From positions 2,376,501 through 2,440,500 of the forward strand of contig CP136571.1 in assembly GCA_035192965.1 (NCBI GenBank): DNA of 64,000 bases, written 5' to 3'. The position numbers were made by a program, and so were the translations under genes. Below the pieces are notes generated by a model, which did no database searches, was not told where the DNA came from, and saw only the letters and a program-made list of their open reading frames with translations. Shown one piece after another: positions 1-64,000 of this stretch; positions within the stretch are counted from its first letter, which is position 1, and each line of letters begins with the position of its first letter. The DNA comes from Fuscovulum sp. Its GTDB lineage: Bacteria; Pseudomonadota; Alphaproteobacteria; Rhodobacterales; Rhodobacteraceae.

Positions 1-125
1 GCTTCCAGTTCGGCGGCCAGTTTCTTGCGCCCTGTCGGGTTGATGCGTTCACCGATCACGCAGAAAGGTTCGTCAAAACCGATGATCACGGTCTTGGTTT
101 TGGATTCAAGGACGGTACGAGTCAT
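1..125 (-). CDS. Methyltetrahydrofolate:corrinoid/cobalamin methyltransferase, N-terminal fragment (cut by window edge)
   Basis: Only the first 41 codons lie inside the window. The reading runs from an ATG at 123-125 and contains the motif IGERINPTGRKK, which is characteristic of the pterin-binding domain of MetH and AcsE-type methyltransferases. Such enzymes pass the methyl group of 5-methyltetrahydrofolate to a cobalamin carrier, or the reverse during demethylation. The gene follows the MetF-like reductase by 14 bases on the same strand, so the two are probably co-transcribed. This fits a pathway that routes methyl groups into the folate pool. The rest of the protein is outside the window, so full length and partner domains are unknown. 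Confidence 0.8.
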   Translation of the reverse strand, partial: MTRTVLESKTKTVIIGFDEPFCVIGERINPTGRKKLAAELE

Positions 126-139
126 CGGGGAACCTTTTC

Positions 140-1063
140 TTATGCGTGTGCAGGCTGGCCGGAAGTGCCGCCGTTTTCGGTGATCCAGGTGGCGTTGGTC
201 TTGATGCCGCCCAAGGGGAAGAAATGCACCGCTTCGATCCCGAAATCGGGATGCGCGGCCTTGTGCGCGGCCAGGGCCGCGACAAATTCGGTGGGCTCAT
301 AGGGAAGCAGCAGCTTTGTCACATCCATCGCGCGCTTTTGCAGCACGCGCAGCGACGGGCCCACGCCGCAGGCGATGGCGAATTTGATCAGGGTCTGAAG
401 TTTCGCAGGCCCCGCCACACCGATGTGCACCGGCAGCTTAACCCCCTCGGCGGCCAGACGGTCCACCCAGGCGATCACGGGATCAGCCTCAAAACAGAAT
501 TGCGTGGCCATCGCCATCTTGGCATCGGTCCGCTCGGCAAAGGCCGATTTCCAGCGCGCGGCTTCCATCACCATGCGGTCAGACCCATCCGGATCAATGT
601 CCTTGTTGCCTTCCGGGTGGCCCGCCACATGCAGCCGTTCGAACCCGTCAAAGGCACCCGACTCAAGCAGTTGCATCGAGGTCTGGAAGTCGCCCACCGG
701 CTGCGCCACACCACCAGCCAGCAGAAGGCCCTGCTTCACATCGGCCTCGCCCTTGTAGCGGGCCACCCAATCGGCCAGCGTCGCGCGGTCCTTGATGATG
801 CGCGCGGGGAAGTGCGGCATCACGGGATAGCCTTCCGCATTCAGCCGCTTTGCTGTCGCCACCATGTCCTCGATCGGGGTGCCGTCGATATGGGCGATAT
901 AGACGCGGGTGCCTGCGGGCAGGATTGCGCGGAAGCTTTCCACCTTTTCCGCCGTGCGCGGCATCACCTCGATGGAAAAGCCCTTGAGAAAGGCCTCCAT
1001 CTCGGCCGGGGCCTCGGCAGATGGGGCAGGGGCTGCCTCACGGCGAAAGTTGAACAGGGCCAT
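140..1063 (-). CDS. Methylenetetrahydrofolate reductase-like protein (MetF family)
   Basis: A 307-residue cytoplasmic protein that reads as a TIM-barrel folate reductase of the MetF type. It has the segment YIAHIDGTPIEDMVATAKRL near residues 55-75, a central HVAGHPEGN motif and a conserved MATQFCFEADPVI stretch around residue 185. MetF enzymes reduce 5,10-methylene- to 5-methyl-tetrahydrofolate with a flavin cofactor, or run in reverse in demethylation pathways. Its place between a PF13769 'virulence factor' gene and a pterin-binding methyltransferase matches a recurring Rhodobacteraceae one-carbon cluster. It therefore more likely serves catabolic demethylation (for example of methylated amines or betaines) than methionine synthesis. 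The substrate cannot be read from the sequence. Confidence 0.8.
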   Translation of the reverse strand: MALFNFRREAAPAPSAEAPAEMEAFLKGFSIEVMPRTAEKVESFRAILPAGTRVYIAHIDGTPIEDMVATAKRLNAEGYPVMPHFPARIIKDRATLADWVARYKGEADVKQGLLLAGGVAQPVGDFQTSMQLLESGAFDGFERLHVAGHPEGNKDIDPDGSDRMVMEAARWKSAFAERTDAKMAMATQFCFEADPVIAWVDRLAAEGVKLPVHIGVAGPAKLQTLIKFAIACGVGPSLRVLQKRAMDVTKLLLPYEPTEFVAALAAHKAAHPDFGIEAVHFFPLGGIKTNATWITENGGTSGQPAHA

Positions 1064-1086
1064 GCGGCTCTCCCACGGTTAACGGA

Positions 1087-1389
1087 TCAGGCTTTGGCCC
1101 AACCCTCGGCGTCGATCAGCGCCTTCAGGCGCGCGGTATCAAATTCGGCTTCCAGCTGGGCCGCCACGGATTTCACGATTTCATCCGGGTCGCCGTCCAC
1201 CTCATAGGGGGCAGCCTTGCGCCATTCGGCGAGATAGCTGTCGGTATCGCGCGCGCCCACCTTCATGGCGCAGCGGTCGATGGCCTGCTCGAAGCGCTCG
1301 GTCAGCTGGATCTTGGACCCACGCCGCCCCTTGCCCACGATGACCTGGGCCGGGATGTCGCGCCAGTAGACGATGGTAACCTCAGGCAT
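1087..1389 (-). CDS. PF13769-type 'virulence factor' small protein of a one-carbon cluster
   Basis: A 100-residue soluble protein starting MPEVTIVYWRDIPAQVIV. The opening and length match the family annotated 'virulence factor' (PF13769), whose function is not established. It has no signal peptide or membrane segment. It is the first gene of a leftward operon with the MetF-like reductase (23-base gap) and the methyltetrahydrofolate methyltransferase. Genomic association therefore points to one-carbon or cobalamin-dependent methyl transfer, not virulence. A set of dyad half-sites lies 44-70 bases upstream of its start. The family call is fairly secure; the role is inference from neighbours. 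Confidence 0.7.
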   Translation of the reverse strand: MPEVTIVYWRDIPAQVIVGKGRRGSKIQLTERFEQAIDRCAMKVGARDTDSYLAEWRKAAPYEVDGDPDEIVKSVAAQLEAEFDTARLKALIDAEGWAKA

Positions 1390-1432
1390 GCGATTCCCCT
1401 TGCCGTGCTTGACCCTTTGATAGCGCCGATCC

Positions 1433-1459
1433 CCGACAGCCGATGTCGGTTTTCGACAT
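1433..1459. promoter_or_regulatory. Candidate operator: three alternating half-sites upstream of the one-carbon operon
   Basis: CCGACA at 1433-1438 and TGTCGG at 1444-1449 form a perfect inverted repeat with a 5-base centre. ATGTCG at 1443-1448 and CGACAT at 1454-1459 form a second, overlapping one. The array starts 44 bases upstream of the PF13769 gene start (1389) and lies between divergent transcription units. This geometry suits a dimeric or AraC/GntR-like regulator. No regulator gene is present nearby to name it. Confidence 0.4.
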
Positions 1460-1657
1460 GGCGCAGGCGAGGAACGACCCCCACCTGCGCCAATTCCGAC
1501 CTAGCGCAATTTGGTGACGGCGGCGACAGAGCGGGATCGGAAAAATTCTCAAGCAAATGATGAATGTGATTGCAGCATGCAACCGCCGGTCAGCGCGCGC
1601 TTGCCTTGGGTGGCCAAAGGCGGCTACGATTGGGTTAACCACAGATGGAGGGCGGTC

Positions 1658-2797
1658 ATGACGCCCCAGCGTCCCCGGGAGGCGGACGCGATCCCGCAGT
1701 TGGACGGCATGCCAGACGGCGTGCCGCCCGCGGTAGAACCGTCAGCTTCCCATCCGCCGGGGGCGGGCACGCTTTATGCGGCGCTCGACCTTGGCACAAA
1801 CAGTTGCCGGATGCTGATTGCCCAGCCAAAGGGCAGCCAGTTTCAGGTCGTGGACAGCTTTTCCAAGACTGTCCAGCTTGGCGTGGGGCTTGAAGCCTCG
1901 GGTCGGTTGTCGCGCGCCTCGATGGGGCGCACGGTGCAGGCGCTGCGCATTTGTCAGAAAAAGATCGAAAAGCACGGCGTTCGCCGGATGCGCCTTGTTG
2001 CGACAGAGGCCTGCCGCCGCGCGCGCAACGCCAAGGATTTCATCCGGCAGGTCCGGCGTGAAACCGGGCTTAGCCTTGAAATCATTGCTCCCGAAGAAGA
2101 GGCGCGGCTGGCCGTGATCTCTTGCGCACCGCTGGTGAACGCGCGCACCGAACAGTTGCTGGTGGTCGATATCGGCGGCGGATCGACCGAACTGGTCTGG
2201 ATCGACCTGTCCGCCGTGCCGCCCGAGGATCGGGCAAGGTCGATCATGCGGCTGCATCGCGGGTTTCAGCCGCAGGGTGAGGCGTCGGCGCGGGTGGTGG
2301 ACTGGATTTCTGTCCCGCTTGGCGTCGCCACGCTCAAGGATCAATTCGCCGACGTGGATGATGATGCTGCGCGTTTTGCGTTGATGAGCTGGTTCTTTGA
2401 AGAAAACCTCGCCAGCTTTTCGCCCTATAACGCCGAAAACCCCCGCGCCGGTTTTCAGATCATCGGCACCTCTGGCACCGTCACGACAGTGGCTGCCAGC
2501 TATCTGAACCTGCGCCGCTATGATCGGACCAAGGTGGATGGGTTGCAGATGACATCCGATCAGATTGATCTGGTGATCCGGGAATATCTGTCGCTGGGCC
2601 CCGAAGGGCGGCGCACCGATCCGCGCATCGGCCGCGACCGCCACGCGCTGATCATGTCCGGCGCGGCTATCCTTCAGGCGCTGATGCGGATATGGCCGAC
2701 CGATCGCCTGAGCGTGGCCGACCGTGGCCTGCGCGAAGGGCTGTTATATGCACAGATGAGCGCGGATGGCGTTCTGGAAGATGGGCCTTACGCATGA
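1658..2797 (+). CDS. ppx: Exopolyphosphatase / pppGpp phosphohydrolase (Ppx/GppA family)
   Basis: A 379-residue protein of the ASKHA-fold Ppx/GppA family, which hydrolyses inorganic polyphosphate or pppGpp. The phosphate-1 motif [14 protein letters not shown] is near residue 40, the [11 protein letters not shown] phosphate-2 motif near residue 175 and a GTSGTVTT segment near residue 270. The start at 1658 is chosen because GGAGG at 1647-1651 sits six bases upstream; longer in-frame starts would add residues without family character. The stop codon overlaps the rlmE start in an ATGA arrangement, so the two are translationally coupled. Ppx and GppA activity cannot be told apart from sequence. 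The proline-rich N-terminal 35 residues before the domain are a lineage-specific extension. Confidence 0.9.
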
Positions 2798-3540
2798 CAC
2801 AGGAAAAGGGAACCTCCGGGCGCGGCCAGCGCGAATTGCGGGTACGGGTCAAGACGGCCAAGGGGCGCAAGCTTTCGTCAACGCTCTGGCTGGAGCGGCA
2901 GTTGAACGATCCCTATGTCGTCCGGGCCAAGAAAGAGGGCTATCGCGGACGCGCGGCCTATAAGATTCTGGAACTGGATGATCGCTACGGTTTCTTGAAA
3001 CCGGGCGGCCGGGTGGTGGACCTTGGCTGCGCGCCGGGGGGATGGTGCCAGGTCGCCGTTGTGCGGGTCAATGCGTTGGGGCAGAACCCGAAGAAGCCGG
3101 TGGGCACCGTGCTGGGCGTCGATCTGCAAGAGGTGGAGCCGATCCCGGGCGCCGAGATTCACCAGTTGGATTTCCTTGACGATGACGCCGATGAAAAGGT
3201 GAAACGCTGGCTGGGCGGCCGCGCCGATGTGGTGATGTCAGACATGGCCGCGTCGGCGTCGGGCCACAAGGCCACCGATCACCTGCGCATCGTGGCGCTG
3301 GTCGAGGCGGCCTTGGCCTTCGCCTTTGACGTGCTGGAAGATGACGGAACCTTCGTCGCCAAGGTTCTTGCCGGCGGGGCCGAGAATGAGATGCAGACCC
3401 TGCTCAAGCGCAACTTCCGCAAGGTGGCAAATGTGAAACCGCCCGCCAGCCGGTCCGACAGTTCCGAGAAATTCGTCGTGGCCCAGGGATTCCGAGGCCG
3501 TCAGGTCGCGGCAGATGCGGCGGATGACGAGGATGAATAA
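2794..3540 (+). CDS. rlmE: 23S rRNA 2'-O-methyltransferase RlmE (FtsJ/RrmJ)
   Basis: A 248-residue SAM-dependent enzyme that methylates the 2'-O of a uridine in the 23S rRNA A loop (U2552 in E. coli). The SAM-binding motif [14 protein letters not shown] is near residue 75. The catalytic K-D-K-E tetrad can be traced: Lys in AAYKILE (about residue 57), Asp in VMSDMAA, Lys in FVAKVLAGG and Glu in [10 protein letters not shown]. The ATG overlaps the ppx stop by ATGA, which fixes the start and implies coupling. The basic N-terminal stretch ([16 protein letters not shown]) suits rRNA binding. The C-terminus is an acidic tail (ADDEDE). A convergent terminator follows. Confidence 0.95.
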
Positions 3541-3567
3541 CTGCGATTGATGCGCGGCAGGAAACGC

Positions 3568-3595
3568 AAAAGGGACGCATCAAGCGCCCCTTTGT
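3568..3595. terminator. Bidirectional terminator between rlmE and the MepK-like gene
   Basis: AAGGGACGC and GCGCCCCTT form a 9-bp stem with one mismatch and an ATCAA loop. A-rich sequence lies on the left and TTT on the right. It sits between two convergent genes ending at 3540 and 3623, so it can serve both. Confidence 0.6.
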
Positions 3596-3622
3596 CATAC
3601 CGCCAATTGCGATAGGCGGAAA

Positions 3623-4192
3623 TCAGCCGCCCCAGTGACGAACCGGTCCGCAATCCATGTGCACGAAGTTCGACCGCGAATAACGGCCCACGCCGCCCGA
3701 CGCGCAGGCCTCTGCCGCCTTGGCCATCTGTCCGACAGAGCGGGACTTCAGCCGCAGATCGGCCGCCTGGCCCTTCATGTGCAGCGAGTTGCGCGCCACA
3801 CCGCCCGACTTGGACCGCAGCATCGCATTGGTGGCCGGGCTGCGATAGCCCGACAGCAGGACATAGGGTTCCGACACATCCATCAGGCTATGCGCCGCAG
3901 CCATGATGTCGATGGTGCGCAGGTCATACTTGATCTGGTCATTGGACCGCCAGTCACGCATGAAGTAATTGATTTCCTTGACGACTTCGGGAATGTACTC
4001 GCCTTCGATCCAATAGATCGTATCGACGCTTTCCCCGGTGCGGCCCGAATACATACGGATGCGGCGCACATCGCCCGCGCCGCGCAGCAAACCAAAAGCA
4101 TTGGAGTAGGTGGGGGCCGCAGCAACCGTCACCGCCGCGAAAACGCCAAGCACACCGCGACGTGTCACTCCAAGTTTGGTCATGTCTGTCAT
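3623..4192 (-). CDS. MepK/YcbK-like murein endopeptidase (DUF882, peptidase M15 fold), secreted
   Basis: A 189-residue exported protein. The N-terminus has a twin-arginine-like motif TRRGVLGV followed by a hydrophobic core and an Ala-rich cleavage region near residue 32. The mature part is the DUF882/M15 domain, with LLSGYRSPATN (about residue 110), SLHMKGQAADLRL holding the first zinc ligands, and FVHMDCGPVRHWGG with the C-terminal His. In E. coli the homologue MepK (YcbK) cuts 3-3 peptidoglycan cross-links and lies beside the L,D-transpeptidase gene ycbB/ldtD. Here a YcbB-like gene lies next door in divergent orientation, which supports the same pairing. Specificity in this organism is inferred. 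Confidence 0.8.
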   Translation of the reverse strand: MTDMTKLGVTRRGVLGVFAAVTVAAAPTYSNAFGLLRGAGDVRRIRMYSGRTGESVDTIYWIEGEYIPEVVKEINYFMRDWRSNDQIKYDLRTIDIMAAAHSLMDVSEPYVLLSGYRSPATNAMLRSKSGGVARNSLHMKGQAADLRLKSRSVGQMAKAAEACASGGVGRYSRSNFVHMDCGPVRHWGG

Positions 4193-4530
4193 TCTGACTG
4201 CTGTCCCCGTGATCCGTCTTCGCCGCCTCTAAGAGCAGCTTCTGTGCCACTTATCCCCAAGCGCCGTAGTGTTATTGCACAGGACGATTCGTGACCCAAG
4301 CGCTGATTGGCGGGCCAGACGCAACAAAGCCCCAATCGGCAAATTTTCGCTGAACGGCGGGGGGCGATGTGCAAATTTCCGCGCCTGTTGCCAACACAGC
4401 GCTATTGCCGCATCGGAAACGATCTTGCGCTTCCGGGCCTTCGCGATGTGGTGGTTGTGAATGGACTCTGCTTGGGGAATCACCCAAACTGTCGCAAATA
4501 CACATAAATTCGCGGGTTTCGGGGAACGTC
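4193..4530. other. Divergent promoter region between MepK-like and LdtD-like genes
   Basis: This 338-base gap separates the starts of two divergent cell-wall genes and must carry both promoters. An AT-rich CATAAAT at 4503-4509 with a GGGGAA ribosome site at 4521-4526 belongs to the rightward gene. GCAAATTTTCGC near 4339 and GCAAATTTCCGC near 4372 are near-identical short repeats that could be a shared operator. No small gene, RNA or mobile sequence is evident. Confidence 0.35.
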
Positions 4531-6186
4531 ATGGTGGTGTCTGAAGCGGTTGTTAAGGGGTTCGAGCGCAATCAGGCAGCACATGGTCGCTGGGGCAGGG
4601 GTATCGCATCGCTCTTGCTGACGGCGGCGCTGGCTTTGCCACCCGCCGCAGGTCTGGCGCAGGCTGTGCAACCCTCTGCGCCCTATGCGCAGGCCGTGGC
4701 GGTTGCGCTGACCGAAGACGCAACGCTGGCCGATTACTATCGTGCCCGCAATTACGCCACGCTCTGGACCGGGGCCGAGGATGCGGCGCGGCGGGCTGCG
4801 CTTTTTGCTGCACTTGATGGTGCAGCGGCGCATGGCCTGCCCGTGGCCCGCTATGATGCCGCCGCCTTGCGCGCCGCCTTTGCCGCCGCTGTCACCGAAG
4901 GCGACCGTGGCCGGCTTGAGGTGCGGATGACCCGTGCCTTCCTTGATTATGCATCTGACGTGGCGACCGGGGTTCTTGTCCCCGAAGAGGCCGATGCCGG
5001 GATCCACCGCGAGGTGACGCGTCTTGATCCCCTGCGCCTGCTGGCACAGATCGACCAGACCGATCCGCAGGCCCTGCTGCGTGGCCTGCCGCCCAAGACA
5101 CCCGAATATGCCCGCCTGATGAAGGAAAAGCTGGCGCTTGAGGCCAGGATGGCCGGTGGCGGCTGGGGTGCTGCGGTTCAGGCCGATGCGCTTGCGCCGG
5201 GGGATACCGGGGCAGATGTGGTGGCGCTGCGCGACAGGCTGGTGGCCATGGGCTATCTGCGCCGCTCCGCGACCGCGATCTATGATCGCGATATGCAGGC
5301 CGCCGTGCAGCGTTTTCAGATCGACCACGGCCTGACAGCCGATGGCCGTGCCACTGCGGAAACGCTGGCCGAACTGAATGTCAGCCCCGAGGACCGGGTC
5401 AAATCCATCGTCGTGGCGATGGAACGCCTACGCTGGATGCATGACACCGTGCGCGGCCCGCGCCATATCTGGGTGAACCTGCCCGATTTCACGTCAAAGA
5501 TCGTGGATCACGGCAAGGTCACCTTCCAGACCCGCGCCGTCATCGGCAAGAACGTCCCCGATCAGCGCAGCCCGGAATTTTCCGATGAGATGGACCATCT
5601 GGTCATCAACCCCAGCTGGGGCGTGCCGCGGTCCATCATCGTCAAGGAATACCTGCCCTTGTTGCAGCGTAACCCCAATGCCGTCAGCCACCTTCAGGTG
5701 ATTGACCGCAACGGTCGTGTCGTCCCGCGCGGCGCTGTGAACTTTGCCGCCTATTCCGCGCGCAGCTTTCCCTTTGGCCTGCGCCAGCCGCCATCGGACG
5801 GCAACGCGCTGGGAAAGGTGAAGTTCATGTTCCCCAACCAGTACAACATCTATCTGCACGACACGCCCGCCAAGGAACTGTTCGACCATGAGGTCCGCGC
5901 CTACAGCCATGGCTGTATCCGTCTGGCCGATCCCTTTGATTTCGCCTATGCCCTGCTGGCCGCGCAAACCGATGATCCGAAAGGGTTCTTTCAGGATCAT
6001 CTCGACAGCGACCGTGAAACGGTGGTGAAATTCGATGAAAAGCTGCCCGTGCATCTGGTGTATTTCACCGCTTGGCCGACCGCCAAGGGCGAGATGACCT
6101 ATCGGCGTGATATCTATGGCCGCGACGGACGCATCTTCGACGCGCTGACCGAGGCTGGGGTAGCCTTGGACGGCGTTCAGGGGTAA
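4531..6186 (+). CDS. YcbB/LdtD-like L,D-transpeptidase with peptidoglycan-binding domain
   Basis: A 551-residue periplasmic enzyme that forms 3-3 peptidoglycan cross-links. Order: signal peptide at about residues 22-46, helical scaffold domain of the YcbB type, PG_binding_1 repeat ([20 protein letters not shown]) near residue 225, then a YkuD catalytic domain. The catalytic motif SHGCIR places the nucleophile at Cys462 with His460. The start at 4531 has GGGGAA upstream and puts the signal peptide near the N-terminus; longer readings do not. It is divergent from a MepK/YcbK-like gene, mirroring the E. coli ycbB-ycbK neighbourhood. The long capping insert ([20 protein letters not shown]) is typical of the LdtD branch. 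lpxD follows 37 bases downstream. Confidence 0.9.
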
Positions 6187-6223
6187 GCCTGCGGCGGACG
6201 GACTGACCCAAGGACGCTGCCCG

Positions 6224-7318
6224 ATGGCCCATACGATCCGCGACATTGCTGCTGCCCTTGGGGCCCAGGCGGAGGGGGACCTTGACATCAAGGTCACCCG
6301 CGCGTCCGAGCCGCAAAGCGCGGGCCCCGATGCGCTCGCGCTGGCGATGGACCCGAAATACGCAGGCGGTATCGCGCAAGGCGGGGCGCGGGCGGCCCTG
6401 CTTTGGCCTGGGGCCGATTGGCAGGCGCTGGGGCTGAAAGCCGCGATCTTTGCCCCGCGCGGGCGGCTAGCGATGGCCGGGCTGACCGTGCTGATGGACC
6501 CCGGCCCCGATATCGCCCCCGGCATCCACCCGATGACGGCGATCGACCCCGGTGCCGAAATCGGCGACGGGGCTGCGATCGGCCCCTTTGTCACCATCGG
6601 GCGCGGCGTGCGCATCGGCGCGCGTGCGCGCATCGCCAGCCATGTTTCCATCGCCGAAGGCGCGCAGATCGGCGATGATGCCCTGATCCTGCAAGGCGCG
6701 CGCATCGGCGCGCGGGTCACCATCGGGCATCGGTTCATCTGCCAACCCGGCGCGGTCATCGGGGCGGACGGGTTTTCCTTCGTCACACCCGAAAAATCGG
6801 GTGTGGAAGAGATTCGCGAAACCCTCGGCACGCGCGAAGGCATCAAGGATCAAAGCTGGACGCGGATTCACTCGCTTGGTGCCGTGACGCTGGGCGATGA
6901 TGTCGAACTGGGCGCGAATGTCTGCATCGACCGCGGCACCATCCGCGACACCACCATCGGATCGGGTACCAAACTCGATAACCTCGTCCATATCGGCCAT
7001 AACGTGCAGATCGGGCGCGATTGCCTGCTTTGCGGGCAGGTCGGCATCGCCGGTTCCGCGCGCATCGGCGACCGGGTGGTGATGGCCGGCCAATGCGGGG
7101 TGAATGACAACATCTTTGTCGGCAATGACGTCATTGCTGGCGGCGCGACCAAGATTTTCACCAACGCCCCCGCAGGCCGCGTGCTGCTGGGGTACCCGGC
7201 GGTGAAGATGGAAACCCATGTGGAAATCCAGAAAGCGCTGCGCCGTCTGCCCCGTCTGGCCGCCCGCGTGGCGGAAATCGAACGCAGTGTCATTCCAAAG
7301 TCATCTGAGAGCGACTAG
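6224..7318 (+). CDS. lpxD: UDP-3-O-acylglucosamine N-acyltransferase LpxD
   Basis: A 364-residue enzyme of lipid A synthesis that adds the second hydroxyacyl chain to UDP-3-O-acyl-glucosamine, using acyl-ACP. After the N-terminal uridine-binding domain (to about residue 95), a long run of hexapeptide repeats ([21 protein letters not shown] and on) forms the left-handed beta-helix. [13 protein letters not shown] carries the expected catalytic His at about residue 259, aligning with the E. coli QIAHNV site. Length fits the family. It is followed by an acyl carrier protein and a ketoacyl synthase on the same strand, so the three may make and load a particular lipid A acyl chain. The usual neighbours fabZ, lpxA and lpxB are not in this window. 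Confidence 0.93.
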
Positions 7319-7356
7319 ATCGTTGCAGAGTGACACAAGGAACGGCGGGAACGTCC

Positions 7357-7617
7357 ATGGATTTGCAGCAACAGGTGATTGCCATCATCGCCGAACAGGC
7401 CGTGCTGGATGTGTCGGATGTGACCCCGGACAGCACCATCGAAAGCCTGGGCATCGACTCGCTCGGTCTGGTCGAGGCGATTTTCGCGATGGAAGAGGCT
7501 TTTGACATCTCGATCCCGTTCAACGCCAACGATCCGGCCCAGTCGGGTTTTGACATGACCAGCGTCGCGGCCATTGTCGATGCGGTGCAGGGATTGGTGG
7601 CGCAAAGGGCCGCATGA
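7357..7617 (+). CDS. Acyl carrier protein, dedicated type
   Basis: An 86-residue carrier protein with the phosphopantetheine attachment motif ESLGIDSLGLVE, Ser in the DSL triad. The ATG at 7357 is preferred over the in-frame GTG at 7330 because GGGA lies just upstream and the shorter protein has normal ACP length. It diverges from housekeeping AcpP: the segment after the DSL helix reads FDISIPFNANDPAQSGF, longer than the AcpP EIPDEDAE region and reminiscent of AcpXL-type specialised carriers. It lies 38 bases after lpxD and overlaps the following ketoacyl synthase start (ATGA). A role in a special lipid A or membrane fatty acid is inferred from context. Confidence 0.85.
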   Translation: MDLQQQVIAIIAEQAVLDVSDVTPDSTIESLGIDSLGLVEAIFAMEEAFDISIPFNANDPAQSGFDMTSVAAIVDAVQGLVAQRAA

Positions 7618-8810
7618 GGCGGGTTGTCATCACCGGGGCAGGCACCGTCAATGCCCTCGCGCATGACGTGCCGGGAACATGGGCCGCCATGCGTGCCGGG
7701 CGCTGCGGCATCGGCCCGTTGGATATTCCCGATCTTGACAGGTTGTCGGTCCGCATCGGCGGGCAGGTCACGGGCTGGGACGCGACCGCGCATCTGGACC
7801 GGGCCACGATCACCGCGTCAGACCGGTTCGCCCAGTTTGCGCTGGTCGCCGCTGCGCAGGCCATGGCGCAATCCGGGCTGGCGGTGGGCGAGGGGGCCGA
7901 TTGCGGCGTCATCCTCGGCACGGCGGGCGGGGGATTGCAAACCTCCGATGACAGCTACCGCGCGGTCTATGCCGATGGCAAATCCCGCGTCCACCCGCTG
8001 ACCGTGCCGCGCCTGATGGCCAATGCCGGGGCCAGCCATGTGTCCATGGCGCATGGTATTCGTGGCCCGGTCTTCACCGTTTCCACAGCCTGCGCCAGTT
8101 CCAACCACGCCATGGGCCTTGCCTTTCAGATGATCCGCGCAGGCGCGATGCGTGCCGTCCTCACTGGCGGGTCCGAGGCGATGCTGTGCTTCGGCGGCAT
8201 CAAGGCCTGGGAAGGGCTGCGCGTCATGTCCTCCTGCGCTTGCCGTCCCTTCAGCCGCACCCGCGATGGCATGGTTCAGGGCGAAGGCGCGGCGGTTTTC
8301 GTGTTCGAGGATCGCGAAGCGGCGCTGGCGCGTGGGGCCGAAATTCTGGCCGAAGTCGTGGGTTTCGCGATGACATCGGATGCCACCGATCTTGTCGCAC
8401 CTTCGGTTGACGGGGCTGCAAGGGCGATGTCGGGCGCGCTGGCCGATGCCGGGCTCGCCCCCGGCGTTGTGGATTACATCAATGCCCATGGCACCGGCAC
8501 CGCTGCGAATGACCGAACGGAAACCGCTGCCATCCAACAGGTTTTCGGCGCGCAAACCCCGCCGGTCAGTTCGACCAAGGCCATGCATGGCCATCTGATC
8601 GGCGGCACGGGCGCGGTGGAATTGCTGGCCTGCCTCATGGCCCTGCGCGAGGGCGTGATCGCCCCCACTGTCGGCTTTGAAGAGGCCGATCCCGAATGTG
8701 CGCTGGATGTCGTGCCGAACGTGGCGCGTCAGGCAGAGGTGACGGTCGCCATGTCCAACGCCTTCGCCTTTGGCGGGTTGAACGCGGTTCTTGTGCTGCG
8801 CCGCGCCTAA
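7614..8810 (+). CDS. Beta-ketoacyl-ACP synthase (FabF/NodE-like)
   Basis: A 398-residue thiolase-fold condensing enzyme that elongates acyl-ACP with malonyl-ACP. The Cys-His-His triad is complete: Cys160 in VSTACASSNH, His292 in NAHGTGTAAND and His327 in MHGHLIGG. The start overlaps the acp stop by ATGA, so synthase and carrier are translationally coupled. With lpxD directly upstream, the pair is probably dedicated to an unusual acyl chain rather than bulk fatty acid synthesis, whose fabF is expected elsewhere. Similar dedicated acp-KAS sets build very-long-chain lipid A acyls in rhizobia; that parallel is inference only. A strong terminator follows at 8816. Confidence 0.88.
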   Translation: MRRVVITGAGTVNALAHDVPGTWAAMRAGRCGIGPLDIPDLDRLSVRIGGQVTGWDATAHLDRATITASDRFAQFALVAAAQAMAQSGLAVGEGADCGVILGTAGGGLQTSDDSYRAVYADGKSRVHPLTVPRLMANAGASHVSMAHGIRGPVFTVSTACASSNHAMGLAFQMIRAGAMRAVLTGGSEAMLCFGGIKAWEGLRVMSSCACRPFSRTRDGMVQGEGAAVFVFEDREAALARGAEILAEVVGFAMTSDATDLVAPSVDGAARAMSGALADAGLAPGVVDYINAHGTGTAANDRTETAAIQQVFGAQTPPVSSTKAMHGHLIGGTGAVELLACLMALREGVIAPTVGFEEADPECALDVVPNVARQAEVTVAMSNAFAFGGLNAVLVLRRA

Positions 8811-8815
8811 CGAAA

Positions 8816-8842
8816 AGGGCCGCGCCCTGCGGCACGGCCCTG
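8816..8842. terminator. Terminator between ketoacyl synthase and IalB genes
   Basis: AGGGCCG pairs with CGGCCCT and GCC with GGC across one internal mismatch, with a CTGC loop. AAAA precedes the stem. It lies between convergent genes; the A run makes it a better terminator for the leftward IalB gene. Confidence 0.55.
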
Positions 8843-8863
8843 TGTTCTCGGCGCGAACCGGGA

Positions 8864-9547
8864 TCAGTCCTGCGCAGCACCTTCGGCGGGTGCCGCAGCT
8901 TCGGCTGCCACACGGGCGGCTTCCACGGCGTCATAACCGGCGGTGAAGCCTTTCAGCGACATGTCCAGCGCCACCGTCTTGTCGGGGGCAACCGCGGGAA
9001 CGATGGTCATCGTGGCCTTTGCACCGGCCTTGAAGCCCGCCACTTCGGCAGCGGTAAAGCCCACGCGCGCCACGCAACCCATCTGCGAGCAGAAGGTGAA
9101 CGGATAGATCTTCGGTTCGGTCGCATCCACGGCCAGCCGCAGACCAGCGGGCAGCAGCGTTTCCAGCGGCACGATGATCGTGGCCCCGGCCGCAGCCTCG
9201 CCCCCTGCAGGCAGCGAGAACATCCCGATTTCAGCCACCGAATTGCCTTCGCCGTCTTTCAGCAACTGATACAGCTGGCAGGGTTCCGCACCCTCGGCCA
9301 CACGCACGCAGCGCAGTTCCCAGGATTCAAAAGCCTCTTTCACATAGGTCGACCCGGGGCCATCGGCCGGGGCCTGACCCATCGACAGGTCTTCGGCGAC
9401 GGCGGCATCGGCCGCGGGGGCCGCGGTTTCTGCGGGGGCTTCCGTGGCTTCCGTGGCTTCCTGTGCAAGCGCCGCAAAGCCGGATGCAGAGACAAGCCCG
9501 AAGGCCAGCGCAACAGCCAGCGGACGATGAAGGGAAAGGAGTGACAT
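8864..9547 (-). CDS. Invasion-associated locus B (IalB) family secreted protein
   Basis: A 227-residue exported protein with a signal peptide (MSLLSLHRPLAVALAFGLVS, cleavage after FAALAQ near residue 29). An Ala/Glu/Thr-rich linker follows, then the IalB domain. That domain shows SWELRCVR, GAEPCQLYQLL and FCSQMGCVARVGF with paired cysteines expected to form disulfides in the periplasm. The 9547 start is chosen for its AGGA site and the resulting signal peptide. IalB proteins are common in non-pathogenic alphaproteobacteria and their function there is unknown. An Ala-rich low-complexity tail (AARVAAEAAAPAEGAAQ) closes the protein. It is monocistronic between two terminators. Confidence 0.85.
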   Translation of the reverse strand: MSLLSLHRPLAVALAFGLVSASGFAALAQEATEATEAPAETAAPAADAAVAEDLSMGQAPADGPGSTYVKEAFESWELRCVRVAEGAEPCQLYQLLKDGEGNSVAEIGMFSLPAGGEAAAGATIIVPLETLLPAGLRLAVDATEPKIYPFTFCSQMGCVARVGFTAAEVAGFKAGAKATMTIVPAVAPDKTVALDMSLKGFTAGYDAVEAARVAAEAAAPAEGAAQD

Positions 9548-9657
9548 AAGCTGCGTCCTTGGTTGGTTTCGCAGCCGCTTACCATGCGGCGCAAGCAGTG
9601 TCAGGTGCCAAATTGGTGATGCGCGGGCGGTGGCCGCCCGGTCTGCATGAAAGCGGG

Positions 9658-9735
9658 ACAAAATGAAAAAGGGCCGGTCGACCGGCCCTTTTCGCGTCGT
9701 ATTATTGCTCCCTGTCGGACTGGCCGACTTCATGG
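9658..9735 (-). ncRNA. Candidate small RNA with its own promoter and intrinsic terminator
   Basis: On the minus strand, TTGACG (9765-9770) and TAGCGT (9742-9747) are spaced by 17 bases. About seven bases later an RNA of roughly 75 nt would begin near 9735. It would fold a 5-bp hairpin (GTCGG/CCGAC, 9714-9728), leave a short single-stranded stretch and end in a perfect GC stem with TTTTT (9666-9692). No start-to-stop small ORF fits inside. No known RNA family was recognised. Confidence 0.4.
9666..9692 (-). terminator. Strong intrinsic terminator in the IalB-HerA intergenic gap
   Basis: AAAGGGCCGG and CCGGCCCTTT form a perfect 10-bp stem with a TCGA loop. Read leftward it ends TTTTTCATTTT, a better U-tract than the rightward TTTTCGCG. 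It is not at the end of any protein gene on either strand; the leftward IalB gene starts 119 bases beyond it. Confidence 0.75.
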
Positions 9736-10015
9736 AGACGGACGCTAAGCGGTTATTTCCAGTCCGTCAACCGGGAATCTGGGCCCATGCACGGCTGAAA
9801 TCATTGGATAAACCTGTCCTTTTGGTCAAAATTCAAACGGCTGATCCGGCGCCCCACCGCGTGCTCTGTTGCGCTGCGACAGCGGCGCAGTCGCCCCGCA
9901 CCCACCCGGCGCAATCCTGCACTGGCGCGGCCGGGCAAAGCCTGTATCTTTGCCGCCGGGCCGGGGCAGCAAAGATGATCCGCGCCCCGTTCGGATGACA
10001 GCGCAGGGGCAGGGA

Positions 10016-11599
<1,584 letters not shown>

Positions 11600-11700
11600 G
11601 GGTAGGGGGCAACCCATCCGCAGGGATGGGTGTCATCCCTATGCCCGCTGGAAATGGCGGCAGATTCGCGGCATCTTTGCGGCACAACCGGAGATGCCAG

Positions 11701-11946
11701 ATGACGCAGCGCGCCCCAGATCAGGACGAGCCCGCCCCGCTTTCGCCAGATGCGCAAGCAAGCGGCCCGGTGGATGAGGTGGCGCCGGCCTATTTCGATC
11801 AGGCGCTGTTCGACCTGCATTATCACCTGCTGGCCGTGCGCACGCAGGGCCTGCCGCCTGTTCCCAACCCCGAAGAATACGGTGTGACCGTGGATCGCAA
11901 CGGCAACGTCACGCGCACCGCCGCGCCATCCGCACCCCAGATCTGA
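11701..11946 (+). CDS. Small uncharacterised protein, 81 residues
   Basis: A short acidic and proline-rich protein starting MTQRAPDQDEPAPLSP and ending RTAAPSAPQI. GGAG lies about eight bases upstream of the ATG. The middle (YFDQALFDLHYHLLAVRTQGLPP) looks like a conserved helix, and the flanks are probably disordered. No family was recognised. It sits 101 bases after the HerA-like gene and converges on the CNNM transporter gene with an 11-base gap. The start is chosen for the ribosome site; a longer reading is possible but looks non-coding. Confidence 0.6.
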   Translation: MTQRAPDQDEPAPLSPDAQASGPVDEVAPAYFDQALFDLHYHLLAVRTQGLPPVPNPEEYGVTVDRNGNVTRTAAPSAPQI

Positions 11947-11957
11947 CAGTTTGCCGC

Positions 11958-13256
11958 CTAAAGCGGGCGCACCCGCAGCCGCGTGATCCGATTCTCCCGC
12001 TTTTGCAGAACCTCAAACCGGAACCCGTGAAAGCTGAAGGCCTGCCCCTCGGACGGGATGGTCTGCGATTCGTGAATCACCAGACCGGCAATCGTATTGG
12101 CCTCGTCATCCGGCAATGACCAGTCATTCGCGCGGTTCAGGTCGCGGATCGTCATGGCCCCGTCGATGATGTAATCGCCCGCCTCATTCCGGCTTAGCCC
12201 GCCATCCTTGGCAACCACGTCGAACTCATCCGTGATCTCGCCCACGATTTCCTCAAGGATATCTTCCAGCGTGATCAGCCCCTGCAACGCGCCATATTCA
12301 TCGACCACCAGCGCGAAATGCGTGCGCCGCGTCAGAAACTCGCGCATCTGTTCGTCCAGTGTGGTGGTTTCGGGAATGAAATAGGGCTTCATTGCCACCT
12401 TCACGATGTCGAGCCCCGCCAACTGCTCCATCCCGCCCGTCGCATCGCCGCGCATCAACCGATCCACCTCGCGCAGCAGATCTTTGGCATGGATCACGCC
12501 CAGAATGTTTTCGTCACTGCCGCGAAAGATCGGCAACCGGGTGTGGGGAGAGGCCAGCGCCTGCGACAGTATCTTTTCTGGCGCGTCATCGGCGTTAATC
12601 ATCTCGATCTGGCGGCGATGGCGCATGATTTCGTCCACCGTGCGGTGGGTCAGGTCCAGCGCGCCCAGCAACCGGTCGCGCGCATCTTTTTCCACCGCGC
12701 CTTCGGAATGGCCAAGCGCAATGGTTCCGGCAATCTCTTCGCGCATGGCGGTCATCCGCCCGGCATCATTGCCGCGCACGCCAAGCAGATGCAGCAAACC
12801 CCGCACCACAGCCCGCACCACGGAAACAACCGGCGAAAAGACAACGATCAACACCCGAATAATCGGTGCCACCCGTGTGGCCACTGCTTCTGGATAGGTG
12901 ATGGCAAAGGTCTTGGGCAGCACCTCGCCAAAGATCAGGACCAGCACAGTCATCCCCAGCGTGGCCAGCGCAACACCTGAATCCCCGAAAAGCCGTGTCA
13001 GCAGGGCCGTTGCCAAAGATGCCGACAGGATGTTGACGATGTTGTTGCCCAACAAAAGCGCGCCAATCATCCGCTCGCTGTCTTCGGTCACGGCCATGGC
13101 GCTGGCCGCGCCTGTTGATCCCTTATCCGCCTGCGCCTTCAGCTTGCCCCGCGACGACGCGGTCAGCGCCGTCTCGGACCCCGAGAAAAAGGCCGAAAGG
13201 CACAACAGGCAAAGGATGGAAACGGCAGTGATCCAGAAAGCGGCGTCAAGCGTCAT
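11958..13256 (-). CDS. CNNM/CorC-HlyC family membrane protein with CBS domains
   Basis: A 432-residue inner-membrane protein. The N-terminal DUF21/CNNM domain has about four hydrophobic segments (residues 6-25, 64-85, 95-115 and 130-150) with the FFSGSETALTASSRGKL motif. A CBS pair follows, around IFRGSDENILGVIHAKDLL and FALVVDEYGALQGLITLEDILEEIVGEI. A CorC/HlyC C-terminal domain ends the protein (IDGAMTIRDLN through FEVLQKRENRITRLRV). Members are linked to magnesium or cobalt efflux and metal-ion homeostasis; the historic haemolysin name is misleading. It is on the same strand as xerD, 67 bases after it, so the two may be co-transcribed. Confidence 0.9.
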   Translation of the reverse strand: MTLDAAFWITAVSILCLLCLSAFFSGSETALTASSRGKLKAQADKGSTGAASAMAVTEDSERMIGALLLGNNIVNILSASLATALLTRLFGDSGVALATLGMTVLVLIFGEVLPKTFAITYPEAVATRVAPIIRVLIVVFSPVVSVVRAVVRGLLHLLGVRGNDAGRMTAMREEIAGTIALGHSEGAVEKDARDRLLGALDLTHRTVDEIMRHRRQIEMINADDAPEKILSQALASPHTRLPIFRGSDENILGVIHAKDLLREVDRLMRGDATGGMEQLAGLDIVKVAMKPYFIPETTTLDEQMREFLTRRTHFALVVDEYGALQGLITLEDILEEIVGEITDEFDVVAKDGGLSRNEAGDYIIDGAMTIRDLNRANDWSLPDDEANTIAGLVIHESQTIPSEGQAFSFHGFRFEVLQKRENRITRLRVRPL

Positions 13257-13323
13257 TGGGGTTCCGGTGCAAACACCGCACCAACAGGCGGCAGCGCCAC
13301 TATGCGGGCAGGGGGCGGCAGGC

Positions 13324-14271
13324 TCAACCCTTGGGCTGCGGTTTCGCGAGGGGATGATGTTCCAGCACCAGTGATTTCAGGTGTTCGTCCAGAACGTGGG
13401 TGTAAATCTCTGTCGTGGCCACATCGGCATGGCCCAACAGCGTCTGGATCACCCGCAGATCGGCCCCGCCTGCCAGCAGATGGGTGGCAAAGGCATGGCG
13501 CAGCGTATGCGGCGTCACCTTGCCCGGATCGACGCCCGCCAGCACGGCGATATCCTTGATCAGCAGATAGAAGTGCTGCCGTGTCAGATGCCCGTCCGTG
13601 CCGGGGCCGGGGAACAGATGGCGGTTGGCGGCATGGCCCTGTTTGCGTGCCTTTTCCTCGGCACTGTCGCGCTGCGCCAGCCAACCGGTCAGCGCCGCCC
13701 GTGCAGGGCCGGACAGCGGCACCATCCGCTCCTTGCCGCCCTTGCCGCGCACCAGAATCATTCTTGGGTCGCCCCGCACAGCGGCCACGGGCAGTTCCAC
13801 CAGTTCCGATACGCGCATGCCCGTCGCATAAAGCAGTTCCAGCAGCGCGCGGTTCCGCAGCCGCTCGCCTTCAGCCCGGCCCTTGGTCCGGGCGGCCTCC
13901 AGCAGCCGATCCACCTCATCATGGGTCAGCGATGCGGGCAGGCGGCGCGTGGCCCCGGGCCCCTTGATGCGAATGGCAGGATTGTCGTCGCGCCAGCCTT
14001 CGCCATGACCAAAGCGATAAAGCTGCCGGATCGACGACAGCCGCCTTGCCCGCGTGGCCTTGGACAGCCCCTCTGCCTCGCAGGCAATCAGATAGGCCTC
14101 CACATCCTCGCGCGTCGCGCTAATGAAGGCTTGCCCCCGCCGCGCCAGCCAGCCCATGAAATCCGCCAGATCGCGCCCATAGGCCAGCCGTGTGTTGCGC
14201 GCCGCATCCAGTTCTGCCGCCTGCGCCTCCAGAAAGGCCGAAATCCAGGTGGCGTCGTCGCGCGGGGCCAT
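13324..14271 (-). CDS. xerD: Tyrosine recombinase XerD
   Basis: A 315-residue site-specific recombinase that resolves chromosome dimers at dif with XerC and FtsK. The N-terminal SAM-like core-binding domain spans residues 5-90. The catalytic residues are all present: Arg153 (TGMRVSEL), Lys177 (RGKGGKER), His255-x-x-Arg258 (HTLRHAFATH), His281 (LLGHADVATT) and Tyr290 (EIYTHV). The length and the conserved DEHLKSLVLEHHP tail fit XerD better than a phage integrase. It starts two bases after the stop of a secreted protein gene in the same operon. No attachment site or phage gene lies nearby, which supports a housekeeping role. Confidence 0.92.
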   Translation of the reverse strand: MAPRDDATWISAFLEAQAAELDAARNTRLAYGRDLADFMGWLARRGQAFISATREDVEAYLIACEAEGLSKATRARRLSSIRQLYRFGHGEGWRDDNPAIRIKGPGATRRLPASLTHDEVDRLLEAARTKGRAEGERLRNRALLELLYATGMRVSELVELPVAAVRGDPRMILVRGKGGKERMVPLSGPARAALTGWLAQRDSAEEKARKQGHAANRHLFPGPGTDGHLTRQHFYLLIKDIAVLAGVDPGKVTPHTLRHAFATHLLAGGADLRVIQTLLGHADVATTEIYTHVLDEHLKSLVLEHHPLAKPQPKG

Positions 14272-14273
14272 GG

Positions 14274-15815
14274 TCAGCCGCGCCGTTCCAGCAGCAGCAG
14301 TTCCAACGCCGCCCGCCGCGCGGCCTTTTCCATGCCCACCTTGCGCAACAGCGACAGCCCGTCCGTCACCCCGTCCAGATCGCCCTGCACGCCGCGTTCG
14401 ATCTTTTCGATGGCGGTCAGGATCGCCTCGCCCGTCCGGCTTTCATCCATCAGACGGGTCAGGTCCTCTCCCGGATCGGGCGCGATGAAGGCCGGCGCAA
14501 TGGCCCGCGACAGGCTGTCTGGCGCGGTGATCCCTGCCACATCCCCCCGTGCCAGCCCGATCAGGAACAGTTCCAGCGGGCTGACCGGCTTTAGGCTGGC
14601 TGCGATCGTCTCAAAATCCGGGGCCAGCAGCCCCATCACCAGCGCGATCCGCCCCGCCTCTCCCTCGAACGGCATGGCGGCCAGCCTTTTGCCGTACAGA
14701 TCGGCAAAGGCAACTTCCAGTTCCACCTCGGTCATCAAGGCCCAGATTTCGGGCAGAATCTGCGCGATGGCCGGGCGGTCCCCGGCCTGCATCGCTGCAT
14801 CAAAACGCTGGAAGGCCTTGACCCTGTCCCACACCCCGCCCGAAGCCGCGGCCTTACGCTCGGTATAAAGGCCCAGCAGCACGTTGGGTGAAATCGCCCC
14901 GGCCCGCGCCAGCCGTTCCGCCGCCTCGATCTGGCTTTTCCATCCCGCTTGCGGGCGCAATTCGGCATGGGCAAAGGCGATGGGCAGCGTCGCGGTCGAA
15001 AGCGGCTCGCCAATCGCCTCGAACATCCGCCATGACAGCGGGGTCACCGGCGAGGGCGCGGGCAAGGGCGGCTCGCCTTCGTAAAGGTCGGGGTCCAGAA
15101 ACCGCGACAGCAGCGCCTCCTCGGCCTCGGTGATATAGCCCAGCACTTGCCCCGTGCGCAGCGTCAGCGCCGCCGCGTTCCAGTCGCCCGACCGCGCAAG
15201 GCAAAAGATGCGCGCCGGAAAGGTGGGGGCAAGGCCGGGGGATTCCACCATGATCCGGCAGCCACGATCCTCTTCGCCCGTCAACAACGCCACGTCGAAA
15301 CTGCGGCGGAACAGGTCCGGGTCCCGGCTTCCCGCCGCATCCAACAGCGCGCGCGCCTGATCCAGCGCCCCCATGTCCAAAAGCTTGTCAATGCGCGCGG
15401 TCAGCAGCGCCGCCCCCGGACCGCCATCCGCCGGCGGCACCGCCTCGGCCAGCAGCAGCGTCAGCAAAAGGCCCCGCAACGCGGGCAGGCTGTCCACCCG
15501 TTCGGCCCCGATCATCGCCACGATTTCGGCACTGCGGCCCGGCCCCCACAGGGCGGCGGGCAGACCCGTCACTTTGGGCGTCAGCAACCCCAGCGCGTCC
15601 GCCGTGGGCGCGCCGATCACGGTCACCGCCACATCCTGTTGCACCACGCCCGTCGATACGGCCGGAGCGTCCGGTGCAGGTTCTGCCGGGGGGGGCGTTG
15701 TCACCGATTGCGACAGCCAGTCGATGGCGGAAAGCGGTTCCTGCGCCGCCGCCACAGCGGGCAGGGCGGCCAACACCGCCGCAACCATTGAACCTCGCAA
15801 CAGCCTAATCGGCAT
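14274..15815 (-). CDS. Exported protein of unknown function, upstream of xerD
   Basis: A 513-residue protein with a signal peptide (MPIRLLRGSMVAAVLAALPAVAAA, cleavage before QEPLSA). The body is Ala/Leu-rich and helical, with repeat-like segments (ALDQARALLDAAG, AIAQILPEIWALM) that suggest TPR- or HEAT-like alpha-solenoid packing. No enzyme motif was found. The 15815 start gives a positively charged n-region. An ATG at 15788 has a GAGG site and is the alternative, but would lose those charges. It overlaps the stop of the small upstream membrane-protein gene by 11 bases and is followed two bases later by xerD. No function can be proposed; a periplasmic protein-protein role is a guess from the fold. 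Confidence 0.75.
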   Translation of the reverse strand: MPIRLLRGSMVAAVLAALPAVAAAQEPLSAIDWLSQSVTTPPPAEPAPDAPAVSTGVVQQDVAVTVIGAPTADALGLLTPKVTGLPAALWGPGRSAEIVAMIGAERVDSLPALRGLLLTLLLAEAVPPADGGPGAALLTARIDKLLDMGALDQARALLDAAGSRDPDLFRRSFDVALLTGEEDRGCRIMVESPGLAPTFPARIFCLARSGDWNAAALTLRTGQVLGYITEAEEALLSRFLDPDLYEGEPPLPAPSPVTPLSWRMFEAIGEPLSTATLPIAFAHAELRPQAGWKSQIEAAERLARAGAISPNVLLGLYTERKAAASGGVWDRVKAFQRFDAAMQAGDRPAIAQILPEIWALMTEVELEVAFADLYGKRLAAMPFEGEAGRIALVMGLLAPDFETIAASLKPVSPLELFLIGLARGDVAGITAPDSLSRAIAPAFIAPDPGEDLTRLMDESRTGEAILTAIEKIERGVQGDLDGVTDGLSLLRKVGMEKAARRAALELLLLERRG

Positions 15816-15939
15816 TCAGCGTCACCGGAACCTTCACCTCGGCCTGATCCGGGGCCATGTCCCCCAGATAGGCATAACCCGTCAGCCCGATGAACCCCAG
15901 GATCGCCAGTACCAGCAGCGCCTTGATGATCCGCCCCAT
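15805..15939 (-). CDS. 44-residue single-pass membrane protein
   Basis: A tiny protein starting MGRIIKALLVLAILGFIGLT. One hydrophobic helix (about residues 5-24) is followed by a short acidic periplasmic tail ending VKVPVTLNAD. The basic start predicts an N-in, C-out topology. Its end overlaps the start of the downstream exported-protein gene, so translation is probably coupled. It is the first gene of the operon that ends with xerD and perhaps the CNNM gene. Function unknown. Confidence 0.65.
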   Translation of the reverse strand: MGRIIKALLVLAILGFIGLTGYAYLGDMAPDQAEVKVPVTLNAD

Positions 15940-16097
15940 ATGCCTTGCCTCGTCTTCTTCCTGTCCGTTCGTTGCGGACCTTGCAGCCTGTCGCGGCCGT
16001 ATCGTTGTCCGGCGGTCCCAAAGCGATTGCTCCGAGACTGCCAGATGATGGCCCAGTGATAGCCGAAGCGCTGGCAAAAGCCACGCCGCGCCGCGCG

Positions 16098-16126
16098 ATT
16101 ATATATGGCTTTCGCGCAGAGTTCAC
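16098..16126 (-). promoter_or_regulatory. Candidate sigma-70 promoter for the xerD operon
   Basis: On the minus strand, a perfect TATAAT (16098-16103) has GTGAAC 17 bases upstream (16121-16126). Initiation near 16091 would give a leader of about 150 nt before the small membrane-protein gene at 15939. It is the most AT-rich spot in the aroK/xerD-operon divergent gap. Confidence 0.45.
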
Positions 16127-16203
16127 GCCATTGAGGGAGATGAAGAACAGTTTCGGCGGGCGGAAATGCGCCGGACACACAGGTGTGATGTGGGCTGAGG
16201 ATA

Positions 16204-16746
16204 ATGCAACGGCTGAAGAAGACGGTCGTTATGGTCGGCATGATGGGGGCGGGCAAGACAGCGGTCGGCACGGCCGTCGCAAAGTCGCTTGCGGTGGCGT
16301 TTCGTGATTCGGACGAAGAAATCGTCAAAGCCGCCAACCGCTCCATCGCAGAGATATTCGAACGCGATGGCGAAGGTTTCTTCCGCGCACGGGAAACCGA
16401 GGTGCTGGCCCGCTTGCTGCGTGGCGCGCCCTGCATCCTGTCCACCGGCGGCGGGGCCTTCCTGTCCGAGGTGAACCGCAACCTGATCCATGATGCGGGG
16501 ATCGCCGTCTGGTTGCGCGCCGATCTGGAACTTCTGTGGCAACGCGTGCGCCACAAATCCACCCGTCCCCTGCTGCGCACGGCCAATCCGCGCGAAACGC
16601 TGCGCCAGCTTTACGAGGCGCGCGTCCCGCTCTACAGCCTTGCCGATATCACCGTGGACAGCGCCGCCGATCTGTCGATCGACGACATGGCCGCCAAGGT
16701 GATCGCCGCGCTGAAACAGCGCCCGGATGTGCTGGAAGGGGAATAG
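16204..16746 (+). CDS. aroK: Shikimate kinase
   Basis: A 180-residue kinase that phosphorylates shikimate at the 3-OH, fifth step of the chorismate pathway. The P-loop is GMMGAGKT (residues 12-19). DSDEEI (about residue 37) is the shikimate and Mg-binding DxD region, STGGGAFL carries the GGG substrate motif, and the lid region contains RPLLR. The length is standard. The start is preceded by GAGG. aroB begins one base after the stop, so the two form the classical aroKB unit. Confidence 0.95.
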   Translation: MQRLKKTVVMVGMMGAGKTAVGTAVAKSLAVAFRDSDEEIVKAANRSIAEIFERDGEGFFRARETEVLARLLRGAPCILSTGGGAFLSEVNRNLIHDAGIAVWLRADLELLWQRVRHKSTRPLLRTANPRETLRQLYEARVPLYSLADITVDSAADLSIDDMAAKVIAALKQRPDVLEGE

Positions 16747-16747
16747 C

Positions 16748-17863
16748 ATGGCTGTCGATGTGGTGCCCGTGGCCCTTGGGGACCGCTCTTATGAGGTGCG
16801 GATCGGCCCCGGCCTGATCGACCGCGCCGGCGCGGAAATCGCCCCCCTCCTGAAACGCCGCCGTGCCGCCGTTGTCACCGATGAAACCGTGGCCCCGCTG
16901 CACCTTTCTCGCCTTGTCGCGGCGCTGGAATCCGAAGGCATCACCGTTGCCACCCTTGCCCTGCCTGCGGGCGAACAGACAAAGGGTTGGGCCGAATTCG
17001 GCCGCTGCGTCGAATGGCTGTTGGACCAAAAGGTCGAACGCCGCGATATCGTCATCGCCTTTGGTGGCGGTGTGATCGGCGATCTTGTGGGCTTCGCTGC
17101 CGCCGTCCTGCGGCGCGGTGTGCGCTTCGTGCAAATCCCCACCACCCTGCTGGCGCAGGTCGACAGTTCCGTCGGCGGCAAGACCGGGATCAACACCCCG
17201 CAAGGTAAGAACCTTGTCGGCGCGTTTCACCAACCGTCCTTGGTGCTGGCCGACACTCTCGTCCTCGACTCCCTGCCCACCCGCGATTTTCTGGCGGGCT
17301 ATGGTGAGGTGGTGAAATACGGCCTCCTCGGCGATTCCGCCTTCTTTGATTGGCTAGAGGTGAACGCCCCCGACCTCGCCACTGATGCCGGCAAACGCCA
17401 ATACGCCGTGCGCCGGTCGGTCGAGATGAAGGCCGGGATCGTGTCGCGCGATGAAACCGAAGAAGGCGAACGCGCGCTGCTGAATCTGGGTCACACCTTC
17501 TGCCACGCGCTGGAAAAGGCCACCGGCTATTCCAGCCGCCTGCTGCACGGCGAAGGCGTGGCCATCGGCTGCGCGCTGGCGTTTGAGCTGTCGCAGCGCA
17601 TGGGCCTGTGCGCACAAGAAGCCCCCAGCCGCGTGCGCGCCCATTTGCGCGCCATGGGCATGAAGGTGGACCTCGCCGATATCGAGGGCGATCTGCCGGG
17701 GGCCGAGGCGCTGGTCGCGCTGATGGGGCAGGACAAGAAGGTGATCGACGGCCGCCTGCGATTCATTCTCGCGCGCGGGATTGGTGAGGCCTTCGTCGCC
17801 GAAGACGTGCCGCCCGATCTGGTCACGGGGCTTCTGACCGAAGCCCTCGCCACCCGCCGCTGA
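16748..17863 (+). CDS. aroB: 3-dehydroquinate synthase
   Basis: A 371-residue NAD- and metal-dependent enzyme that makes 3-dehydroquinate from DAHP. It shows FGGGVIGDLVGFAAA (NAD and phosphate loop, about residue 105), TTLLAQVDSSVGGKTGIN (about residue 140), and the metal ligands in GHTFCHALE and LLHGEGVAIG. Length matches the family. It lies one base after aroK and ends immediately against the convergent lipoprotein gene stop at 17864, leaving no room for a separate terminator. Confidence 0.96.
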   Translation: MAVDVVPVALGDRSYEVRIGPGLIDRAGAEIAPLLKRRRAAVVTDETVAPLHLSRLVAALESEGITVATLALPAGEQTKGWAEFGRCVEWLLDQKVERRDIVIAFGGGVIGDLVGFAAAVLRRGVRFVQIPTTLLAQVDSSVGGKTGINTPQGKNLVGAFHQPSLVLADTLVLDSLPTRDFLAGYGEVVKYGLLGDSAFFDWLEVNAPDLATDAGKRQYAVRRSVEMKAGIVSRDETEEGERALLNLGHTFCHALEKATGYSSRLLHGEGVAIGCALAFELSQRMGLCAQEAPSRVRAHLRAMGMKVDLADIEGDLPGAEALVALMGQDKKVIDGRLRFILARGIGEAFVAEDVPPDLVTGLLTEALATRR

Positions 17864-18319
17864 TCAGAACAGAACCTTGTAGCTGTTGCCCAGCGTATCG
17901 GTCGCCGTGCCGGTGCCGCTGGTCGTGCCGCTGCCCATGACAAAGGTGCCCTGCACGATGGTGCCATCCTTGCACACGGCATAAAGCTCGCCCGAGTTCA
18001 CGCCCGCCACGGTTTCCCGGTCCCGCCCAAGACGCCCGCCCAGATCGCGGATCGACAGGTTGATCCCGCGTTCCTTGGTCACCACGGTGGGCGCCACGCT
18101 GGTCCACGTCCCGTTGCAGCGCGCGCCCTTTGGGATGCGGAAACTCAGCGCCCCGGAATTGTCATCGCTGTTGGTGGCCGTGGCCCGGATCACCGGCGGC
18201 GGCACCTGCGCGGCCAGCGGCCCCGTGGTGGGATAAAGCTGCATCTCCTTGGATGCACCGCAGGCGGTCAGCAGGGCAAGGGACAAAAGGGCAAGGGCGC
18301 GATGCAAGGGAAACCCCAT
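17864..18319 (-). CDS. Small lipoprotein of unknown function
   Basis: A 151-residue protein with a lipobox LTAC at residues 17-20 after a hydrophobic signal, so it should be lipidated at Cys20 and sorted to the envelope. The mature part (SGALSFRIPKGARCNGTW, RDLGGRLGRDRETVAGVNSGELYAVCKDG) carries two cysteines and a Gly/Thr-rich end (GSGTTSGTGTATD) suggestive of a beta structure. No domain was recognised. The start at 18319 is chosen because it places the lipobox correctly; upstream in-frame sequence is proline-rich and does not look coding. It is convergent with aroB without a gap. Confidence 0.72.
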   Translation of the reverse strand: MGFPLHRALALLSLALLTACGASKEMQLYPTTGPLAAQVPPPVIRATATNSDDNSGALSFRIPKGARCNGTWTSVAPTVVTKERGINLSIRDLGGRLGRDRETVAGVNSGELYAVCKDGTIVQGTFVMGSGTTSGTGTATDTLGNSYKVLF

Positions 18320-18447
18320 CAAGGTGAGTGACTCTGTGGCGGCGGAACCTAAGCCCAGCCCGCGCCGGGGACAATGCCCCGTCCATCCCCCGCCGGTCAC
18401 AGTTTCGCAACTGTGGCCTTTGTGCGGGACTGTGTTAGGTGGAGGGC

Positions 18448-19959
18448 ATGGCAACAGGGCAGGGGGAATCCGTGCGGGCAGTGGTGGCGATTCTGGCGGT
18501 GATGGCCATTGTCCTGTCCGTCTGGATGCTTGAGGCCGGGCGCATGGGCCTGTCCATCACCCCCTTTGCCGTACCGGATGGCCCCCCTGCGACGCTCTAT
18601 CTGGCCCCCGGCGATGATCCCGCGCCAGTGGTGGTTGTGGCCCATGGCTTTGCTGGATCGCGCCCCTTGATGGACCCTTTTGCCCTGACGCTGGCCCATG
18701 CCGGATACATCGTCGTCAGCTTTGATTTCATGGGCCATGGCCGCAACCCGCGCCCGATGACGGGGGACGTGACCACGATCAACGGCACCACAAGATTGAT
18801 GCAAGAGGAGTTGCGGAGCGTCGCCCGCGCCGCCCTGACCCATCCCCGCGCGGATGGGCGTCTGGCCTATCTCGGCCATTCCATGGCCTCTGATATCATC
18901 ATCCGCGCCGCGCTGAACGATCCGCCCGTGCAGGCGGTGGTCGCGGTCTCGGCCTTTTCGCAGGCCGTCACCGCTGACCGCCCCGTCAACCTGTTGATGA
19001 TCACCGGTGAATGGGAGGGGATGCTGCGGACCGAGGCGCTGCGTGTCCTCCACCTTACCGATCCGCAGGCAGGCGAAGGGCAGGTCGTCGGCTCCATGAC
19101 GGATGGGTCCGCCCGGCAGGTGGTCATCGCCCCGAATGTGGAACATGTGGGTGTGCTTTACGCCCCCACCGCGCTGAACGCCGCAACGGCTTGGCTCGAC
19201 ACCGCCTTCGGCCGCAATGGCGCGCAACCTGCACAGGCGCGGGGCGGCTGGATCCTGCTGCTGCTCGCAGGCCTTACCGCGCTGGCATGGCCACTTGCCC
19301 GCGCCTTGCCCGCCGCACCGACAGCGCCTTTGCCGCACCTACCCCTGCGCCCCTTTCTGATCGCGGCGCTTCTGCCCGCTTTGGTGGTGCCGCTCATCCT
19401 CGCGCCCTTTAACATAAGGGTACTGCCCGTGCTGGTGGCCGACTACCTCGCCCTGCATTTTGCGGCCTACGGGGCCATCACGCTGGCGCTGCTGGCCCGC
19501 GCCGGGCGCTTGCGCGGGCAGTTTCCCCTGCGCATCTGGCCCATGGCCGCACTGGTCGGACTGGCGGCGCTGCTGGCCTTCGGGATGGCGCTGGATCGCT
19601 ATGTCGCCAGCTTCCTGCCCCATCCGGGCCGGATCGCGGTCATCGCCGGGCTGGCACTAGGGGCCATCCCCTATTTCCTCAGCGACGCCCTGCTGACCGA
19701 GGCCGGGCGCGCACCCCTTTGGCGCGTTCTGCTGGTGCGCGGGGCTTTCCTGATGTCCCTCATCGCCGCTGTCGCGCTGAACTTCGACCGGCTGATGTTC
19801 CTTCTGATCATCCTGCCGGTGATCCTGCTGTTCTACCTTCTGTTTGGAACCATGGCGGGCTGGGTCGGGCGGCGCACGGGCTTTGCCGCCGTGGGCGGGC
19901 TTGGCTTTGGCCTGATGCTGGCCTGGTCGTTGGGTGTGACCTTCCCGATGTTTGCTTGA
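18448..19959 (+). CDS. Alpha/beta hydrolase fused to a multi-pass membrane domain
   Basis: A 503-residue protein. After a first membrane helix (about residues 9-30) comes an alpha/beta-hydrolase domain with VVVAHGFAGSRP (oxyanion region), the nucleophile elbow LGHSMASD (about residue 150) and a candidate catalytic His in APNVEHVGV. From about residue 265 to the end there are seven or eight hydrophobic segments. The hydrolase domain should therefore face the periplasm or the membrane surface. Substrate is unknown; the architecture suggests a lipid or cell-envelope ester. An AGGTGGAGG ribosome site marks the ATG at 18448. It is divergent from the lipoprotein gene. Confidence 0.78.
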   Translation: MATGQGESVRAVVAILAVMAIVLSVWMLEAGRMGLSITPFAVPDGPPATLYLAPGDDPAPVVVVAHGFAGSRPLMDPFALTLAHAGYIVVSFDFMGHGRNPRPMTGDVTTINGTTRLMQEELRSVARAALTHPRADGRLAYLGHSMASDIIIRAALNDPPVQAVVAVSAFSQAVTADRPVNLLMITGEWEGMLRTEALRVLHLTDPQAGEGQVVGSMTDGSARQVVIAPNVEHVGVLYAPTALNAATAWLDTAFGRNGAQPAQARGGWILLLLAGLTALAWPLARALPAAPTAPLPHLPLRPFLIAALLPALVVPLILAPFNIRVLPVLVADYLALHFAAYGAITLALLARAGRLRGQFPLRIWPMAALVGLAALLAFGMALDRYVASFLPHPGRIAVIAGLALGAIPYFLSDALLTEAGRAPLWRVLLVRGAFLMSLIAAVALNFDRLMFLLIILPVILLFYLLFGTMAGWVGRRTGFAAVGGLGFGLMLAWSLGVTFPMFA

Positions 19960-19974
19960 TGTCCAAATGAAAAC

Positions 19975-19992
19975 TGTAACGCCAGGTTGACA
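19975..19992. promoter_or_regulatory. PpsR/CrtJ-type palindrome TGT-N12-ACA upstream of the bciB-like gene
   Basis: TGT (19975-19977) and ACA (19990-19992) are separated by exactly 12 bases, the binding pattern of the photosystem repressor PpsR/CrtJ. The right half is contained in TTGACA (19987-19992), a consensus -35, an overlap that would allow repression. No good -10 follows at 17 bases. A single such match could occur by chance at a low rate in this gap. Confidence 0.45.
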
Positions 19993-20067
19993 CATTTTCT
20001 GGACGACTCCGCCGCCGCAGGCTAGCCTCTGCCACAGGGGCCCCTCCGGCCCGCGAAAGCCGCAGTC

Positions 20068-21306
20068 ATGCCCGATGGCCCGATCCCGCCGATCCCCGGC
20101 CTTTACGCCCCCAGCCTTGGCGGTGCGCCGCGCCCCGGCCTGTGCACCGATTGCGGCGTCTCGCGCATGGGCGACGGCAAGGCCTGTGGCCGCGCCTGCC
20201 AGTTCATTGCACCCGACTATCCGGGACTAGAGACCGAAGCGCATGGCCGCACGGCCCAGCCAGAACAGGGTGAAGAGGCCTTTTTCGGGATCACCCGCCG
20301 GATGCTGCGCGCGCGGATGACAAACCCGCTTCCCGGCGCGCAATGGACCGGGATCACCACGGCGCTGGCTGCGCGCCTGCTGGAAACCGGGGCTGTCACC
20401 GCCGTTCTTGCCACTGCGCCCGATCCGGCCGACCGCTGGAAACCGCTCCCCGTTATCGTGACCGATCCTGCCCAACTGGCACAGGTGCGCGGCATGCGCA
20501 TGGGGTTCGGCCCGACGCTGGCCCTGCTGGAACCCGCCGCCGCTGCCGGACACCGCCGCATCGCGCTGGTGGGCATCCCCTGCCAGGTCCATGCCCTGCG
20601 CGCGCTGGAGGCGGAGTTGGGGTTTGAGCGGATCTATGTCATCGGCACCCCCTGTTCCGACAACACCACGACCGAAAACTTCCACCACTTCCTCGCCCAG
20701 ATCGACCCCCGGCCCGACAGGATCAGTTATCTGGAGTTCCGCGCCGATTACCGCGTGGAACTGCGCTATGACGATGGCCGACCTACGCGCACCGTGCCGT
20801 TCCTGAAGCTGCCGCTGTCGAAACTGCCTGCCGATTTCTTCCCGATGACCTGCAAGACCTGCGTCGATTACACCAACCGACTGGCCGATATCACCGTGGG
20901 TTACATGGGCGGTGACGGCGACCAATGGGTCATCACCCGCAACGAGCGGGGCGAGGAACTGCTGGCCCTTCTGGCCGATCGGTTGACGGTCAAGCCGCTG
21001 ACCGACAAGGGCAAACGCGCAGGCGCCGTGCGCGGCTTCATGGCCAATACCGAACGTGCCGCAGGCGGAATGCCGCTGCGCGCAATGCCCGATTGGGCGC
21101 GCCCCATCGTGGCCTTCCTGCAACCCCGCATCGGCCCGCGCGGCCTTGAATTTGCCCGCGCCCGGGTGGAGATGAAGGCGATCGAGACTGTCCTGCACCT
21201 GCGCCGCGCCTTTCCGGCCCGGATGAAGAACATGATCCCTGCCCATGTCTGGCGTCTGGTCGCGCCCTATGGCCTGACCCCCGGACCGGATGAGGAAAAG
21301 AAGTAA
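20068..21306 (+). CDS. bciB: BciB-like 3,8-divinyl (proto)chlorophyllide 8-vinyl reductase (FrhB/HCAR family)
   Basis: A 412-residue iron-sulfur flavoprotein of the FrhB family. The N-terminus has CTDCG and KACGRAC (Cys26, 29, 40, 44). Further on are GAQWTGI (about residue 90), VGIPCQVHALRALE (about 170), VIGTPCSDN, and TCKTCVDYTNRLADITVGYMG (about 270), the last closely resembling the cyanobacterial and green-bacterial BciB signature. BciB reduces the 8-vinyl group of divinyl chlorophyllide using ferredoxin. Plant HCAR is the nearest alternative, and non-phototrophs carry other FrhB members. The upstream PpsR-like site supports a photosynthetic role. No other bch or puf gene is in the window, so the assignment rests on family features and this site. 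Confidence 0.75.
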   Translation: MPDGPIPPIPGLYAPSLGGAPRPGLCTDCGVSRMGDGKACGRACQFIAPDYPGLETEAHGRTAQPEQGEEAFFGITRRMLRARMTNPLPGAQWTGITTALAARLLETGAVTAVLATAPDPADRWKPLPVIVTDPAQLAQVRGMRMGFGPTLALLEPAAAAGHRRIALVGIPCQVHALRALEAELGFERIYVIGTPCSDNTTTENFHHFLAQIDPRPDRISYLEFRADYRVELRYDDGRPTRTVPFLKLPLSKLPADFFPMTCKTCVDYTNRLADITVGYMGGDGDQWVITRNERGEELLALLADRLTVKPLTDKGKRAGAVRGFMANTERAAGGMPLRAMPDWARPIVAFLQPRIGPRGLEFARARVEMKAIETVLHLRRAFPARMKNMIPAHVWRLVAPYGLTPGPDEEKK

Positions 21307-21584
21307 CCGGCACGCGCCCCCGTTCCGGGGCCGCGCATCCCGTTTGCCTCGCCTGCGCGCATCCGCGCTTGGCTCAGGGGTAGGGGGCCTGCCGCCCCCT
21401 CTGTCGTCGCGTGCCGCGCCGCCATTCACCCCCTGCGGGTATTTGCCGCCAAGCTGAAGGAGAGGCCGATCCTGCCCATTCATCTTGGCCCAAATACCCA
21501 AATCCCTCTCAACACCTGTGCTGCGCGCGGGGGCTTGCATCGTCCCTGTCCTGCGCCCATCGTGAAGGAAACGGGGGGATAGAC
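21307..21584. repeat. Intergenic region with an imperfect inverted repeat (REP-like)
   Basis: Arms at 21437-21458 (GGGTATTTGCCGCCAAGCTGAA) and 21479-21499 pair over about 20 positions with two or three mismatches, around a 20-base centre. The gap is otherwise GC-rich with no gene. A 12-base core, TATTTGCCGCCA, recurs at 51843-51854 in another intergenic gap. A dispersed REP/terminator-like element is likely. Confidence 0.45.
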
Positions 21585-22175
21585 ATGGAAATGGTTCCGG
21601 CACGGCGGGGCAGGGCGGTCAGACTGGCGGCAGGGCAGGCGATCCGCATCGTGAACACCCACGGCACGCAGGTGGTGGATACCTGGGCCTTCAACGCCGA
21701 TGACCCGGGGGAGTTCATGTCGATGGAGCATCTTCATGCCAATCTCGGTTCGGTTTTCCCGGCCAAAGGCGATGAGTTGGTCACCAATCGTCGCCGCCCC
21801 ATTCTGGTGCTGGAAGAAGATACCTCGCCGGGGCGCCATGACACGGTGATCGCCGCCTGTGACATCCACCGCTATCAATCGCTGGGCTGCACCACCTATC
21901 ACGACAATTGCACCGACAACCTGCACGCGGCGCTCGCGATGATCGGCTTTCCCCGGACGGAATGCCCCGCGCCCTTGAACCTGTGGATGAACATTCCCAT
22001 CGCCGCTGATGGGCGCATCACCTGGGGCGAGCCCCTGTCGAAACCCGGCGATCATGTGCTTTTGCGCGCACAGATCGATTGCGTGGTGGTCATGTCGACC
22101 TGCCCGCAGGACATGATCCCGATCAACGGCAAGGATTGCACCCCGGTCGAGGTGCATTTCGACGTGATCGACTGA
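21585..22175 (+). CDS. DUF1989 / urea carboxylase-associated family protein
   Basis: A 196-residue soluble protein of the DUF1989 family, whose members near urea carboxylase are named urea-carboxylase-associated proteins. Conserved pieces are GQAIRIVNTHGTQVVDTWAF (about residues 18-37), SMEHLHANLGS, ACDIHRYQSLGC, HDNCTDNLHAAL and CPQDMIPINGKDCTPVEV. The His and Cys pattern suggests a metal site. The start is set by a GGGGGG stretch upstream; ATG at 21591 is a close alternative. No urea carboxylase or allophanate hydrolase gene lies beside it, so its substrate here is open. It is followed 39 bases later by a beta-CASP nuclease gene. Confidence 0.8.
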   Translation: MEMVPARRGRAVRLAAGQAIRIVNTHGTQVVDTWAFNADDPGEFMSMEHLHANLGSVFPAKGDELVTNRRRPILVLEEDTSPGRHDTVIAACDIHRYQSLGCTTYHDNCTDNLHAALAMIGFPRTECPAPLNLWMNIPIAADGRITWGEPLSKPGDHVLLRAQIDCVVVMSTCPQDMIPINGKDCTPVEVHFDVID

Positions 22176-22214
22176 CCGCCGCGCCGGAGCGCCCGTATCA
22201 AAGGGAATACCGCC

Positions 22215-23843
22215 ATGACCCGAAACCCGATCCTGACGTTTCACGGGGCCGCGCGGGCGGTGACTGGGTCTTGCTTCCGGCTGGAAACGGCATCAGGCGC
22301 GGTGTTGATCGATTGCGGCATGTTTCAGGGATCAAAGACGGAAAAGACCCTGAATTATCGCCCCTTCCCTTTTGACGCCGCGGCCATTTCCGCGGTCCTG
22401 CTCACCCATGCGCATATCGACCATTCCGGTCTGCTGCCCAAACTGGCGCGCGACGGCTTCACTGGCCCCATCCACGCCACCCCGGCGACGGTGGACCTGT
22501 GCGGCGTGATGCTTCCCGACAGCGCCCACATCCAGGAGAGCGAGGTTGAAATGCTCAACCGTCGCAATCGGCGGCGGGGCGGGGCGGATGTGTCCCCGAT
22601 CTATGACGGCAAGGATGCCGAGGCGACGCTGGCCCTGCTGCGCCCGCAGGAGATGGACAGCTGGTTCCCCGTTGTGCCGGGCTGCCGCGCGCGCTTCTGG
22701 AATGCGGGGCATCTTCTGGGATCAGCGTCTATCGAGGTGGAACTGACCGCCCCCAACACCCCCCTGCGCTTGCTGTTCTCTGGCGATATCGGCCCGGATG
22801 CCAAACTTTTGCAATCTGATCCGGAAGGTCCGTCCGGCCTCGATTATGTGATCTGCGAATCCACCTATGGCGATACTGATCGGATCGAGGCCAGCGCCGA
22901 ACATCGCCGCGCCACCCTTCGTGATGAGGTGCGCGCGGCATGGCGCGACGATGGCGTTCTGCTGATCCCTACCTTTGCCGTGGAACGCGCGCAGGAACTG
23001 ATCGCCGATCTGTCCAGCCTGATGCTGGCGGGCGACATCCCCTTTTGCCCCATCCATGTCGACAGCCCGATGGCCACCCGCGCCACGGCCTTGTTCCGCA
23101 AACACGCGCGCGAATTGGAAAACGGCGCGGCACTGGTCGAAGGGTTGAAATCCAGCCACCTGCATTTCACCGAAAGCGTGGAGCAATCCCGCGCCCTGGC
23201 GACCGCGCGCGGCTTTCACATCATCCTTGCGGCCTCGGGCATGTGCGAGGCGGGCCGCATCCGCCACCATCTGAAGAACTGGATCGCGCGCGAGGCGGCG
23301 ACGCTCTTGCTGGTGGGGTATCAGGCCGAGGCGACGCTGGGCCGTCTGTTGCAGGATGGCGTGGCGCAAGTGCGCATTCAGGGCGAGGAATTTCCCGTCC
23401 GGGCGCGCATCCGGTCTATCGATCTGTACTCCGGCCATGCCGACGGCCCGGAACTGGCGCAATGGATCATGGAGCGCGCGCCGATCCGTCACGGGCTGTT
23501 TCTGGTGCATGGCGAGGAAGAGGCGATGGCAGGCCTTGCCGCGCGGCTGACCGACGTGCCTGCCGAACGGATCGCCGTGCCGGCGTTGGATGACAGCTAC
23601 TCTCTGACGGAAAACGGCTTTGTCCGCCGCGCCAATACAGAGCCTCCCCGCCTTGCCCCGGAACAGGTGGCGCGGATGGATTGGCACAATGATGTGTCGC
23701 GTCTTATCCTTGATATAAATGAGGCCCTGCGCGGCACCGCCGATGAGCGTGGCCGCAACGCCCTGATCCGCCGCCTGCGCCGCGCGTTGGAGGAAAGCGG
23801 CCATATCCCACCCCCACGCAAGCCCGCACGGCGGCGGCAATAA
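22215..23843 (+). CDS. Metallo-beta-lactamase/beta-CASP RNA-processing-type hydrolase
   Basis: A 542-residue enzyme. The MBL motif LLTHAHIDHSG (about residue 65) supplies zinc ligands, with WNAGHLLGSAS and LLFSGDIG further on. The beta-CASP insert carries LLIPTFAVERAQEL (about 255) and ASGMCEAGRIRHH (about 342), and the C-terminal SGHADGPEL supplies the last His. This is the CPSF-like or YsmB group, which cleaves RNA. It is not RNase J, since the length and C-terminus differ. A C-terminal helical tail (DVSRLILDINEALRG) ends in basic residues (PPPRKPARRRQ) suited to nucleic acid contact. The target RNA is unknown. Confidence 0.87.
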   Translation: MTRNPILTFHGAARAVTGSCFRLETASGAVLIDCGMFQGSKTEKTLNYRPFPFDAAAISAVLLTHAHIDHSGLLPKLARDGFTGPIHATPATVDLCGVMLPDSAHIQESEVEMLNRRNRRRGGADVSPIYDGKDAEATLALLRPQEMDSWFPVVPGCRARFWNAGHLLGSASIEVELTAPNTPLRLLFSGDIGPDAKLLQSDPEGPSGLDYVICESTYGDTDRIEASAEHRRATLRDEVRAAWRDDGVLLIPTFAVERAQELIADLSSLMLAGDIPFCPIHVDSPMATRATALFRKHARELENGAALVEGLKSSHLHFTESVEQSRALATARGFHIILAASGMCEAGRIRHHLKNWIAREAATLLLVGYQAEATLGRLLQDGVAQVRIQGEEFPVRARIRSIDLYSGHADGPELAQWIMERAPIRHGLFLVHGEEEAMAGLAARLTDVPAERIAVPALDDSYSLTENGFVRRANTEPPRLAPEQVARMDWHNDVSRLILDINEALRGTADERGRNALIRRLRRALEESGHIPPPRKPARRRQ

Positions 23844-23878
23844 GGGGGCAGGCAGGGGTTCATTTTGCCAGTTCTACA

Positions 23879-23890
23879 AACGTTAACGTT
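23879..23890. promoter_or_regulatory. 12-base perfect palindrome upstream of the PEBP-like gene
   Basis: AACGTTAACGTT reads the same on both strands and lies in the short gap before the start at 23909. LacI/PurR-type operators often have central CG flanked by such arms, but no regulator can be assigned. Confidence 0.3.
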
Positions 23891-23908
23891 CCATATCAAA
23901 GGTGTACC

Positions 23909-25505
<1,597 letters not shown>

Positions 25506-25591
25506 GGGGGAACGCCAGTGCGGATGGTCAAAACATCTCGCCGATGGCTCCCCAAAGGATCGCGTAATCTGCCATCCTTTGCATCCTTATC

Positions 25592-25636
25592 CGGCACGAT
25601 CTGCGCACTGGCGCGCAACGCGGCACGATCTGTGCA
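25592..25636. repeat. Direct repeat pair in the tgt-lon gap
   Basis: CGGCACGATCTGCGCA (25592-25607) and CGGCACGATCTGTGCA (25621-25636) differ at one base and are 29 bases apart, close to three helical turns. They may be a duplicated regulator site for lon or a small tandem duplication. Confidence 0.5.
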
Positions 25637-25727
25637 ACAGGGCACCCGAGCCCGACCAGAAAGGCACATTCCTCAGACCAAAGCCCGCTTGCCCCTGCCC
25701 GAACACGGGCGCATCATTGCCGACAAG

Positions 25728-25773
25728 TTGACGTGAAGGCGTGGTTGACTCGCCCCCGCTGGAACACCAGATA
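25728..25773 (+). promoter_or_regulatory. Candidate lon promoter(s)
   Basis: TTGACT (25745-25750) is followed after 17 bases by CAGATA, or AGATAT at 18, leaving about 75 bases to the lon start. A second TTGACG is at 25728-25733. Heat-shock (RpoH) control of lon is known in other proteobacteria; this site has only partial RpoH character. Confidence 0.35.
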
Positions 25774-25847
25774 TGGATGCCAAAAGGGGAAGGCCAAGCG
25801 CTGCCGAAGATCGGGGCCGGTGCCTTCCTGCCAGACAAGGAAACAAG

Positions 25848-28256
25848 ATGAGCGATATTCTCTCCCCCAGCTATCCGGTGCTTCCGCTCCGCGATATCGT
25901 GGTCTTCCCGCACATGATTGTCCCGCTCTTTGTCGGACGCGAGAAATCCGTGCGCGCTCTGGAAGAGGTGATGGCCGACGACCGCCAGATCCTGCTCTCC
26001 AGCCAGATCGACCCGTCCGTTGATGATCCCGGCACCGATGCGATCTACCGTGTCGGCGTGCTGGCCAATGTGCTGCAGCTGCTGAAACTGCCCGATGGCA
26101 CCGTCAAGGTGCTGGTCGAAGGCAAGACCCGCATCCGCATCACCGATTTCGTCCCCAATGACCGCTTCTTTGAGGCGCGCGTTGAATCCCTGTCGGAAAC
26201 GCTGGGCGACAAGGCATCGGTCGATGCCCTGATCCGCGCCGTGGCCGAGGAATTCGAACGCTACGCCAAGATCAAGAAGAACATCCCTGAAGAAGCCCTC
26301 GCCGCCGTGGCCGAAACCCGCGAACCGGCCCGTCTGGCCGATCTTGTGGCCGGCCATCTGGGCATCGAGGTGGGGCAGAAACAGGAACTGCTGGAAACGC
26401 TCGAAGTGTCCGAGCGGCTGGAAAAGGTCTATGGCCAGATGCAGGGCGAAATGTCCGTCCTGCAGGTGGAGAAAAAGATCAAATCCCGCGTCAAGACCCA
26501 GATGGAAAAGACCCAGCGGGAATACTACCTGAACGAACAGATGAAGGCGATCCAGCGCGAGCTGGGCGATGGCGAAGAAGGCCAGAACGAAATCGCCGAA
26601 CTTGAGGATCGCATCCGCAAGACCCAGCTGTCCAAAGAGGCCCGCGAAAAGGCGGATGCCGAGCTGAAAAAGCTGAAATCCATGTCGCCCATGTCGGCCG
26701 AGGCTACGGTGGTGCGCAACTATCTGGATTGGCTTCTGGGCGTGCCGTGGGGCGTGAAGTCGCGCGTGAAGAAAGACCTGTTCAAATCACAAGAGGTTCT
26801 CGACAAGGACCATTACGGTCTGGACAAGGTCAAGGAACGCATCGTCGAATATCTGGCGGTGCAGGCGCGCAGCGCGAAACTCAAGGGCCCGATCCTCTGC
26901 CTCGTCGGCCCGCCCGGCGTGGGGAAAACCTCGCTTGGCCGGTCGGTTGCCAAGGCGACGGGGCGCGAATTCATCCGCATCTCGCTGGGCGGCGTGCGCG
27001 ATGAATCCGAAATCCGTGGCCACCGGCGCACCTATATCGGCTCCATGCCCGGCAAGATCATCCAGGCGCTGAAAAAGGCGAAAACCACCAATCCGCTCAT
27101 CCTGCTCGATGAAATCGACAAGATGGGTCAGGATTTCCGTGGCGACCCGGCAAGCGCAATGCTCGAGGTGCTGGATCCCGAACAGAACGCCACCTTCGTC
27201 GATCACTATCTTGAGGTGGAATACGATCTGTCCAACGTGATGTTCATCACCACGGCGAACTCCTACAACATGCCCGGCCCGCTTCTGGACCGGATGGAGA
27301 TCATTTCGCTCGCCGGGTACACCGAGGATGAAAAACGCGAAATCGCCAAGCAGCACCTGATCCCCAAGCAGATCGCCAATCATGGCCTGCGCAAGGGTGA
27401 ATTTGCCATCACCGACGCCGCGCTGACGGAAATGATCCGCACCTACACGCGTGAGGCGGGGGTGCGGAATCTGGAACGCGAAATCGCCAAACTGGCCCGC
27501 AAGGCCGTGACAGAGATCGTCAAGAAAAAGGGCAAGGCCGTCGAGGTGTCGCCCGAAAGGCTTGAAGAATATCTGGGCGTGAAACGCTTCCGTTACGGTC
27601 TGGCCGAAAAGGAAGATCAGGTCGGTGTCGTAACCGGTCTGGCCTGGACATCGGTCGGCGGTGACCTGCTGTCGATCGAGGCGCTCAAGCTGCCCGGCAA
27701 GGGCCGCATGAAGACGACCGGTAAACTCGGCGACGTGATGAAGGAATCGATCGAGGCGGCGGCGTCTTACGTCCGCTCCATCAGCCCCGAACTGGGGGTG
27801 AAGCCGCCGAAATTCGAAGCCATCGACATCCACGTCCACGTTCCCGAAGGCGCCACGCCTAAGGACGGCCCCTCGGCCGGGCTTGCCATGGTGACTTCCA
27901 TCGTGTCGGTGCTGACGGGCATCCCGGTCCGCAAGGACATCGCCATGACCGGCGAGGTCACCCTGCGCGGCAACGCGCTGGCCATCGGGGGGCTGAAGGA
28001 AAAGCTGCTCGCTGCCCTGCGTGGCGGGATCAAGACAGTGCTGATCCCGGAAGAAAACGCCAAGGACCTGACCGAAATCCCGGCCAATGTCCGCGAAGGC
28101 CTGACCATCATTCCCGTGTCCCACGTGAAAGAGGTGCTGAAACTGGCCTTGGTGCGTGCCCCGGAACCGGTGGAATGGGATGAGGCGGCGGAAGAAGCCG
28201 CCGCCGCAGCCCGCGCCGCCGCCGCCGATGCCTCGCGTGCGCAAGTCGCGCATTAA
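25848..28256 (+). CDS. lon: ATP-dependent Lon protease
   Basis: An 802-residue AAA+ serine protease for damaged and regulatory proteins. The N-terminal substrate domain begins [21 protein letters not shown] coiled-coil region is near residues 190-270. The AAA+ module has Walker [10 protein letters not shown] (about residue 355) and Walker [10 protein letters not shown] (about 420). The protease domain has [11 protein letters not shown] with the catalytic Ser (about 675) and the catalytic Lys in [17 protein letters not shown]. Length is typical. The C-terminus carries an Ala-rich extension ([15 protein letters not shown]). The ATG at 25848 is chosen for its AAGGAAA site and for starting right at the domain. 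A strong terminator follows. Confidence 0.97.
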
Positions 28257-28281
28257 GGCCAAGCTGGCGCCATGACAGGGC

Positions 28282-28310
28282 AGGGGGCGCAGCACAGGCT
28301 GCGCCCCTTT
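28282..28310 (+). terminator. lon terminator
   Basis: GGGGCGCAGC and GCTGCGCCCC form a perfect 10-bp stem with an ACAG loop, followed by TTT, 26 bases after the lon stop. Confidence 0.8.
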
Positions 28311-28442
28311 GCCATTCCGCCCCACGGCTTGAAAATTCGCATCCCCGTGCAACCGCAAAGGTGGAAATGCGCGGCCAAGCTGGATAACCTATGCACAATC
28401 GCAACGAGGTCGGTCCCCGACCAGCAACAGGGCAGTAGAGTA

Positions 28443-28952
28443 ATGGCCATCAGTTCCGCCAAGAAACCAGACGCACGGAAATCCTCCGCCACGGCAAAAC
28501 CCGCCGCCAAGGCCGCACCCAAGGTAGCCAAGCCCATGGCCAAAGCCGCGCCCAAGGCCACCGTCGCCGCGCCGAAATCCGTGGCACCGGAAGCAGCGTC
28601 CGAATCCATGGCCGAAATCATCCTCACCCCGGCCATGCCCGAAGAAAAGCAGGCGCGTGTTGCCGCTCCCCAGCTGAAGAAAAAGGAACTCGTGGCCCGC
28701 GTAGTTGCCGCGCTTGACGGCAAGAAGAAGGGCGGCGTGAAAGAGATCGTCGAAGCCACCCTCGCCGCCATGGGCGAGGCGCTGCAAAAGGGTGAATCCC
28801 TGAATATCCCCCCCTTCGGACGCGCCCGCGTGGCCCGGCAAAAGGGCGAAGGCGCCGATCAGATGACCACCGTCCGCCTGCGCGGGGCCGGGTCAAAGAA
28901 TGCGCCAAAAGGGGGCAAACAGGCCCTTGCAGAGGTCGGCGAAGACGACTAA
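28443..28952 (+). CDS. HU/IHF-like DNA-binding protein with basic N-terminal extension
   Basis: A 169-residue protein. Residues 1-75 are a low-complexity Lys/Ala/Pro-rich stretch (KPDARKSSATAKPAAKAAPK, further AKP repeats) resembling histone H1 tails. Residues 78-150 match the HU helical core (KKKELVARVVAAL, VKEIVEATLAAMGEALQKGESLNIPPFGRARV). The usual HU arm tip with the intercalating Pro in an RNPxTG motif is absent; the region instead reads RQKGEGADQMTTVRLRG. The protein should bind DNA nonspecifically, but sharp bending is doubtful. The start at 28443 is taken as the first ATG of a clean basic reading frame. It ends 13 bases before a tRNA-Val gene and may be co-transcribed with it. Confidence 0.78.
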   Translation: MAISSAKKPDARKSSATAKPAAKAAPKVAKPMAKAAPKATVAAPKSVAPEAASESMAEIILTPAMPEEKQARVAAPQLKKKELVARVVAALDGKKKGGVKEIVEATLAAMGEALQKGESLNIPPFGRARVARQKGEGADQMTTVRLRGAGSKNAPKGGKQALAEVGEDD

Positions 28953-28965
28953 ACACCCCCGCACC

Positions 28966-29040
28966 GGGCGATTAGCTCAGCGGTAGAGCGCTTCGTTCAC
29001 ATCGAAGATGTCAGCGGTTCAAATCCGTTATCGCCCACCA
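28966..29040 (+). tRNA. tRNA-Val (anticodon CAC)
   Basis: A 75-nt cloverleaf. The acceptor arms GGGCGAT/ATCGCCC pair fully, the D stem is GCTC/GAGC and the anticodon stem is CTTCG/CGAAG with loop TTCACAT, so the anticodon is CAC. The T loop is TTCAAAT and CCA is encoded. It lies 13 bases after the HU-like gene and is followed by a terminator. Confidence 0.97.
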
Positions 29041-29050
29041 TCATTCAAAC

Positions 29051-29083
29051 AAAACGCCCCGGGATTGCCCGGGGCGTTTTGCT
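29051..29083 (+). terminator. Terminator after tRNA-Val(CAC)
   Basis: AAAACGCCCCGGG and CCCGGGGCGTTTT form a perfect 13-bp stem with an ATTG loop, then GCTTT. Because of its symmetry it can also end the leftward gene whose stop is at 29151. Confidence 0.85.
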
Positions 29084-29150
29084 TTGTGGCCGTGCAAAGC
29101 CGGTATCGCGGATGCAGGCCGGGTGACCCCGCACCTGCATCGCGCGCTGT

Positions 29151-31484
29151 TCAGACCGCCCGATGAAAGCTCAACGACTTCAGGCAAAAGGTGATCGGCG
29201 CTTCGATCGACGGGATGCCCAGGCTTTTGGGTGACCGGCAATTCCGCGCCTGAAAGACAATCTCCACCGGTGTTTCAATGTCTTCGGCAGCAAGGGGAAT
29301 ACTCACCGCGACCTCGTCCGTCTCGCCCTTGGCCCATTCCACCTCGGTCACCGGGCCGCCATTGACGCTGATCCCAATCGCCTGCGGACGCAGAAAGTCG
29401 GCATGGTTGAACGGGCGCAGCTGCAGATTGGCAACCAGATTGCCCCCATTCGGCGTCAGCACATGCGTGCGCAGCCGGGAAAACTTGGCCGTCCCCCATA
29501 TCCCTTCTGCCCCACCATGCCCAAGATCAAGGAATGAGAAATGGCGCCGATGCTTGCTATCCTCGAACTGCGGGAAGGAAACCGTCGTCCCCAGCGCCAC
29601 GCCCGATGCACCCAACCGCAGAACTTCCTCTTTCGGAAAGCTGTCCACATAGCTCTGGAACTCGAACTTGGGCAGCGGCATGGGTTCGGCCCGCAAGGCG
29701 TCTTCCAGATTGTCGAACCGCTTCACCGCGAACCGCCCGGTGCCATAGTAGTAATCATAGTATTTCAGGTCATCCTCGCCGCCCACGGGCGCAAGCCAGC
29801 AGGCCGGAATGCCAAGACTTTCTGCAAAGATCAGACCGTGCAGCGAACTCGATACCACCCGGTCCGCACCGATCATCGCATCAATCATTTGCAGCGGCGT
29901 GCAATCCACCGAAATGAAATGCTGCACATGACGGTAATGCTTGCGCCGCAGCACCATGTCATCGCGGTAATGCGGAATGATCCGATATCCGCCCTTCTTC
30001 GCGCCTTCGCGTGCTCGGGCGACGTGATCGGCAAACAGATGCGGGATCAGACAGCCCGGATCGAACAGGTGATTGACCTTGGAAATGTCGATCCCATGCC
30101 GGCGCACCATATCCAGCGTCAATGGCCCGCGCACCGCATGGACGCTCAATTCCTTCACACTTTCATTCAGCATCATCTTGGTCCCCTTCATCCCGGACCC
30201 CCAGATGATGTCGCCCTGCGATGCCGTGTGGATGACCGACCCGATGGAAATCAGCTTGCGCTGCCCGCCCGTGACCGGCTCTGTCGGGCGTCCCAGCAGC
30301 GCCTCGACGATATCCCTGCTCGCGATATCGCCGAAATTCCCGATCTTGAACTTGCGGTTTCCGATGCTGCCATCGAACTTCTTGCCAATGCAATCCCACC
30401 ACATCAGCGGGATGGGGGTGGTCGCGCGTGCCGCCGCATAGTCGCTGTCCTGCGGCACAGGTGTCGGCTGCATCACACGCGACAACTTGGCCACGGCAAA
30501 CCCGCCATCGACCGGTTCCAGCACGGCTTCGACGGCGGCGGTCGGCACCACCGCGATGGCGCAGGATTCATCATTGATCCCGTATGAGATCACCAGATCG
30601 CTGCCCGCCACCACCATGCCGCAGGGATAGACGACCTCGGCCACCTCCCCATTCAGCCGCGGCATGTCAAAGGTCTCGCCCTTCGGATTGGGAAGTTCGA
30701 AGGGTTGCGCGGTGGCTGCGGCTACGCGGAAGGGCAGGCCGGCGGAAAAGCTGTAGAAGCATGCGCAATAGATGCGCCCTGCCGTCGATTTGAAACTGGA
30801 ATGCGCCAGCGTCACAAACCGGTCACCGATCCGCACCGGCTGCGCGCTGCCCCGCAACACCCCGTAAAAGGATTCATACTCGGTCTGCCACCCGGCCAGC
30901 GAAACGAACCGTCCATCCAGCCGATCCGGTTGATCCAGATCGAATTCCAGCACCGAAAACGGCGCGATGGAATAGGTCGCATAGACCGCGCCGTCGTGGT
31001 CAAACAACATCCAGTTCTTTTCGACCTCGCGGCGTGGCGTGCAATTCATCACACGCGCCTTGCCGGCCGGAAGCAGACCGCCCGCATCCATCTCCATCAG
31101 GAACTGGTTGTTGCCCGGCCGGTTCGCCCCATCGTTCCACGACAGGAAAAGTCGCCCCTTCAATGTGAAATAGCGCGGATCGGCATGCCAGGTCAGCGCC
31201 CGTTCGTTCAGGCTGTCCTCTTCGGCAAAGCGCAGATGGTCCGAAAGGGGGGTGATGCTGTCGGGAAGGATATTGAAATCCGCATCCAGCTTGCAGGTGG
31301 CCAGCCAGCGATGGGCCGATCCGTCCTGCACCACGCGATAACACATCGCATAGCCGCCTTCGACGGCGGTGATCGTCGGGTTGAACACCCGGAACCGTTC
31401 ACCGTGTTTCGCGTCGCTCTCCGAAAGCCACGTCTGCGGCACCAGATCACGATTTTCAAACAGCTTGAAACCAGCCTCACTCAT
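29151..31484 (-). CDS. GH130-like beta-propeller fused to polysaccharide pyruvyl transferase domain
   Basis: A 777-residue cytoplasmic fusion. Residues about 25-345 read as a five-bladed propeller related to GH130 glycoside phosphorylases: VFNPTITAVEGGYAMCYR, HADPRYFTLKGRLFLSW, EKNWMLFDHDGAVYATYSI, YPCGMVVAGSDLVISYG. Residues about 380-610 are a polysaccharide pyruvyl transferase (PF04230) domain: KIGNFGDIASRDIVEAL, IIWGSGMKGTK, VHAVRGPLTLDMVRRH, VVSSSLHGLIFAESLGIPA. The last 140 residues look like a beta-sandwich. A role in decorating or trimming an exported glycan is inferred. The start at 31484 (GGGA eight bases upstream) is preferred; ATG 31529 or GTG 31589 would add up to 35 residues. 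It is divergent from a second PF04230 fusion. No signal peptide. Confidence 0.75.
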   Translation of the reverse strand: MSEAGFKLFENRDLVPQTWLSESDAKHGERFRVFNPTITAVEGGYAMCYRVVQDGSAHRWLATCKLDADFNILPDSITPLSDHLRFAEEDSLNERALTWHADPRYFTLKGRLFLSWNDGANRPGNNQFLMEMDAGGLLPAGKARVMNCTPRREVEKNWMLFDHDGAVYATYSIAPFSVLEFDLDQPDRLDGRFVSLAGWQTEYESFYGVLRGSAQPVRIGDRFVTLAHSSFKSTAGRIYCACFYSFSAGLPFRVAAATAQPFELPNPKGETFDMPRLNGEVAEVVYPCGMVVAGSDLVISYGINDESCAIAVVPTAAVEAVLEPVDGGFAVAKLSRVMQPTPVPQDSDYAAARATTPIPLMWWDCIGKKFDGSIGNRKFKIGNFGDIASRDIVEALLGRPTEPVTGGQRKLISIGSVIHTASQGDIIWGSGMKGTKMMLNESVKELSVHAVRGPLTLDMVRRHGIDISKVNHLFDPGCLIPHLFADHVARAREGAKKGGYRIIPHYRDDMVLRRKHYRHVQHFISVDCTPLQMIDAMIGADRVVSSSLHGLIFAESLGIPACWLAPVGGEDDLKYYDYYYGTGRFAVKRFDNLEDALRAEPMPLPKFEFQSYVDSFPKEEVLRLGASGVALGTTVSFPQFEDSKHRRHFSFLDLGHGGAEGIWGTAKFSRLRTHVLTPNGGNLVANLQLRPFNHADFLRPQAIGISVNGGPVTEVEWAKGETDEVAVSIPLAAEDIETPVEIVFQARNCRSPKSLGIPSIEAPITFCLKSLSFHRAV

Positions 31485-31630
31485 ACACGTCGTCCCACTA
31501 ACACCAACCACCGATTGGTGGTGCCGCATCGCCTTTTTGGAAGCAAGCCGCTTTTGCCTGTCCAGGCTGAATTTTCTCGACAGTCCCACGGGCAGGCCCT
31601 AAGAAAACCCGTGCTAAATGTGGTGTTGCC

Positions 31631-33523
31631 GTGTCATCAGTGCCGACTGTCGTCAGCTTCTATTCAGGGGCAGAGTATTATCATCGGGCGGCTGCCGCGC
31701 TGATTGAAGATTGCGTTCGTCTGGGCCTGCGCCACGATATCGTCCATCTCGAAAAACCGGACGAGCTGGAATGGTCCGATATTTGCCGCCTGAAAATCCC
31801 GTTCTATGAATACATGCTGGACAAGCACCCGAAGGGCATTCTCTGGGTGGATGTCGACACGCGCATCCTGCGGCCGCCGCTGCATGTGTTCGGCCCCGCC
31901 CCGGTCGCAAGCGCGGGGCTCGGCTACGATTTCGGCGCGTTCCCGCGCAATTTCAAAAGCTTCCGCGAATTTGACCCCGCCCTCTTTGGCCGCCGCTTCC
32001 ACCCCGGCTTTCTGCATTTCACCGGCACGAAACGCTGCCGGGCCTTCGTCGATCATCTGGCCATGCTGGAGCGAACCTCCACCATCAATGGCACCGACGA
32101 CTATTTCCTTGAAGAAGCGTTCCGCTCCTTTGAGCCGGGCCTTGGCATCCATCTCTTCAGCCACGATCTCGTGTCCTTTTCGCAGGATGAGGCCGATCGC
32201 AACACGCGCGCCGTCTTCCTGCATGGGGCCAGCGGTAATGTCGGGGCCTTTGTCGACAAGGTCGAACAGCACCATGCCGAAGCCTTCACCCTCGGGCGCG
32301 ACCGCGCCACGCTGATCCGGCACTTTCGGCTCGCCGTCAAACGCGCACGCCGCGACGAGGCCGAGGCGATCCTGCGCGCGGCCCTGCGGCTGGACCCCGC
32401 CCACAAGGACACGGCGCTGATTGCGGCGGATTTCTTCCTGCGCGTGAACAAGCCGAAATCAACGCTGCAATGCCTGCGCAGCGCTTTCGATATGCGCGAC
32501 GGACCGCCCGAAGCGCAGGTGCTGGCGATCGAGGCCAATCTCGCCGATGAGAACTTTCCGGCAGCGGGTCTGGGTTTGCGCAGGCTCGCCCGGTCCGGCA
32601 GCCATGCCGATTATCACCGCAGTCGCAGCTTCCGCCTTGATCTGGAAAAGCGCGCGCTGGCGATGGGGCTGACCCCGGATCAACGCCCCGCATTGTGGTG
32701 GATGGAACAACCCTATCCCGGCAATTTGGGCGATATCCTGAACCCCTATATCGTGGAAAAACTCAGCGGCCTTCCCCCCCGTTTCGTGCCAAAGGGCGAT
32801 GGCATCCTTGCCATCGGTTCGGTCATCAAATTCGCCCGCGAAGGCACGCAGGTCTGGGGTTCCGGCACACCCCGCATGACCGATACACTGTCGGCCCAGG
32901 CCCAATATCATGCGGTCCGCGGCCCGCTGACGCGCCAGCTTGTGCTGCAAAGCGGCGGCGAAGCGCCCGAAATCTATGGCGATCCGGCGATGCTCCTGCC
33001 GCTCATCCGGCCCGCCGCGCGCAAACGCCATCGGCTGGGGATCATCCGGCACTACACGCATAAGGCGCACCCGCTGGAGATATCGGGCGATGTCATCGAA
33101 ATCGGGCTGGATCGGATCGGCTATCGCGACATCGAGGATTTCATTGCTGCCCTGACCAGCTGTTCAGCGATCATCTCCACCTCGCTGCATGGTCTGGTCG
33201 TGGCCCATGCCTATGGCATCCCCACGCGCCGCGCCGTGTTCAGCAGTTCCGACACCCAGATCCCGGGTGATGGCACCAAATTCTCGGATCACTACGCCGC
33301 CTTCGGCATAACCGAGGCGGAGCCGCTCGACCTCTCCCTTCATCCCACCCTCACCGATGCCAGCGCCGATCTGTGCTGCGAGATCGTCACCCGCCCGCTT
33401 CAAGCTCTGGCCCTGCTCGACGCGGCCCCGTTTCCCGTGCTGGATACGATGCGCCAAAAGGCGCTGGACTGGGACCGGGGGCAGGGCGAGCGGCCAGAGC
33501 CCGCGCTGGAAGGCCGGGGCTAA
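31631..33523 (+). CDS. GT-A glycosyltransferase fused to polysaccharide pyruvyl transferase domain
   Basis: A 630-residue cytoplasmic fusion starting at GTG. Residues 5-230 resemble a GT-A nucleotide-sugar transferase: VVSFYSGAEYYHRAA, KIPFYEYMLDKHPKGILWVDVDTRIL with DVD as the DxD metal motif, and GTDDYFLEEAF. Residues about 235-330 are helical repeats of TPR character (AEAILRAALRLDPAHKDTAL). From about residue 350 comes a PF04230 domain: PGNLGDILNPYIVEKL, AIGSVIKF, VWGSGTPRM, YHAVRGPLTRQLVL, ISTSLHGLVVAHAYGIP. It would couple sugar transfer to pyruvyl-type modification of a surface polysaccharide. An in-frame GTG at 31640 is an alternative start; neither has a strong ribosome site. It is divergent from the other PF04230 gene. 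Confidence 0.75.
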   Translation: MSSVPTVVSFYSGAEYYHRAAAALIEDCVRLGLRHDIVHLEKPDELEWSDICRLKIPFYEYMLDKHPKGILWVDVDTRILRPPLHVFGPAPVASAGLGYDFGAFPRNFKSFREFDPALFGRRFHPGFLHFTGTKRCRAFVDHLAMLERTSTINGTDDYFLEEAFRSFEPGLGIHLFSHDLVSFSQDEADRNTRAVFLHGASGNVGAFVDKVEQHHAEAFTLGRDRATLIRHFRLAVKRARRDEAEAILRAALRLDPAHKDTALIAADFFLRVNKPKSTLQCLRSAFDMRDGPPEAQVLAIEANLADENFPAAGLGLRRLARSGSHADYHRSRSFRLDLEKRALAMGLTPDQRPALWWMEQPYPGNLGDILNPYIVEKLSGLPPRFVPKGDGILAIGSVIKFAREGTQVWGSGTPRMTDTLSAQAQYHAVRGPLTRQLVLQSGGEAPEIYGDPAMLLPLIRPAARKRHRLGIIRHYTHKAHPLEISGDVIEIGLDRIGYRDIEDFIAALTSCSAIISTSLHGLVVAHAYGIPTRRAVFSSSDTQIPGDGTKFSDHYAAFGITEAEPLDLSLHPTLTDASADLCCEIVTRPLQALALLDAAPFPVLDTMRQKALDWDRGQGERPEPALEGRG

Positions 33524-33572
33524 GACGCCACTCTGTCGCGCTTCGCCCTTGGCGGGGGCCGCTTCTGGGCCC

Positions 33573-33600
33573 TTGACCCGCCTGCGAAAACGCCTAAAAG
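33573..33600 (+). promoter_or_regulatory. Promoter of tRNA-Val(TAC)
   Basis: TTGACC (33573-33578) and TAAAAG (33595-33600) are spaced by 16 bases and end 18 bases before the mature tRNA 5' end. Confidence 0.5.
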
Positions 33601-33618
33601 CGCGCAAGTGGCGTGCCG

Positions 33619-33694
33619 GGGTGGTTAGCTCAGTTGGTAGAGCGTCTCGTTTACACCGAGAATGTCGGGGGTTCGAGTCCCTCACCACCCACCA
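33619..33694 (+). tRNA. tRNA-Val (anticodon TAC)
   Basis: A 76-nt cloverleaf with acceptor GGGTGGT/ACCACCC, D stem GCTC/GAGC, anticodon stem TCTCG/CGAGA with loop TTTACAC (anticodon TAC), T loop TTCGAGT and encoded CCA. It closes the interval of the two PF04230 fusion genes; the other end is tRNA-Val(CAC). Confidence 0.97.
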
Positions 33695-33832
33695 CGCACC
33701 CTGTCAGACGCGCCGCCAGACCGTCCCAGCCCCCTACAAACCAGCCGCGCTCCCTTTGCCCCTTTATCTTTCCCGACAGACGGGATGATACTCCACCAAC
33801 GGCATCCGTGCAGGCGAACCCTTGGCTGGCTC

Positions 33833-34870
33833 ATGACCCTTTCCTCGATCAGCCCTCTTCTGGACAGCCGTCCTCCCGTCTTTGATCCCGAAACCGTCGC
33901 AGGCTCGCTGGCGGCCCATTGGGGCCTGTCCGGCCAACTTTCACCGCTCACCTCGGAACGCGACCTGAACCACCGGCTTGATGCGCCGCATGGCCGCTTC
34001 GTGGTCAAAATCGCCAACCTCGCCGAACCCCATGCCATGACGCGGTTTCAGACCCGCGCCCTGCGCCATGCCGCCGCCTGCGATCCAACCCTGCCCATCC
34101 CGCATGTGGTGACCACCGCCGACGGCGCGGAAGACGTCATCCTGCCCTCCGGCCATCTGATGCGCGTTCTCACCTGGCTTGATGGCGCGCCCTTGGCCAC
34201 CCTGCCGCCCAGCCCGATGCAGGCCGCAGGCGTCGCACGGCTTGGCGCGCGGCTGGCGCGGGCGATGCAGGGGTTCAGCGATCCCGCTGCCGATCACAGC
34301 CTGCAATGGGATATCAAACGCGCGGCCCAGCTGCGCCCGCTTTTGCCTCATATCTCTGATCCCGCCTTGCGCGCCGTTGCCACCGCAACGCTGGACCGTT
34401 TCGATACGCGTGTCGCTCCTGCGCTGCCCTCCCTGCGCTGGCAGGTCATCCATGGCGATCTGAACCCGCACAACCTGCTGGGCGATCCCGCCGCGCCCGA
34501 TCATGTGACAGGCATCCTTGATTTCGGCGACATGGTTCTCACGCCGATGGTCTGCGATCTGGCCATCGCCGCCGCCTATTGCCTTGGTCCCGCCAATCCC
34601 GCCGCATCGCTGGCCGCTTTTGCCGCCGCTTGGGCAACCGAATACCCGCTGACCGCCGCTGAGATCACCGTTCTTCCCGATCTTGTCGCTGCGCGCATGG
34701 TGACAACGCTCGCCATCACCAGCTTCCGTGCCGCCCGTTACCCGGAAAACGCGCCCTATATCCTGCGCAACTTTCCCTCTGCCGCACAGGGCCTCATCGC
34801 CTTGGCCAAGGCCGGCCCCAAAGCCCTGTCTCGCGCCCTCGCGCGCCTCACCCCAATGGATGCCCCATGA
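33833..34870 (+). CDS. APH/choline-kinase-fold kinase, probably hydroxylysine (or related amino alcohol) kinase
   Basis: A 345-residue kinase of the aminoglycoside phosphotransferase fold. It shows FVVKIANL (ATP Lys), the catalytic loop VIHGDLNPHNLL (about residue 210) and the metal motif GILDFGDMV. It overlaps the next gene, a class III aminotransferase-fold enzyme, by ATGA. In animals hydroxylysine kinase (AGPHD1/HYKK) works with an AGXT2L-type phospho-lyase, and bacteria often pair or fuse the same two domains, so this kinase likely phosphorylates 5-hydroxylysine, ethanolamine or a similar amino alcohol. Antibiotic resistance is unlikely from context. The start at 33833 is uncertain because no strong ribosome site is visible; ATG 33785 is possible. 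Confidence 0.75.
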   Translation: MTLSSISPLLDSRPPVFDPETVAGSLAAHWGLSGQLSPLTSERDLNHRLDAPHGRFVVKIANLAEPHAMTRFQTRALRHAAACDPTLPIPHVVTTADGAEDVILPSGHLMRVLTWLDGAPLATLPPSPMQAAGVARLGARLARAMQGFSDPAADHSLQWDIKRAAQLRPLLPHISDPALRAVATATLDRFDTRVAPALPSLRWQVIHGDLNPHNLLGDPAAPDHVTGILDFGDMVLTPMVCDLAIAAAYCLGPANPAASLAAFAAAWATEYPLTAAEITVLPDLVAARMVTTLAITSFRAARYPENAPYILRNFPSAAQGLIALAKAGPKALSRALARLTPMDAP

Positions 34871-36174
34871 CCCGCGATCCCATGCCCAATGCCTTTGTCC
34901 CCGGCGCGGGCAACCTTGGCCCGACCGAAGCCGCGATGGTTGATCGCCGCCAGCATCTGCTGGGCCCGGCCTATCGGCTGTTCTACGAAACCCCCGTCCA
35001 TCTGCTGCGGGGGCAGGGCGTCTGGCTGTATGATCCCGAAGGCAACGCCTATCTGGACACCTACAACAACGTGGCCTCGGTCGGCCATTGCCACCCCCGC
35101 GTGGTGGCCGCCATGGCCGAACAGGCGGCAACACTGGCCACCCATACCCGCTATCTGCATGATGGCGTGCTGGAATATGCCGAACGGCTGCTGGCGCATT
35201 TCCCGCCCGATCTGGCCCATGTCATGTTCACCTGCACCGGGTCCGAGGCGAATGATCTGGCCCTGCGCCTTGCCCGCGCGGCCACGGGCGGCACCGGCAT
35301 CATCGTCACGGAAAACGCCTATCACGGCGTCACAGCATCGGTGGCCGAGTTTTCCCCGTCCCTCGGCCCCGGCGTCCCGCTCGGCGCACATGTCCGCACC
35401 ATCCCGGCCCCCGATGCCCGCCACGGCGACCCCGCCACCACTTTCACCGCCCATGTTCAGACCGCCATCGACGATCTCTTCCGCCACGGCATCCGTCCCG
35501 CGCTGCTGATCGTCGACACCGTCTTTTCCTCCGACGGTCTCTTCACCGATCCGCCGGGTTTCCTCGCGCCCGCTGCCGCCGCCATCCGCGCCGCAGGCGG
35601 GCTGTTTCTGGCTGATGAGGTTCAACCCGGCTTTGGCCGCACGGGCGGGCATATGTGGGGCTTTCAGCGCCACGGTGTGACCCCCGACATGGTCTCGCTG
35701 GGCAAGCCGATGGGCAATGGCTACCCCGTCGCGGGCCTTGTCCTGCAACCCCATGTGATCGCCGAATTCGGCGCAAAGGCGCGCTATTTCAACACCTTCG
35801 GCGGCAATGCCGTCGCCGCCGCCACCGCGATGGCGGTGCTCTCGGTGATCGAAGAGGAAGGGTTGATGCAAAACGCCGCCCGCGTCGGCGCCACCTTCCG
35901 CGCGGGGCTTGAAACGCTTGCCACCCGTCACCCCGCCTTGGGCGACATTCGCAGCGCCGGCCTCTTCCTCGCCGTCGATATCGTCACCGATGGCAGGCCG
36001 GACCGCGCCCGCGCGGGCCGCCTCGTCAACGCCCTGCGCGAGGCCCGCATCCTGATCTCTGCAACCGGCCCACAAGGCCACACCCTCAAGATCCGCCCGC
36101 CCCTGGTCTTTTCCGAAGACAACGCCGCGCTCTTCCTCGACCGGCTTGATGTGATCTTGCGCCGCGACGGGTGA
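34867..36174 (+). CDS. Class III aminotransferase-fold PLP enzyme, probable phospho-lyase (AGXT2L type)
   Basis: A 435-residue PLP enzyme. The PLP Lys is Lys280 in SLGKPMGNGYPVAGL, and the cofactor Asp lies in LFLADEVQPGFGRTG. YLDTYNNVASVGHCHPRVV (about residue 62) and HMWGFQRHGVTPD match the AGXT2L1/AGXT2L2 group, which eliminates phosphate and ammonia from phosphoethanolamine or 5-phosphohydroxylysine instead of transaminating. The start overlaps the kinase stop (ATGA). Coupled kinase and lyase would convert an amino alcohol to a semialdehyde, which for hydroxylysine is 2-aminoadipate semialdehyde. A plain transaminase cannot be excluded. It ends directly against the convergent hydrolase gene. 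Confidence 0.8.
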   Translation: MTRDPMPNAFVPGAGNLGPTEAAMVDRRQHLLGPAYRLFYETPVHLLRGQGVWLYDPEGNAYLDTYNNVASVGHCHPRVVAAMAEQAATLATHTRYLHDGVLEYAERLLAHFPPDLAHVMFTCTGSEANDLALRLARAATGGTGIIVTENAYHGVTASVAEFSPSLGPGVPLGAHVRTIPAPDARHGDPATTFTAHVQTAIDDLFRHGIRPALLIVDTVFSSDGLFTDPPGFLAPAAAAIRAAGGLFLADEVQPGFGRTGGHMWGFQRHGVTPDMVSLGKPMGNGYPVAGLVLQPHVIAEFGAKARYFNTFGGNAVAAATAMAVLSVIEEEGLMQNAARVGATFRAGLETLATRHPALGDIRSAGLFLAVDIVTDGRPDRARAGRLVNALREARILISATGPQGHTLKIRPPLVFSEDNAALFLDRLDVILRRDG

Positions 36175-37332
36175 TCACCCTTTCGCCAACCGCTCCAACC
36201 GCAGCCCCGGCGCGCCTGCTTCGGTAAACCCCGCAGGCCGCCCGCCTTCAAACGGGGCCAACCGCGCCGCCTGATCCGCCCCGCAAAGGGACTGGTCCAG
36301 AAAGGCCGCCACCACATGCTGCGCAATGTTGTTCATGCGCACGCTGTCCCAGACGGGATCGGCATAGTGCTCGAACGGCGCGAACTCCAGCCAAGGCACC
36401 ATCGCCCAGCTTTCGCGCGGGGCAGGGATAGGGGCCGCCGCATTGTGCCCCGCGCCCTGAAACGTCAGCAGCCAGCGGTCACAGCCCGTGGCTTGCGTGA
36501 ACACCCGCCGGATGCCATCGGCATAGCCCGATATCCCGTCCTGATCCCCGCCGATCACCAGCATCGGCACCCGGATCGCGGCAAGCGCCGCGTCGGTCCA
36601 GAACCCGTGCTGCACGCCCCAGGGGCCAATCGCCACGATGGCGCGCAACCCTTCCGCCGGCAGCGCCGCCCCCTCGGCGTGATGCGCCATCAGATCGCCG
36701 CGCGCGCCACCCGGCCAATTCACCCCCACTGATGACAGACCCGCCCCCGCCGACACCAGCGCGCCATAGCCCCCCATGGAATAGCCCACCACGGCCACGC
36801 GGCTTCCATCCACCCGATCGGCAAAGGCCTCCACCGCCGCCGCGATCAGGAACCGCTGATCCAGCGGCCGATGCACCAGCGTGATCCCGAAATCCGCCCG
36901 CCCGTCCAGCCGGTCCTCATAGGTGCTGCCCGGATGATCCGGCGCCACCACAAAGAAACCGCGCGAGGCCAGCGCTTCGCCTAGATGCGCCATCAGGAAG
37001 CGGTTCCCCGGCCAGCCATGCGACAGGATCACCAGCGGAAACCGCCCTGCCACAGGCTGCGCCCCTGCCACGGCTCGCCCTTGCAGATCCGCCTCCTGCC
37101 GCCCATCGCGCAACCGGCTGCGCAACGTCACCGCCACCCCGCCCGGTGCCGCCGGATACCACACCACACAGCGCAGCCGCCGGGGGGCAAACTGTTCAGG
37201 CCCGTCCCCTGTCGCCACCACATCGACCACAGGCGGCGTCTCCACCTCCCAGTCCTGCCAGCCCACGCCATGCGGGCCATAGCCCGCCATATCCGGCGCA
37301 TCTGGGCGCTGCTGATCTATCCGGTTCACCAT
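36175..37332 (-). CDS. Alpha/beta hydrolase, PAF-acetylhydrolase/dienelactone hydrolase-like
   Basis: A 385-residue soluble hydrolase without a signal peptide. It shows PLVILSHGWPGNRFLM (oxyanion loop, about residue 105), the nucleophile elbow VVGYSMGGYGAL (about 185), an acidic residue in VIGGDQDGISGY (about 270) and a His in FQGAGHNAAAP. This is the catalytic order of PAF-AH- and dienelactone-hydrolase-like enzymes. The start at 37332 is chosen for GGAGG four bases upstream. Its substrate is unknown. It is convergent with the phospho-lyase gene and divergent from pirin. Confidence 0.82.
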   Translation of the reverse strand: MVNRIDQQRPDAPDMAGYGPHGVGWQDWEVETPPVVDVVATGDGPEQFAPRRLRCVVWYPAAPGGVAVTLRSRLRDGRQEADLQGRAVAGAQPVAGRFPLVILSHGWPGNRFLMAHLGEALASRGFFVVAPDHPGSTYEDRLDGRADFGITLVHRPLDQRFLIAAAVEAFADRVDGSRVAVVGYSMGGYGALVSAGAGLSSVGVNWPGGARGDLMAHHAEGAALPAEGLRAIVAIGPWGVQHGFWTDAALAAIRVPMLVIGGDQDGISGYADGIRRVFTQATGCDRWLLTFQGAGHNAAAPIPAPRESWAMVPWLEFAPFEHYADPVWDSVRMNNIAQHVVAAFLDQSLCGADQAARLAPFEGGRPAGFTEAGAPGLRLERLAKG

Positions 37333-37454
37333 GCCCTCCACCATGCCACCCCCGGCGCGCCTGTGCCAGCCTGCACAACCCGCGCGCGCCTGCGGCGGGT
37401 GACCCGGCCTCTGCCTTCCCCTACATTGGACCCAAGCAAAGCCCGGAGGCTGCC

Positions 37455-38387
37455 ATGAGCTGGAACCCCGCCCTAGACCCGTCCATCCCCATCGGCGATG
37501 CCGTCGATGCGATCGAGGCTGTCATCGTCCCGCGCGCCCGCGATCTTGGCGGGTTCGAGGTGCGCCGAGCACTTCCCTCGGTGGAGCGCCAGATGGTTGG
37601 CCCCTTCATCTTCTTCGATCAGATGGGCCCGGCTGAATTTCTGACAGGGCAGGGGATCGACGTTCGCCCCCATCCCCATATCGGGCTGGCCACCGTCACC
37701 TATCTGCTCAAGGGCCGCCTGCACCACCGTGACAGTCTGGGCACCGATCAATGGATCGAACCGGGTGCAGTCAACCTGATGATGGCAGGCCATGGCATCA
37801 CCCATTCCGAACGCACAGATGGCTCGCTGCGCAGCCAGCCGCATACCATGTTCGGCCTGCAAACGTGGCTCGCCCTGCCGAAAAAGAACGAAGACGACCC
37901 CGCCGCCTTTGTCCATGCCCAAGGCAGCCTGCTGCCGGAACTGGAAGGCGAAGGCAAAACCGTCCGCCTGATCCTGGGCCATGCCTGGGGCGAACGCGTG
38001 CCGGTCGATACCCCGTCCGAGGTGTTCTATGCCGATGCCACCCTCGATCCCGGCGCCGCCATTCCGTTGCCCGACGACCATGAAGATCGCGGCATCTACA
38101 TTCTGGCGGGTGAGGTGACTGTGGGCGGCCAGACCTTCCCCGCAGGCCAGATGCTCGTGTTCCGTCCGGGCGACCGCATCTCGGTGCGCGCAGGCGGGCA
38201 GGGGGCGCGGCTGATGCTGCTGGGCGGGGCTACGATGGATGGCCCGCGCCACATCTGGTGGAACTTCGTGGCCTCGTCGAAAGAACGCATCGACGCCGCG
38301 AAAGAGGCGTGGCGCGCAGGCGATTGGGCGCATGGCCGCTTCCGGCTGCCGCCCGATGACAACGCGGAATTCATCCCCGCTCCGTAA
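37455..38387 (+). CDS. Pirin-family bicupin protein
   Basis: A 310-residue bicupin. The N-terminal cupin has VRPHPHIGLATVTYLL and GRLHHRDSLG, plus MMAGHGITHSER, giving the conserved His/Glu metal site. The C-terminal cupin spans VFYADATLDPGA through RAGGQGARLMLLGG. Bacterial pirins include quercetin dioxygenases and metabolic regulators that bind other enzymes; which applies here is not visible. The N-terminus carries about 35 extra residues before the first cupin. GGAGG at 37445-37449 fixes the start. It is divergent from the hydrolase gene and followed by a hairpin-rich gap. Confidence 0.9.
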   Translation: MSWNPALDPSIPIGDAVDAIEAVIVPRARDLGGFEVRRALPSVERQMVGPFIFFDQMGPAEFLTGQGIDVRPHPHIGLATVTYLLKGRLHHRDSLGTDQWIEPGAVNLMMAGHGITHSERTDGSLRSQPHTMFGLQTWLALPKKNEDDPAAFVHAQGSLLPELEGEGKTVRLILGHAWGERVPVDTPSEVFYADATLDPGAAIPLPDDHEDRGIYILAGEVTVGGQTFPAGQMLVFRPGDRISVRAGGQGARLMLLGGATMDGPRHIWWNFVASSKERIDAAKEAWRAGDWAHGRFRLPPDDNAEFIPAP

Positions 38388-38402
38388 CTGCCGTTTGGCA
38401 AA

Positions 38403-38519
38403 GCGGTTTTTGACGCAGAAACCGCGCCGGAATTTGGCGCAAATTCCGTGCGCCCTTCGGGAAGGGCGCATCCGATTTCTGCGTGCAGAAATCGACGCGA
38501 AATTTGCGCCAAATTTCGC
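38403..38519. repeat. Five consecutive perfect stem-loops in the pirin-tRNA gap
   Basis: Stem 1 GCGGTTT/AAACCGC (38403-38425). Stem 2 GGAATTTG/CAAATTCC with loop GCG (38429-38447). Stem 3 TGCGCCCTT/AAGGGCGCA with loop CGGG (38449-38470). Stem 4 CGATTTCTGC/GCAGAAATCG with loop GT (38473-38494). Stem 5 GCGAAATTTG/CAAATTTCGC with loop CGC (38497-38519). Stems 2 and 5 share an AATTTG...CAAATT core. None is followed by a U-tract. A mosaic intergenic repeat element is likely. Confidence 0.75.
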
Positions 38520-38556
38520 CCTCTCCATCGGCCGCGGATTATTTTCCAAAGGTCGC

Positions 38557-38585
38557 TTGACGCCACCCGCGCCCTTCCGTAATAC
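38557..38585 (+). promoter_or_regulatory. Strong sigma-70-type promoter of the tRNA-Asp pair
   Basis: TTGACG (38557-38562) and TAATAC (38580-38585) are spaced by 17 bases, predicting initiation near 38592, directly at the start of the leader pairing arm and 27 bases before the first tRNA. Confidence 0.7.
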
Positions 38586-38592
38586 CCACCCC

Positions 38593-38714
38593 ACGTTCGG
38601 GGAACCGGGCGGTCGAGTGCGGTTGTAGCTCAGTTGGTTAGAGTACCGGCCTGTCACGCCGGGGGTCGCGGGTTCGAGCCCCGTCAACCGCGCCATCCGC
38701 CCGACCCCGAACGT
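38593..38714 (+). other. Leader/trailer pairing stem enclosing the first tRNA-Asp
   Basis: ACGTTCGGGG (38593-38602) pairs with CCCCGAACGT (38705-38714), and CGGGCGG (38606-38612) pairs with CCGCCCG (38697-38703), with a small AAC/A internal loop. Seventeen base pairs would close the precursor around the first tRNA, as in rRNA-type processing stems. Confidence 0.6.
38619..38695 (+). tRNA. tRNA-Asp (anticodon GTC), copy 1
   Basis: A 77-nt cloverleaf: acceptor GCGGTTG/CAACCGC, anticodon stem CCGGC/GCCGG with loop CTGTCAC (anticodon GTC), T loop TTCGAGC, discriminator G and encoded CCA. Confidence 0.97.
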
Positions 38715-38722
38715 TTAAATGC

Positions 38723-38799
38723 GCGGTTGTAGCTCAGTTGGTTAGAGTACCGGCCTGTCACGCCGGGGGTCGCGGGTTCGAGCCCCGTCGACCGCGCCA
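38723..38799 (+). tRNA. tRNA-Asp (anticodon GTC), copy 2
   Basis: Identical to copy 1 except one base in the 3' acceptor arm (CGACCGC instead of CAACCGC), which turns a T-A pair into a T-G wobble. The copies are 27 bases apart and probably share one transcript. Confidence 0.97.
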
Positions 38800-38860
38800 T
38801 TTCACCACAGATGCAGAATAATGAATGTGTGATAACGCTCCCGTAAAACCGGAGGTGCCC

Positions 38861-39082
38861 ATGTAATTCCTCGACCGCATCCCCCTGACCCTAGCCTTTG
38901 TCGGCGCGTTCACGCTGGGCCTCGCCCCGTTCTTCCCGGAACCTCACATCTGGGAAAAGTTCAAGATGCTGGTGGCCGGCATCCCTCTTCGCCCCATGGA
39001 CATCTTCGATCTCGCCTTCCACACCCTTCCTTGGCTTTTGCTGATCGCCAAACTGGCGCGGTTGGCGCTGAGTCGGTCATGA
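38861..39082 (+). pseudogene. Small membrane protein gene with a stop codon directly after the start
   Basis: GGAGG (38851-38855) precedes ATG at 38861, but codon 2 is TAA. From codon 3 the frame is open for 71 codons to TGA at 39080 and reads FLDRIPLTLAFVGAFTLG, then PHIWEKFKMLVAG and LAFHTLPWLLLIAKLARLAL. This is typical of the roughly 70-residue alphaproteobacterial proteins loosely annotated 'RND transporter', with two hydrophobic helices. One A-to-T change in an AAA or AAG codon would explain it. No usable alternative start is seen nearby. A sequencing error cannot be excluded. Confidence 0.7.
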
Positions 39083-39217
39083 ACAACCGGTTAAGGTTAA
39101 CCGTTAGGACCGTTCGCTGCGTGCATACGCTTGTCTGCACAGGCGTCTGCACCGGCCGCTGCACAGCCGATTTCGCGTAAAACGCTGAAAAGGCGGGTGA
39201 TTAACCCCCAGAACGCC

Positions 39218-39661
39218 CTACAACGTCAGCCGATACCGCACATGCCCGTCTGACTCGACAAAGCGGTCATACAGCCGCCGCGCCACGAGGTTGTCTTCAT
39301 CCGTGTGCCAATACAGCCGCTGCCACCCTTTGCCCCGCGCCAGCGTCTTCAGATCCTCGATCAGCGCCCGCCCCACGCCCTTGCCCCGCGCCGCAGGCGC
39401 AAGGAACAGGTCTTCCAGATAGCAATCCTCACCGATCACCCATGTCGACGGGTGGTGCAGGTGAATGGCAAACCCCACCATTTCTCCATCCACAAAAGCC
39501 AGCCGCGCCTTGACCGGCGAGGCGGGGTCCATCAGCCGCGCCCAAGTGGCAGCGGTGACCTCTGGCTTCAGAACAACCTCATAGAAATCAAGGTATTGCT
39601 GCCACAAGCTGCGCCAACCCGCCTCATCCGCAGGGGTTGCATCGCGGATATCCACGCTCAT
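39218..39661 (-). CDS. GNAT-family N-acetyltransferase
   Basis: A 147-residue single-domain GNAT protein. The acetyl-CoA loop is LAPAARGKGVGRALIEDL (about residues 90-107), preceded by CYLEDLFL on strand beta-4 and followed by WHTDEDNLVARRLYDRF. The start overlaps the stop of the upstream M20 peptidase gene (ATGA on the minus strand), indicating coupling. The substrate is unknown; acetylation of an amino group released by the peptidase is a possible link only. Confidence 0.87.
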   Translation of the reverse strand: MSVDIRDATPADEAGWRSLWQQYLDFYEVVLKPEVTAATWARLMDPASPVKARLAFVDGEMVGFAIHLHHPSTWVIGEDCYLEDLFLAPAARGKGVGRALIEDLKTLARGKGWQRLYWHTDEDNLVARRLYDRFVESDGHVRYRLTL

Positions 39662-41031
39662 TGCAGTCGCGCCAGAACACGGGCCCAGGACCGGATGCCC
39701 TTGTGGAAGCACTCCAGATCATACTTCTCATTGGGGCTGTGGATCTGGTCGTCATCCCGACCAAAGCCGATCAGCATCGCATCCATCCCCAGTTCCGTCT
39801 TGAAATATCCCGCAATCGGGATCGACCCGCCCGATCCCACAAAGGCCGCCGCGCGGCCCCATTCATCGGTCAGCGCCTGCCGCGCCGCCTCGAACGCCGG
39901 ATCGCCGATCTCCATCACCGATGCGGGCGACCCTTCGATCCCGTCATGCCAGATGATCTCGCAATCTGCCGGAATTTGCGATTCTGCCCATGATCTAAAG
40001 GACTTGAGCACCTTCTCCGGATCCTGTTTCGACACCAGCCGAAAGCTCACCTTGGCATGGGCCTCGCCCGGCAGCACGGTCTTGAAACCCGCACCGGTAT
40101 AGCCGCCCCAGATGCCGTTCACCTCGGCGGTCGGGCGCGACCAGATCATTTCCAGCGGCGTCCGCTCCACCTCACCCGCGGGCAGCGATAGCCCGACATC
40201 CCCCAGATACTTGCCATGGTCAAAGGCCAAAGCCTGCCACTGCTGGCGCAGCGCATCGGGCAGTTCGGCAACATCGTCATAGAATCCGGGCACTTGCACA
40301 TGCCCCTCTGCATCATGCAGCCCCGCCAGCAACCGTGTCAGCACGTGAATCGGGTTGCGCGCCAACCCGCCATACATGCCCGAATGCAGATCGCGGCTTG
40401 CGGCTCGTACGGTGAATTCCGCCTTGCAAAGCCCGCGCAACATGGTCGTGATCGCAGGCACCGCATCCTCGAACAGCCCCGTATCACAAATCAGCGCCAG
40501 ATCGGCGCGCAACTCGGCGGCATTCTCGCGCAGGAAGGGGATCAGCGACGGCGAACCCGATTCCTCCTCACCTTCCAGAAAGATCGTCAGCTTGCCGGGC
40601 AGGCTGCCATGCACCGCCTTCCAGGCCCGGCAGGCCTCAAGGAAGGTCATCAACTGCCCCTTGTCATCCGACGATCCCCGCGCTCGGATCACCTTGCCTT
40701 TGGGGGTATCTTCGACCTGCGGGTCGAACGGATCACGCGCCCAAAGCTCCAGCGGATCAACGGGTTGCACGTCGTAGTGCCCGTAGAACAACAGGTGACG
40801 CCCGCCTTCGCCCCCGTGCCCCACCACCATCGGATGCCCCGGTGTCGGACGGCTTGCCGCGGTGAACCCCAGCGTCTGCAAATCCGCCACCAGCCAATCC
40901 GCAGCGTGTGCACAATCGGGCTTAAAGGCCGGGTCGGTCGAGATCGACGGAATGCGCAGCAATTCCATCAACCGCTCCAGCGCCTGTGGCAGGTCCGCGT
41001 CAATGCGGGCAAGAACGGCATCAAGGCTCAT
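39658..41031 (-). CDS. M20-family dipeptidase/carboxypeptidase
   Basis: A 457-residue di-zinc metallopeptidase. Metal ligands can be traced: His85 in LFYGHYDVQP, bridging Asp in ARGSSDDKG, catalytic and ligand Glu in FLEGEEESGS, Asp in LICDTGLF and the final His in DDDQIHSPNEKYD. The lid domain lies between about residues 205 and 320. The sequence is closer to the CNDP/dipeptidase subgroup than to ArgE or DapE. The start at 41031 has GGAG about eight bases upstream. The coupled GNAT gene follows. Confidence 0.88.
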   Translation of the reverse strand: MSLDAVLARIDADLPQALERLMELLRIPSISTDPAFKPDCAHAADWLVADLQTLGFTAASRPTPGHPMVVGHGGEGGRHLLFYGHYDVQPVDPLELWARDPFDPQVEDTPKGKVIRARGSSDDKGQLMTFLEACRAWKAVHGSLPGKLTIFLEGEEESGSPSLIPFLRENAAELRADLALICDTGLFEDAVPAITTMLRGLCKAEFTVRAASRDLHSGMYGGLARNPIHVLTRLLAGLHDAEGHVQVPGFYDDVAELPDALRQQWQALAFDHGKYLGDVGLSLPAGEVERTPLEMIWSRPTAEVNGIWGGYTGAGFKTVLPGEAHAKVSFRLVSKQDPEKVLKSFRSWAESQIPADCEIIWHDGIEGSPASVMEIGDPAFEAARQALTDEWGRAAAFVGSGGSIPIAGYFKTELGMDAMLIGFGRDDDQIHSPNEKYDLECFHKGIRSWARVLARLQ

Positions 41032-41142
41032 GGCGCTGTCTCCTGAATGTGATACGCGCCGCGACCCTATCAACACTTCTGCCCCTGTCCAGACCCGGCC
41101 TGACAGGTTAAAACAACCCCGTCATCCGATGAGGAACCTGCC

Positions 41143-41697
41143 ATGTCCCGATTGTCATCCCTGGTGCTCACCCTGTCCTTAGCCGGCTTTCCCGCGCTTG
41201 CCCAAAGCATCACGGGCGATGAGGCGGCGAGTCTTCTCTTCGCCCCGGCACCGGCCGAGGTGGAAATCAACGGGCAGGGCGTGCTGGCCAAGGACGAGGC
41301 CAAGATGCTGGCCATGGTCGCGCAGGACCAACCCTATTACGCCGCAATCGCCATTTCCCCCGATGAGGGGCTGATGTCCGAAGCCACCATCGCCGCAGCC
41401 AACCACCACACGATCGAAGCGGCCAGCACCGCCGCCCTTGGCGAATGCAACGCCAAGAAGAAAGGCGCCGCCGATTGTGTCATTGTGGCCCTTGTCCGCC
41501 CCGAAGGATGGGAGGCGCGGCCCCTGCAATTGTCCATGTCTGCGACCACCGATTTCGCGAACTACACGGGCGGCGCATTGGCCATTTCGGCGGCAACGGG
41601 TGCCTGGGGTTTGGGTGCATCCGGGGATGAGGCGGTCGCCGCCTGTGCCGCCAAACAGCAGGCCGCGACGGATTGCACCGTTGCCATCGCAGACTGA
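41143..41697 (+). CDS. Secreted small protein preceding hemA, DUF4189-like repeats
   Basis: A 184-residue exported protein with signal peptide MSRLSSLVLTLSLAGFPALA, mature from about residue 22. Two similar segments, ALGECNAKKKGAADCVIVAL (about 98-117) and AVAACAAKQQAATDCTVAIA (about 163-182), share a C-x8-C spacing and look like an internal duplication. Related Rhodobacteraceae genes next to hemA are sometimes misnamed 5-aminolevulinic acid synthase; this protein has no such domain. Its function is unknown. A stem-loop (41680-41707) overlaps the stop codon. Confidence 0.7.
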   Translation: MSRLSSLVLTLSLAGFPALAQSITGDEAASLLFAPAPAEVEINGQGVLAKDEAKMLAMVAQDQPYYAAIAISPDEGLMSEATIAAANHHTIEAASTAALGECNAKKKGAADCVIVALVRPEGWEARPLQLSMSATTDFANYTGGALAISAATGAWGLGASGDEAVAACAAKQQAATDCTVAIAD

Positions 41698-41741
41698 CTG
41701 CGGCAACAGGTCCACCAAATCCGGGGTGAATCATGGCCGCT

Positions 41742-41755
41742 TTGATCCATATCAA
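41742..41755. promoter_or_regulatory. FNR/FnrL box upstream of hemA
   Basis: TTGATCCATATCAA is a perfect TTGAT-N4-ATCAA match, 133 bases before the hemA start. In Rhodobacter hemA is induced by FnrL at low oxygen, so this site is expected to do the same. Confidence 0.85.
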
Positions 41756-41887
41756 GGGTAAGGCCGGGTTTACCGACCATGGCTATAGCAACGACTGACG
41801 CATTTATTCCGGGCCGCCGCCATATCAGGCTTTTCCCGGGACAAGCGCACTGAGGACGGCGAAACGCACCGCCGGATAGGAGACGCG

Positions 41888-43111
41888 ATGGATTACCAAG
41901 CTGCGCTGGATGCCAGCCTGCAACGTCTGCACGACGAAGGGCGCTATCGCACCTTCATCGATATCGTGCGCCGCAAGGGCCATTTCCCGCAGGCAGTCTG
42001 GCGCCGCCCCGACGGCACGGAACGCGACATAACCGTTTGGTGCGGCAACGATTATCTGGGAATGGGGCAGCACCCCGAAGTGTTGGCCGCCATGCACGAG
42101 GCGCTCGATGCCACGGGCGCGGGATCGGGCGGCACGCGCAATATTTCCGGCACGACGGTCTATCACAAGCAGCTTGAGGCAGAACTGTCCGATCTGCACG
42201 GCAAAGAGGCCGCGCTGGTTTTCTCCAGCGCCTATATCGCAAATGACGCCACGCTTTCGACGCTGCGGTCCATCTTTCCCGGACTTATTATCTATTCCGA
42301 CGCGCTTAACCATGCGTCCATGATCGAAGGCGTCCGTCGCGGGGGCGGCGAAAAGCGTATCTTCCGCCATAACGATCTGGCCCATCTGCGCGCATTGCTG
42401 GCGGCGGATGATCCCGCCGCGCCAAAGCTGATCGCCTTTGAATCGATCTACTCGATGGACGGCGATTTCGGCCCGATCGCCGCGATTTGCGATCTGGCAC
42501 AGGAATTCAACGCGCTGACCTATATCGACGAGGTTCACGCCGTGGGCATGTATGGCCCGCGCGGGGCAGGGGTCGCGGAACGCGATGGCCAGATGCATCG
42601 CATCGACATCATCAACGGCACCCTGGCCAAGGCCTATGGCGTGTTCGGCGGATACATCGCTGCTTCGGCCCGCATGGTGGATGCGATCCGGTCCTATGCG
42701 CCGGGTTTCATCTTCACCACGTCTTTGCCGCCCGCCGTGGCGGCCGGTGCGGCGGCATCCGTCCGCATCCTCAAGACCGCGCAGCATCTGCGCGATTCCC
42801 AGCAACTTCATGCCCGCATTCTGAAAACCCGGCTCAAGGGGTTGGGTCTGCCGATCATCGACCATGGCAGCCATATCGTGCCGGTCCATGTCGGCGATCC
42901 GGTGCATTGCAAGATGCTGTCTGATATGCTGCTTGAAACCTATGGTATCTACGTGCAGCCTATCAACTTCCCCACCGTGCCGCGTGGCACCGAACGCCTG
43001 CGCTTCACGCCCTCGCCGGTGCACGATTCGCGGCAGATCGACCATCTGGTGCGGGCTATGGATGCACTTTGGGGGCATTGTGCGCTGAATCGCGCCGAGG
43101 TATCCGCCTGA
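41888..43111 (+). CDS. hemA: 5-aminolevulinate synthase (C4/Shemin pathway)
   Basis: A 407-residue PLP enzyme that condenses glycine and succinyl-CoA to 5-aminolevulinate, the first step of haem and bacteriochlorophyll synthesis in alphaproteobacteria. The PLP Lys is Lys248 in [12 protein letters not shown], the same position as in R. capsulatus Hem[12 protein letters not shown] (about residue 80), [13 protein letters not shown] and [12 protein letters not shown] complete the signature. Length is standard. A perfect FnrL box lies upstream, so anaerobic induction is likely. It stands alone with its secreted neighbour and precedes a RodZ-like gene. Confidence 0.97.
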
Positions 43112-43173
43112 CACTTTCCGCACATGCAAAAGGCCTTGCCCTGTGCTAACTTATCCTGAATACGACAGAATAT

Positions 43174-43194
43174 GAGTCGCGCACAATGCGACTC
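43174..43194 (+). other. Leader hairpin of the RodZ-like gene
   Basis: GAGTCGC and GCGACTC form a perfect 7-bp stem with loop GCACAAT, 32 bases before the start. It is not followed by a U-tract, so it is unlikely to be a terminator. Confidence 0.35.
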
Positions 43195-43226
43195 GGTGGT
43201 CTTGGGGCAGTGATGGGGCAAGTTGC

Positions 43227-44465
43227 ATGATCGGTTGGAGGTCCAAACCTTCGACGGCCGGGGTCGACAAGCCAAAGGGCTTTGACGATTTCGAACTGCG
43301 ACTGGGCGACCTGATGCGGGGCGAACGCGCCACGCTGGGCAAATCGCTGCTCGATGTGCAGCGCGAGCTTAAAATCAAAGCCACCTATATTGCTGCCATT
43401 GAAAATGCAGACGTGTCGGCCTTTGAAACCCAAGGGTTTGTCGCGGGCTATGTGCGGTCTTATGCGCGCTATCTCGGCATGGATCCGGATTGGGCATTTC
43501 AGAAATTCTGTGTCGAGGCGAATTTCACAGTCGCCCATGGCATGAGCGCGGCCGCCTCGTCTCAGGGGATCACGGCCAAACGTGCAACGCAGGATTTCGG
43601 CGATCCGCTGGCCAATCCCAACGCGACCTTCATCCCGCGCAGCGAAAGCGTGCTGTCGCAGATTGAACCGGGCGCGGTCGGCTCCGTTCTCGTGTTGGCG
43701 GTGCTCATTGGCGCGATCGGCTATGGCGGCTGGTCCGTGTTGCAAGAAGTGCAGCGCGTGCAACTGGCCCCGATCGACCAAGCCCCCGTTGTGGTGGCCG
43801 AGATTGACCCGCTCGACGGTGTGCAGCGCATTGATCCGCTGGTGGCCGAAGTCGCCGTCGCACCCGAAGCAGACCCCGCCGCGCTGGCCGAGGCGAATAC
43901 TTCAGCCCAGCCCGATCTGATGGATCGCCTGTATCGTCCGCAGGCGCTGGATGTGCCGGTGATGACGTCGCGCGATGGCCCCATCGCAGCAATCAATCCG
44001 CGCGACACGGGCACCCTTGCCTCTGCCGCTCCTGCCGATCCCATGGCCGCCGCCGTCGATCAGGCATTGGCCGAGGCTGGCGCTGTGGATGGCGTGCAAG
44101 TCGTTGCCGACGCCGCGCCGCAACTGGAAGTTCTGGCCGTGCGCCCGTCATGGGTGCGGGTGCAATCGGCTGATGGCACCGTGCTGTTCGAAAAAATTCT
44201 TGATGCGGGCGAACGCTATGTCGTGCCCAGCCTCGAAGAGGCGCCCGTCCTGCGCGCGGGCAATTCAGGATCTGTTTACTTTGCCGTGAATGGCCGCACC
44301 TATGGCCCCGCCGCACCGGGCGCATCGGTTGTGAAGAACGTCGCCCTTTCCGCCGATGCCCTGACCCAGACCTTTGCCGAAGCGGATCTTTCCGTCGATG
44401 CCGATCTGGCGAAGTTCGTGAATGTGGCACAGGCCGCAACCGACCCGGCACCGCTCGTCGACTGA
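43227..44465 (+). CDS. RodZ-like cytoskeletal/regulatory protein (HTH_25 plus DUF4115)
   Basis: A 412-residue bitopic membrane protein. The N-terminal HTH_25 domain spans about residues 22-90 ([41 protein letters not shown]). One membrane helix is near 150-170 ([19 protein letters not shown]). An acidic Ala/Pro-rich linker follows, then a periplasmic DUF4115 domain at about 293-370 ([20 protein letters not shown]). This is the RodZ layout; RodZ links MreB to the elongasome. Weaker N-terminal similarity to other HTH/DUF4115 proteins is common, and mreB is not in the window. ispG follows 92 bases later, an order also found in other proteobacteria (rodZ-ispG), which supports the call. Confidence 0.85.
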
Positions 44466-44557
44466 TCAACTTCAGGCATTGTCGCCTCTGCGGTTGCCCT
44501 TGCGGTCGGCTGCGTCTATCTCTGTTGCAGACGTTTGCCCGCAGCAGGACCGCCTCC

Positions 44558-45694
44558 ATGTCGCTGAATACCGTGCGCCCCTGGCGCAACATCTATCGCC
44601 GCAAATCGCGCCAGATCCGCGTGGGCAAGGTGCTGGTCGGCGGTGACGCACCGATCAGCGTGCAGACGATGACGAATACCCTGACCACCGATGTCGCGGC
44701 CACGCTGGAACAGATCCAGCGCGCCGCCATTGCCGGGGCCGATATCGTGCGCGTTTCCACCCCGGATGAAGAAAGCACCCGCGCCCTGCGCGAGATCGTG
44801 GCGGAAAGCCCGGTTCCCATCGTGGCGGATATCCATTTTCATTACAAACGCGCGATTGAGGCGGCAGAGGCTGGCGCTGCCTGCCTGCGTATCAACCCCG
44901 GCAATATCGGCGACGCCCGCCGCGTAGCCGAGGTGGTCAAAGCCGCCAAGGACCATGGCTGTTCCATCCGCATCGGCGTGAACGCGGGCAGTCTAGAAAA
45001 GCACCTGTTGGACAAGTATGGCGAACCTTGCCCTGATGCCATGGTGGAATCCGGCATGGATCACATCAAGCTGTTGCAGGACAACGATTTTCACGAATTC
45101 AAGATCAGCGTGAAAGCGTCGGATGTGTTCATGGCCGCCGCCGCCTATCAGCAACTGGCCGAAGCGACGGATGCCCCGATCCATCTGGGCATCACCGAAG
45201 CCGGGGGCCTTGTCTCCGGCACGGTGAAATCGGCCATCGGCCTTGGCAACCTGCTGTGGATGGGCATTGGCGACACGATCCGCGTCTCCCTTTCCGCCGA
45301 TCCGGTGGAAGAGGTGAAGGTTGGCTTCGAAATCCTGAAATCGCTTGGTCTGCGCCACCGTGGCGTGACGATCATTTCCTGCCCGTCCTGCGCGCGGCAG
45401 GGATTTGACGTAATCAAGACGGTTTCCGCGCTCGAAGACCGCCTTGCCCACATCACCACGTCGCTGTCGCTGTCGATCATCGGCTGTGTTGTGAACGGCC
45501 CGGGTGAGGCTTTGATGACCGATATCGGTTTCACCGGCGGTGGCGCCGGATCAGGCATGGTCTATCTGGCAGGCAAGCAAAGCCACAAGCTGGGCAATGA
45601 CCGGATGATCGACCATATCGTCGAACTGGTGGAACAGAAGGCCGCCGAAATCGACGCGGCCGAAAAGGCCGCCGCGTCCGAGGCGGCCCAGTAA
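44558..45694 (+). CDS. ispG: 4-hydroxy-3-methylbut-2-enyl-diphosphate synthase
   Basis: A 378-residue [4Fe-4S] enzyme of the MEP isoprenoid pathway that converts MEcPP to HMBPP. The TIM-barrel part shows [21 protein letters not shown] and [12 protein letters not shown]. The cluster-binding cysteines sit in [13 protein letters not shown] and [12 protein letters not shown]. Length fits the short bacterial form. The start at 44558 (AGGA upstream) is preferred over an upstream in-frame start that would add 11 residues. Its isoprenoid product also feeds bacteriochlorophyll phytyl tails and carotenoids. Confidence 0.95.
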
Positions 45695-45703
45695 GCGGGA
45701 AGA

Positions 45704-46456
45704 TCAGCCCGCGTTGGCGCGCTGTTCTTCCACGATCTGCTGCATTGCATCCAGCGGCACATAGCCCCGCACCATGGTGCCGCCCACCACAAAGGTAGGC
45801 GTGCCGCTGATCTCCATCGTCTGCGCCAGACGGTGATTGTCCTCGATCACCTTGGTCACTTCCGGGGCATTCATCCGCTCCATGATGGGCTGCGGCTCCA
45901 GCCCCATATCCCCCGCGATGCGCGCAAGCGCTTCTGGCGTGGGTTCTGCCCGCATCGACAGCAGGGCATCATGGGCCGTCTTGTAGGCCTCATTCCCATG
46001 CAGTTGCAGCACCGCGATGGCAAAGCGCGACGACAGGACCGATGCCTCACCCAGAATCGGGAACTCCTTCAGAACAAAGCGGATATTGCCATCGCCTTCG
46101 ACAAGCTGATCCACCTCTTCCCACGCCTTACGGCAATAGCCGCAGCGATAATCGATGAACTCAACCACCGTGATATCGCCTTCGGGATTGCCGCCGACAT
46201 AAGACGCCGCATCATTGAAAATCGCGTCGGATTGCGCAGCAAGCATCTCCTTGTCGCGCGCCATGGCCGCGATCTGTTCGCGGTTTTCCAGTTCGTTCAT
46301 CACCTCGACCAGAACCTCGGGGTTCTCCATCAGATAGGCCCGCACCTCGGCGCGAAAGGCTGTGCGTTCCGCATCCGACATATCGGTCAGACCGTCGGCA
46401 AAGCCGGGCAGGGCAAGGGCAAGGGTCAGGGCAGTGCCCGCAAAAAGACTGCGCAT
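45704..46456 (-). CDS. DsbA-family periplasmic thiol oxidoreductase
   Basis: A 250-residue exported thioredoxin-fold protein. The signal peptide spans residues 1-20 (MRSLFAGTALTLALALPGFA). An N-terminal helical segment (residues 28-75) precedes VVEFIDYRCGYCRKAW, with the redox pair Cys105-Cys108. A helical insertion follows, and the cis-Pro loop is EISGTPTFVVGG. The CGYC dipeptide and N-terminal extension match the Com1/ScsC-like group more than classical E. coli DsbA. Its partners are not in the window. GGAG six bases upstream fixes the start. It converges on ispG with a 9-base gap. Confidence 0.88.
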   Translation of the reverse strand: MRSLFAGTALTLALALPGFADGLTDMSDAERTAFRAEVRAYLMENPEVLVEVMNELENREQIAAMARDKEMLAAQSDAIFNDAASYVGGNPEGDITVVEFIDYRCGYCRKAWEEVDQLVEGDGNIRFVLKEFPILGEASVLSSRFAIAVLQLHGNEAYKTAHDALLSMRAEPTPEALARIAGDMGLEPQPIMERMNAPEVTKVIEDNHRLAQTMEISGTPTFVVGGTMVRGYVPLDAMQQIVEEQRANAG

Positions 46457-46721
46457 CAGAGGCTCCGTCAACGAAAGGCCCGGATCGGGCATTGCAATGG
46501 TCTTCGTCCCGCAGGGCAAAGCGCTTGCGCCCACCTTAGGGGTGGGGCCGGGAAGAATTCAAGGCATCCACCGCCCAATCCCTGCTTCGTGATACGGGAA
46601 GACGTGTCCGGCAAAGGGACGCGGGGGCCTCAAAGCACACCCGTCCCTGGATGTCGCAGCCTTGAATGGACAAGCGACGGATCAGGCGTGATACTCCGAG
46701 AAAAAAGCAGGAGGGCAGGGG

Positions 46722-47924
46722 ATGCGTGCATGGCTGACAGGCTTGATCTTGACGGTAATGGCCTGGCTTCCGGCCGCCGCACAGGATCTGTCGGCTTTGG
46801 CGCGGTTGGACCCCGCCGCGTCTTCCATCATGGATCAGGGCGAAACCCTGTCCGTCACACTCCAGCTGAGCCAGCCTGTGCCGTGGCGGGTGCGTCTGGC
46901 AAATAACCCGCGCCGCCTGATCATGGATTTCCGCGAGGTGGACTGGTCCGGCATCGCCGACATGCGCCGCGACAGCAGCCGGATTGCAGATCTGCGTGCG
47001 GGCAGCTTTCGCCCCGGCTGGTCGCGTCTGGTGATGGAGCTGCGCGCGCCGATGGCCGTGATGACGGCGGAAATGGCCACCGATACCGGCGCAACGGTGC
47101 GCCTTGGGCTGGTGCCCACCACGCCAGCCGATTTCGAACGTCAGGCGGCCCTGCCAGAACCGGCGGAATGGGCGCTGCCACAGGCCGCCACTCTGTCCGC
47201 GCCGACCCCGCGCGGCGAGGGTCCGCTGACCGTGGTTCTTGACCCCGGGCATGGTGGCATTGATCCGGGCGCGGAACGCGATGGCCATACCGAGGCCGAA
47301 TTGATGCTGATTTTCGCGCGTGAATTGAAGGAACTGCTCGTCCGCGACGGCGGCTTTCGCGTGGTGATGACACGTGATGATGACATCTTCGTTCCGCTTG
47401 AGGCACGCATCTCTGTGGCCCATGCTGCCGGGGCAGATGTCTTCCTGTCGCTCCACGCCGATGCCTTGGCCGAGGGTGAGGCCGTTGGGGCCACGATCTA
47501 TACCCTGTCCGAAGATGCCAGCGACGAGGCTGCCCGCGCCTTGGCCGAACGGCATGACCGTGACGATCTGCTGTCGGGCATCGACCTGACCGAACAGGAT
47601 GATTTGGTGGCGACGGTGCTGATGGACATGGCCCGCACCGAAACCCAGCCAAGGGTTGATCGGCTTGCGCTGGCGCTGCGACAGTCGATTTCGGGCGCGG
47701 GGCTCAAGATGCACCGCCATCCCATCCAGCAGGCGGGCTTTTCCGTCCTGAAATCTCCGGATGTGCCTTCGCTGCTGATTGAACTGGGATTTCTGTCTTC
47801 TGCGTCGGATCTGGAGCGATTGATCGACCCGGAATGGCGGGCCAGCATGGCCGCCGCCATCCGCGATGCGCTGCGCGTCTGGGCCGCCGAGGACGCCGCC
47901 CTTGCCGGGATGAAGGACGGCTGA
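46722..47924 (+). CDS. amiC: N-acetylmuramoyl-L-alanine amidase (AMIN plus Amidase_3)
   Basis: A 400-residue exported zinc amidase that cleaves stem peptides from MurNAc during septum splitting. The signal peptide covers residues 1-21. An AMIN domain (about 30-130, RVRLANNPRRLIMDFREVDW) targets the septum. The Amidase_3 domain starts at VVLDPGHGGIDPGA with zinc ligand His177, followed by MTRDDD, FLSLHADA (second His) and the catalytic Glu in LLIELGFLSS. AGGAGG lies eight bases before the ATG. It is followed by a PBP1A gene, an order repeatedly seen in alphaproteobacteria. AmiC is used as a class name. Confidence 0.92.
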   Translation: MRAWLTGLILTVMAWLPAAAQDLSALARLDPAASSIMDQGETLSVTLQLSQPVPWRVRLANNPRRLIMDFREVDWSGIADMRRDSSRIADLRAGSFRPGWSRLVMELRAPMAVMTAEMATDTGATVRLGLVPTTPADFERQAALPEPAEWALPQAATLSAPTPRGEGPLTVVLDPGHGGIDPGAERDGHTEAELMLIFARELKELLVRDGGFRVVMTRDDDIFVPLEARISVAHAAGADVFLSLHADALAEGEAVGATIYTLSEDASDEAARALAERHDRDDLLSGIDLTEQDDLVATVLMDMARTETQPRVDRLALALRQSISGAGLKMHRHPIQQAGFSVLKSPDVPSLLIELGFLSSASDLERLIDPEWRASMAAAIRDALRVWAAEDAALAGMKDG

Positions 47925-48038
47925 CGCAACCGGCGGCAAGATGCCGTTTGCCCGCGCCTTCACGCCATCGTTTTGACCTTTCCCCCCCCAGCCGTGTATA
48001 AGCGCGGGCAATATGGGAAAGCCTCGGGAAATGCGCGC

Positions 48039-50588
48039 GTGATCAGATTCGTCGGTTCATTCTTCGGAGCCATCTTCACAGCCGTGACGCTGGGTATCCT
48101 GTTCGGCGCGCTGACCATCGGCGCGATTTTCTTCATGTATTCGCGCGATCTGCCCAGCCATGAAAGCCTGGCGCAGTATACGCCCCCCACGATCAGCCGC
48201 ATCTATTCCGGCGAAGGCCGGATCATGGATGAATTCGCACAGGAACGCCGCCTGTTCGTGCCGATCGAAGACATCCCAGATCTGGTAAAGGACGCCTTCA
48301 TCGCGGCCGAGGACAAGAACTTCTACACCCACCACGGCTATGACGTCACCGGTATGGCCGCAGCCTTTCGCGATGCGATCCTGACCCGCGGTCAGGAACT
48401 GCGCGGCGCATCGACCATCACCCAGCAGGTGATGAAGAACTTCCTTCTGTCGGGCGACCGGACAGGCGAACGCAAGATCAAGGAAATCATCCTTGCCACC
48501 CGGCTTGAGGAGACGCTGTCCAAGGACAAGATCCTTGAACTGTATCTGAATGAAATTTTCCTTGGCCAGAACAGCTATGGTGTGGCGGCCGCCGCCCAGA
48601 CCTATTTCAACAAACCTCTGACCGCCCTCACGGCGGGTGAGGCCGCCTATCTGGCAACCCTGCCCAAGGCGCCGTCGGAAATGCACCCTGTGCGCAACAA
48701 GGACCGTGCGCTGGAGCGGCGGGCTTATGTGCTTAATCGTATGGCCGAGGATGGCCACATCACCCGCGATGAGGCAAAGGCCGAGGCAGAGAAACCGCTG
48801 CTGACCGTGCAGAATGGCGACTACCCCGCCTTCCGCGAGGCGCTGCCGCCGCGCAACTATTTCACCGACGAAATCCGCCGCCAGCTGTCCACTACTTTCG
48901 GCGAGGCAGAATTCTTCGGCGGCGGCTTGTCTATCCGTGCGACCGCCGACCCCGACCTTCAGGAAGTGGCCGCCAAGGCCCTGCGCGACGGGCTGGAGAA
49001 GTATGACCGCGGCCTTGGCATCTGGCGCGGCACAGGCAAGACGATCCCTGCTGACCGTCTGGCCGATTGGCGCCCGGCTTTGGCCGAGGTGGAAGTGCCG
49101 CGCGACATCGCCGGCTGGTCCCCTGCCGTGGTGCTTGAGGTGGGCGAAAATGACGCCCGCATCGGCATCGAAGGGGTTGAGGATGACGCCGATGGCCACT
49201 GGATCCCGGCCGAAGATGTGACCTGGGCGCGCAAGCTGAACGCGGATGGCAGTTTTGGCCGCCGGGGGCAGGTCGCAGGTGATCTGGTCGCAGTGGGCGA
49301 TGTCGTCCATGTGCGGGCCGTCACGTCGGATGAGGATGGCAGTTTCATCCGTTGGTCCCTGCGTCAGATCCCCGAAGTGCAGGGCGGCTTCATGGCGATG
49401 GACGTGTTCACCGGACGGGTCATCGCCATGCAGGGCGGTTTTTCCTATCAGGACTCGGTCTTCAACCGCGCGACACAGGCCACCCGTCAGCCCGGTTCCA
49501 GCTTCAAACCCTTTGTCTATGCCGCCGCGCTGGACAACGGGTTCACCCCCGGCACCATCGTCGTCGATGCGCCGATCGAGGTGGAAACCGCCGAAGGTCT
49601 GTGGACGCCGAAGAATGCGTCGAACAAGTTCTATGGCCCCACCCCGGTGCGGACCGGGATTGAGCAATCGCGTAACCTGATGACCGTGCGGATCGCGCAG
49701 GAAATCGGCATGGAAACGGTTGCGCGCTATGCCGAAAACTTTGGTGTTTATAACCCGATGCGCCCGTTCCTCGCCAATTCGCTTGGCGCGCAGGAAACCA
49801 CGCTTTTCAAGATGGTGGCCGCCTATGCCATGTTCGCCAATGGCGGCGAACGGGTGGAACCCACACTGGTGGACCGCGTCCAGGACCGTTTTGGCCGCAC
49901 CATCTATCGCCATGACCAGCGGGAATGCGTCGATTGCCGCCTGGCCAGCCTTGATCCTGGCGCGGGCGTCAGCATCCGGTCTGAACGCGAACGGGTGATG
50001 GACGCCATCACCGCCTATCAGCTGACTTCCATGATGGAAGGTGTTGTGGACCGTGGCACGGCGGCGCGGGCTGTGAACCTGCCGGTTCCGGTGGCGGGCA
50101 AGACCGGCACCACCAATGATGCCAAGGACGTCTGGTTCATCGGCTATACGTCAAACATCGTGGCGGGCTGCTACATGGGCTATGACCAGCCGCGCAGCCT
50201 TGGCTCTGGTGCGTCGGGTGGCGGCATGTGCGCGCCGGTGTTTCAGGAATTCATGGAACAGGCCGTGGCCCGCTATGGCGGCACTGAATTCCGCGTCCCT
50301 GAAGGCGGGCGCTGGGTCAAGCTGGACCGCTTTACCGGGTCCTTGTTGCCGGATGACGCTTCCGGTCCGAATGTGCAGGTCGAATACTTCCGCGAAGGCG
50401 TGGACGGCATCATCGGTCTGGACATGATGGTCGATGGCGGCTTTGCCATGGGTTCCAACCTGCCGCTCTTCGCCTATGGCGAGGGGGATGGCGGCGGCGA
50501 AACCACGGTTGTCACCTCAACCGGGGAAACGGCGGTCATTCCGGAAAAGGCAGATTTCGGCACGCTCAGTTCCGGCGGCCTTTACTGA
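48039..50588 (+). CDS. mrcA: Penicillin-binding protein 1A (bifunctional class A)
   Basis: An 849-residue inner-membrane enzyme that polymerises glycan strands and cross-links them. One membrane helix lies at about residues 8-36. The GT51 domain has AAEDKNFYTHHG with catalytic Glu91, and GASTITQQVMKN. The transpeptidase has SxxK with Ser487 (QPGSSFKP), an SRN motif (EQSRNLMT) and KTGT (GKTGTTND). An OB-like insert (about 330-440) separates them, as in PBP1A. The GTG at 48039 is chosen because GGGAA lies upstream and the membrane helix follows at once; longer readings begin with TTG and lack a ribosome site. amiC lies 114 bases upstream. Confidence 0.95.
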   Translation: MIRFVGSFFGAIFTAVTLGILFGALTIGAIFFMYSRDLPSHESLAQYTPPTISRIYSGEGRIMDEFAQERRLFVPIEDIPDLVKDAFIAAEDKNFYTHHGYDVTGMAAAFRDAILTRGQELRGASTITQQVMKNFLLSGDRTGERKIKEIILATRLEETLSKDKILELYLNEIFLGQNSYGVAAAAQTYFNKPLTALTAGEAAYLATLPKAPSEMHPVRNKDRALERRAYVLNRMAEDGHITRDEAKAEAEKPLLTVQNGDYPAFREALPPRNYFTDEIRRQLSTTFGEAEFFGGGLSIRATADPDLQEVAAKALRDGLEKYDRGLGIWRGTGKTIPADRLADWRPALAEVEVPRDIAGWSPAVVLEVGENDARIGIEGVEDDADGHWIPAEDVTWARKLNADGSFGRRGQVAGDLVAVGDVVHVRAVTSDEDGSFIRWSLRQIPEVQGGFMAMDVFTGRVIAMQGGFSYQDSVFNRATQATRQPGSSFKPFVYAAALDNGFTPGTIVVDAPIEVETAEGLWTPKNASNKFYGPTPVRTGIEQSRNLMTVRIAQEIGMETVARYAENFGVYNPMRPFLANSLGAQETTLFKMVAAYAMFANGGERVEPTLVDRVQDRFGRTIYRHDQRECVDCRLASLDPGAGVSIRSERERVMDAITAYQLTSMMEGVVDRGTAARAVNLPVPVAGKTGTTNDAKDVWFIGYTSNIVAGCYMGYDQPRSLGSGASGGGMCAPVFQEFMEQAVARYGGTEFRVPEGGRWVKLDRFTGSLLPDDASGPNVQVEYFREGVDGIIGLDMMVDGGFAMGSNLPLFAYGEGDGGGETTVVTSTGETAVIPEKADFGTLSSGGLY

Positions 50589-50604
50589 CGCCACCGCACA
50601 GGCA

Positions 50605-50625
50605 GGCAAGGGCGCAGCCCTTGCC
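50605..50625 (+). other. Stem-loop between mrcA and prfB
   Basis: GGCAAGGGC and GCCCTTGCC form a perfect 9-bp stem with loop GCA, 17 bases after the mrcA stop. The lack of a following U-tract argues for attenuation or mRNA stability rather than full termination. Confidence 0.45.
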
Positions 50626-50696
50626 GCCCGCTGCGCCAAAGGGTATCACGCCCTCCAGACTTTCAGACCTCCAGACCAGCACAGGACAGAACCACC

Positions 50697-51824
50697 ATGC
50701 GCTCTGAGACGCAGAACAATGTCGATGCGATCTCCAAGTCGTTGAAGCTGCTTGGGCAGCGGATGGATTTGGAAACCGCGCCGCATCGTCTGGAAGAGTT
50801 CGACGCCATGATCGAAGCCCCTGATCTGTGGAACGATCCCGCAAAGGCACAAAAGCTGATGCGTGAACGGCAGGCATTGCTGGAGGCACTGTCCACCTAT
50901 CGGATGATCGAGACCGGTCTGAAGGACAATGTCGAACTGATCGAACTGGGCGAGATGGAGGGTGATCAGGAAATCGTCACCGAAGCCGAAGCCGCGCTGA
51001 AAGCGCTGGTCGAGGTTGCCGCCGCCAAAGAGCTTGAAGCGCTGCTGGACGGCGAGGCGGATGGCAACGACACCTTCCTTGAAATCAATGCGGGTGCGGG
51101 CGGTACGGAATCCTGCGACTGGGCGTCGATGCTGGCCCGGATGTATGTCCGCTGGGCGGAGAAAAAGGGATACAAGGTTGAGATGCAGTCCGAAACCGCC
51201 GGCGAAGAGGCGGGTATCCGGTCTGTCAGCTATAAGATTACCGGTCACAATGCCTATGGCTGGCTGAAATCGGAATCCGGTGTTCACCGGCTTGTGCGGA
51301 TCAGCCCCTATGATTCCGCCGCGCGGCGGCACACGTCGTTTTCTTCGGTCTGGGTCTATCCGGTGATCGACGACAATATCGAGATCATCATCCCCGACAA
51401 TGAAATCCGGATCGACACCTATCGGTCGTCCGGTGCGGGCGGTCAGCACGTGAACACGACGGACTCGGCGGTGCGGATTACCCACTTGCCGACCAACATC
51501 GTCGTCACCTCGTCGATGAAATCGCAGCACCAGAACCGCGAAATCGCGATGAACGCGCTGAAATCGCGGCTCTATCAAATGGAACTGGACAAGCGCAACG
51601 CCGCTATCAACGCCGCCTATGAAAACAAGGGCGAGGCAGGCTGGGGCAACCAGATCCGGTCTTACGTGCTGCAACCCTATCAGATGGTCAAGGATCTGCG
51701 CACCAATGTCGAAACCTCGGACACGCAGGGTGTCCTGGATGGCGATCTGGATCGCTTCATGGCCGCGACGCTGGCAATGGACGTAGCCGGAAAATCCCGC
51801 GCCGAGGCCACCGCCGCAGATTAA
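50697..51824 (+). CDS. prfB: Peptide chain release factor 2
   Basis: A 375-residue factor that terminates translation at UAA and UGA. The GGQ motif is at residues 248-250 (SSGAGGQHVNT). The stop-recognition tripeptide reads Ser203-Pro-Tyr205 where E. coli RF2 has SPF. The gene is one uninterrupted frame from the ATG, so the programmed +1 frameshift that autoregulates prfB in many bacteria is absent. Length and the C-terminal domain (GWGNQIRSYVLQPYQMVKDLRT) are standard. The tyrosine variant keeps an aromatic ring. Confidence 0.95.
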   Translation: MRSETQNNVDAISKSLKLLGQRMDLETAPHRLEEFDAMIEAPDLWNDPAKAQKLMRERQALLEALSTYRMIETGLKDNVELIELGEMEGDQEIVTEAEAALKALVEVAAAKELEALLDGEADGNDTFLEINAGAGGTESCDWASMLARMYVRWAEKKGYKVEMQSETAGEEAGIRSVSYKITGHNAYGWLKSESGVHRLVRISPYDSAARRHTSFSSVWVYPVIDDNIEIIIPDNEIRIDTYRSSGAGGQHVNTTDSAVRITHLPTNIVVTSSMKSQHQNREIAMNALKSRLYQMELDKRNAAINAAYENKGEAGWGNQIRSYVLQPYQMVKDLRTNVETSDTQGVLDGDLDRFMAATLAMDVAGKSRAEATAAD

Positions 51825-51894
51825 GGCGATCTGCGAAATACATATTTGCCGCCACCCCCCGCGCCGCTTACCCTTTGGCAAAAAGGGGGGAAAG

Positions 51895-52680
51895 ATGTCC
51901 GATCACGCAGGTACGCCGTCTGCGGCGGTGCCAGAGGTCCTGTCGCTGGACAGCGGCGATCTTCGCCATGCCCTAGGGGCAGGATGGCAGGATTTCCTAG
52001 CCCACCCTTTCTACGGCGCCTTCTTTGCCATGGTCTATGTCGTGGGGGGCTGGCTGCTGACCTATGCCTTCACCGCGCAGGGGCAGGTCTGGTGGACTTT
52101 GCCCGCGGCTGCCGGCTTTCCCATCCTTGCCCCTTTTGCGGCCTGCGGGCTGTATGAAATCAGCCGCAGGCGCGAGGCGGGGCAGCCACTTGTCTTCCGT
52201 GACATTCTGGGGGCGGTGGTTCGGCAAAAGGATCGTCAGATCCCGTCGATGGCGGCGGTGATTGTGGTCTTTTTCCTCTTCTGGAACTTTCTGGCCCATA
52301 CGATCTTTGCTTTGTTTCTTGGCAAATCGACCATGACCAATGTCAGCTCATCGCTGGGCGTGTTCCTGACACCCGAAGGAATGATGATGCTGGCCTTTGG
52401 CTCCGCTGTAGGGGCGGTCTTTGCCACCCTGCTTTATGCGCTGACGGTGGTCAGCCTGCCCATGCTGCTGGATGATCGCGAGGTGGACTTTGTCACCGCC
52501 ATGCTCACCTCGATCGCGCTGGTGCGCGAAAACCCGGTCGTGATGCTGGGCTGGGGGGCTTTCATCGCCGTGCTCTTGTTCGTCGGGATGCTGCCCGGCT
52601 TTCTGGGCCTGTTCGTCGTCTTGCCGGTGTTGGGGCATGCGACCTGGCATCTTTATCGCCGCGCGGTCCATTGGGCCTGA
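51895..52680 (+). CDS. DUF2189 integral membrane protein
   Basis: A 261-residue membrane protein of the DUF2189 family, function unknown. The soluble N-terminus has LRHALGAGWQDFLAHPFYG, followed by five or six hydrophobic segments (about residues 40-60, 68-88, 118-140, 160-190, 220-250). ILAPFAACGLYEISRRREAGQPL is the family's conserved loop. GGGGGGAAAG directly before the ATG supplies the ribosome site. Convergent with the bactofilin gene. Confidence 0.82.
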   Translation: MSDHAGTPSAAVPEVLSLDSGDLRHALGAGWQDFLAHPFYGAFFAMVYVVGGWLLTYAFTAQGQVWWTLPAAAGFPILAPFAACGLYEISRRREAGQPLVFRDILGAVVRQKDRQIPSMAAVIVVFFLFWNFLAHTIFALFLGKSTMTNVSSSLGVFLTPEGMMMLAFGSAVGAVFATLLYALTVVSLPMLLDDREVDFVTAMLTSIALVRENPVVMLGWGAFIAVLLFVGMLPGFLGLFVVLPVLGHATWHLYRRAVHWA

Positions 52681-52688
52681 AATGGCAA

Positions 52689-52709
52689 AGGGCGCCCAAA
52701 GGGCGCCCT
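52689..52709. terminator. GC hairpin between convergent DUF2189 and bactofilin genes
   Basis: AGGGCGCCC and GGGCGCCCT form a perfect 9-bp stem with an AAA loop. There is no U-tract on either side, so terminator function is uncertain. Confidence 0.4.
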
Positions 52710-52737
52710 AGCAGTCTGACCAGTGGCACGTCCCGTA

Positions 52738-53253
52738 TTAGGGCGCGTCGGGCTTTGCTGCCGGGGCAGGGGCCGCCGCAGGCATTGCCGGGGCCGTCAC
52801 GCGGCCCTGTGCCAGCGGATCGTCCTGGCGCTGAACCGACCCTTCGAAATGCGCACCGCTTTCGATGGCGATGGTCTTGTGGATGATGTCGCCTTCAACC
52901 CGTGCGGTCGACGTCAGGCGCACCTTCAGCCCGCGCACGCGGCCAATCACACGGCCATTCACGACGATGTCGTCGGCCACTATCTCGCCGCGGATGGTGG
53001 CGCTTTCGCCCACGGTCAGCAGATGGGCGCGGATATCCCCTTCGACGGTGCCTTCTACTTGAATGTCACCGGTGGTGCGCAGATTGCCCACAACGGTCAG
53101 ATCCGAGGACAGAACAGATGCGGTCGCCTTGCCCTTGGGGGCGGCGGGGGTGAAGTCCGTGCTGGGTTTCGTCACGCCTGCCTCCGGTGCTTTCGGCTTT
53201 TCCACTTCGGCCTGCTTGGGGCCCGGCTCGTTGATTCGGCTCTTAGAAAACAT
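52738..53253 (-). CDS. Bactofilin
   Basis: A 171-residue cytoskeletal polymer protein. Disordered, Lys/Pro-rich N- and C-termini (KPKAPEAGVTKPSTDF; PAMPAAAPAPAAKPDAP) flank a beta-helical DUF583 core (about residues 45-140). The repeats are VVGNLRTTGDIQVEGTVEGDI, TVGESATIRGEIVADDIVVNG and RVRGLKVRLTSTARVEGDI. Bactofilins scaffold peptidoglycan enzymes at defined sites. The start overlaps the end of the M23 peptidase gene by 11 bases, so peptidase and bactofilin are coupled, a linkage found in several shape-determining systems. Confidence 0.93.
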   Translation of the reverse strand: MFSKSRINEPGPKQAEVEKPKAPEAGVTKPSTDFTPAAPKGKATASVLSSDLTVVGNLRTTGDIQVEGTVEGDIRAHLLTVGESATIRGEIVADDIVVNGRVIGRVRGLKVRLTSTARVEGDIIHKTIAIESGAHFEGSVQRQDDPLAQGRVTAPAMPAAAPAPAAKPDAP

Positions 53254-54580
53254 CTCTCGCTGCCTTTATGAAGGTCATCGGGTTGATTGCTTCGCCCCCG
53301 ATCCGGATCTCGTAGTGGAGATGCGTGCCAGTGGAACGACCTGAATTGCCCATATCACCGATCCTGTCGCCGCGCGATACCCGATCGCCCACGTTGACGC
53401 GGATTTGCGACAAATGGCCATAGCGCGTCTCGATCCCGAATTCGTGCCGGATCTTGACCAGACGACCATACCCGCTTTCCCATCCGGCATGGATCACCAC
53501 GCCATCGGCGGTGGCCAGGATCGGCGCGCCATAGGCACCCGCCATGTCTTGCCCTTCATGCCGGCGGAAGCCACGGCCAAAGGGATCGTTACGCCCGCCA
53601 AAGCCGCTGGTATAGCGCACGGGCGTGTTCACCGGCATCGCGAAGGGCGTCTTGAAGGCCGCGATGCGGTACATGTTCATCCGGTCAAGGCCCTGAAGAA
53701 TGGCATTGGCGCGGGTGGCCTCGGGGCTCATCGCCGCGCCGGATGTCGACAGCGAGATGGGCGCCAATGGTCCACCGGTGCCGGAATAGCCCTTGCGGAC
53801 CGAACTCAGCAAATCATCGGGCGAAAGGCCTGCATCGCGGAACATGTTGTCCAGCGGTTCCATCGACACGGTGACCGCTTCTTCCAGCTGCGCGAAGATC
53901 ACGTCGTTCTGACGTTCCATCGCGCGCTTTTGTTCCATGATCTCTTCGGCGCGTTCAGCAGATTTCTGCGCCGCGCCTTCCATAAGGTCCCGCTCCTGCG
54001 CGGCATCGCCCAGCGCCTCGGTCAGGATGGCCAGCGTATCCACCGTATCACGGACGCGGCCCTGTTCGCTGCGTGCCGACCCTGTGGTCTCGGCCAGGGC
54101 CAGCGTCACCTCATCGGCCTTGCTGCGCGCCTCGTCCCGTTCGATGATCGTGCGGCGCAGGGTGGATTGGATCACGTCGATCCCGGTTTCCAGTTCGCGG
54201 CGCCGATCTTCCGATGCCAGCAACCGCGATTGCATATCGGCGACCTGTTCCAGCGCCAGATTGAACCGCTCTTGCGCGCGGGCTGCTTCTTCGGCCCGCA
54301 GGTCACGGTCGGCGGACAACAGGTTCAGCCGTTCTTCATACATCGCCTGTTGCCGCAGCGACTGTTCGCGTGACGATCCGGCACCGATGGAATCCATCAT
54401 CAGAACGGCGGTGGCGACGATCGTCCAGGCCACGAACATCGCGCAGCCTGTCACCGCGATCAATTGCGTCACCGGGCGCAGGCGGATGAACCGTGTATCT
54501 GTATCTGATTTCAGGAACAGGCGTTGTTCGGGAAGGAAACGCTCGATCGTGGCGTTTATCCGATAGGCGACACGCGTCAT
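53243..54580 (-). CDS. M23-family peptidoglycan endopeptidase with coiled coil
   Basis: A 445-residue bitopic protein. After a cytoplasmic N-terminus, one membrane helix lies at about residues 42-64. A long coiled coil runs to about residue 220 (EERLNLLSADRDLRAEEAARAQ and on), and a LytM/M23 domain fills the last 140 residues. Zinc ligands lie in FRRHEGQDMAG and THLHYEIRIGG, with RYGHLSQIRVNVGD between. All ligands are present, so the enzyme is probably active. The downstream bactofilin overlaps its stop codon. The start at 54580 has no clear ribosome site; ATG 54646 would lengthen the protein by 22 residues. Confidence 0.88.
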   Translation of the reverse strand: MTRVAYRINATIERFLPEQRLFLKSDTDTRFIRLRPVTQLIAVTGCAMFVAWTIVATAVLMMDSIGAGSSREQSLRQQAMYEERLNLLSADRDLRAEEAARAQERFNLALEQVADMQSRLLASEDRRRELETGIDVIQSTLRRTIIERDEARSKADEVTLALAETTGSARSEQGRVRDTVDTLAILTEALGDAAQERDLMEGAAQKSAERAEEIMEQKRAMERQNDVIFAQLEEAVTVSMEPLDNMFRDAGLSPDDLLSSVRKGYSGTGGPLAPISLSTSGAAMSPEATRANAILQGLDRMNMYRIAAFKTPFAMPVNTPVRYTSGFGGRNDPFGRGFRRHEGQDMAGAYGAPILATADGVVIHAGWESGYGRLVKIRHEFGIETRYGHLSQIRVNVGDRVSRGDRIGDMGNSGRSTGTHLHYEIRIGGEAINPMTFIKAARDVF

Positions 54581-54755
54581 CACTTGTGCGTTTTCCGTAC
54601 GTTGCTGAAAAGGACGGGCGAAATGCTCCCAACCGGAGACGCCCATTGATTAGCCAGCGCATCACACTGCCGCAACATAATTGACCAGATGGCCCAAAAC
54701 GGCACCTGAAATCCGCCGTAAGTCGGCAGAAACCCGCCGATAGCTGCGGATGGGG

Positions 54756-55577
54756 TCACCCCTCGGCCCCGGCCTCTGCCACCAGCGGCCAATAGAAATC
54801 CGGCGGCAGCCCGGCCTCGGCGCGCTTTTCCTCATTGAACGGCGGCTTCAGCGCGCCATGGAAATACTGGCGAACCAGATCATGGAACACGTCTTTCGGG
54901 TCCAACCCATCCCGCCCGCACAGCCAGTTGAACCATTTCGATCCATAGGCGACATGGCCCACTTCTTCACCATAGATCGTCTCAAGCGCGGCAATCGCCC
55001 CGGTATCGCCAGCCTTGCGGAACACCTCGATCATGCCCGGCGTCACATCCAATCCCCGCGCCTCAAGCACCATGGGCACAACGGCCAGACGTCCCAACAG
55101 ATCGTCCACTGTATCTTCGGCGGCGCGCCACATCCCGGCATGGGCGGGCAGGGCGCCGTAATGGCTTCCCATCGTTTCAAGACAATCGCAGATCAGGTTG
55201 AAATGCTTCGCCTCTTCATCCGCCGCCTTGACCCAATCATCGTAAAAGCCCAACGGCATCGGATGATCGGTAAAACGGGCGATGATGTCCCAATGCAGAT
55301 CGACGGCGTTCAATTCGATATGCGCCACCGCGTGCAACAGCGCGATGCGCCCGGCCTCGGTTCCGGGGCGGCGGCGCGGCACATCGCGCGGGGCAAGCAG
55401 ATCGGGTTTTTCCGGCCGGGCAGGGCGCAGGGGCGGTTGGGCCTTGCCCACCGGCAACGGCGCGCCCGCTGCCCGCGCAGCAAACCAGGCGCTTGCATGC
55501 TTGCGGCCCAGCGCGGTTTTTGCGCGTCCGTCGGCGGTGGAAAGAACCTCCAACGCCATCTCGGCCAGGCTTTGCAT
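54756..55577 (-). CDS. DUF455 ferritin-like protein
   Basis: A 273-residue protein of the DUF455 family, a ferritin-like helical bundle. The putative di-metal residues are in AVAHIELNAVDLHWDII (about 83-99), AADEEAKHFNLI (about 115-126), LEARGLDVTPGM and IYGEEVGHVAYG (about 205-216), giving the expected ExxH-type pattern. No activity is established; it resembles tRNA hydroxylase MiaE and other diiron proteins. The start at 55577 follows the bcp stop by two bases, so the two form an operon. Confidence 0.85.
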   Translation of the reverse strand: MQSLAEMALEVLSTADGRAKTALGRKHASAWFAARAAGAPLPVGKAQPPLRPARPEKPDLLAPRDVPRRRPGTEAGRIALLHAVAHIELNAVDLHWDIIARFTDHPMPLGFYDDWVKAADEEAKHFNLICDCLETMGSHYGALPAHAGMWRAAEDTVDDLLGRLAVVPMVLEARGLDVTPGMIEVFRKAGDTGAIAALETIYGEEVGHVAYGSKWFNWLCGRDGLDPKDVFHDLVRQYFHGALKPPFNEEKRAEAGLPPDFYWPLVAEAGAEG

Positions 55578-55579
55578 GG

Positions 55580-56041
55580 TCAAAGCGCCTTGGCCGCCGC
55601 CAGTACCTCATCCGCATGGCCCTTGACCGACACCTTGTTCCAGACCTGCGCCACCTTGCCGGTGCCGTCGATCAGGAACGTTGTGCGCTCTACGCCCATA
55701 TAGGTCTTGCCATACATGCTCTTCTCAACCCAGACGCCGTAGTCTTCACAGGTGTGACCAGCCTCGTCCGAGGCGAGAATGATCGACAAGCCATGTTTCT
55801 TGCAGAACTTGTCATGCGCCTTGATGCTGTCCTTGCTCACGCCGATGACCGTGGTGCCTGCGGCGGTGAAATCGGCCAGACGGGCGGTGAAATCCTGCGC
55901 TTCAAGCGTGCAGCCGGGCGTGTCATCCTTGGGATAGAAATACAGCACCACCTTGCCCGGACGCAGGGCCGAAAGGGTGAGGGACGCCCCGCCATCGCGC
56001 GGCAGGGTGAAATCGGGGGCGCTTGCGCCTGCGGTGATCAT
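55580..56041 (-). CDS. bcp: Peroxiredoxin, Bcp/PrxQ family
   Basis: A 153-residue thiol peroxidase that reduces peroxides. The peroxidatic Cys is Cys44 in PKDDTPGCTLEAQDF. The residue five places on, where E. coli Bcp has its resolving Cys, is Gln here, so the enzyme either uses a distant Cys (one in KFCKKHG, another in HTCEDYG) or acts as a 1-Cys type. SAPDFTLP and ERTTFLIDGTGKV are conserved. AAGGAG upstream fixes the start at 56041. It is the first gene of an operon with the DUF455 protein. Confidence 0.93.
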   Translation of the reverse strand: MITAGASAPDFTLPRDGGASLTLSALRPGKVVLYFYPKDDTPGCTLEAQDFTARLADFTAAGTTVIGVSKDSIKAHDKFCKKHGLSIILASDEAGHTCEDYGVWVEKSMYGKTYMGVERTTFLIDGTGKVAQVWNKVSVKGHADEVLAAAKAL

Positions 56042-56145
56042 CTGGCGGCTCCTTGCATTGTGACGATGGATGCTTTGCGTTCTAGTTGCCTTCGGGCGAA
56101 GATAAAGGCAATCCCGGCAGTGAATGATGGGAGGGGCCTCGCAGA

Positions 56146-59100
56146 GTGTCAGATTCTGGCCTGCATGACACGGTGCCGGAAACCGCCGCCCCGGGCGACG
56201 GGCAGGGTCCGGCCATGCCGCAGCCCGCACCCAGCCCGCGGCGCAGGCCGCTGCGCAACGGGATTATCGGCCTGTTCGTCGTGCTGGTCCTATTGCTGTC
56301 GCTGGGCTTTGGCCTTCTTGCGCTGACCGGGTCATTTCTGCGCCTTCCCGTCTGGGCTGTGGCCGAGGCTGAAGATCGCCTGAACCGCGCCCTTGCCCCG
56401 ACCTTCCCCGAAAACGCTATCGCCATCGGCGGGGTCGAGATCGGGGTGGATGACAATTGGGTGCCACGTCTGCGGCTAGAAGACACCCGCCTTCTGCACC
56501 GTGACGGTTCCCCCGTCCTTATCCTGTCCGAGGTGCGGGTGGCCTTCTCTCTGGATGCCCTGTTGGACGGGCAGATCAGGCCCAGCAGCCTGCGCCTGTC
56601 TGGTACACGCATCGACCTGACACGCGAACGCGATGGCAGTTTTGACGTGGCATTTGGCGGCCTTGGCAGCGACCGTCGGATCGACAGCCTGCCCGCCTTT
56701 TTTGCGATGATAGACGAGGCTTTCGATACCCCCGCTCTGTCACGGTTGCAGGCCATAGATGCCGATGCCCTGACGCTCGCGCTGACAGACAGGGTGTCGG
56801 GCCGAGTCTGGGATCTTGGCGATGGGCGGTTGCGGCTTGAAAATCACCCCGATGAGCTGCGCGCAGAAATGGCCCTGTCGCTGATGGGGGCAGACGGTAA
56901 TCCGGCACAGGCGCAGCTGACGGCCATCACCCGCAAAGGCGAGAACAGCGCCCGATTGTCCGCCACAGTGGACCGTGTCCATGCCGCCGATCTGGCCGCG
57001 CTGATCCTGCCCTTGGCCCCTCTGGCGGCTGTGGATGCGCCCATTTCGGGCAAGCTGTCTGCCCGACTGGAGGCCGAGGGGATCACGACCATGGACGCCG
57101 CGCTGGAATTTGGCGCCGGCGCCCTGCGCCCGACCGATGCCGCCGTTCCCATCGCCTTTGAACGCGCAGCGATGACTGTCAGCTATGATCCGGCAAAAGG
57201 ACGGGTGAACCTGAATGCTTTTGATGTGGAAAGCACGACGCTGCGCCTGCGCGCGACTGGGCATTCTTATCTGACCGATGCCGCGGGCTCCATCCTGACC
57301 GGCCCGCTTGGCACCCGCCTGCCGCACAGCTTTTTGACCCAGATTCACATTTCGGAAATGCAGGTCGATCCGGCGGGCTTGTTTCAAAAACCTGTCCGGT
57401 TCAGTGAAGGTGCGGTCGATCTTCGGCTTCGGCTCGATCCGTTCAGCATCGATATTGGCCAGGTGGCGCTGGTCGAACAGGACCGCCGCCTATCGGCCAA
57501 AGGCCGCATCAGCGCCGGGTCCGAAGGTTGGACCGCTGCCGTTGACCTGACGCTGGATTCCATCGGCCATACCGACCTGATGGCGATCTGGCCGGTCAAG
57601 CTGGTGAAACGCACGCGCGACTGGCTGGAACAGAACGTGCTGGAAGGCACGCTCACCGATGTAAAGGCCGCGCTGCGCATCGCGCCGGGCAAGGAACCGG
57701 TTCTGTCGCTCGGCTATGATTTCTTTGGCGCGGATGTCCGTTTTCTGCGCACTTTGCCTCCCATCCGCGATGCCGATGGCTACGCCACGATCGAAGGCAT
57801 GACCTATACAATGGTGGTCAGCCGTGGGTCGGTCACGCCGCCCCTTGGCGGGGTGATCGACATGTCCGGATCGGTGTTCTCGGTGCTGGATATCACCCGC
57901 CGCCCGGCGCAAGCCGAGGTGGTGTTGAAGACGAACTCCACCCTCACCGCCGCGCTGTCACTCTTGGATGAACCCCCGTTCGGCTTTCTCAAGAAGGCAG
58001 GTCGTGCCGTCGATCTGGGCGAAGGGCGCGCCACATTGGATGCCACGCTGCGCTTTCCGTTGCTGCCAAAGCTGACGGCAGAAGACGTGATCTTCTCCGT
58101 CAACGGCCGCGTTACCGATTTCCGCAGCGACCGGCTGGTGGCAGGCAAGCAGATCGCCGCCCCGGACCTGTCACTGTCGGCTGATCCCAGGGGCCTGCGC
58201 GTTTCCGGTCCCGGTACCATCGGGCGCGTCCCCTTTGATGTGACCTTCAGCCAGCCGTTTGGCAAACAGGCCCCCCCCGCCAGCATCGAAGGCACCGTCG
58301 CCCTATCGCGCGACACGATCACCGAATTCGGCCTTGGCCTGCCCGAGGCCATCGCTCGGGGTGATGGGCAGGGCATGGTAACGATCACCCTGCCCAAAGG
58401 CGAACCGGCCCAACTGCGCCTGATTTCAGACCTGAACCGCATCGAAATCACCCTTCCCGGCACCGGGTGGCGCAAGCCCGCGGGCACGCTCGGGCGGTTG
58501 GAGGTGGCGGCCACACTGTCCAAGCCCGCCGCGATTGACAGCCTGACCATCACCGCCCCCGGTCTGTCGGCCCGGGGCAGCGTTCGGCTTCTGCCGGGCG
58601 GAAGTTTGGATCAGGTCGATTTCACAGAAGTTGAACTGGGCGACTGGCTTTCTGGCCGGGTCCGTATCAGCGGGCGGGGCGAAGGGCGGCCCGTGGGCAT
58701 TCTGGTGTCAGACGCCACGGTCGATCTGCGCAGCAAACCCCCCGATACGGTGGCAGGCGGCGGTGGGGGCGAGGTGGCAGATATCCCGCTGACATTTGCC
58801 CTGAACCGCCTGCGCATCACCGACAGCATATCGCTGACCGAATTCCGCGGCGACTTCTCGCCGCGCGGCGGCTTCAATGGCAGTTTCAGCGCCCTTGTGA
58901 ACGGTCAGGCCGCCGTCAATGGCACTGTTGTACCCAGCGCTAATGGGGCCGCGATCCGCGTGCTTTCCGACAATGCCGGCGGAGTGTTGTCTTCGGCCGG
59001 GGTTTTCGCCTCGGCACGCGGGGGGCAACTTGATCTGCGGCTGGTCCCGCGTGCTACGGATGGCGTCTATGACGGCACCGCCGACATGCGCGATTTCCGG

Positions 59101-59541
59101 GTGGTCGACGCGCCGGTGCTGGCCGAACTGCTCAACGCCGTTTCGGTTGTCGGCATCCTGGAGCAGCTTAACGGTGAAGGGCTGGCCTTCGGACAGGCGC
59201 TGGCCGAATTCGTGTTGACGCCCGAGGCGGTGCAGATCACCCGCGGCTCTGCCGTTGGCAATTCCATTGGCGTATCGATGGCCGGTCTCTATGGCACCCG
59301 GGATGGGGCGCTGGACTTGCAAGGGGTGGTGTCGCCGATCTACATGCTGAACGGCATCGGCGCGATCCTCACGCGGCGCGGCGAAGGTCTGTTCGGCTTC
59401 AACTATCGGGTGCAGGGCAGCCGGGATCGCGTTGCTGTGTCGGTGAACCCGCTGTCGATCCTGACGCCGGGCATGTTCCGTGACCTGTTCCGCCGCGACC
59501 CGCCGCGCTTGGCAAACCCAGACGAGAGCCCTGACGGATGA
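56146..59541 (+). CDS. AsmA/YhdP-like (DUF3971) envelope protein
   Basis: A 1131-residue protein starting at GTG. One membrane helix lies at about residues 38-62, and the rest is a huge periplasmic beta-rich body. DUF3971-like sequence is in the middle ([27 protein letters not shown], about 485-510) and an AsmA_2-type C-terminus ends the chain ([40 protein letters not shown]). Proteins of this kind (YhdP, TamB, YdbH) form lipid-carrying channels between the membranes. The length and layout match YhdP best. GGGAGG lies about 11 bases before the GTG. The stop overlaps the queA start (ATGA). Confidence 0.85.
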
Positions 59542-60572
59542 AACTGACAGATTTCGATTTCGACCTGCCCGAGTCGCTCATCGCCACCCGGCCCGCCCGC
59601 CCGCGCACGCATGCGCGCCTGCTGCTGGCACAGGGCGACGGGATTGACGACCGTCACGTCTATGACTTGATCGACATCTTTCGTCCGGGCGACCGGCTGG
59701 TGTTGAACAACACCAAGGTGATCCCCGCCCGTCTGACAGGCCAGCGCACCCGCGGCGAAGCTGTGGCAAAGGTGGAAATCACCCTGCTGGAACCGGCTGC
59801 CATCGGCTGGCGTGCCTTGGCGAAACCGCTGCGCAAGGTGAACGAAGGCGAGGTGATCCGCTTTTCCGACAGCCTGTCTGCCACCGTAACGGAAAAGGGC
59901 GAAACCGATCTGCGGCTGACCTTCAACCTGACCGGCGATGATTTCGATGCCGCGCTTGCCGAAGCCGGGGCGATGCCATTGCCGCCCTACATTGCTGCCA
60001 AACGCGCCCCCGACGCGCAGGATGCCACCGACTATCAGACCGTGTTCGCCCGTCATGCCGGGGCCGTGGCCGCACCCACCGCTTCGCTGCATTTTGACGA
60101 GCCGCTTCTGCGCGCGTTGGCCGACAAAGGCGTAACCTTCACCGAAGTGACGCTGCATGTCGGCGCAGGCACCTTCCTTCCGGTAAAGGTGGATGAAGTG
60201 ACCACCCACCGGATGCACGCCGAATGGGGCCAGGTCACCCCCGGTGCGGCGGCCGAGATCAACGCCACCAAAAGGGCAGGGGGCCGCATCATCCCAGTGG
60301 GCACCACTGCGCTGCGTCTGATCGAATCCGCCACCGACGAAGACGGCATCATCCAGCCCTGGACCGGCCCGACCGACATCTTCATCTACCCCGGCTACCG
60401 CTTTCGCATCACCGATGCGCTGATGACCAACTTCCACCTGCCCAAATCCACGCTGATGATGCTGGTCTCGGCGCTCATGGGGCAGGACCGCATCAAGCGG
60501 ATCTATGCCCATGCCGTGCAGAACGGCTATCGCTTCTTCAGCTATGGCGATTCCTCGCTTCTCATTCCCTGA
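59538..60572 (+). CDS. queA: S-adenosylmethionine:tRNA ribosyltransferase-isomerase
   Basis: A 344-residue enzyme that builds epoxyqueuosine by transferring the ribosyl moiety of SAM to preQ1-modified t[22 protein letters not shown] at the start, [17 protein letters not shown] (about 52), LPPYIAAKR (about 155), [27 protein letters not shown] (about 205) and [18 protein letters not shown] (about 297) are QueA landmarks. The ATG overlaps the upstream YhdP-like stop. tgt is 34 kb away. Confidence 0.96.
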
Positions 60573-60664
60573 CGGGGGCGATAGGGGCTGCGTCGTATTC
60601 CTGCTCATGCCGATCTTGCGGCGTGCTATCCTTTGACATCATCCGCTTTTTTCCCGGTGCGCCC

Positions 60665-61885
60665 ATGCTGAAAGTGATCTCCACCTCATGGCCGCTGCTG
60701 CTGGGCGTCATGCTTCTGATGGTCGGCAACGGCATTCAGGGCACTCTTCTGGGTATCCGAGGCGCGATCGAAGGCTTTTCCACCTTTGAGATTTCGCTTG
60801 TCATGTCCGCTTACTTCGCGGGTTTTCTGGTGGGCTCGCAAGTAGCACCATCGTTGATCCGAAAGGTGGGCCATGTGCGCGTGTTTGCGGCGCTGGGTTC
60901 GCTGATCTCGGCCGTGCTGGTGGTCTATCCGGTCGCCGCCGACTGGATGGTCTGGACGGCGCTGCGCGTGCTGATCGGGTTCTGCTTTTCGGGCATCTAC
61001 ATCACCGCTGAAAGCTGGCTGAACAACGCCGCCACGAACGAAACGCGTGGGCAGGCATTGTCGGCCTATATGATCGTGCAGATGCTGGGCATCATCGCAA
61101 GCCAAGCCATCCTGAACGTGGCCGATCCGTCCGGGTTTGTCCTGTTCGTGATCCCGTCGGTGTTGGTGTCGCTCGCCTTCATGCCGCTTCTTCTTGCCCC
61201 CACACCAGCCCCGACATTCGAGACGACCAAAGGCCTTTCCTTCCGCGCGCTGTTCCGCATTTCGCCGCTCGGCTGTGCGGGGATGCTTCTGACCGGGGGC
61301 GTCTTCTCGGCCATGTTCGGTATGGCGTCAGTCTGGGGCGCGATGGAGGGGCTGTCAGTCCGCGACATCTCGATCTTTGTCGGTGCGCTTTATGTGGGTG
61401 GGCTTATTCTGCAATACCCGGTGGGCTGGTTGTCGGACCGGATGGATCGCCGCCTGCTGATCACCGGCCTGTCCGGGATCGCCGCCGTGACAATGCTGAT
61501 CGCCGGGCTGTTTGATCTGCCCTTCTACGGCTATCTCATCGTCGCACTTCTTCTGGGTGGGATCACCAACCCGGTCTATGCCTTGCTCATCGCCTATACC
61601 AACGACTTCCTGTCCAAGGATGACATGGCCGCTGCCAGTGCGGGGATGATCTTCCTGAACGGATTTGGTGCAATCTTCGGCCCGATCATCACCGGCTGGA
61701 TCATGGGGCAGGTGGGATCGGGCGGTTTTTTCCTCTTCATTGCCGCGCTTTACGTGGCGCTGACGGGCTACGCGCTCTGGCGCATGTCGCGCCGTGCCGC
61801 GCCTGCGGGCAGTGGGCCATCCAATTTCATTGTTCCCACCGCCTCATCGGTCGCCGCGACCGCTGTCATCGAAAAGGATCGCTGA
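60665..61885 (+). CDS. MFS transporter
   Basis: A 406-residue transporter with about 12 hydrophobic segments in two halves. The first half shows VGSQVAPSLIRKVGHVRVFAALG with the loop 2-3 signature and FSGIYITAESWLNN. The second shows YPVGWLSDRMDRRLLIT, the matching motif in loop 8-9. This fits the YcaD-like/UMF family often called 'MFS transporter YcaD'; substrate unknown. The start at 60665 is set by membrane topology, with a weak GGTG site before it. Confidence 0.87.
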   Translation: MLKVISTSWPLLLGVMLLMVGNGIQGTLLGIRGAIEGFSTFEISLVMSAYFAGFLVGSQVAPSLIRKVGHVRVFAALGSLISAVLVVYPVAADWMVWTALRVLIGFCFSGIYITAESWLNNAATNETRGQALSAYMIVQMLGIIASQAILNVADPSGFVLFVIPSVLVSLAFMPLLLAPTPAPTFETTKGLSFRALFRISPLGCAGMLLTGGVFSAMFGMASVWGAMEGLSVRDISIFVGALYVGGLILQYPVGWLSDRMDRRLLITGLSGIAAVTMLIAGLFDLPFYGYLIVALLLGGITNPVYALLIAYTNDFLSKDDMAAASAGMIFLNGFGAIFGPIITGWIMGQVGSGGFFLFIAALYVALTGYALWRMSRRAAPAGSGPSNFIVPTASSVAATAVIEKDR

Positions 61886-61947
61886 CGGTGGTTGCGCCCC
61901 TGACTGTTCCCTGCCACGCTTGATGGGCAACACGGAAGGGATACGCC

Positions 61948-62541
61948 ATGTCAGACCCGGTGGAACTGCTGGATTTCTGGCTGGGTGAGGTTGGCCCCGA
62001 TGGCTGGTACATCGGCGGGGACGAGATCGACAGCACCTGCCGCGCCCGGTTTCAGGATATCTGGCAGGCCGCGCGTGACGGCAATCTTGACCACTGGATC
62101 GACGGCACCGTTGGCACGCTGGCCTTTCTGATCCTGACCGATCAACTGCCGCGCAACATGTTTCGCGGCACGGCTGACAGCTTTGCCACCGATCCACACG
62201 CCCTTTCCGCCGCCCGCGCCGCACTTGCCGCCGGTTGGGATATGGGCGCGCCAGAACCGGAACGGCAATTCTTCTACATGCCTTTCGAGCATTCCGAAAA
62301 TCCCGCTGATCAGGCGCTTGCCGTGCAACTGATGCAGGAACGCCTGTCTTCTGATCCCGAAATGGCGCTGCACGCTCGCGCGCATCAGGCCGTCATCGCC
62401 CGATTTGGCCGCTTTCCCAGCCGCAACGCCGCCCTTGGCCGCGCCGACACGGCCGAAGAATCCGACTGGTTGGCCGCAGGCGGATACGGGGCCGAAGTGC
62501 GCCGCCTGCAAGATGCTGCCAGCCATGCGTCCGGCGCATAG
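61948..62541 (+). CDS. DUF924 family protein
   Basis: A 197-residue soluble protein of the DUF924 family (TPR-like helical fold, function unknown). It opens VELLDFWLGEVGPDGWY and has LILTDQLPRNMFRGTADSFATD (about 62-83) and FFYMPFEHSENPADQALAV, the family hallmarks. GGAAGGGA before the ATG is the ribosome site. It is separated from lpdA by 78 bases holding a dyad. Confidence 0.87.
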   Translation: MSDPVELLDFWLGEVGPDGWYIGGDEIDSTCRARFQDIWQAARDGNLDHWIDGTVGTLAFLILTDQLPRNMFRGTADSFATDPHALSAARAALAAGWDMGAPEPERQFFYMPFEHSENPADQALAVQLMQERLSSDPEMALHARAHQAVIARFGRFPSRNAALGRADTAEESDWLAAGGYGAEVRRLQDAASHASGA

Positions 62542-62564
62542 GGCCCCGGCGCTGCCTGCGTTGC

Positions 62565-62597
62565 TTGGTTTGGAAAAATAGTTTAAGGCCAAACCAA
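62565..62597. promoter_or_regulatory. Perfect 9-bp inverted repeat upstream of lpdA
   Basis: TTGGTTTGG (62565-62573) and CCAAACCAA (62589-62597) are exact complements around a 15-base AT-rich centre, ending 22 bases before the lpdA start. TTGGT/ACCAA half-sites recall PdhR-type GntR operators in enteric bacteria, but spacing differs and no regulator is in the window. Confidence 0.45.
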
Positions 62598-62619
62598 TTG
62601 CTCTGAGGGAGGAAATCTC

Positions 62620-64000
62620 ATGGCCACTGCCTATGATGTGATCGTGATCGGTGCTGGCCCCGGCGGCTATGTTGCCGCCATTCGGGCCGCGCAACTCGGC
62701 AAGAAAGTCGTGATTGTCGAGCGCGAGAATCTGGGTGGCATCTGCCTGAACTGGGGCTGCATCCCGACCAAGGCTCTGCTGCGGTCAGCCGAGGTGTTCC
62801 ACCTCATGCACCGGGCCAAGGAATTTGGCCTTGCCGCCACTGGCGTCAGTTTTGACCTTCCCGCCGTCGTGGCACGGTCACGGGGGGTGGCGAAACAGCT
62901 GTCTTCCGGCATCGGCCACCTGATGAAAAAGAACAAGATCGCCGTCGTCATGGGGCAGGCCACGATCACCGCCAAGGGCAAGGTGACAGTGAAAACCGAC
63001 AAGGGCAGCGAAGACCTGACCGCGCCTGCCATCATCCTTGCCACCGGCGCACGCGCCCGCGAACTGCCGGGGTTGGAGGCGGACGGTGATCTGGTCTGGA
63101 CCTATCGCCACGCCCTGCAACCGAAACGGATGCCCAAGAAGCTGCTGGTGATCGGCTCAGGTGCCATCGGCATCGAATTCGCCTCTTTCTTCAACACGCT
63201 GGGCGCAGATACCACCGTGGTCGAGGTGATGGACCGCATTCTTCCCGTCGAGGATGCCGAGATTGCCGCCTTCGCGAAGAAGCAATTCGTAAAGCAGGGC
63301 ATGAAGATCATGGAAAAGGCGGCGGTCAAGAAGCTGGATCGCAAGCCGGGGCAGGGCGTCACCGCCCACATCGAAGTGGGCGGCAAGATTGAGACGCACG
63401 AATTCGACACGGTCATCTCTGCCGTTGGCATCGTGGGCAATATCGAAAACCTCGGGCTCGAGGCGCTTGGGGTCAAGATCGACCGCACCCATGTGGTGAC
63501 CGATGAATTCTGCCGCACCGGCATCGACGGGCTTTATGCCATCGGCGACATTGCAGGTGCACCATGGCTTGCCCACAAGGCCAGCCATGAAGGCGTGATG
63601 GTTGCCGAACTGATCGCGGGCGGTCATCCGCACCCGATCAAACCCAATTCGATTGCAGGCTGCACCTATTGCCATCCTCAGATCGCCAGCGTCGGCCTGA
63701 CCGAGGCCAAGGCGAAAGAGGCAGGCCATGACATCAAGGTTGGCCGCTTCCCCTTTATCGGCAATGGCAAAGCCATCGCGTTGGGGGAATCCGAGGGGAT
63801 GATCAAGACGATCTTCGATGCCAAGACGGGCGAGCTTTTGGGCGCGCATATGGTCGGGGCCGAGGTGACGGAACTAATCCAGGGCTATGTCATCGGCCGC
63901 ACGCTGGAGACGACAGAGGAAGATCTGATGAACACCGTCTTCCCGCATCCCACCCTGTCGGAAATGATGCACGAATCCGTGCTCGATGCCTACGGCCGCG
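62620..64000 (+). CDS. lpdA: Dihydrolipoyl dehydrogenase (E3), runs off the window end
   Basis: 460 codons are present and only the last few residues of a roughly 464-residue FAD enzyme are missing. It reoxidises dihydrolipoamide in pyruvate or 2-oxoglutarate dehydrogenase complexes. The FAD motif VIGAGPGGYVAA is at residues 9-20. The redox disulfide is Cys42-Cys47 (CLNWGCIPTK). The NAD fold has LLVIGSGAIGIEFASFF. Further motifs are YAIGDIAGAPWLAHKASHEG and the catalytic His-Pro in FPHPTLSEMMHES. GGGAGG at 62607-62612 fixes the start. With no dehydrogenase E1 or E2 genes before it in this window, its complex lies beyond the right edge or elsewhere. Confidence 0.97.
   Translation, partial: MATAYDVIVIGAGPGGYVAAIRAAQLGKKVVIVERENLGGICLNWGCIPTKALLRSAEVFHLMHRAKEFGLAATGVSFDLPAVVARSRGVAKQLSSGIGHLMKKNKIAVVMGQATITAKGKVTVKTDKGSEDLTAPAIILATGARARELPGLEADGDLVWTYRHALQPKRMPKKLLVIGSGAIGIEFASFFNTLGADTTVVEVMDRILPVEDAEIAAFAKKQFVKQGMKIMEKAAVKKLDRKPGQGVTAHIEVGGKIETHEFDTVISAVGIVGNIENLGLEALGVKIDRTHVVTDEFCRTGIDGLYAIGDIAGAPWLAHKASHEGVMVAELIAGGHPHPIKPNSIAGCTYCHPQIASVGLTEAKAKEAGHDIKVGRFPFIGNGKAIALGESEGMIKTIFDAKTGELLGAHMVGAEVTELIQGYVIGRTLETTEEDLMNTVFPHPTLSEMMHESVLDAYGR

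Follow-up and report, generated by a model that had tools for sequence, protein, structure and literature searches.

Two divergent pyruvyltransferase fusion genes between tRNA-Val genes: a likely mobile add-on for a bacterial surface glycan

The closest described counterpart of the locus reported here is the wbbY/wbbZ pair of Klebsiella pneumoniae O1, two divergent genes that are unlinked to the main O-antigen locus, were apparently acquired laterally and have also been found on a phage genome, and whose products extend and pyruvylate an ABC-exported glycan (PMC10629545). In the polysaccharide pyruvyl transferase family PF04230 the conserved motifs, named for WbbZ, are NxGD, RxxxT/S and a His (PMC10629545), and the residues of the PEP site in CsaB are R148, R306, H308 and K328 (PMC10435577). 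For the GH130 propellers, N74, R89, D142 and D363 of BT3780 serve as the active-site reference (PMC4599007), and the mannosyltransferase-phosphorylases of Leishmania, family GT108, have been reviewed (PMC8950772). Here, we describe a two-gene cassette from a stretch of DNA of 64,000 nucleotides, referred to as the window; the cassette looks like a mobile add-on changing the sugar coat of the bacterial surface.

The 4,578 bp between the two tRNA-Val genes are filled by two long divergent open reading frames, P1 and P2 (Table 1), both of which match PF04230 above the cut-off of 25.3 bits (48.4 and 47.9 bits, respectively). The arrangement foreseen in the original prediction, two back-to-back PF04230 fusions between tRNA-Val(CAC) and tRNA-Val(TAC), is borne out by ARAGORN, the reading frames and these scores. 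The RGPLT motif and the SLH of the S-x-SLHG motif named at the same time are also present in both proteins: NxGD, RxxxS/T (as RGPLT), the His of SLH and the Lys following it are intact in each domain, and on these sequence features both domains belong to the polysaccharide pyruvyl transferase family. A motif-based alignment gives counterparts in P1 and P2 for R148, H308 and K328 of CsaB, and places a Ser at the position of R306 in P1, P2 and most of their PF04230 subgroup. Translation of P1 from a GTG at 31589 would yield a product of 812 aa, but the ATG at 31484 is the likelier start since relatives begin near there.

Table 1. Features of the cassette, with positions in the window
Feature	Position	Strand	Basis or remark
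tRNA-Val(CAC), left border	28966..29040	+	ARAGORN
P1 gene, 777 aa	29151..31484	-	ORF, homologues, dN/dS
P1 residues 660-777, predicted all-beta C-terminal domain	29151..29507	-	model, homologue identity
P1 residues 355-635, PF04230 with N383xGD, R452GPLT, S547LH549, K574	29580..30422	-	Pfam, motifs
P1 residues 1-330, five-bladed GH130-like propeller, EKNW clade	30495..31484	-	profile, PDB profile match, AF2 fold, motifs
Divergent intergenic region, 146 bp	31485..31630	.	putative promoter region
P2 gene, 630 aa	31631..33523	+	ORF
P2 residues 1-215, putative GT-A glycosyltransferase, invariant D74-V-D76, D156-D157	31631..32275	+	motif, sub-threshold matches
P2 residues 225-345, TPR-like helices	32303..32665	+	weak TPR; TPR matches in G1007 homologue
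P2 residues 350-605, PF04230 with N365xGD, R430GPLT, S518LH520, K550	32678..33445	+	Pfam, motifs
tRNA-Val(TAC), right border	33619..33694	+	ARAGORN

The same tRNA-Val pair was surveyed in 13 congeneric species having both genes within the fetched stretch. In ten of them the two genes lie 99-180 bp apart, so that the pair is adjacent without the cassette in relatives, a point that the original prediction had proposed to check, and in the other three the gap holds 1.3-2.4 kb of different DNA. The gap is therefore read as an insertion hotspot and the cassette as an insertion. Another two-gene cargo fills this gap in two congeners (L065, 4960-7236; L068, 1163-3584), consisting of a protein of 485-546 aa and a gene of the CesT/Tir-chaperone family (PF05932, 47-50 bits), and is type III secretion-like. 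An island of the integrase type was rejected, given that the insert between the tRNA-Val genes has no integrase gene and that no direct repeats of at least 10 bp common to its two ends were found.

Comparison of two strains of the host species (the window and L041) showed about 95-99% identical DNA for P2 and most of the flanks, whereas P1 alone is 87.5% identical, with a drop that starts and stops close to the ends of the gene. The dS values are 0.49 for P1 and 0.075 for P2, and the corresponding dN/dS values are 0.105 and 0.038. These low ratios, together with full-length homologues in other taxa, indicate that P1 and P2 are real, functional genes. Positive selection on P1 was rejected since dN/dS is 0.1 and the extra divergence is found in synonymous sites too. 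This excess in synonymous sites suggests that P1 was replaced by a divergent allele, exchanged through recombination. Replacement by divergent alleles is known to happen in surface-glycan genes.

The P1 fusion was found in the host species and one other (G1007) among 367 sampled alphaproteobacterial genomes, and in two genomes of the Microbacterium group. The full-length identity of these homologues is about 42-45%, made up of 44-50% in the propeller, 52-54% in the pyruvyltransferase and 20-24% in the C-terminal domain, which is thus poorly conserved outside the species. The C-terminal 118 residues are predicted to be all-beta at modest pLDDT, and the beta-sandwich originally proposed for them is plausible, although not proven. 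The architecture of P2 is more widespread and recurs in Polaromonas, Paracoccus, G1007, the Microbacterium group, where both genomes carry P1 and P2 homologues together, and a viral contig. On that contig (IMG/VR, L078:2389-4323) the P2-like gene is 42% identical and lies beside endolysin-/lysis- and tail-like genes; it is possibly a phage gene that alters the surface. No relatives of P1 were found in viral contigs, and a viral origin of P1 was rejected on this account. The suggestion that the cassette is possibly undescribed can be kept for P1, since no description of a propeller-pyruvyltransferase fusion was found in the literature searched; the recurring P2 architecture is not unusual.

Homologues of P1 and P2 sit in ABC-transporter capsule loci. 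In G1007, an alphaproteobacterium of another family, homologues of P1 (42%) and P2 (43%) are encoded in a single locus alongside WcbI, a double PF04230 protein, an ABC-2 permease with its ATPase and a protein that by eye is KpsE-like. In Polaromonas, a plasmid region that encodes a P2 homologue (46%) and another PF04230 protein also contains a GDP-mannose synthesis gene and genes for an ABC exporter and for chain-length and export proteins. The host itself has a Kps-type ABC-transporter capsule locus at 1,016-1,037 kb, 1.38 Mb from the cassette, comprising an ABC ATPase, an ABC-2 permease, a Poly_export/SLBB protein, two GT4 and three PF04230 domains. Its double-PF04230 protein shares 50% identity with the one in G1007, and the gene occurs in two of 19 genomes of the genus, the same two that have the cassette; because both genomes are of one species this co-occurrence counts as one event. 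Besides the double-PF04230 protein, the locus (L126, L127) encodes one with a single PF04230 domain, an aminotransferase of class I/II (oxoamine-synthase-like) and a 2,513-aa protein that looks PKS-like by eye, possibly reflecting a modification of the lipid type. It follows that the claimed lack of any other glycan or transport gene holds between the tRNA genes but not genome-wide, and the idea of a self-contained two-gene system is not supported in view of the capsule-locus homologues and of the host locus elsewhere. From these homologues and the co-occurrence, action of P1 and P2 in trans on the capsule of the host locus is the simplest reading.

It could alternatively be hypothesized that the same enzymes act on another glycan, such as an LPS O-chain, an exopolysaccharide or a protein glycan, and possibly alter phage receptors. 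Such a role would agree with the lack of linkage between the insertion and any glycan locus, with the presence of PF04230 relatives in phages and with the P2 homologue that lies beside lysis and tail genes. We nevertheless regard it as unlikely, because G1007 and Polaromonas have homologues linked to ABC capsule exporters and because the cassette co-occurs with the double-pyruvyltransferase capsule gene of the host.

The GH130 profile PF04041 scores 25.2 bits against full-length P1 and 29.1 bits against the propeller alone, the latter above the cut-off of 26, and a profile built from six propeller sequences matches GH130 structures in the PDB, the best being 9fj8, a beta-1,2-oligomannan phosphorylase (E 7.6e-10). 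The AF2 model of P1 has a mean pLDDT of 65, higher in the propeller, and the structural comparison of residues 1-335 gave VIA Z scores that reach 25.0 for GH130 phosphorylases (5ay9, rmsd 3.4, 304 residues), 18-19 for the Leishmania GDP-Man mannosyltransferases of GT108 (best 19.2) and about 17 for GH43 enzymes. According to this model the N-terminus of P1 has the five-bladed GH130 propeller fold, in agreement with the propeller first proposed.

The residues N35, R50, D102, E155-K-N-W158, Y171, P175, Y239, G289 and D305 are shared without exception by 11 proteins of three phyla, here called the EKNW clade. The N, R and D and the Asp of YGxxD align with GH130 positions, with a spacing that fits the BT3780 residues given above, and the catalytic Asp (D102) is kept throughout the alignment. 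Where the GH130 phosphorylases compared carry the phosphate-site motif HR(P), P1 and the majority of EKNW proteins have YS (sequence alignment, partly by eye). A conserved Glu pair, of the kind acting as base in the GH130_NC hydrolases, was not seen in the EKNW alignment, with equivalence judged by sequence. An equation of K156 with the beta-1,2-specific K199 of BT3780 was dropped because the lysine of K[DN] is common to all GH130 proteins compared. The fungal BMT profile PF12141 gave E 0.049 and 0.057 (12.7 and 12.5 bits, with a cut-off of 28.3) in two distant EKNW members, in both cases with EKNW 8 residues into the match, and no match in P1 itself. We know of no characterised EKNW protein.

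Stand-alone EKNW genes adjoin PF04230 genes in G171 (98 bp), G775 (17 bp), G770 and a Simkania MAG; that of G775 is located downstream of a Wzx flippase and that of G770 within a Wzx cluster. In G478 (L093:2415-9604) two proteins of 1.2 kaa join the EKNW propeller to GT2, TPR, FkbM or GT32-like/methyltransferase domains. EKNW and PF04230 genes both belong to glycan clusters, which accounts for part of their association. In the Simkania MAG (L043) and in G979 (L122; a 1.5-Mb alphaproteobacterium), both of reduced-genome lineages, EKNW- or QKNW-type propellers have signal-peptide-like N-termini (in Simkania by eye), as does the Simkania PF04230 protein (by eye). These N-termini are puzzling since PEP should not be available outside the cytoplasm, and those seen by eye in Simkania are hard to reconcile with a role in the cytoplasm and with PEP there.

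The P1 propeller may be a hydrolase or phosphorylase of an unusual kind, as the modelled fold matches GH130 (Z 25) better than GT108 (Z 19). Its nearest solved structures come from GH130 phosphorylases and hydrolases and the catalytic Asp is retained, so that a degradative or remodelling enzyme of beta-mannosides, fused for editing or recycling of a pyruvylated glycan, can be envisaged. This is improbable considering the change of HR(P) to YS, the lack of an evident signal peptide in P1 and P2 (by eye) and the neighbours of the EKNW relatives, among which flippases, exporters, glycosyltransferases and pyruvyltransferases were seen and neither sugar importers nor genes of catabolism. The proposal that the cassette trims or reads a glycan is not supported, given the absent HR(P) and the propeller relatives that share assembly clusters with Wzx flippases or exporters. 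It is quite improbable, too, that the propeller is a module without catalysis that binds the glycan and holds the polymer in position for the pyruvyltransferase: propellers often bind ligands and the phosphorylase motif HR(P) is lost, but all 11 proteins keep N35, R50, D102 and D305, which align with active-site residues of GH130, and pure binding would not need the catalytic Asp. By analogy, we infer that the propeller is a biosynthetic, perhaps beta-mannosyl, transferase. The use of a glycoside-hydrolase-like propeller for synthesis is, to our knowledge, established mainly for Leishmania GT108. The widespread EKNW propellers would then be probable sugar transferases in capsule or exopolysaccharide assembly, repeatedly tied to pyruvylation, and the annotation of such proteins as glycosidases is likely misleading.

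Residues 1-220 of P2 have no significant family match, a PDB sequence search with the N-terminal domain returned nothing usable and the predicted model of P2 has a pLDDT of 47. The D-V-D motif is invariant across eight P2 relatives, and single relatives give sub-threshold matches to GT8 (E 0.019) and Nucleotid_trans (E 0.045). The original prediction of a GT-A transferase plus helical repeats is consistent with these results: the domain is probably a GT-A glycosyltransferase, which the motif and the matches fit without proof, and the repeats correspond to a weak TPR match.

We favour, with reasonable though limited confidence, the explanation that the cassette is a horizontally acquired add-on placed between two tRNA-Val genes, and that cytoplasmic P1 and P2 extend and pyruvylate an ABC-exported capsule in trans. 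Both proteins would build or decorate a surface polysaccharide exported by the Kps-type pathway encoded elsewhere. The propeller of P1 would transfer a sugar, which by analogy would be mannose in beta linkage or a sugar of manno configuration, its PF04230 domain would place a pyruvate ketal from PEP onto the growing glycan and its C-terminal beta domain may hold the glycan. The GT-A-like domain of P2 would add another sugar, to be pyruvylated by its own PF04230 domain, and the TPR-like helices that separate the two domains would act as spacer or docking surface. The domains, the predicted propeller fold, the motif conservation, the purifying selection, the insertion, the homologues in capsule loci and the host capsule locus are the observations from which we infer both transferase activities, the sugar, the acceptor and the action in trans. 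More speculatively, one may ask whether the EKNW propellers constitute a bacterial family of beta-propeller glycosyltransferases and P1 and P2 an assembly line, in which each sugar-adding domain has its own pyruvyltransferase and the capsule is pyruvylated in each repeat; this extension is tentative and rather doubtful.

Like the GH130 beta-mannoside phosphorylases and hydrolases (PMC4599007), the EKNW clade has a five-bladed propeller, the catalytic Asp and the Asn, Arg and YGxxD positions. It differs in having EKNW...YS where the GH130 phosphorylases compared have K[DN]...HRP, and in being fused or adjacent to biosynthetic enzymes. Leishmania GT108 shares the propeller fold and provides an earlier case of a GH130-like propeller that uses GDP-mannose (PDB titles), but its structural score is lower than that of GH130 and there is no significant sequence match. 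We know of no fusion of GT108 to pyruvyltransferases, and a literature search for GT108 or GT91 together with GH130 found nothing. Like CsaB, Pvg1p and WbbZ, P1 and P2 keep NxGD, RxxxT, the His and a later Lys near the position of K328 in CsaB; unlike in CsaB, the Arg of R306-x-H308 is Ser and the domain is fused to others. The cassette as a whole appears to be an alphaproteobacterial parallel to the add-on locus of Klebsiella O1. As in wbbY/wbbZ, its two genes are divergent, have no linkage to the main glycan locus and include a pyruvyltransferase. Whereas WbbY has two glycosyltransferase modules and WbbZ is a lone pyruvyltransferase, P1 and P2 are each PF04230 fusions, P1 with a GH130-like propeller and P2 with a GT-A-like domain and TPR-like helices.
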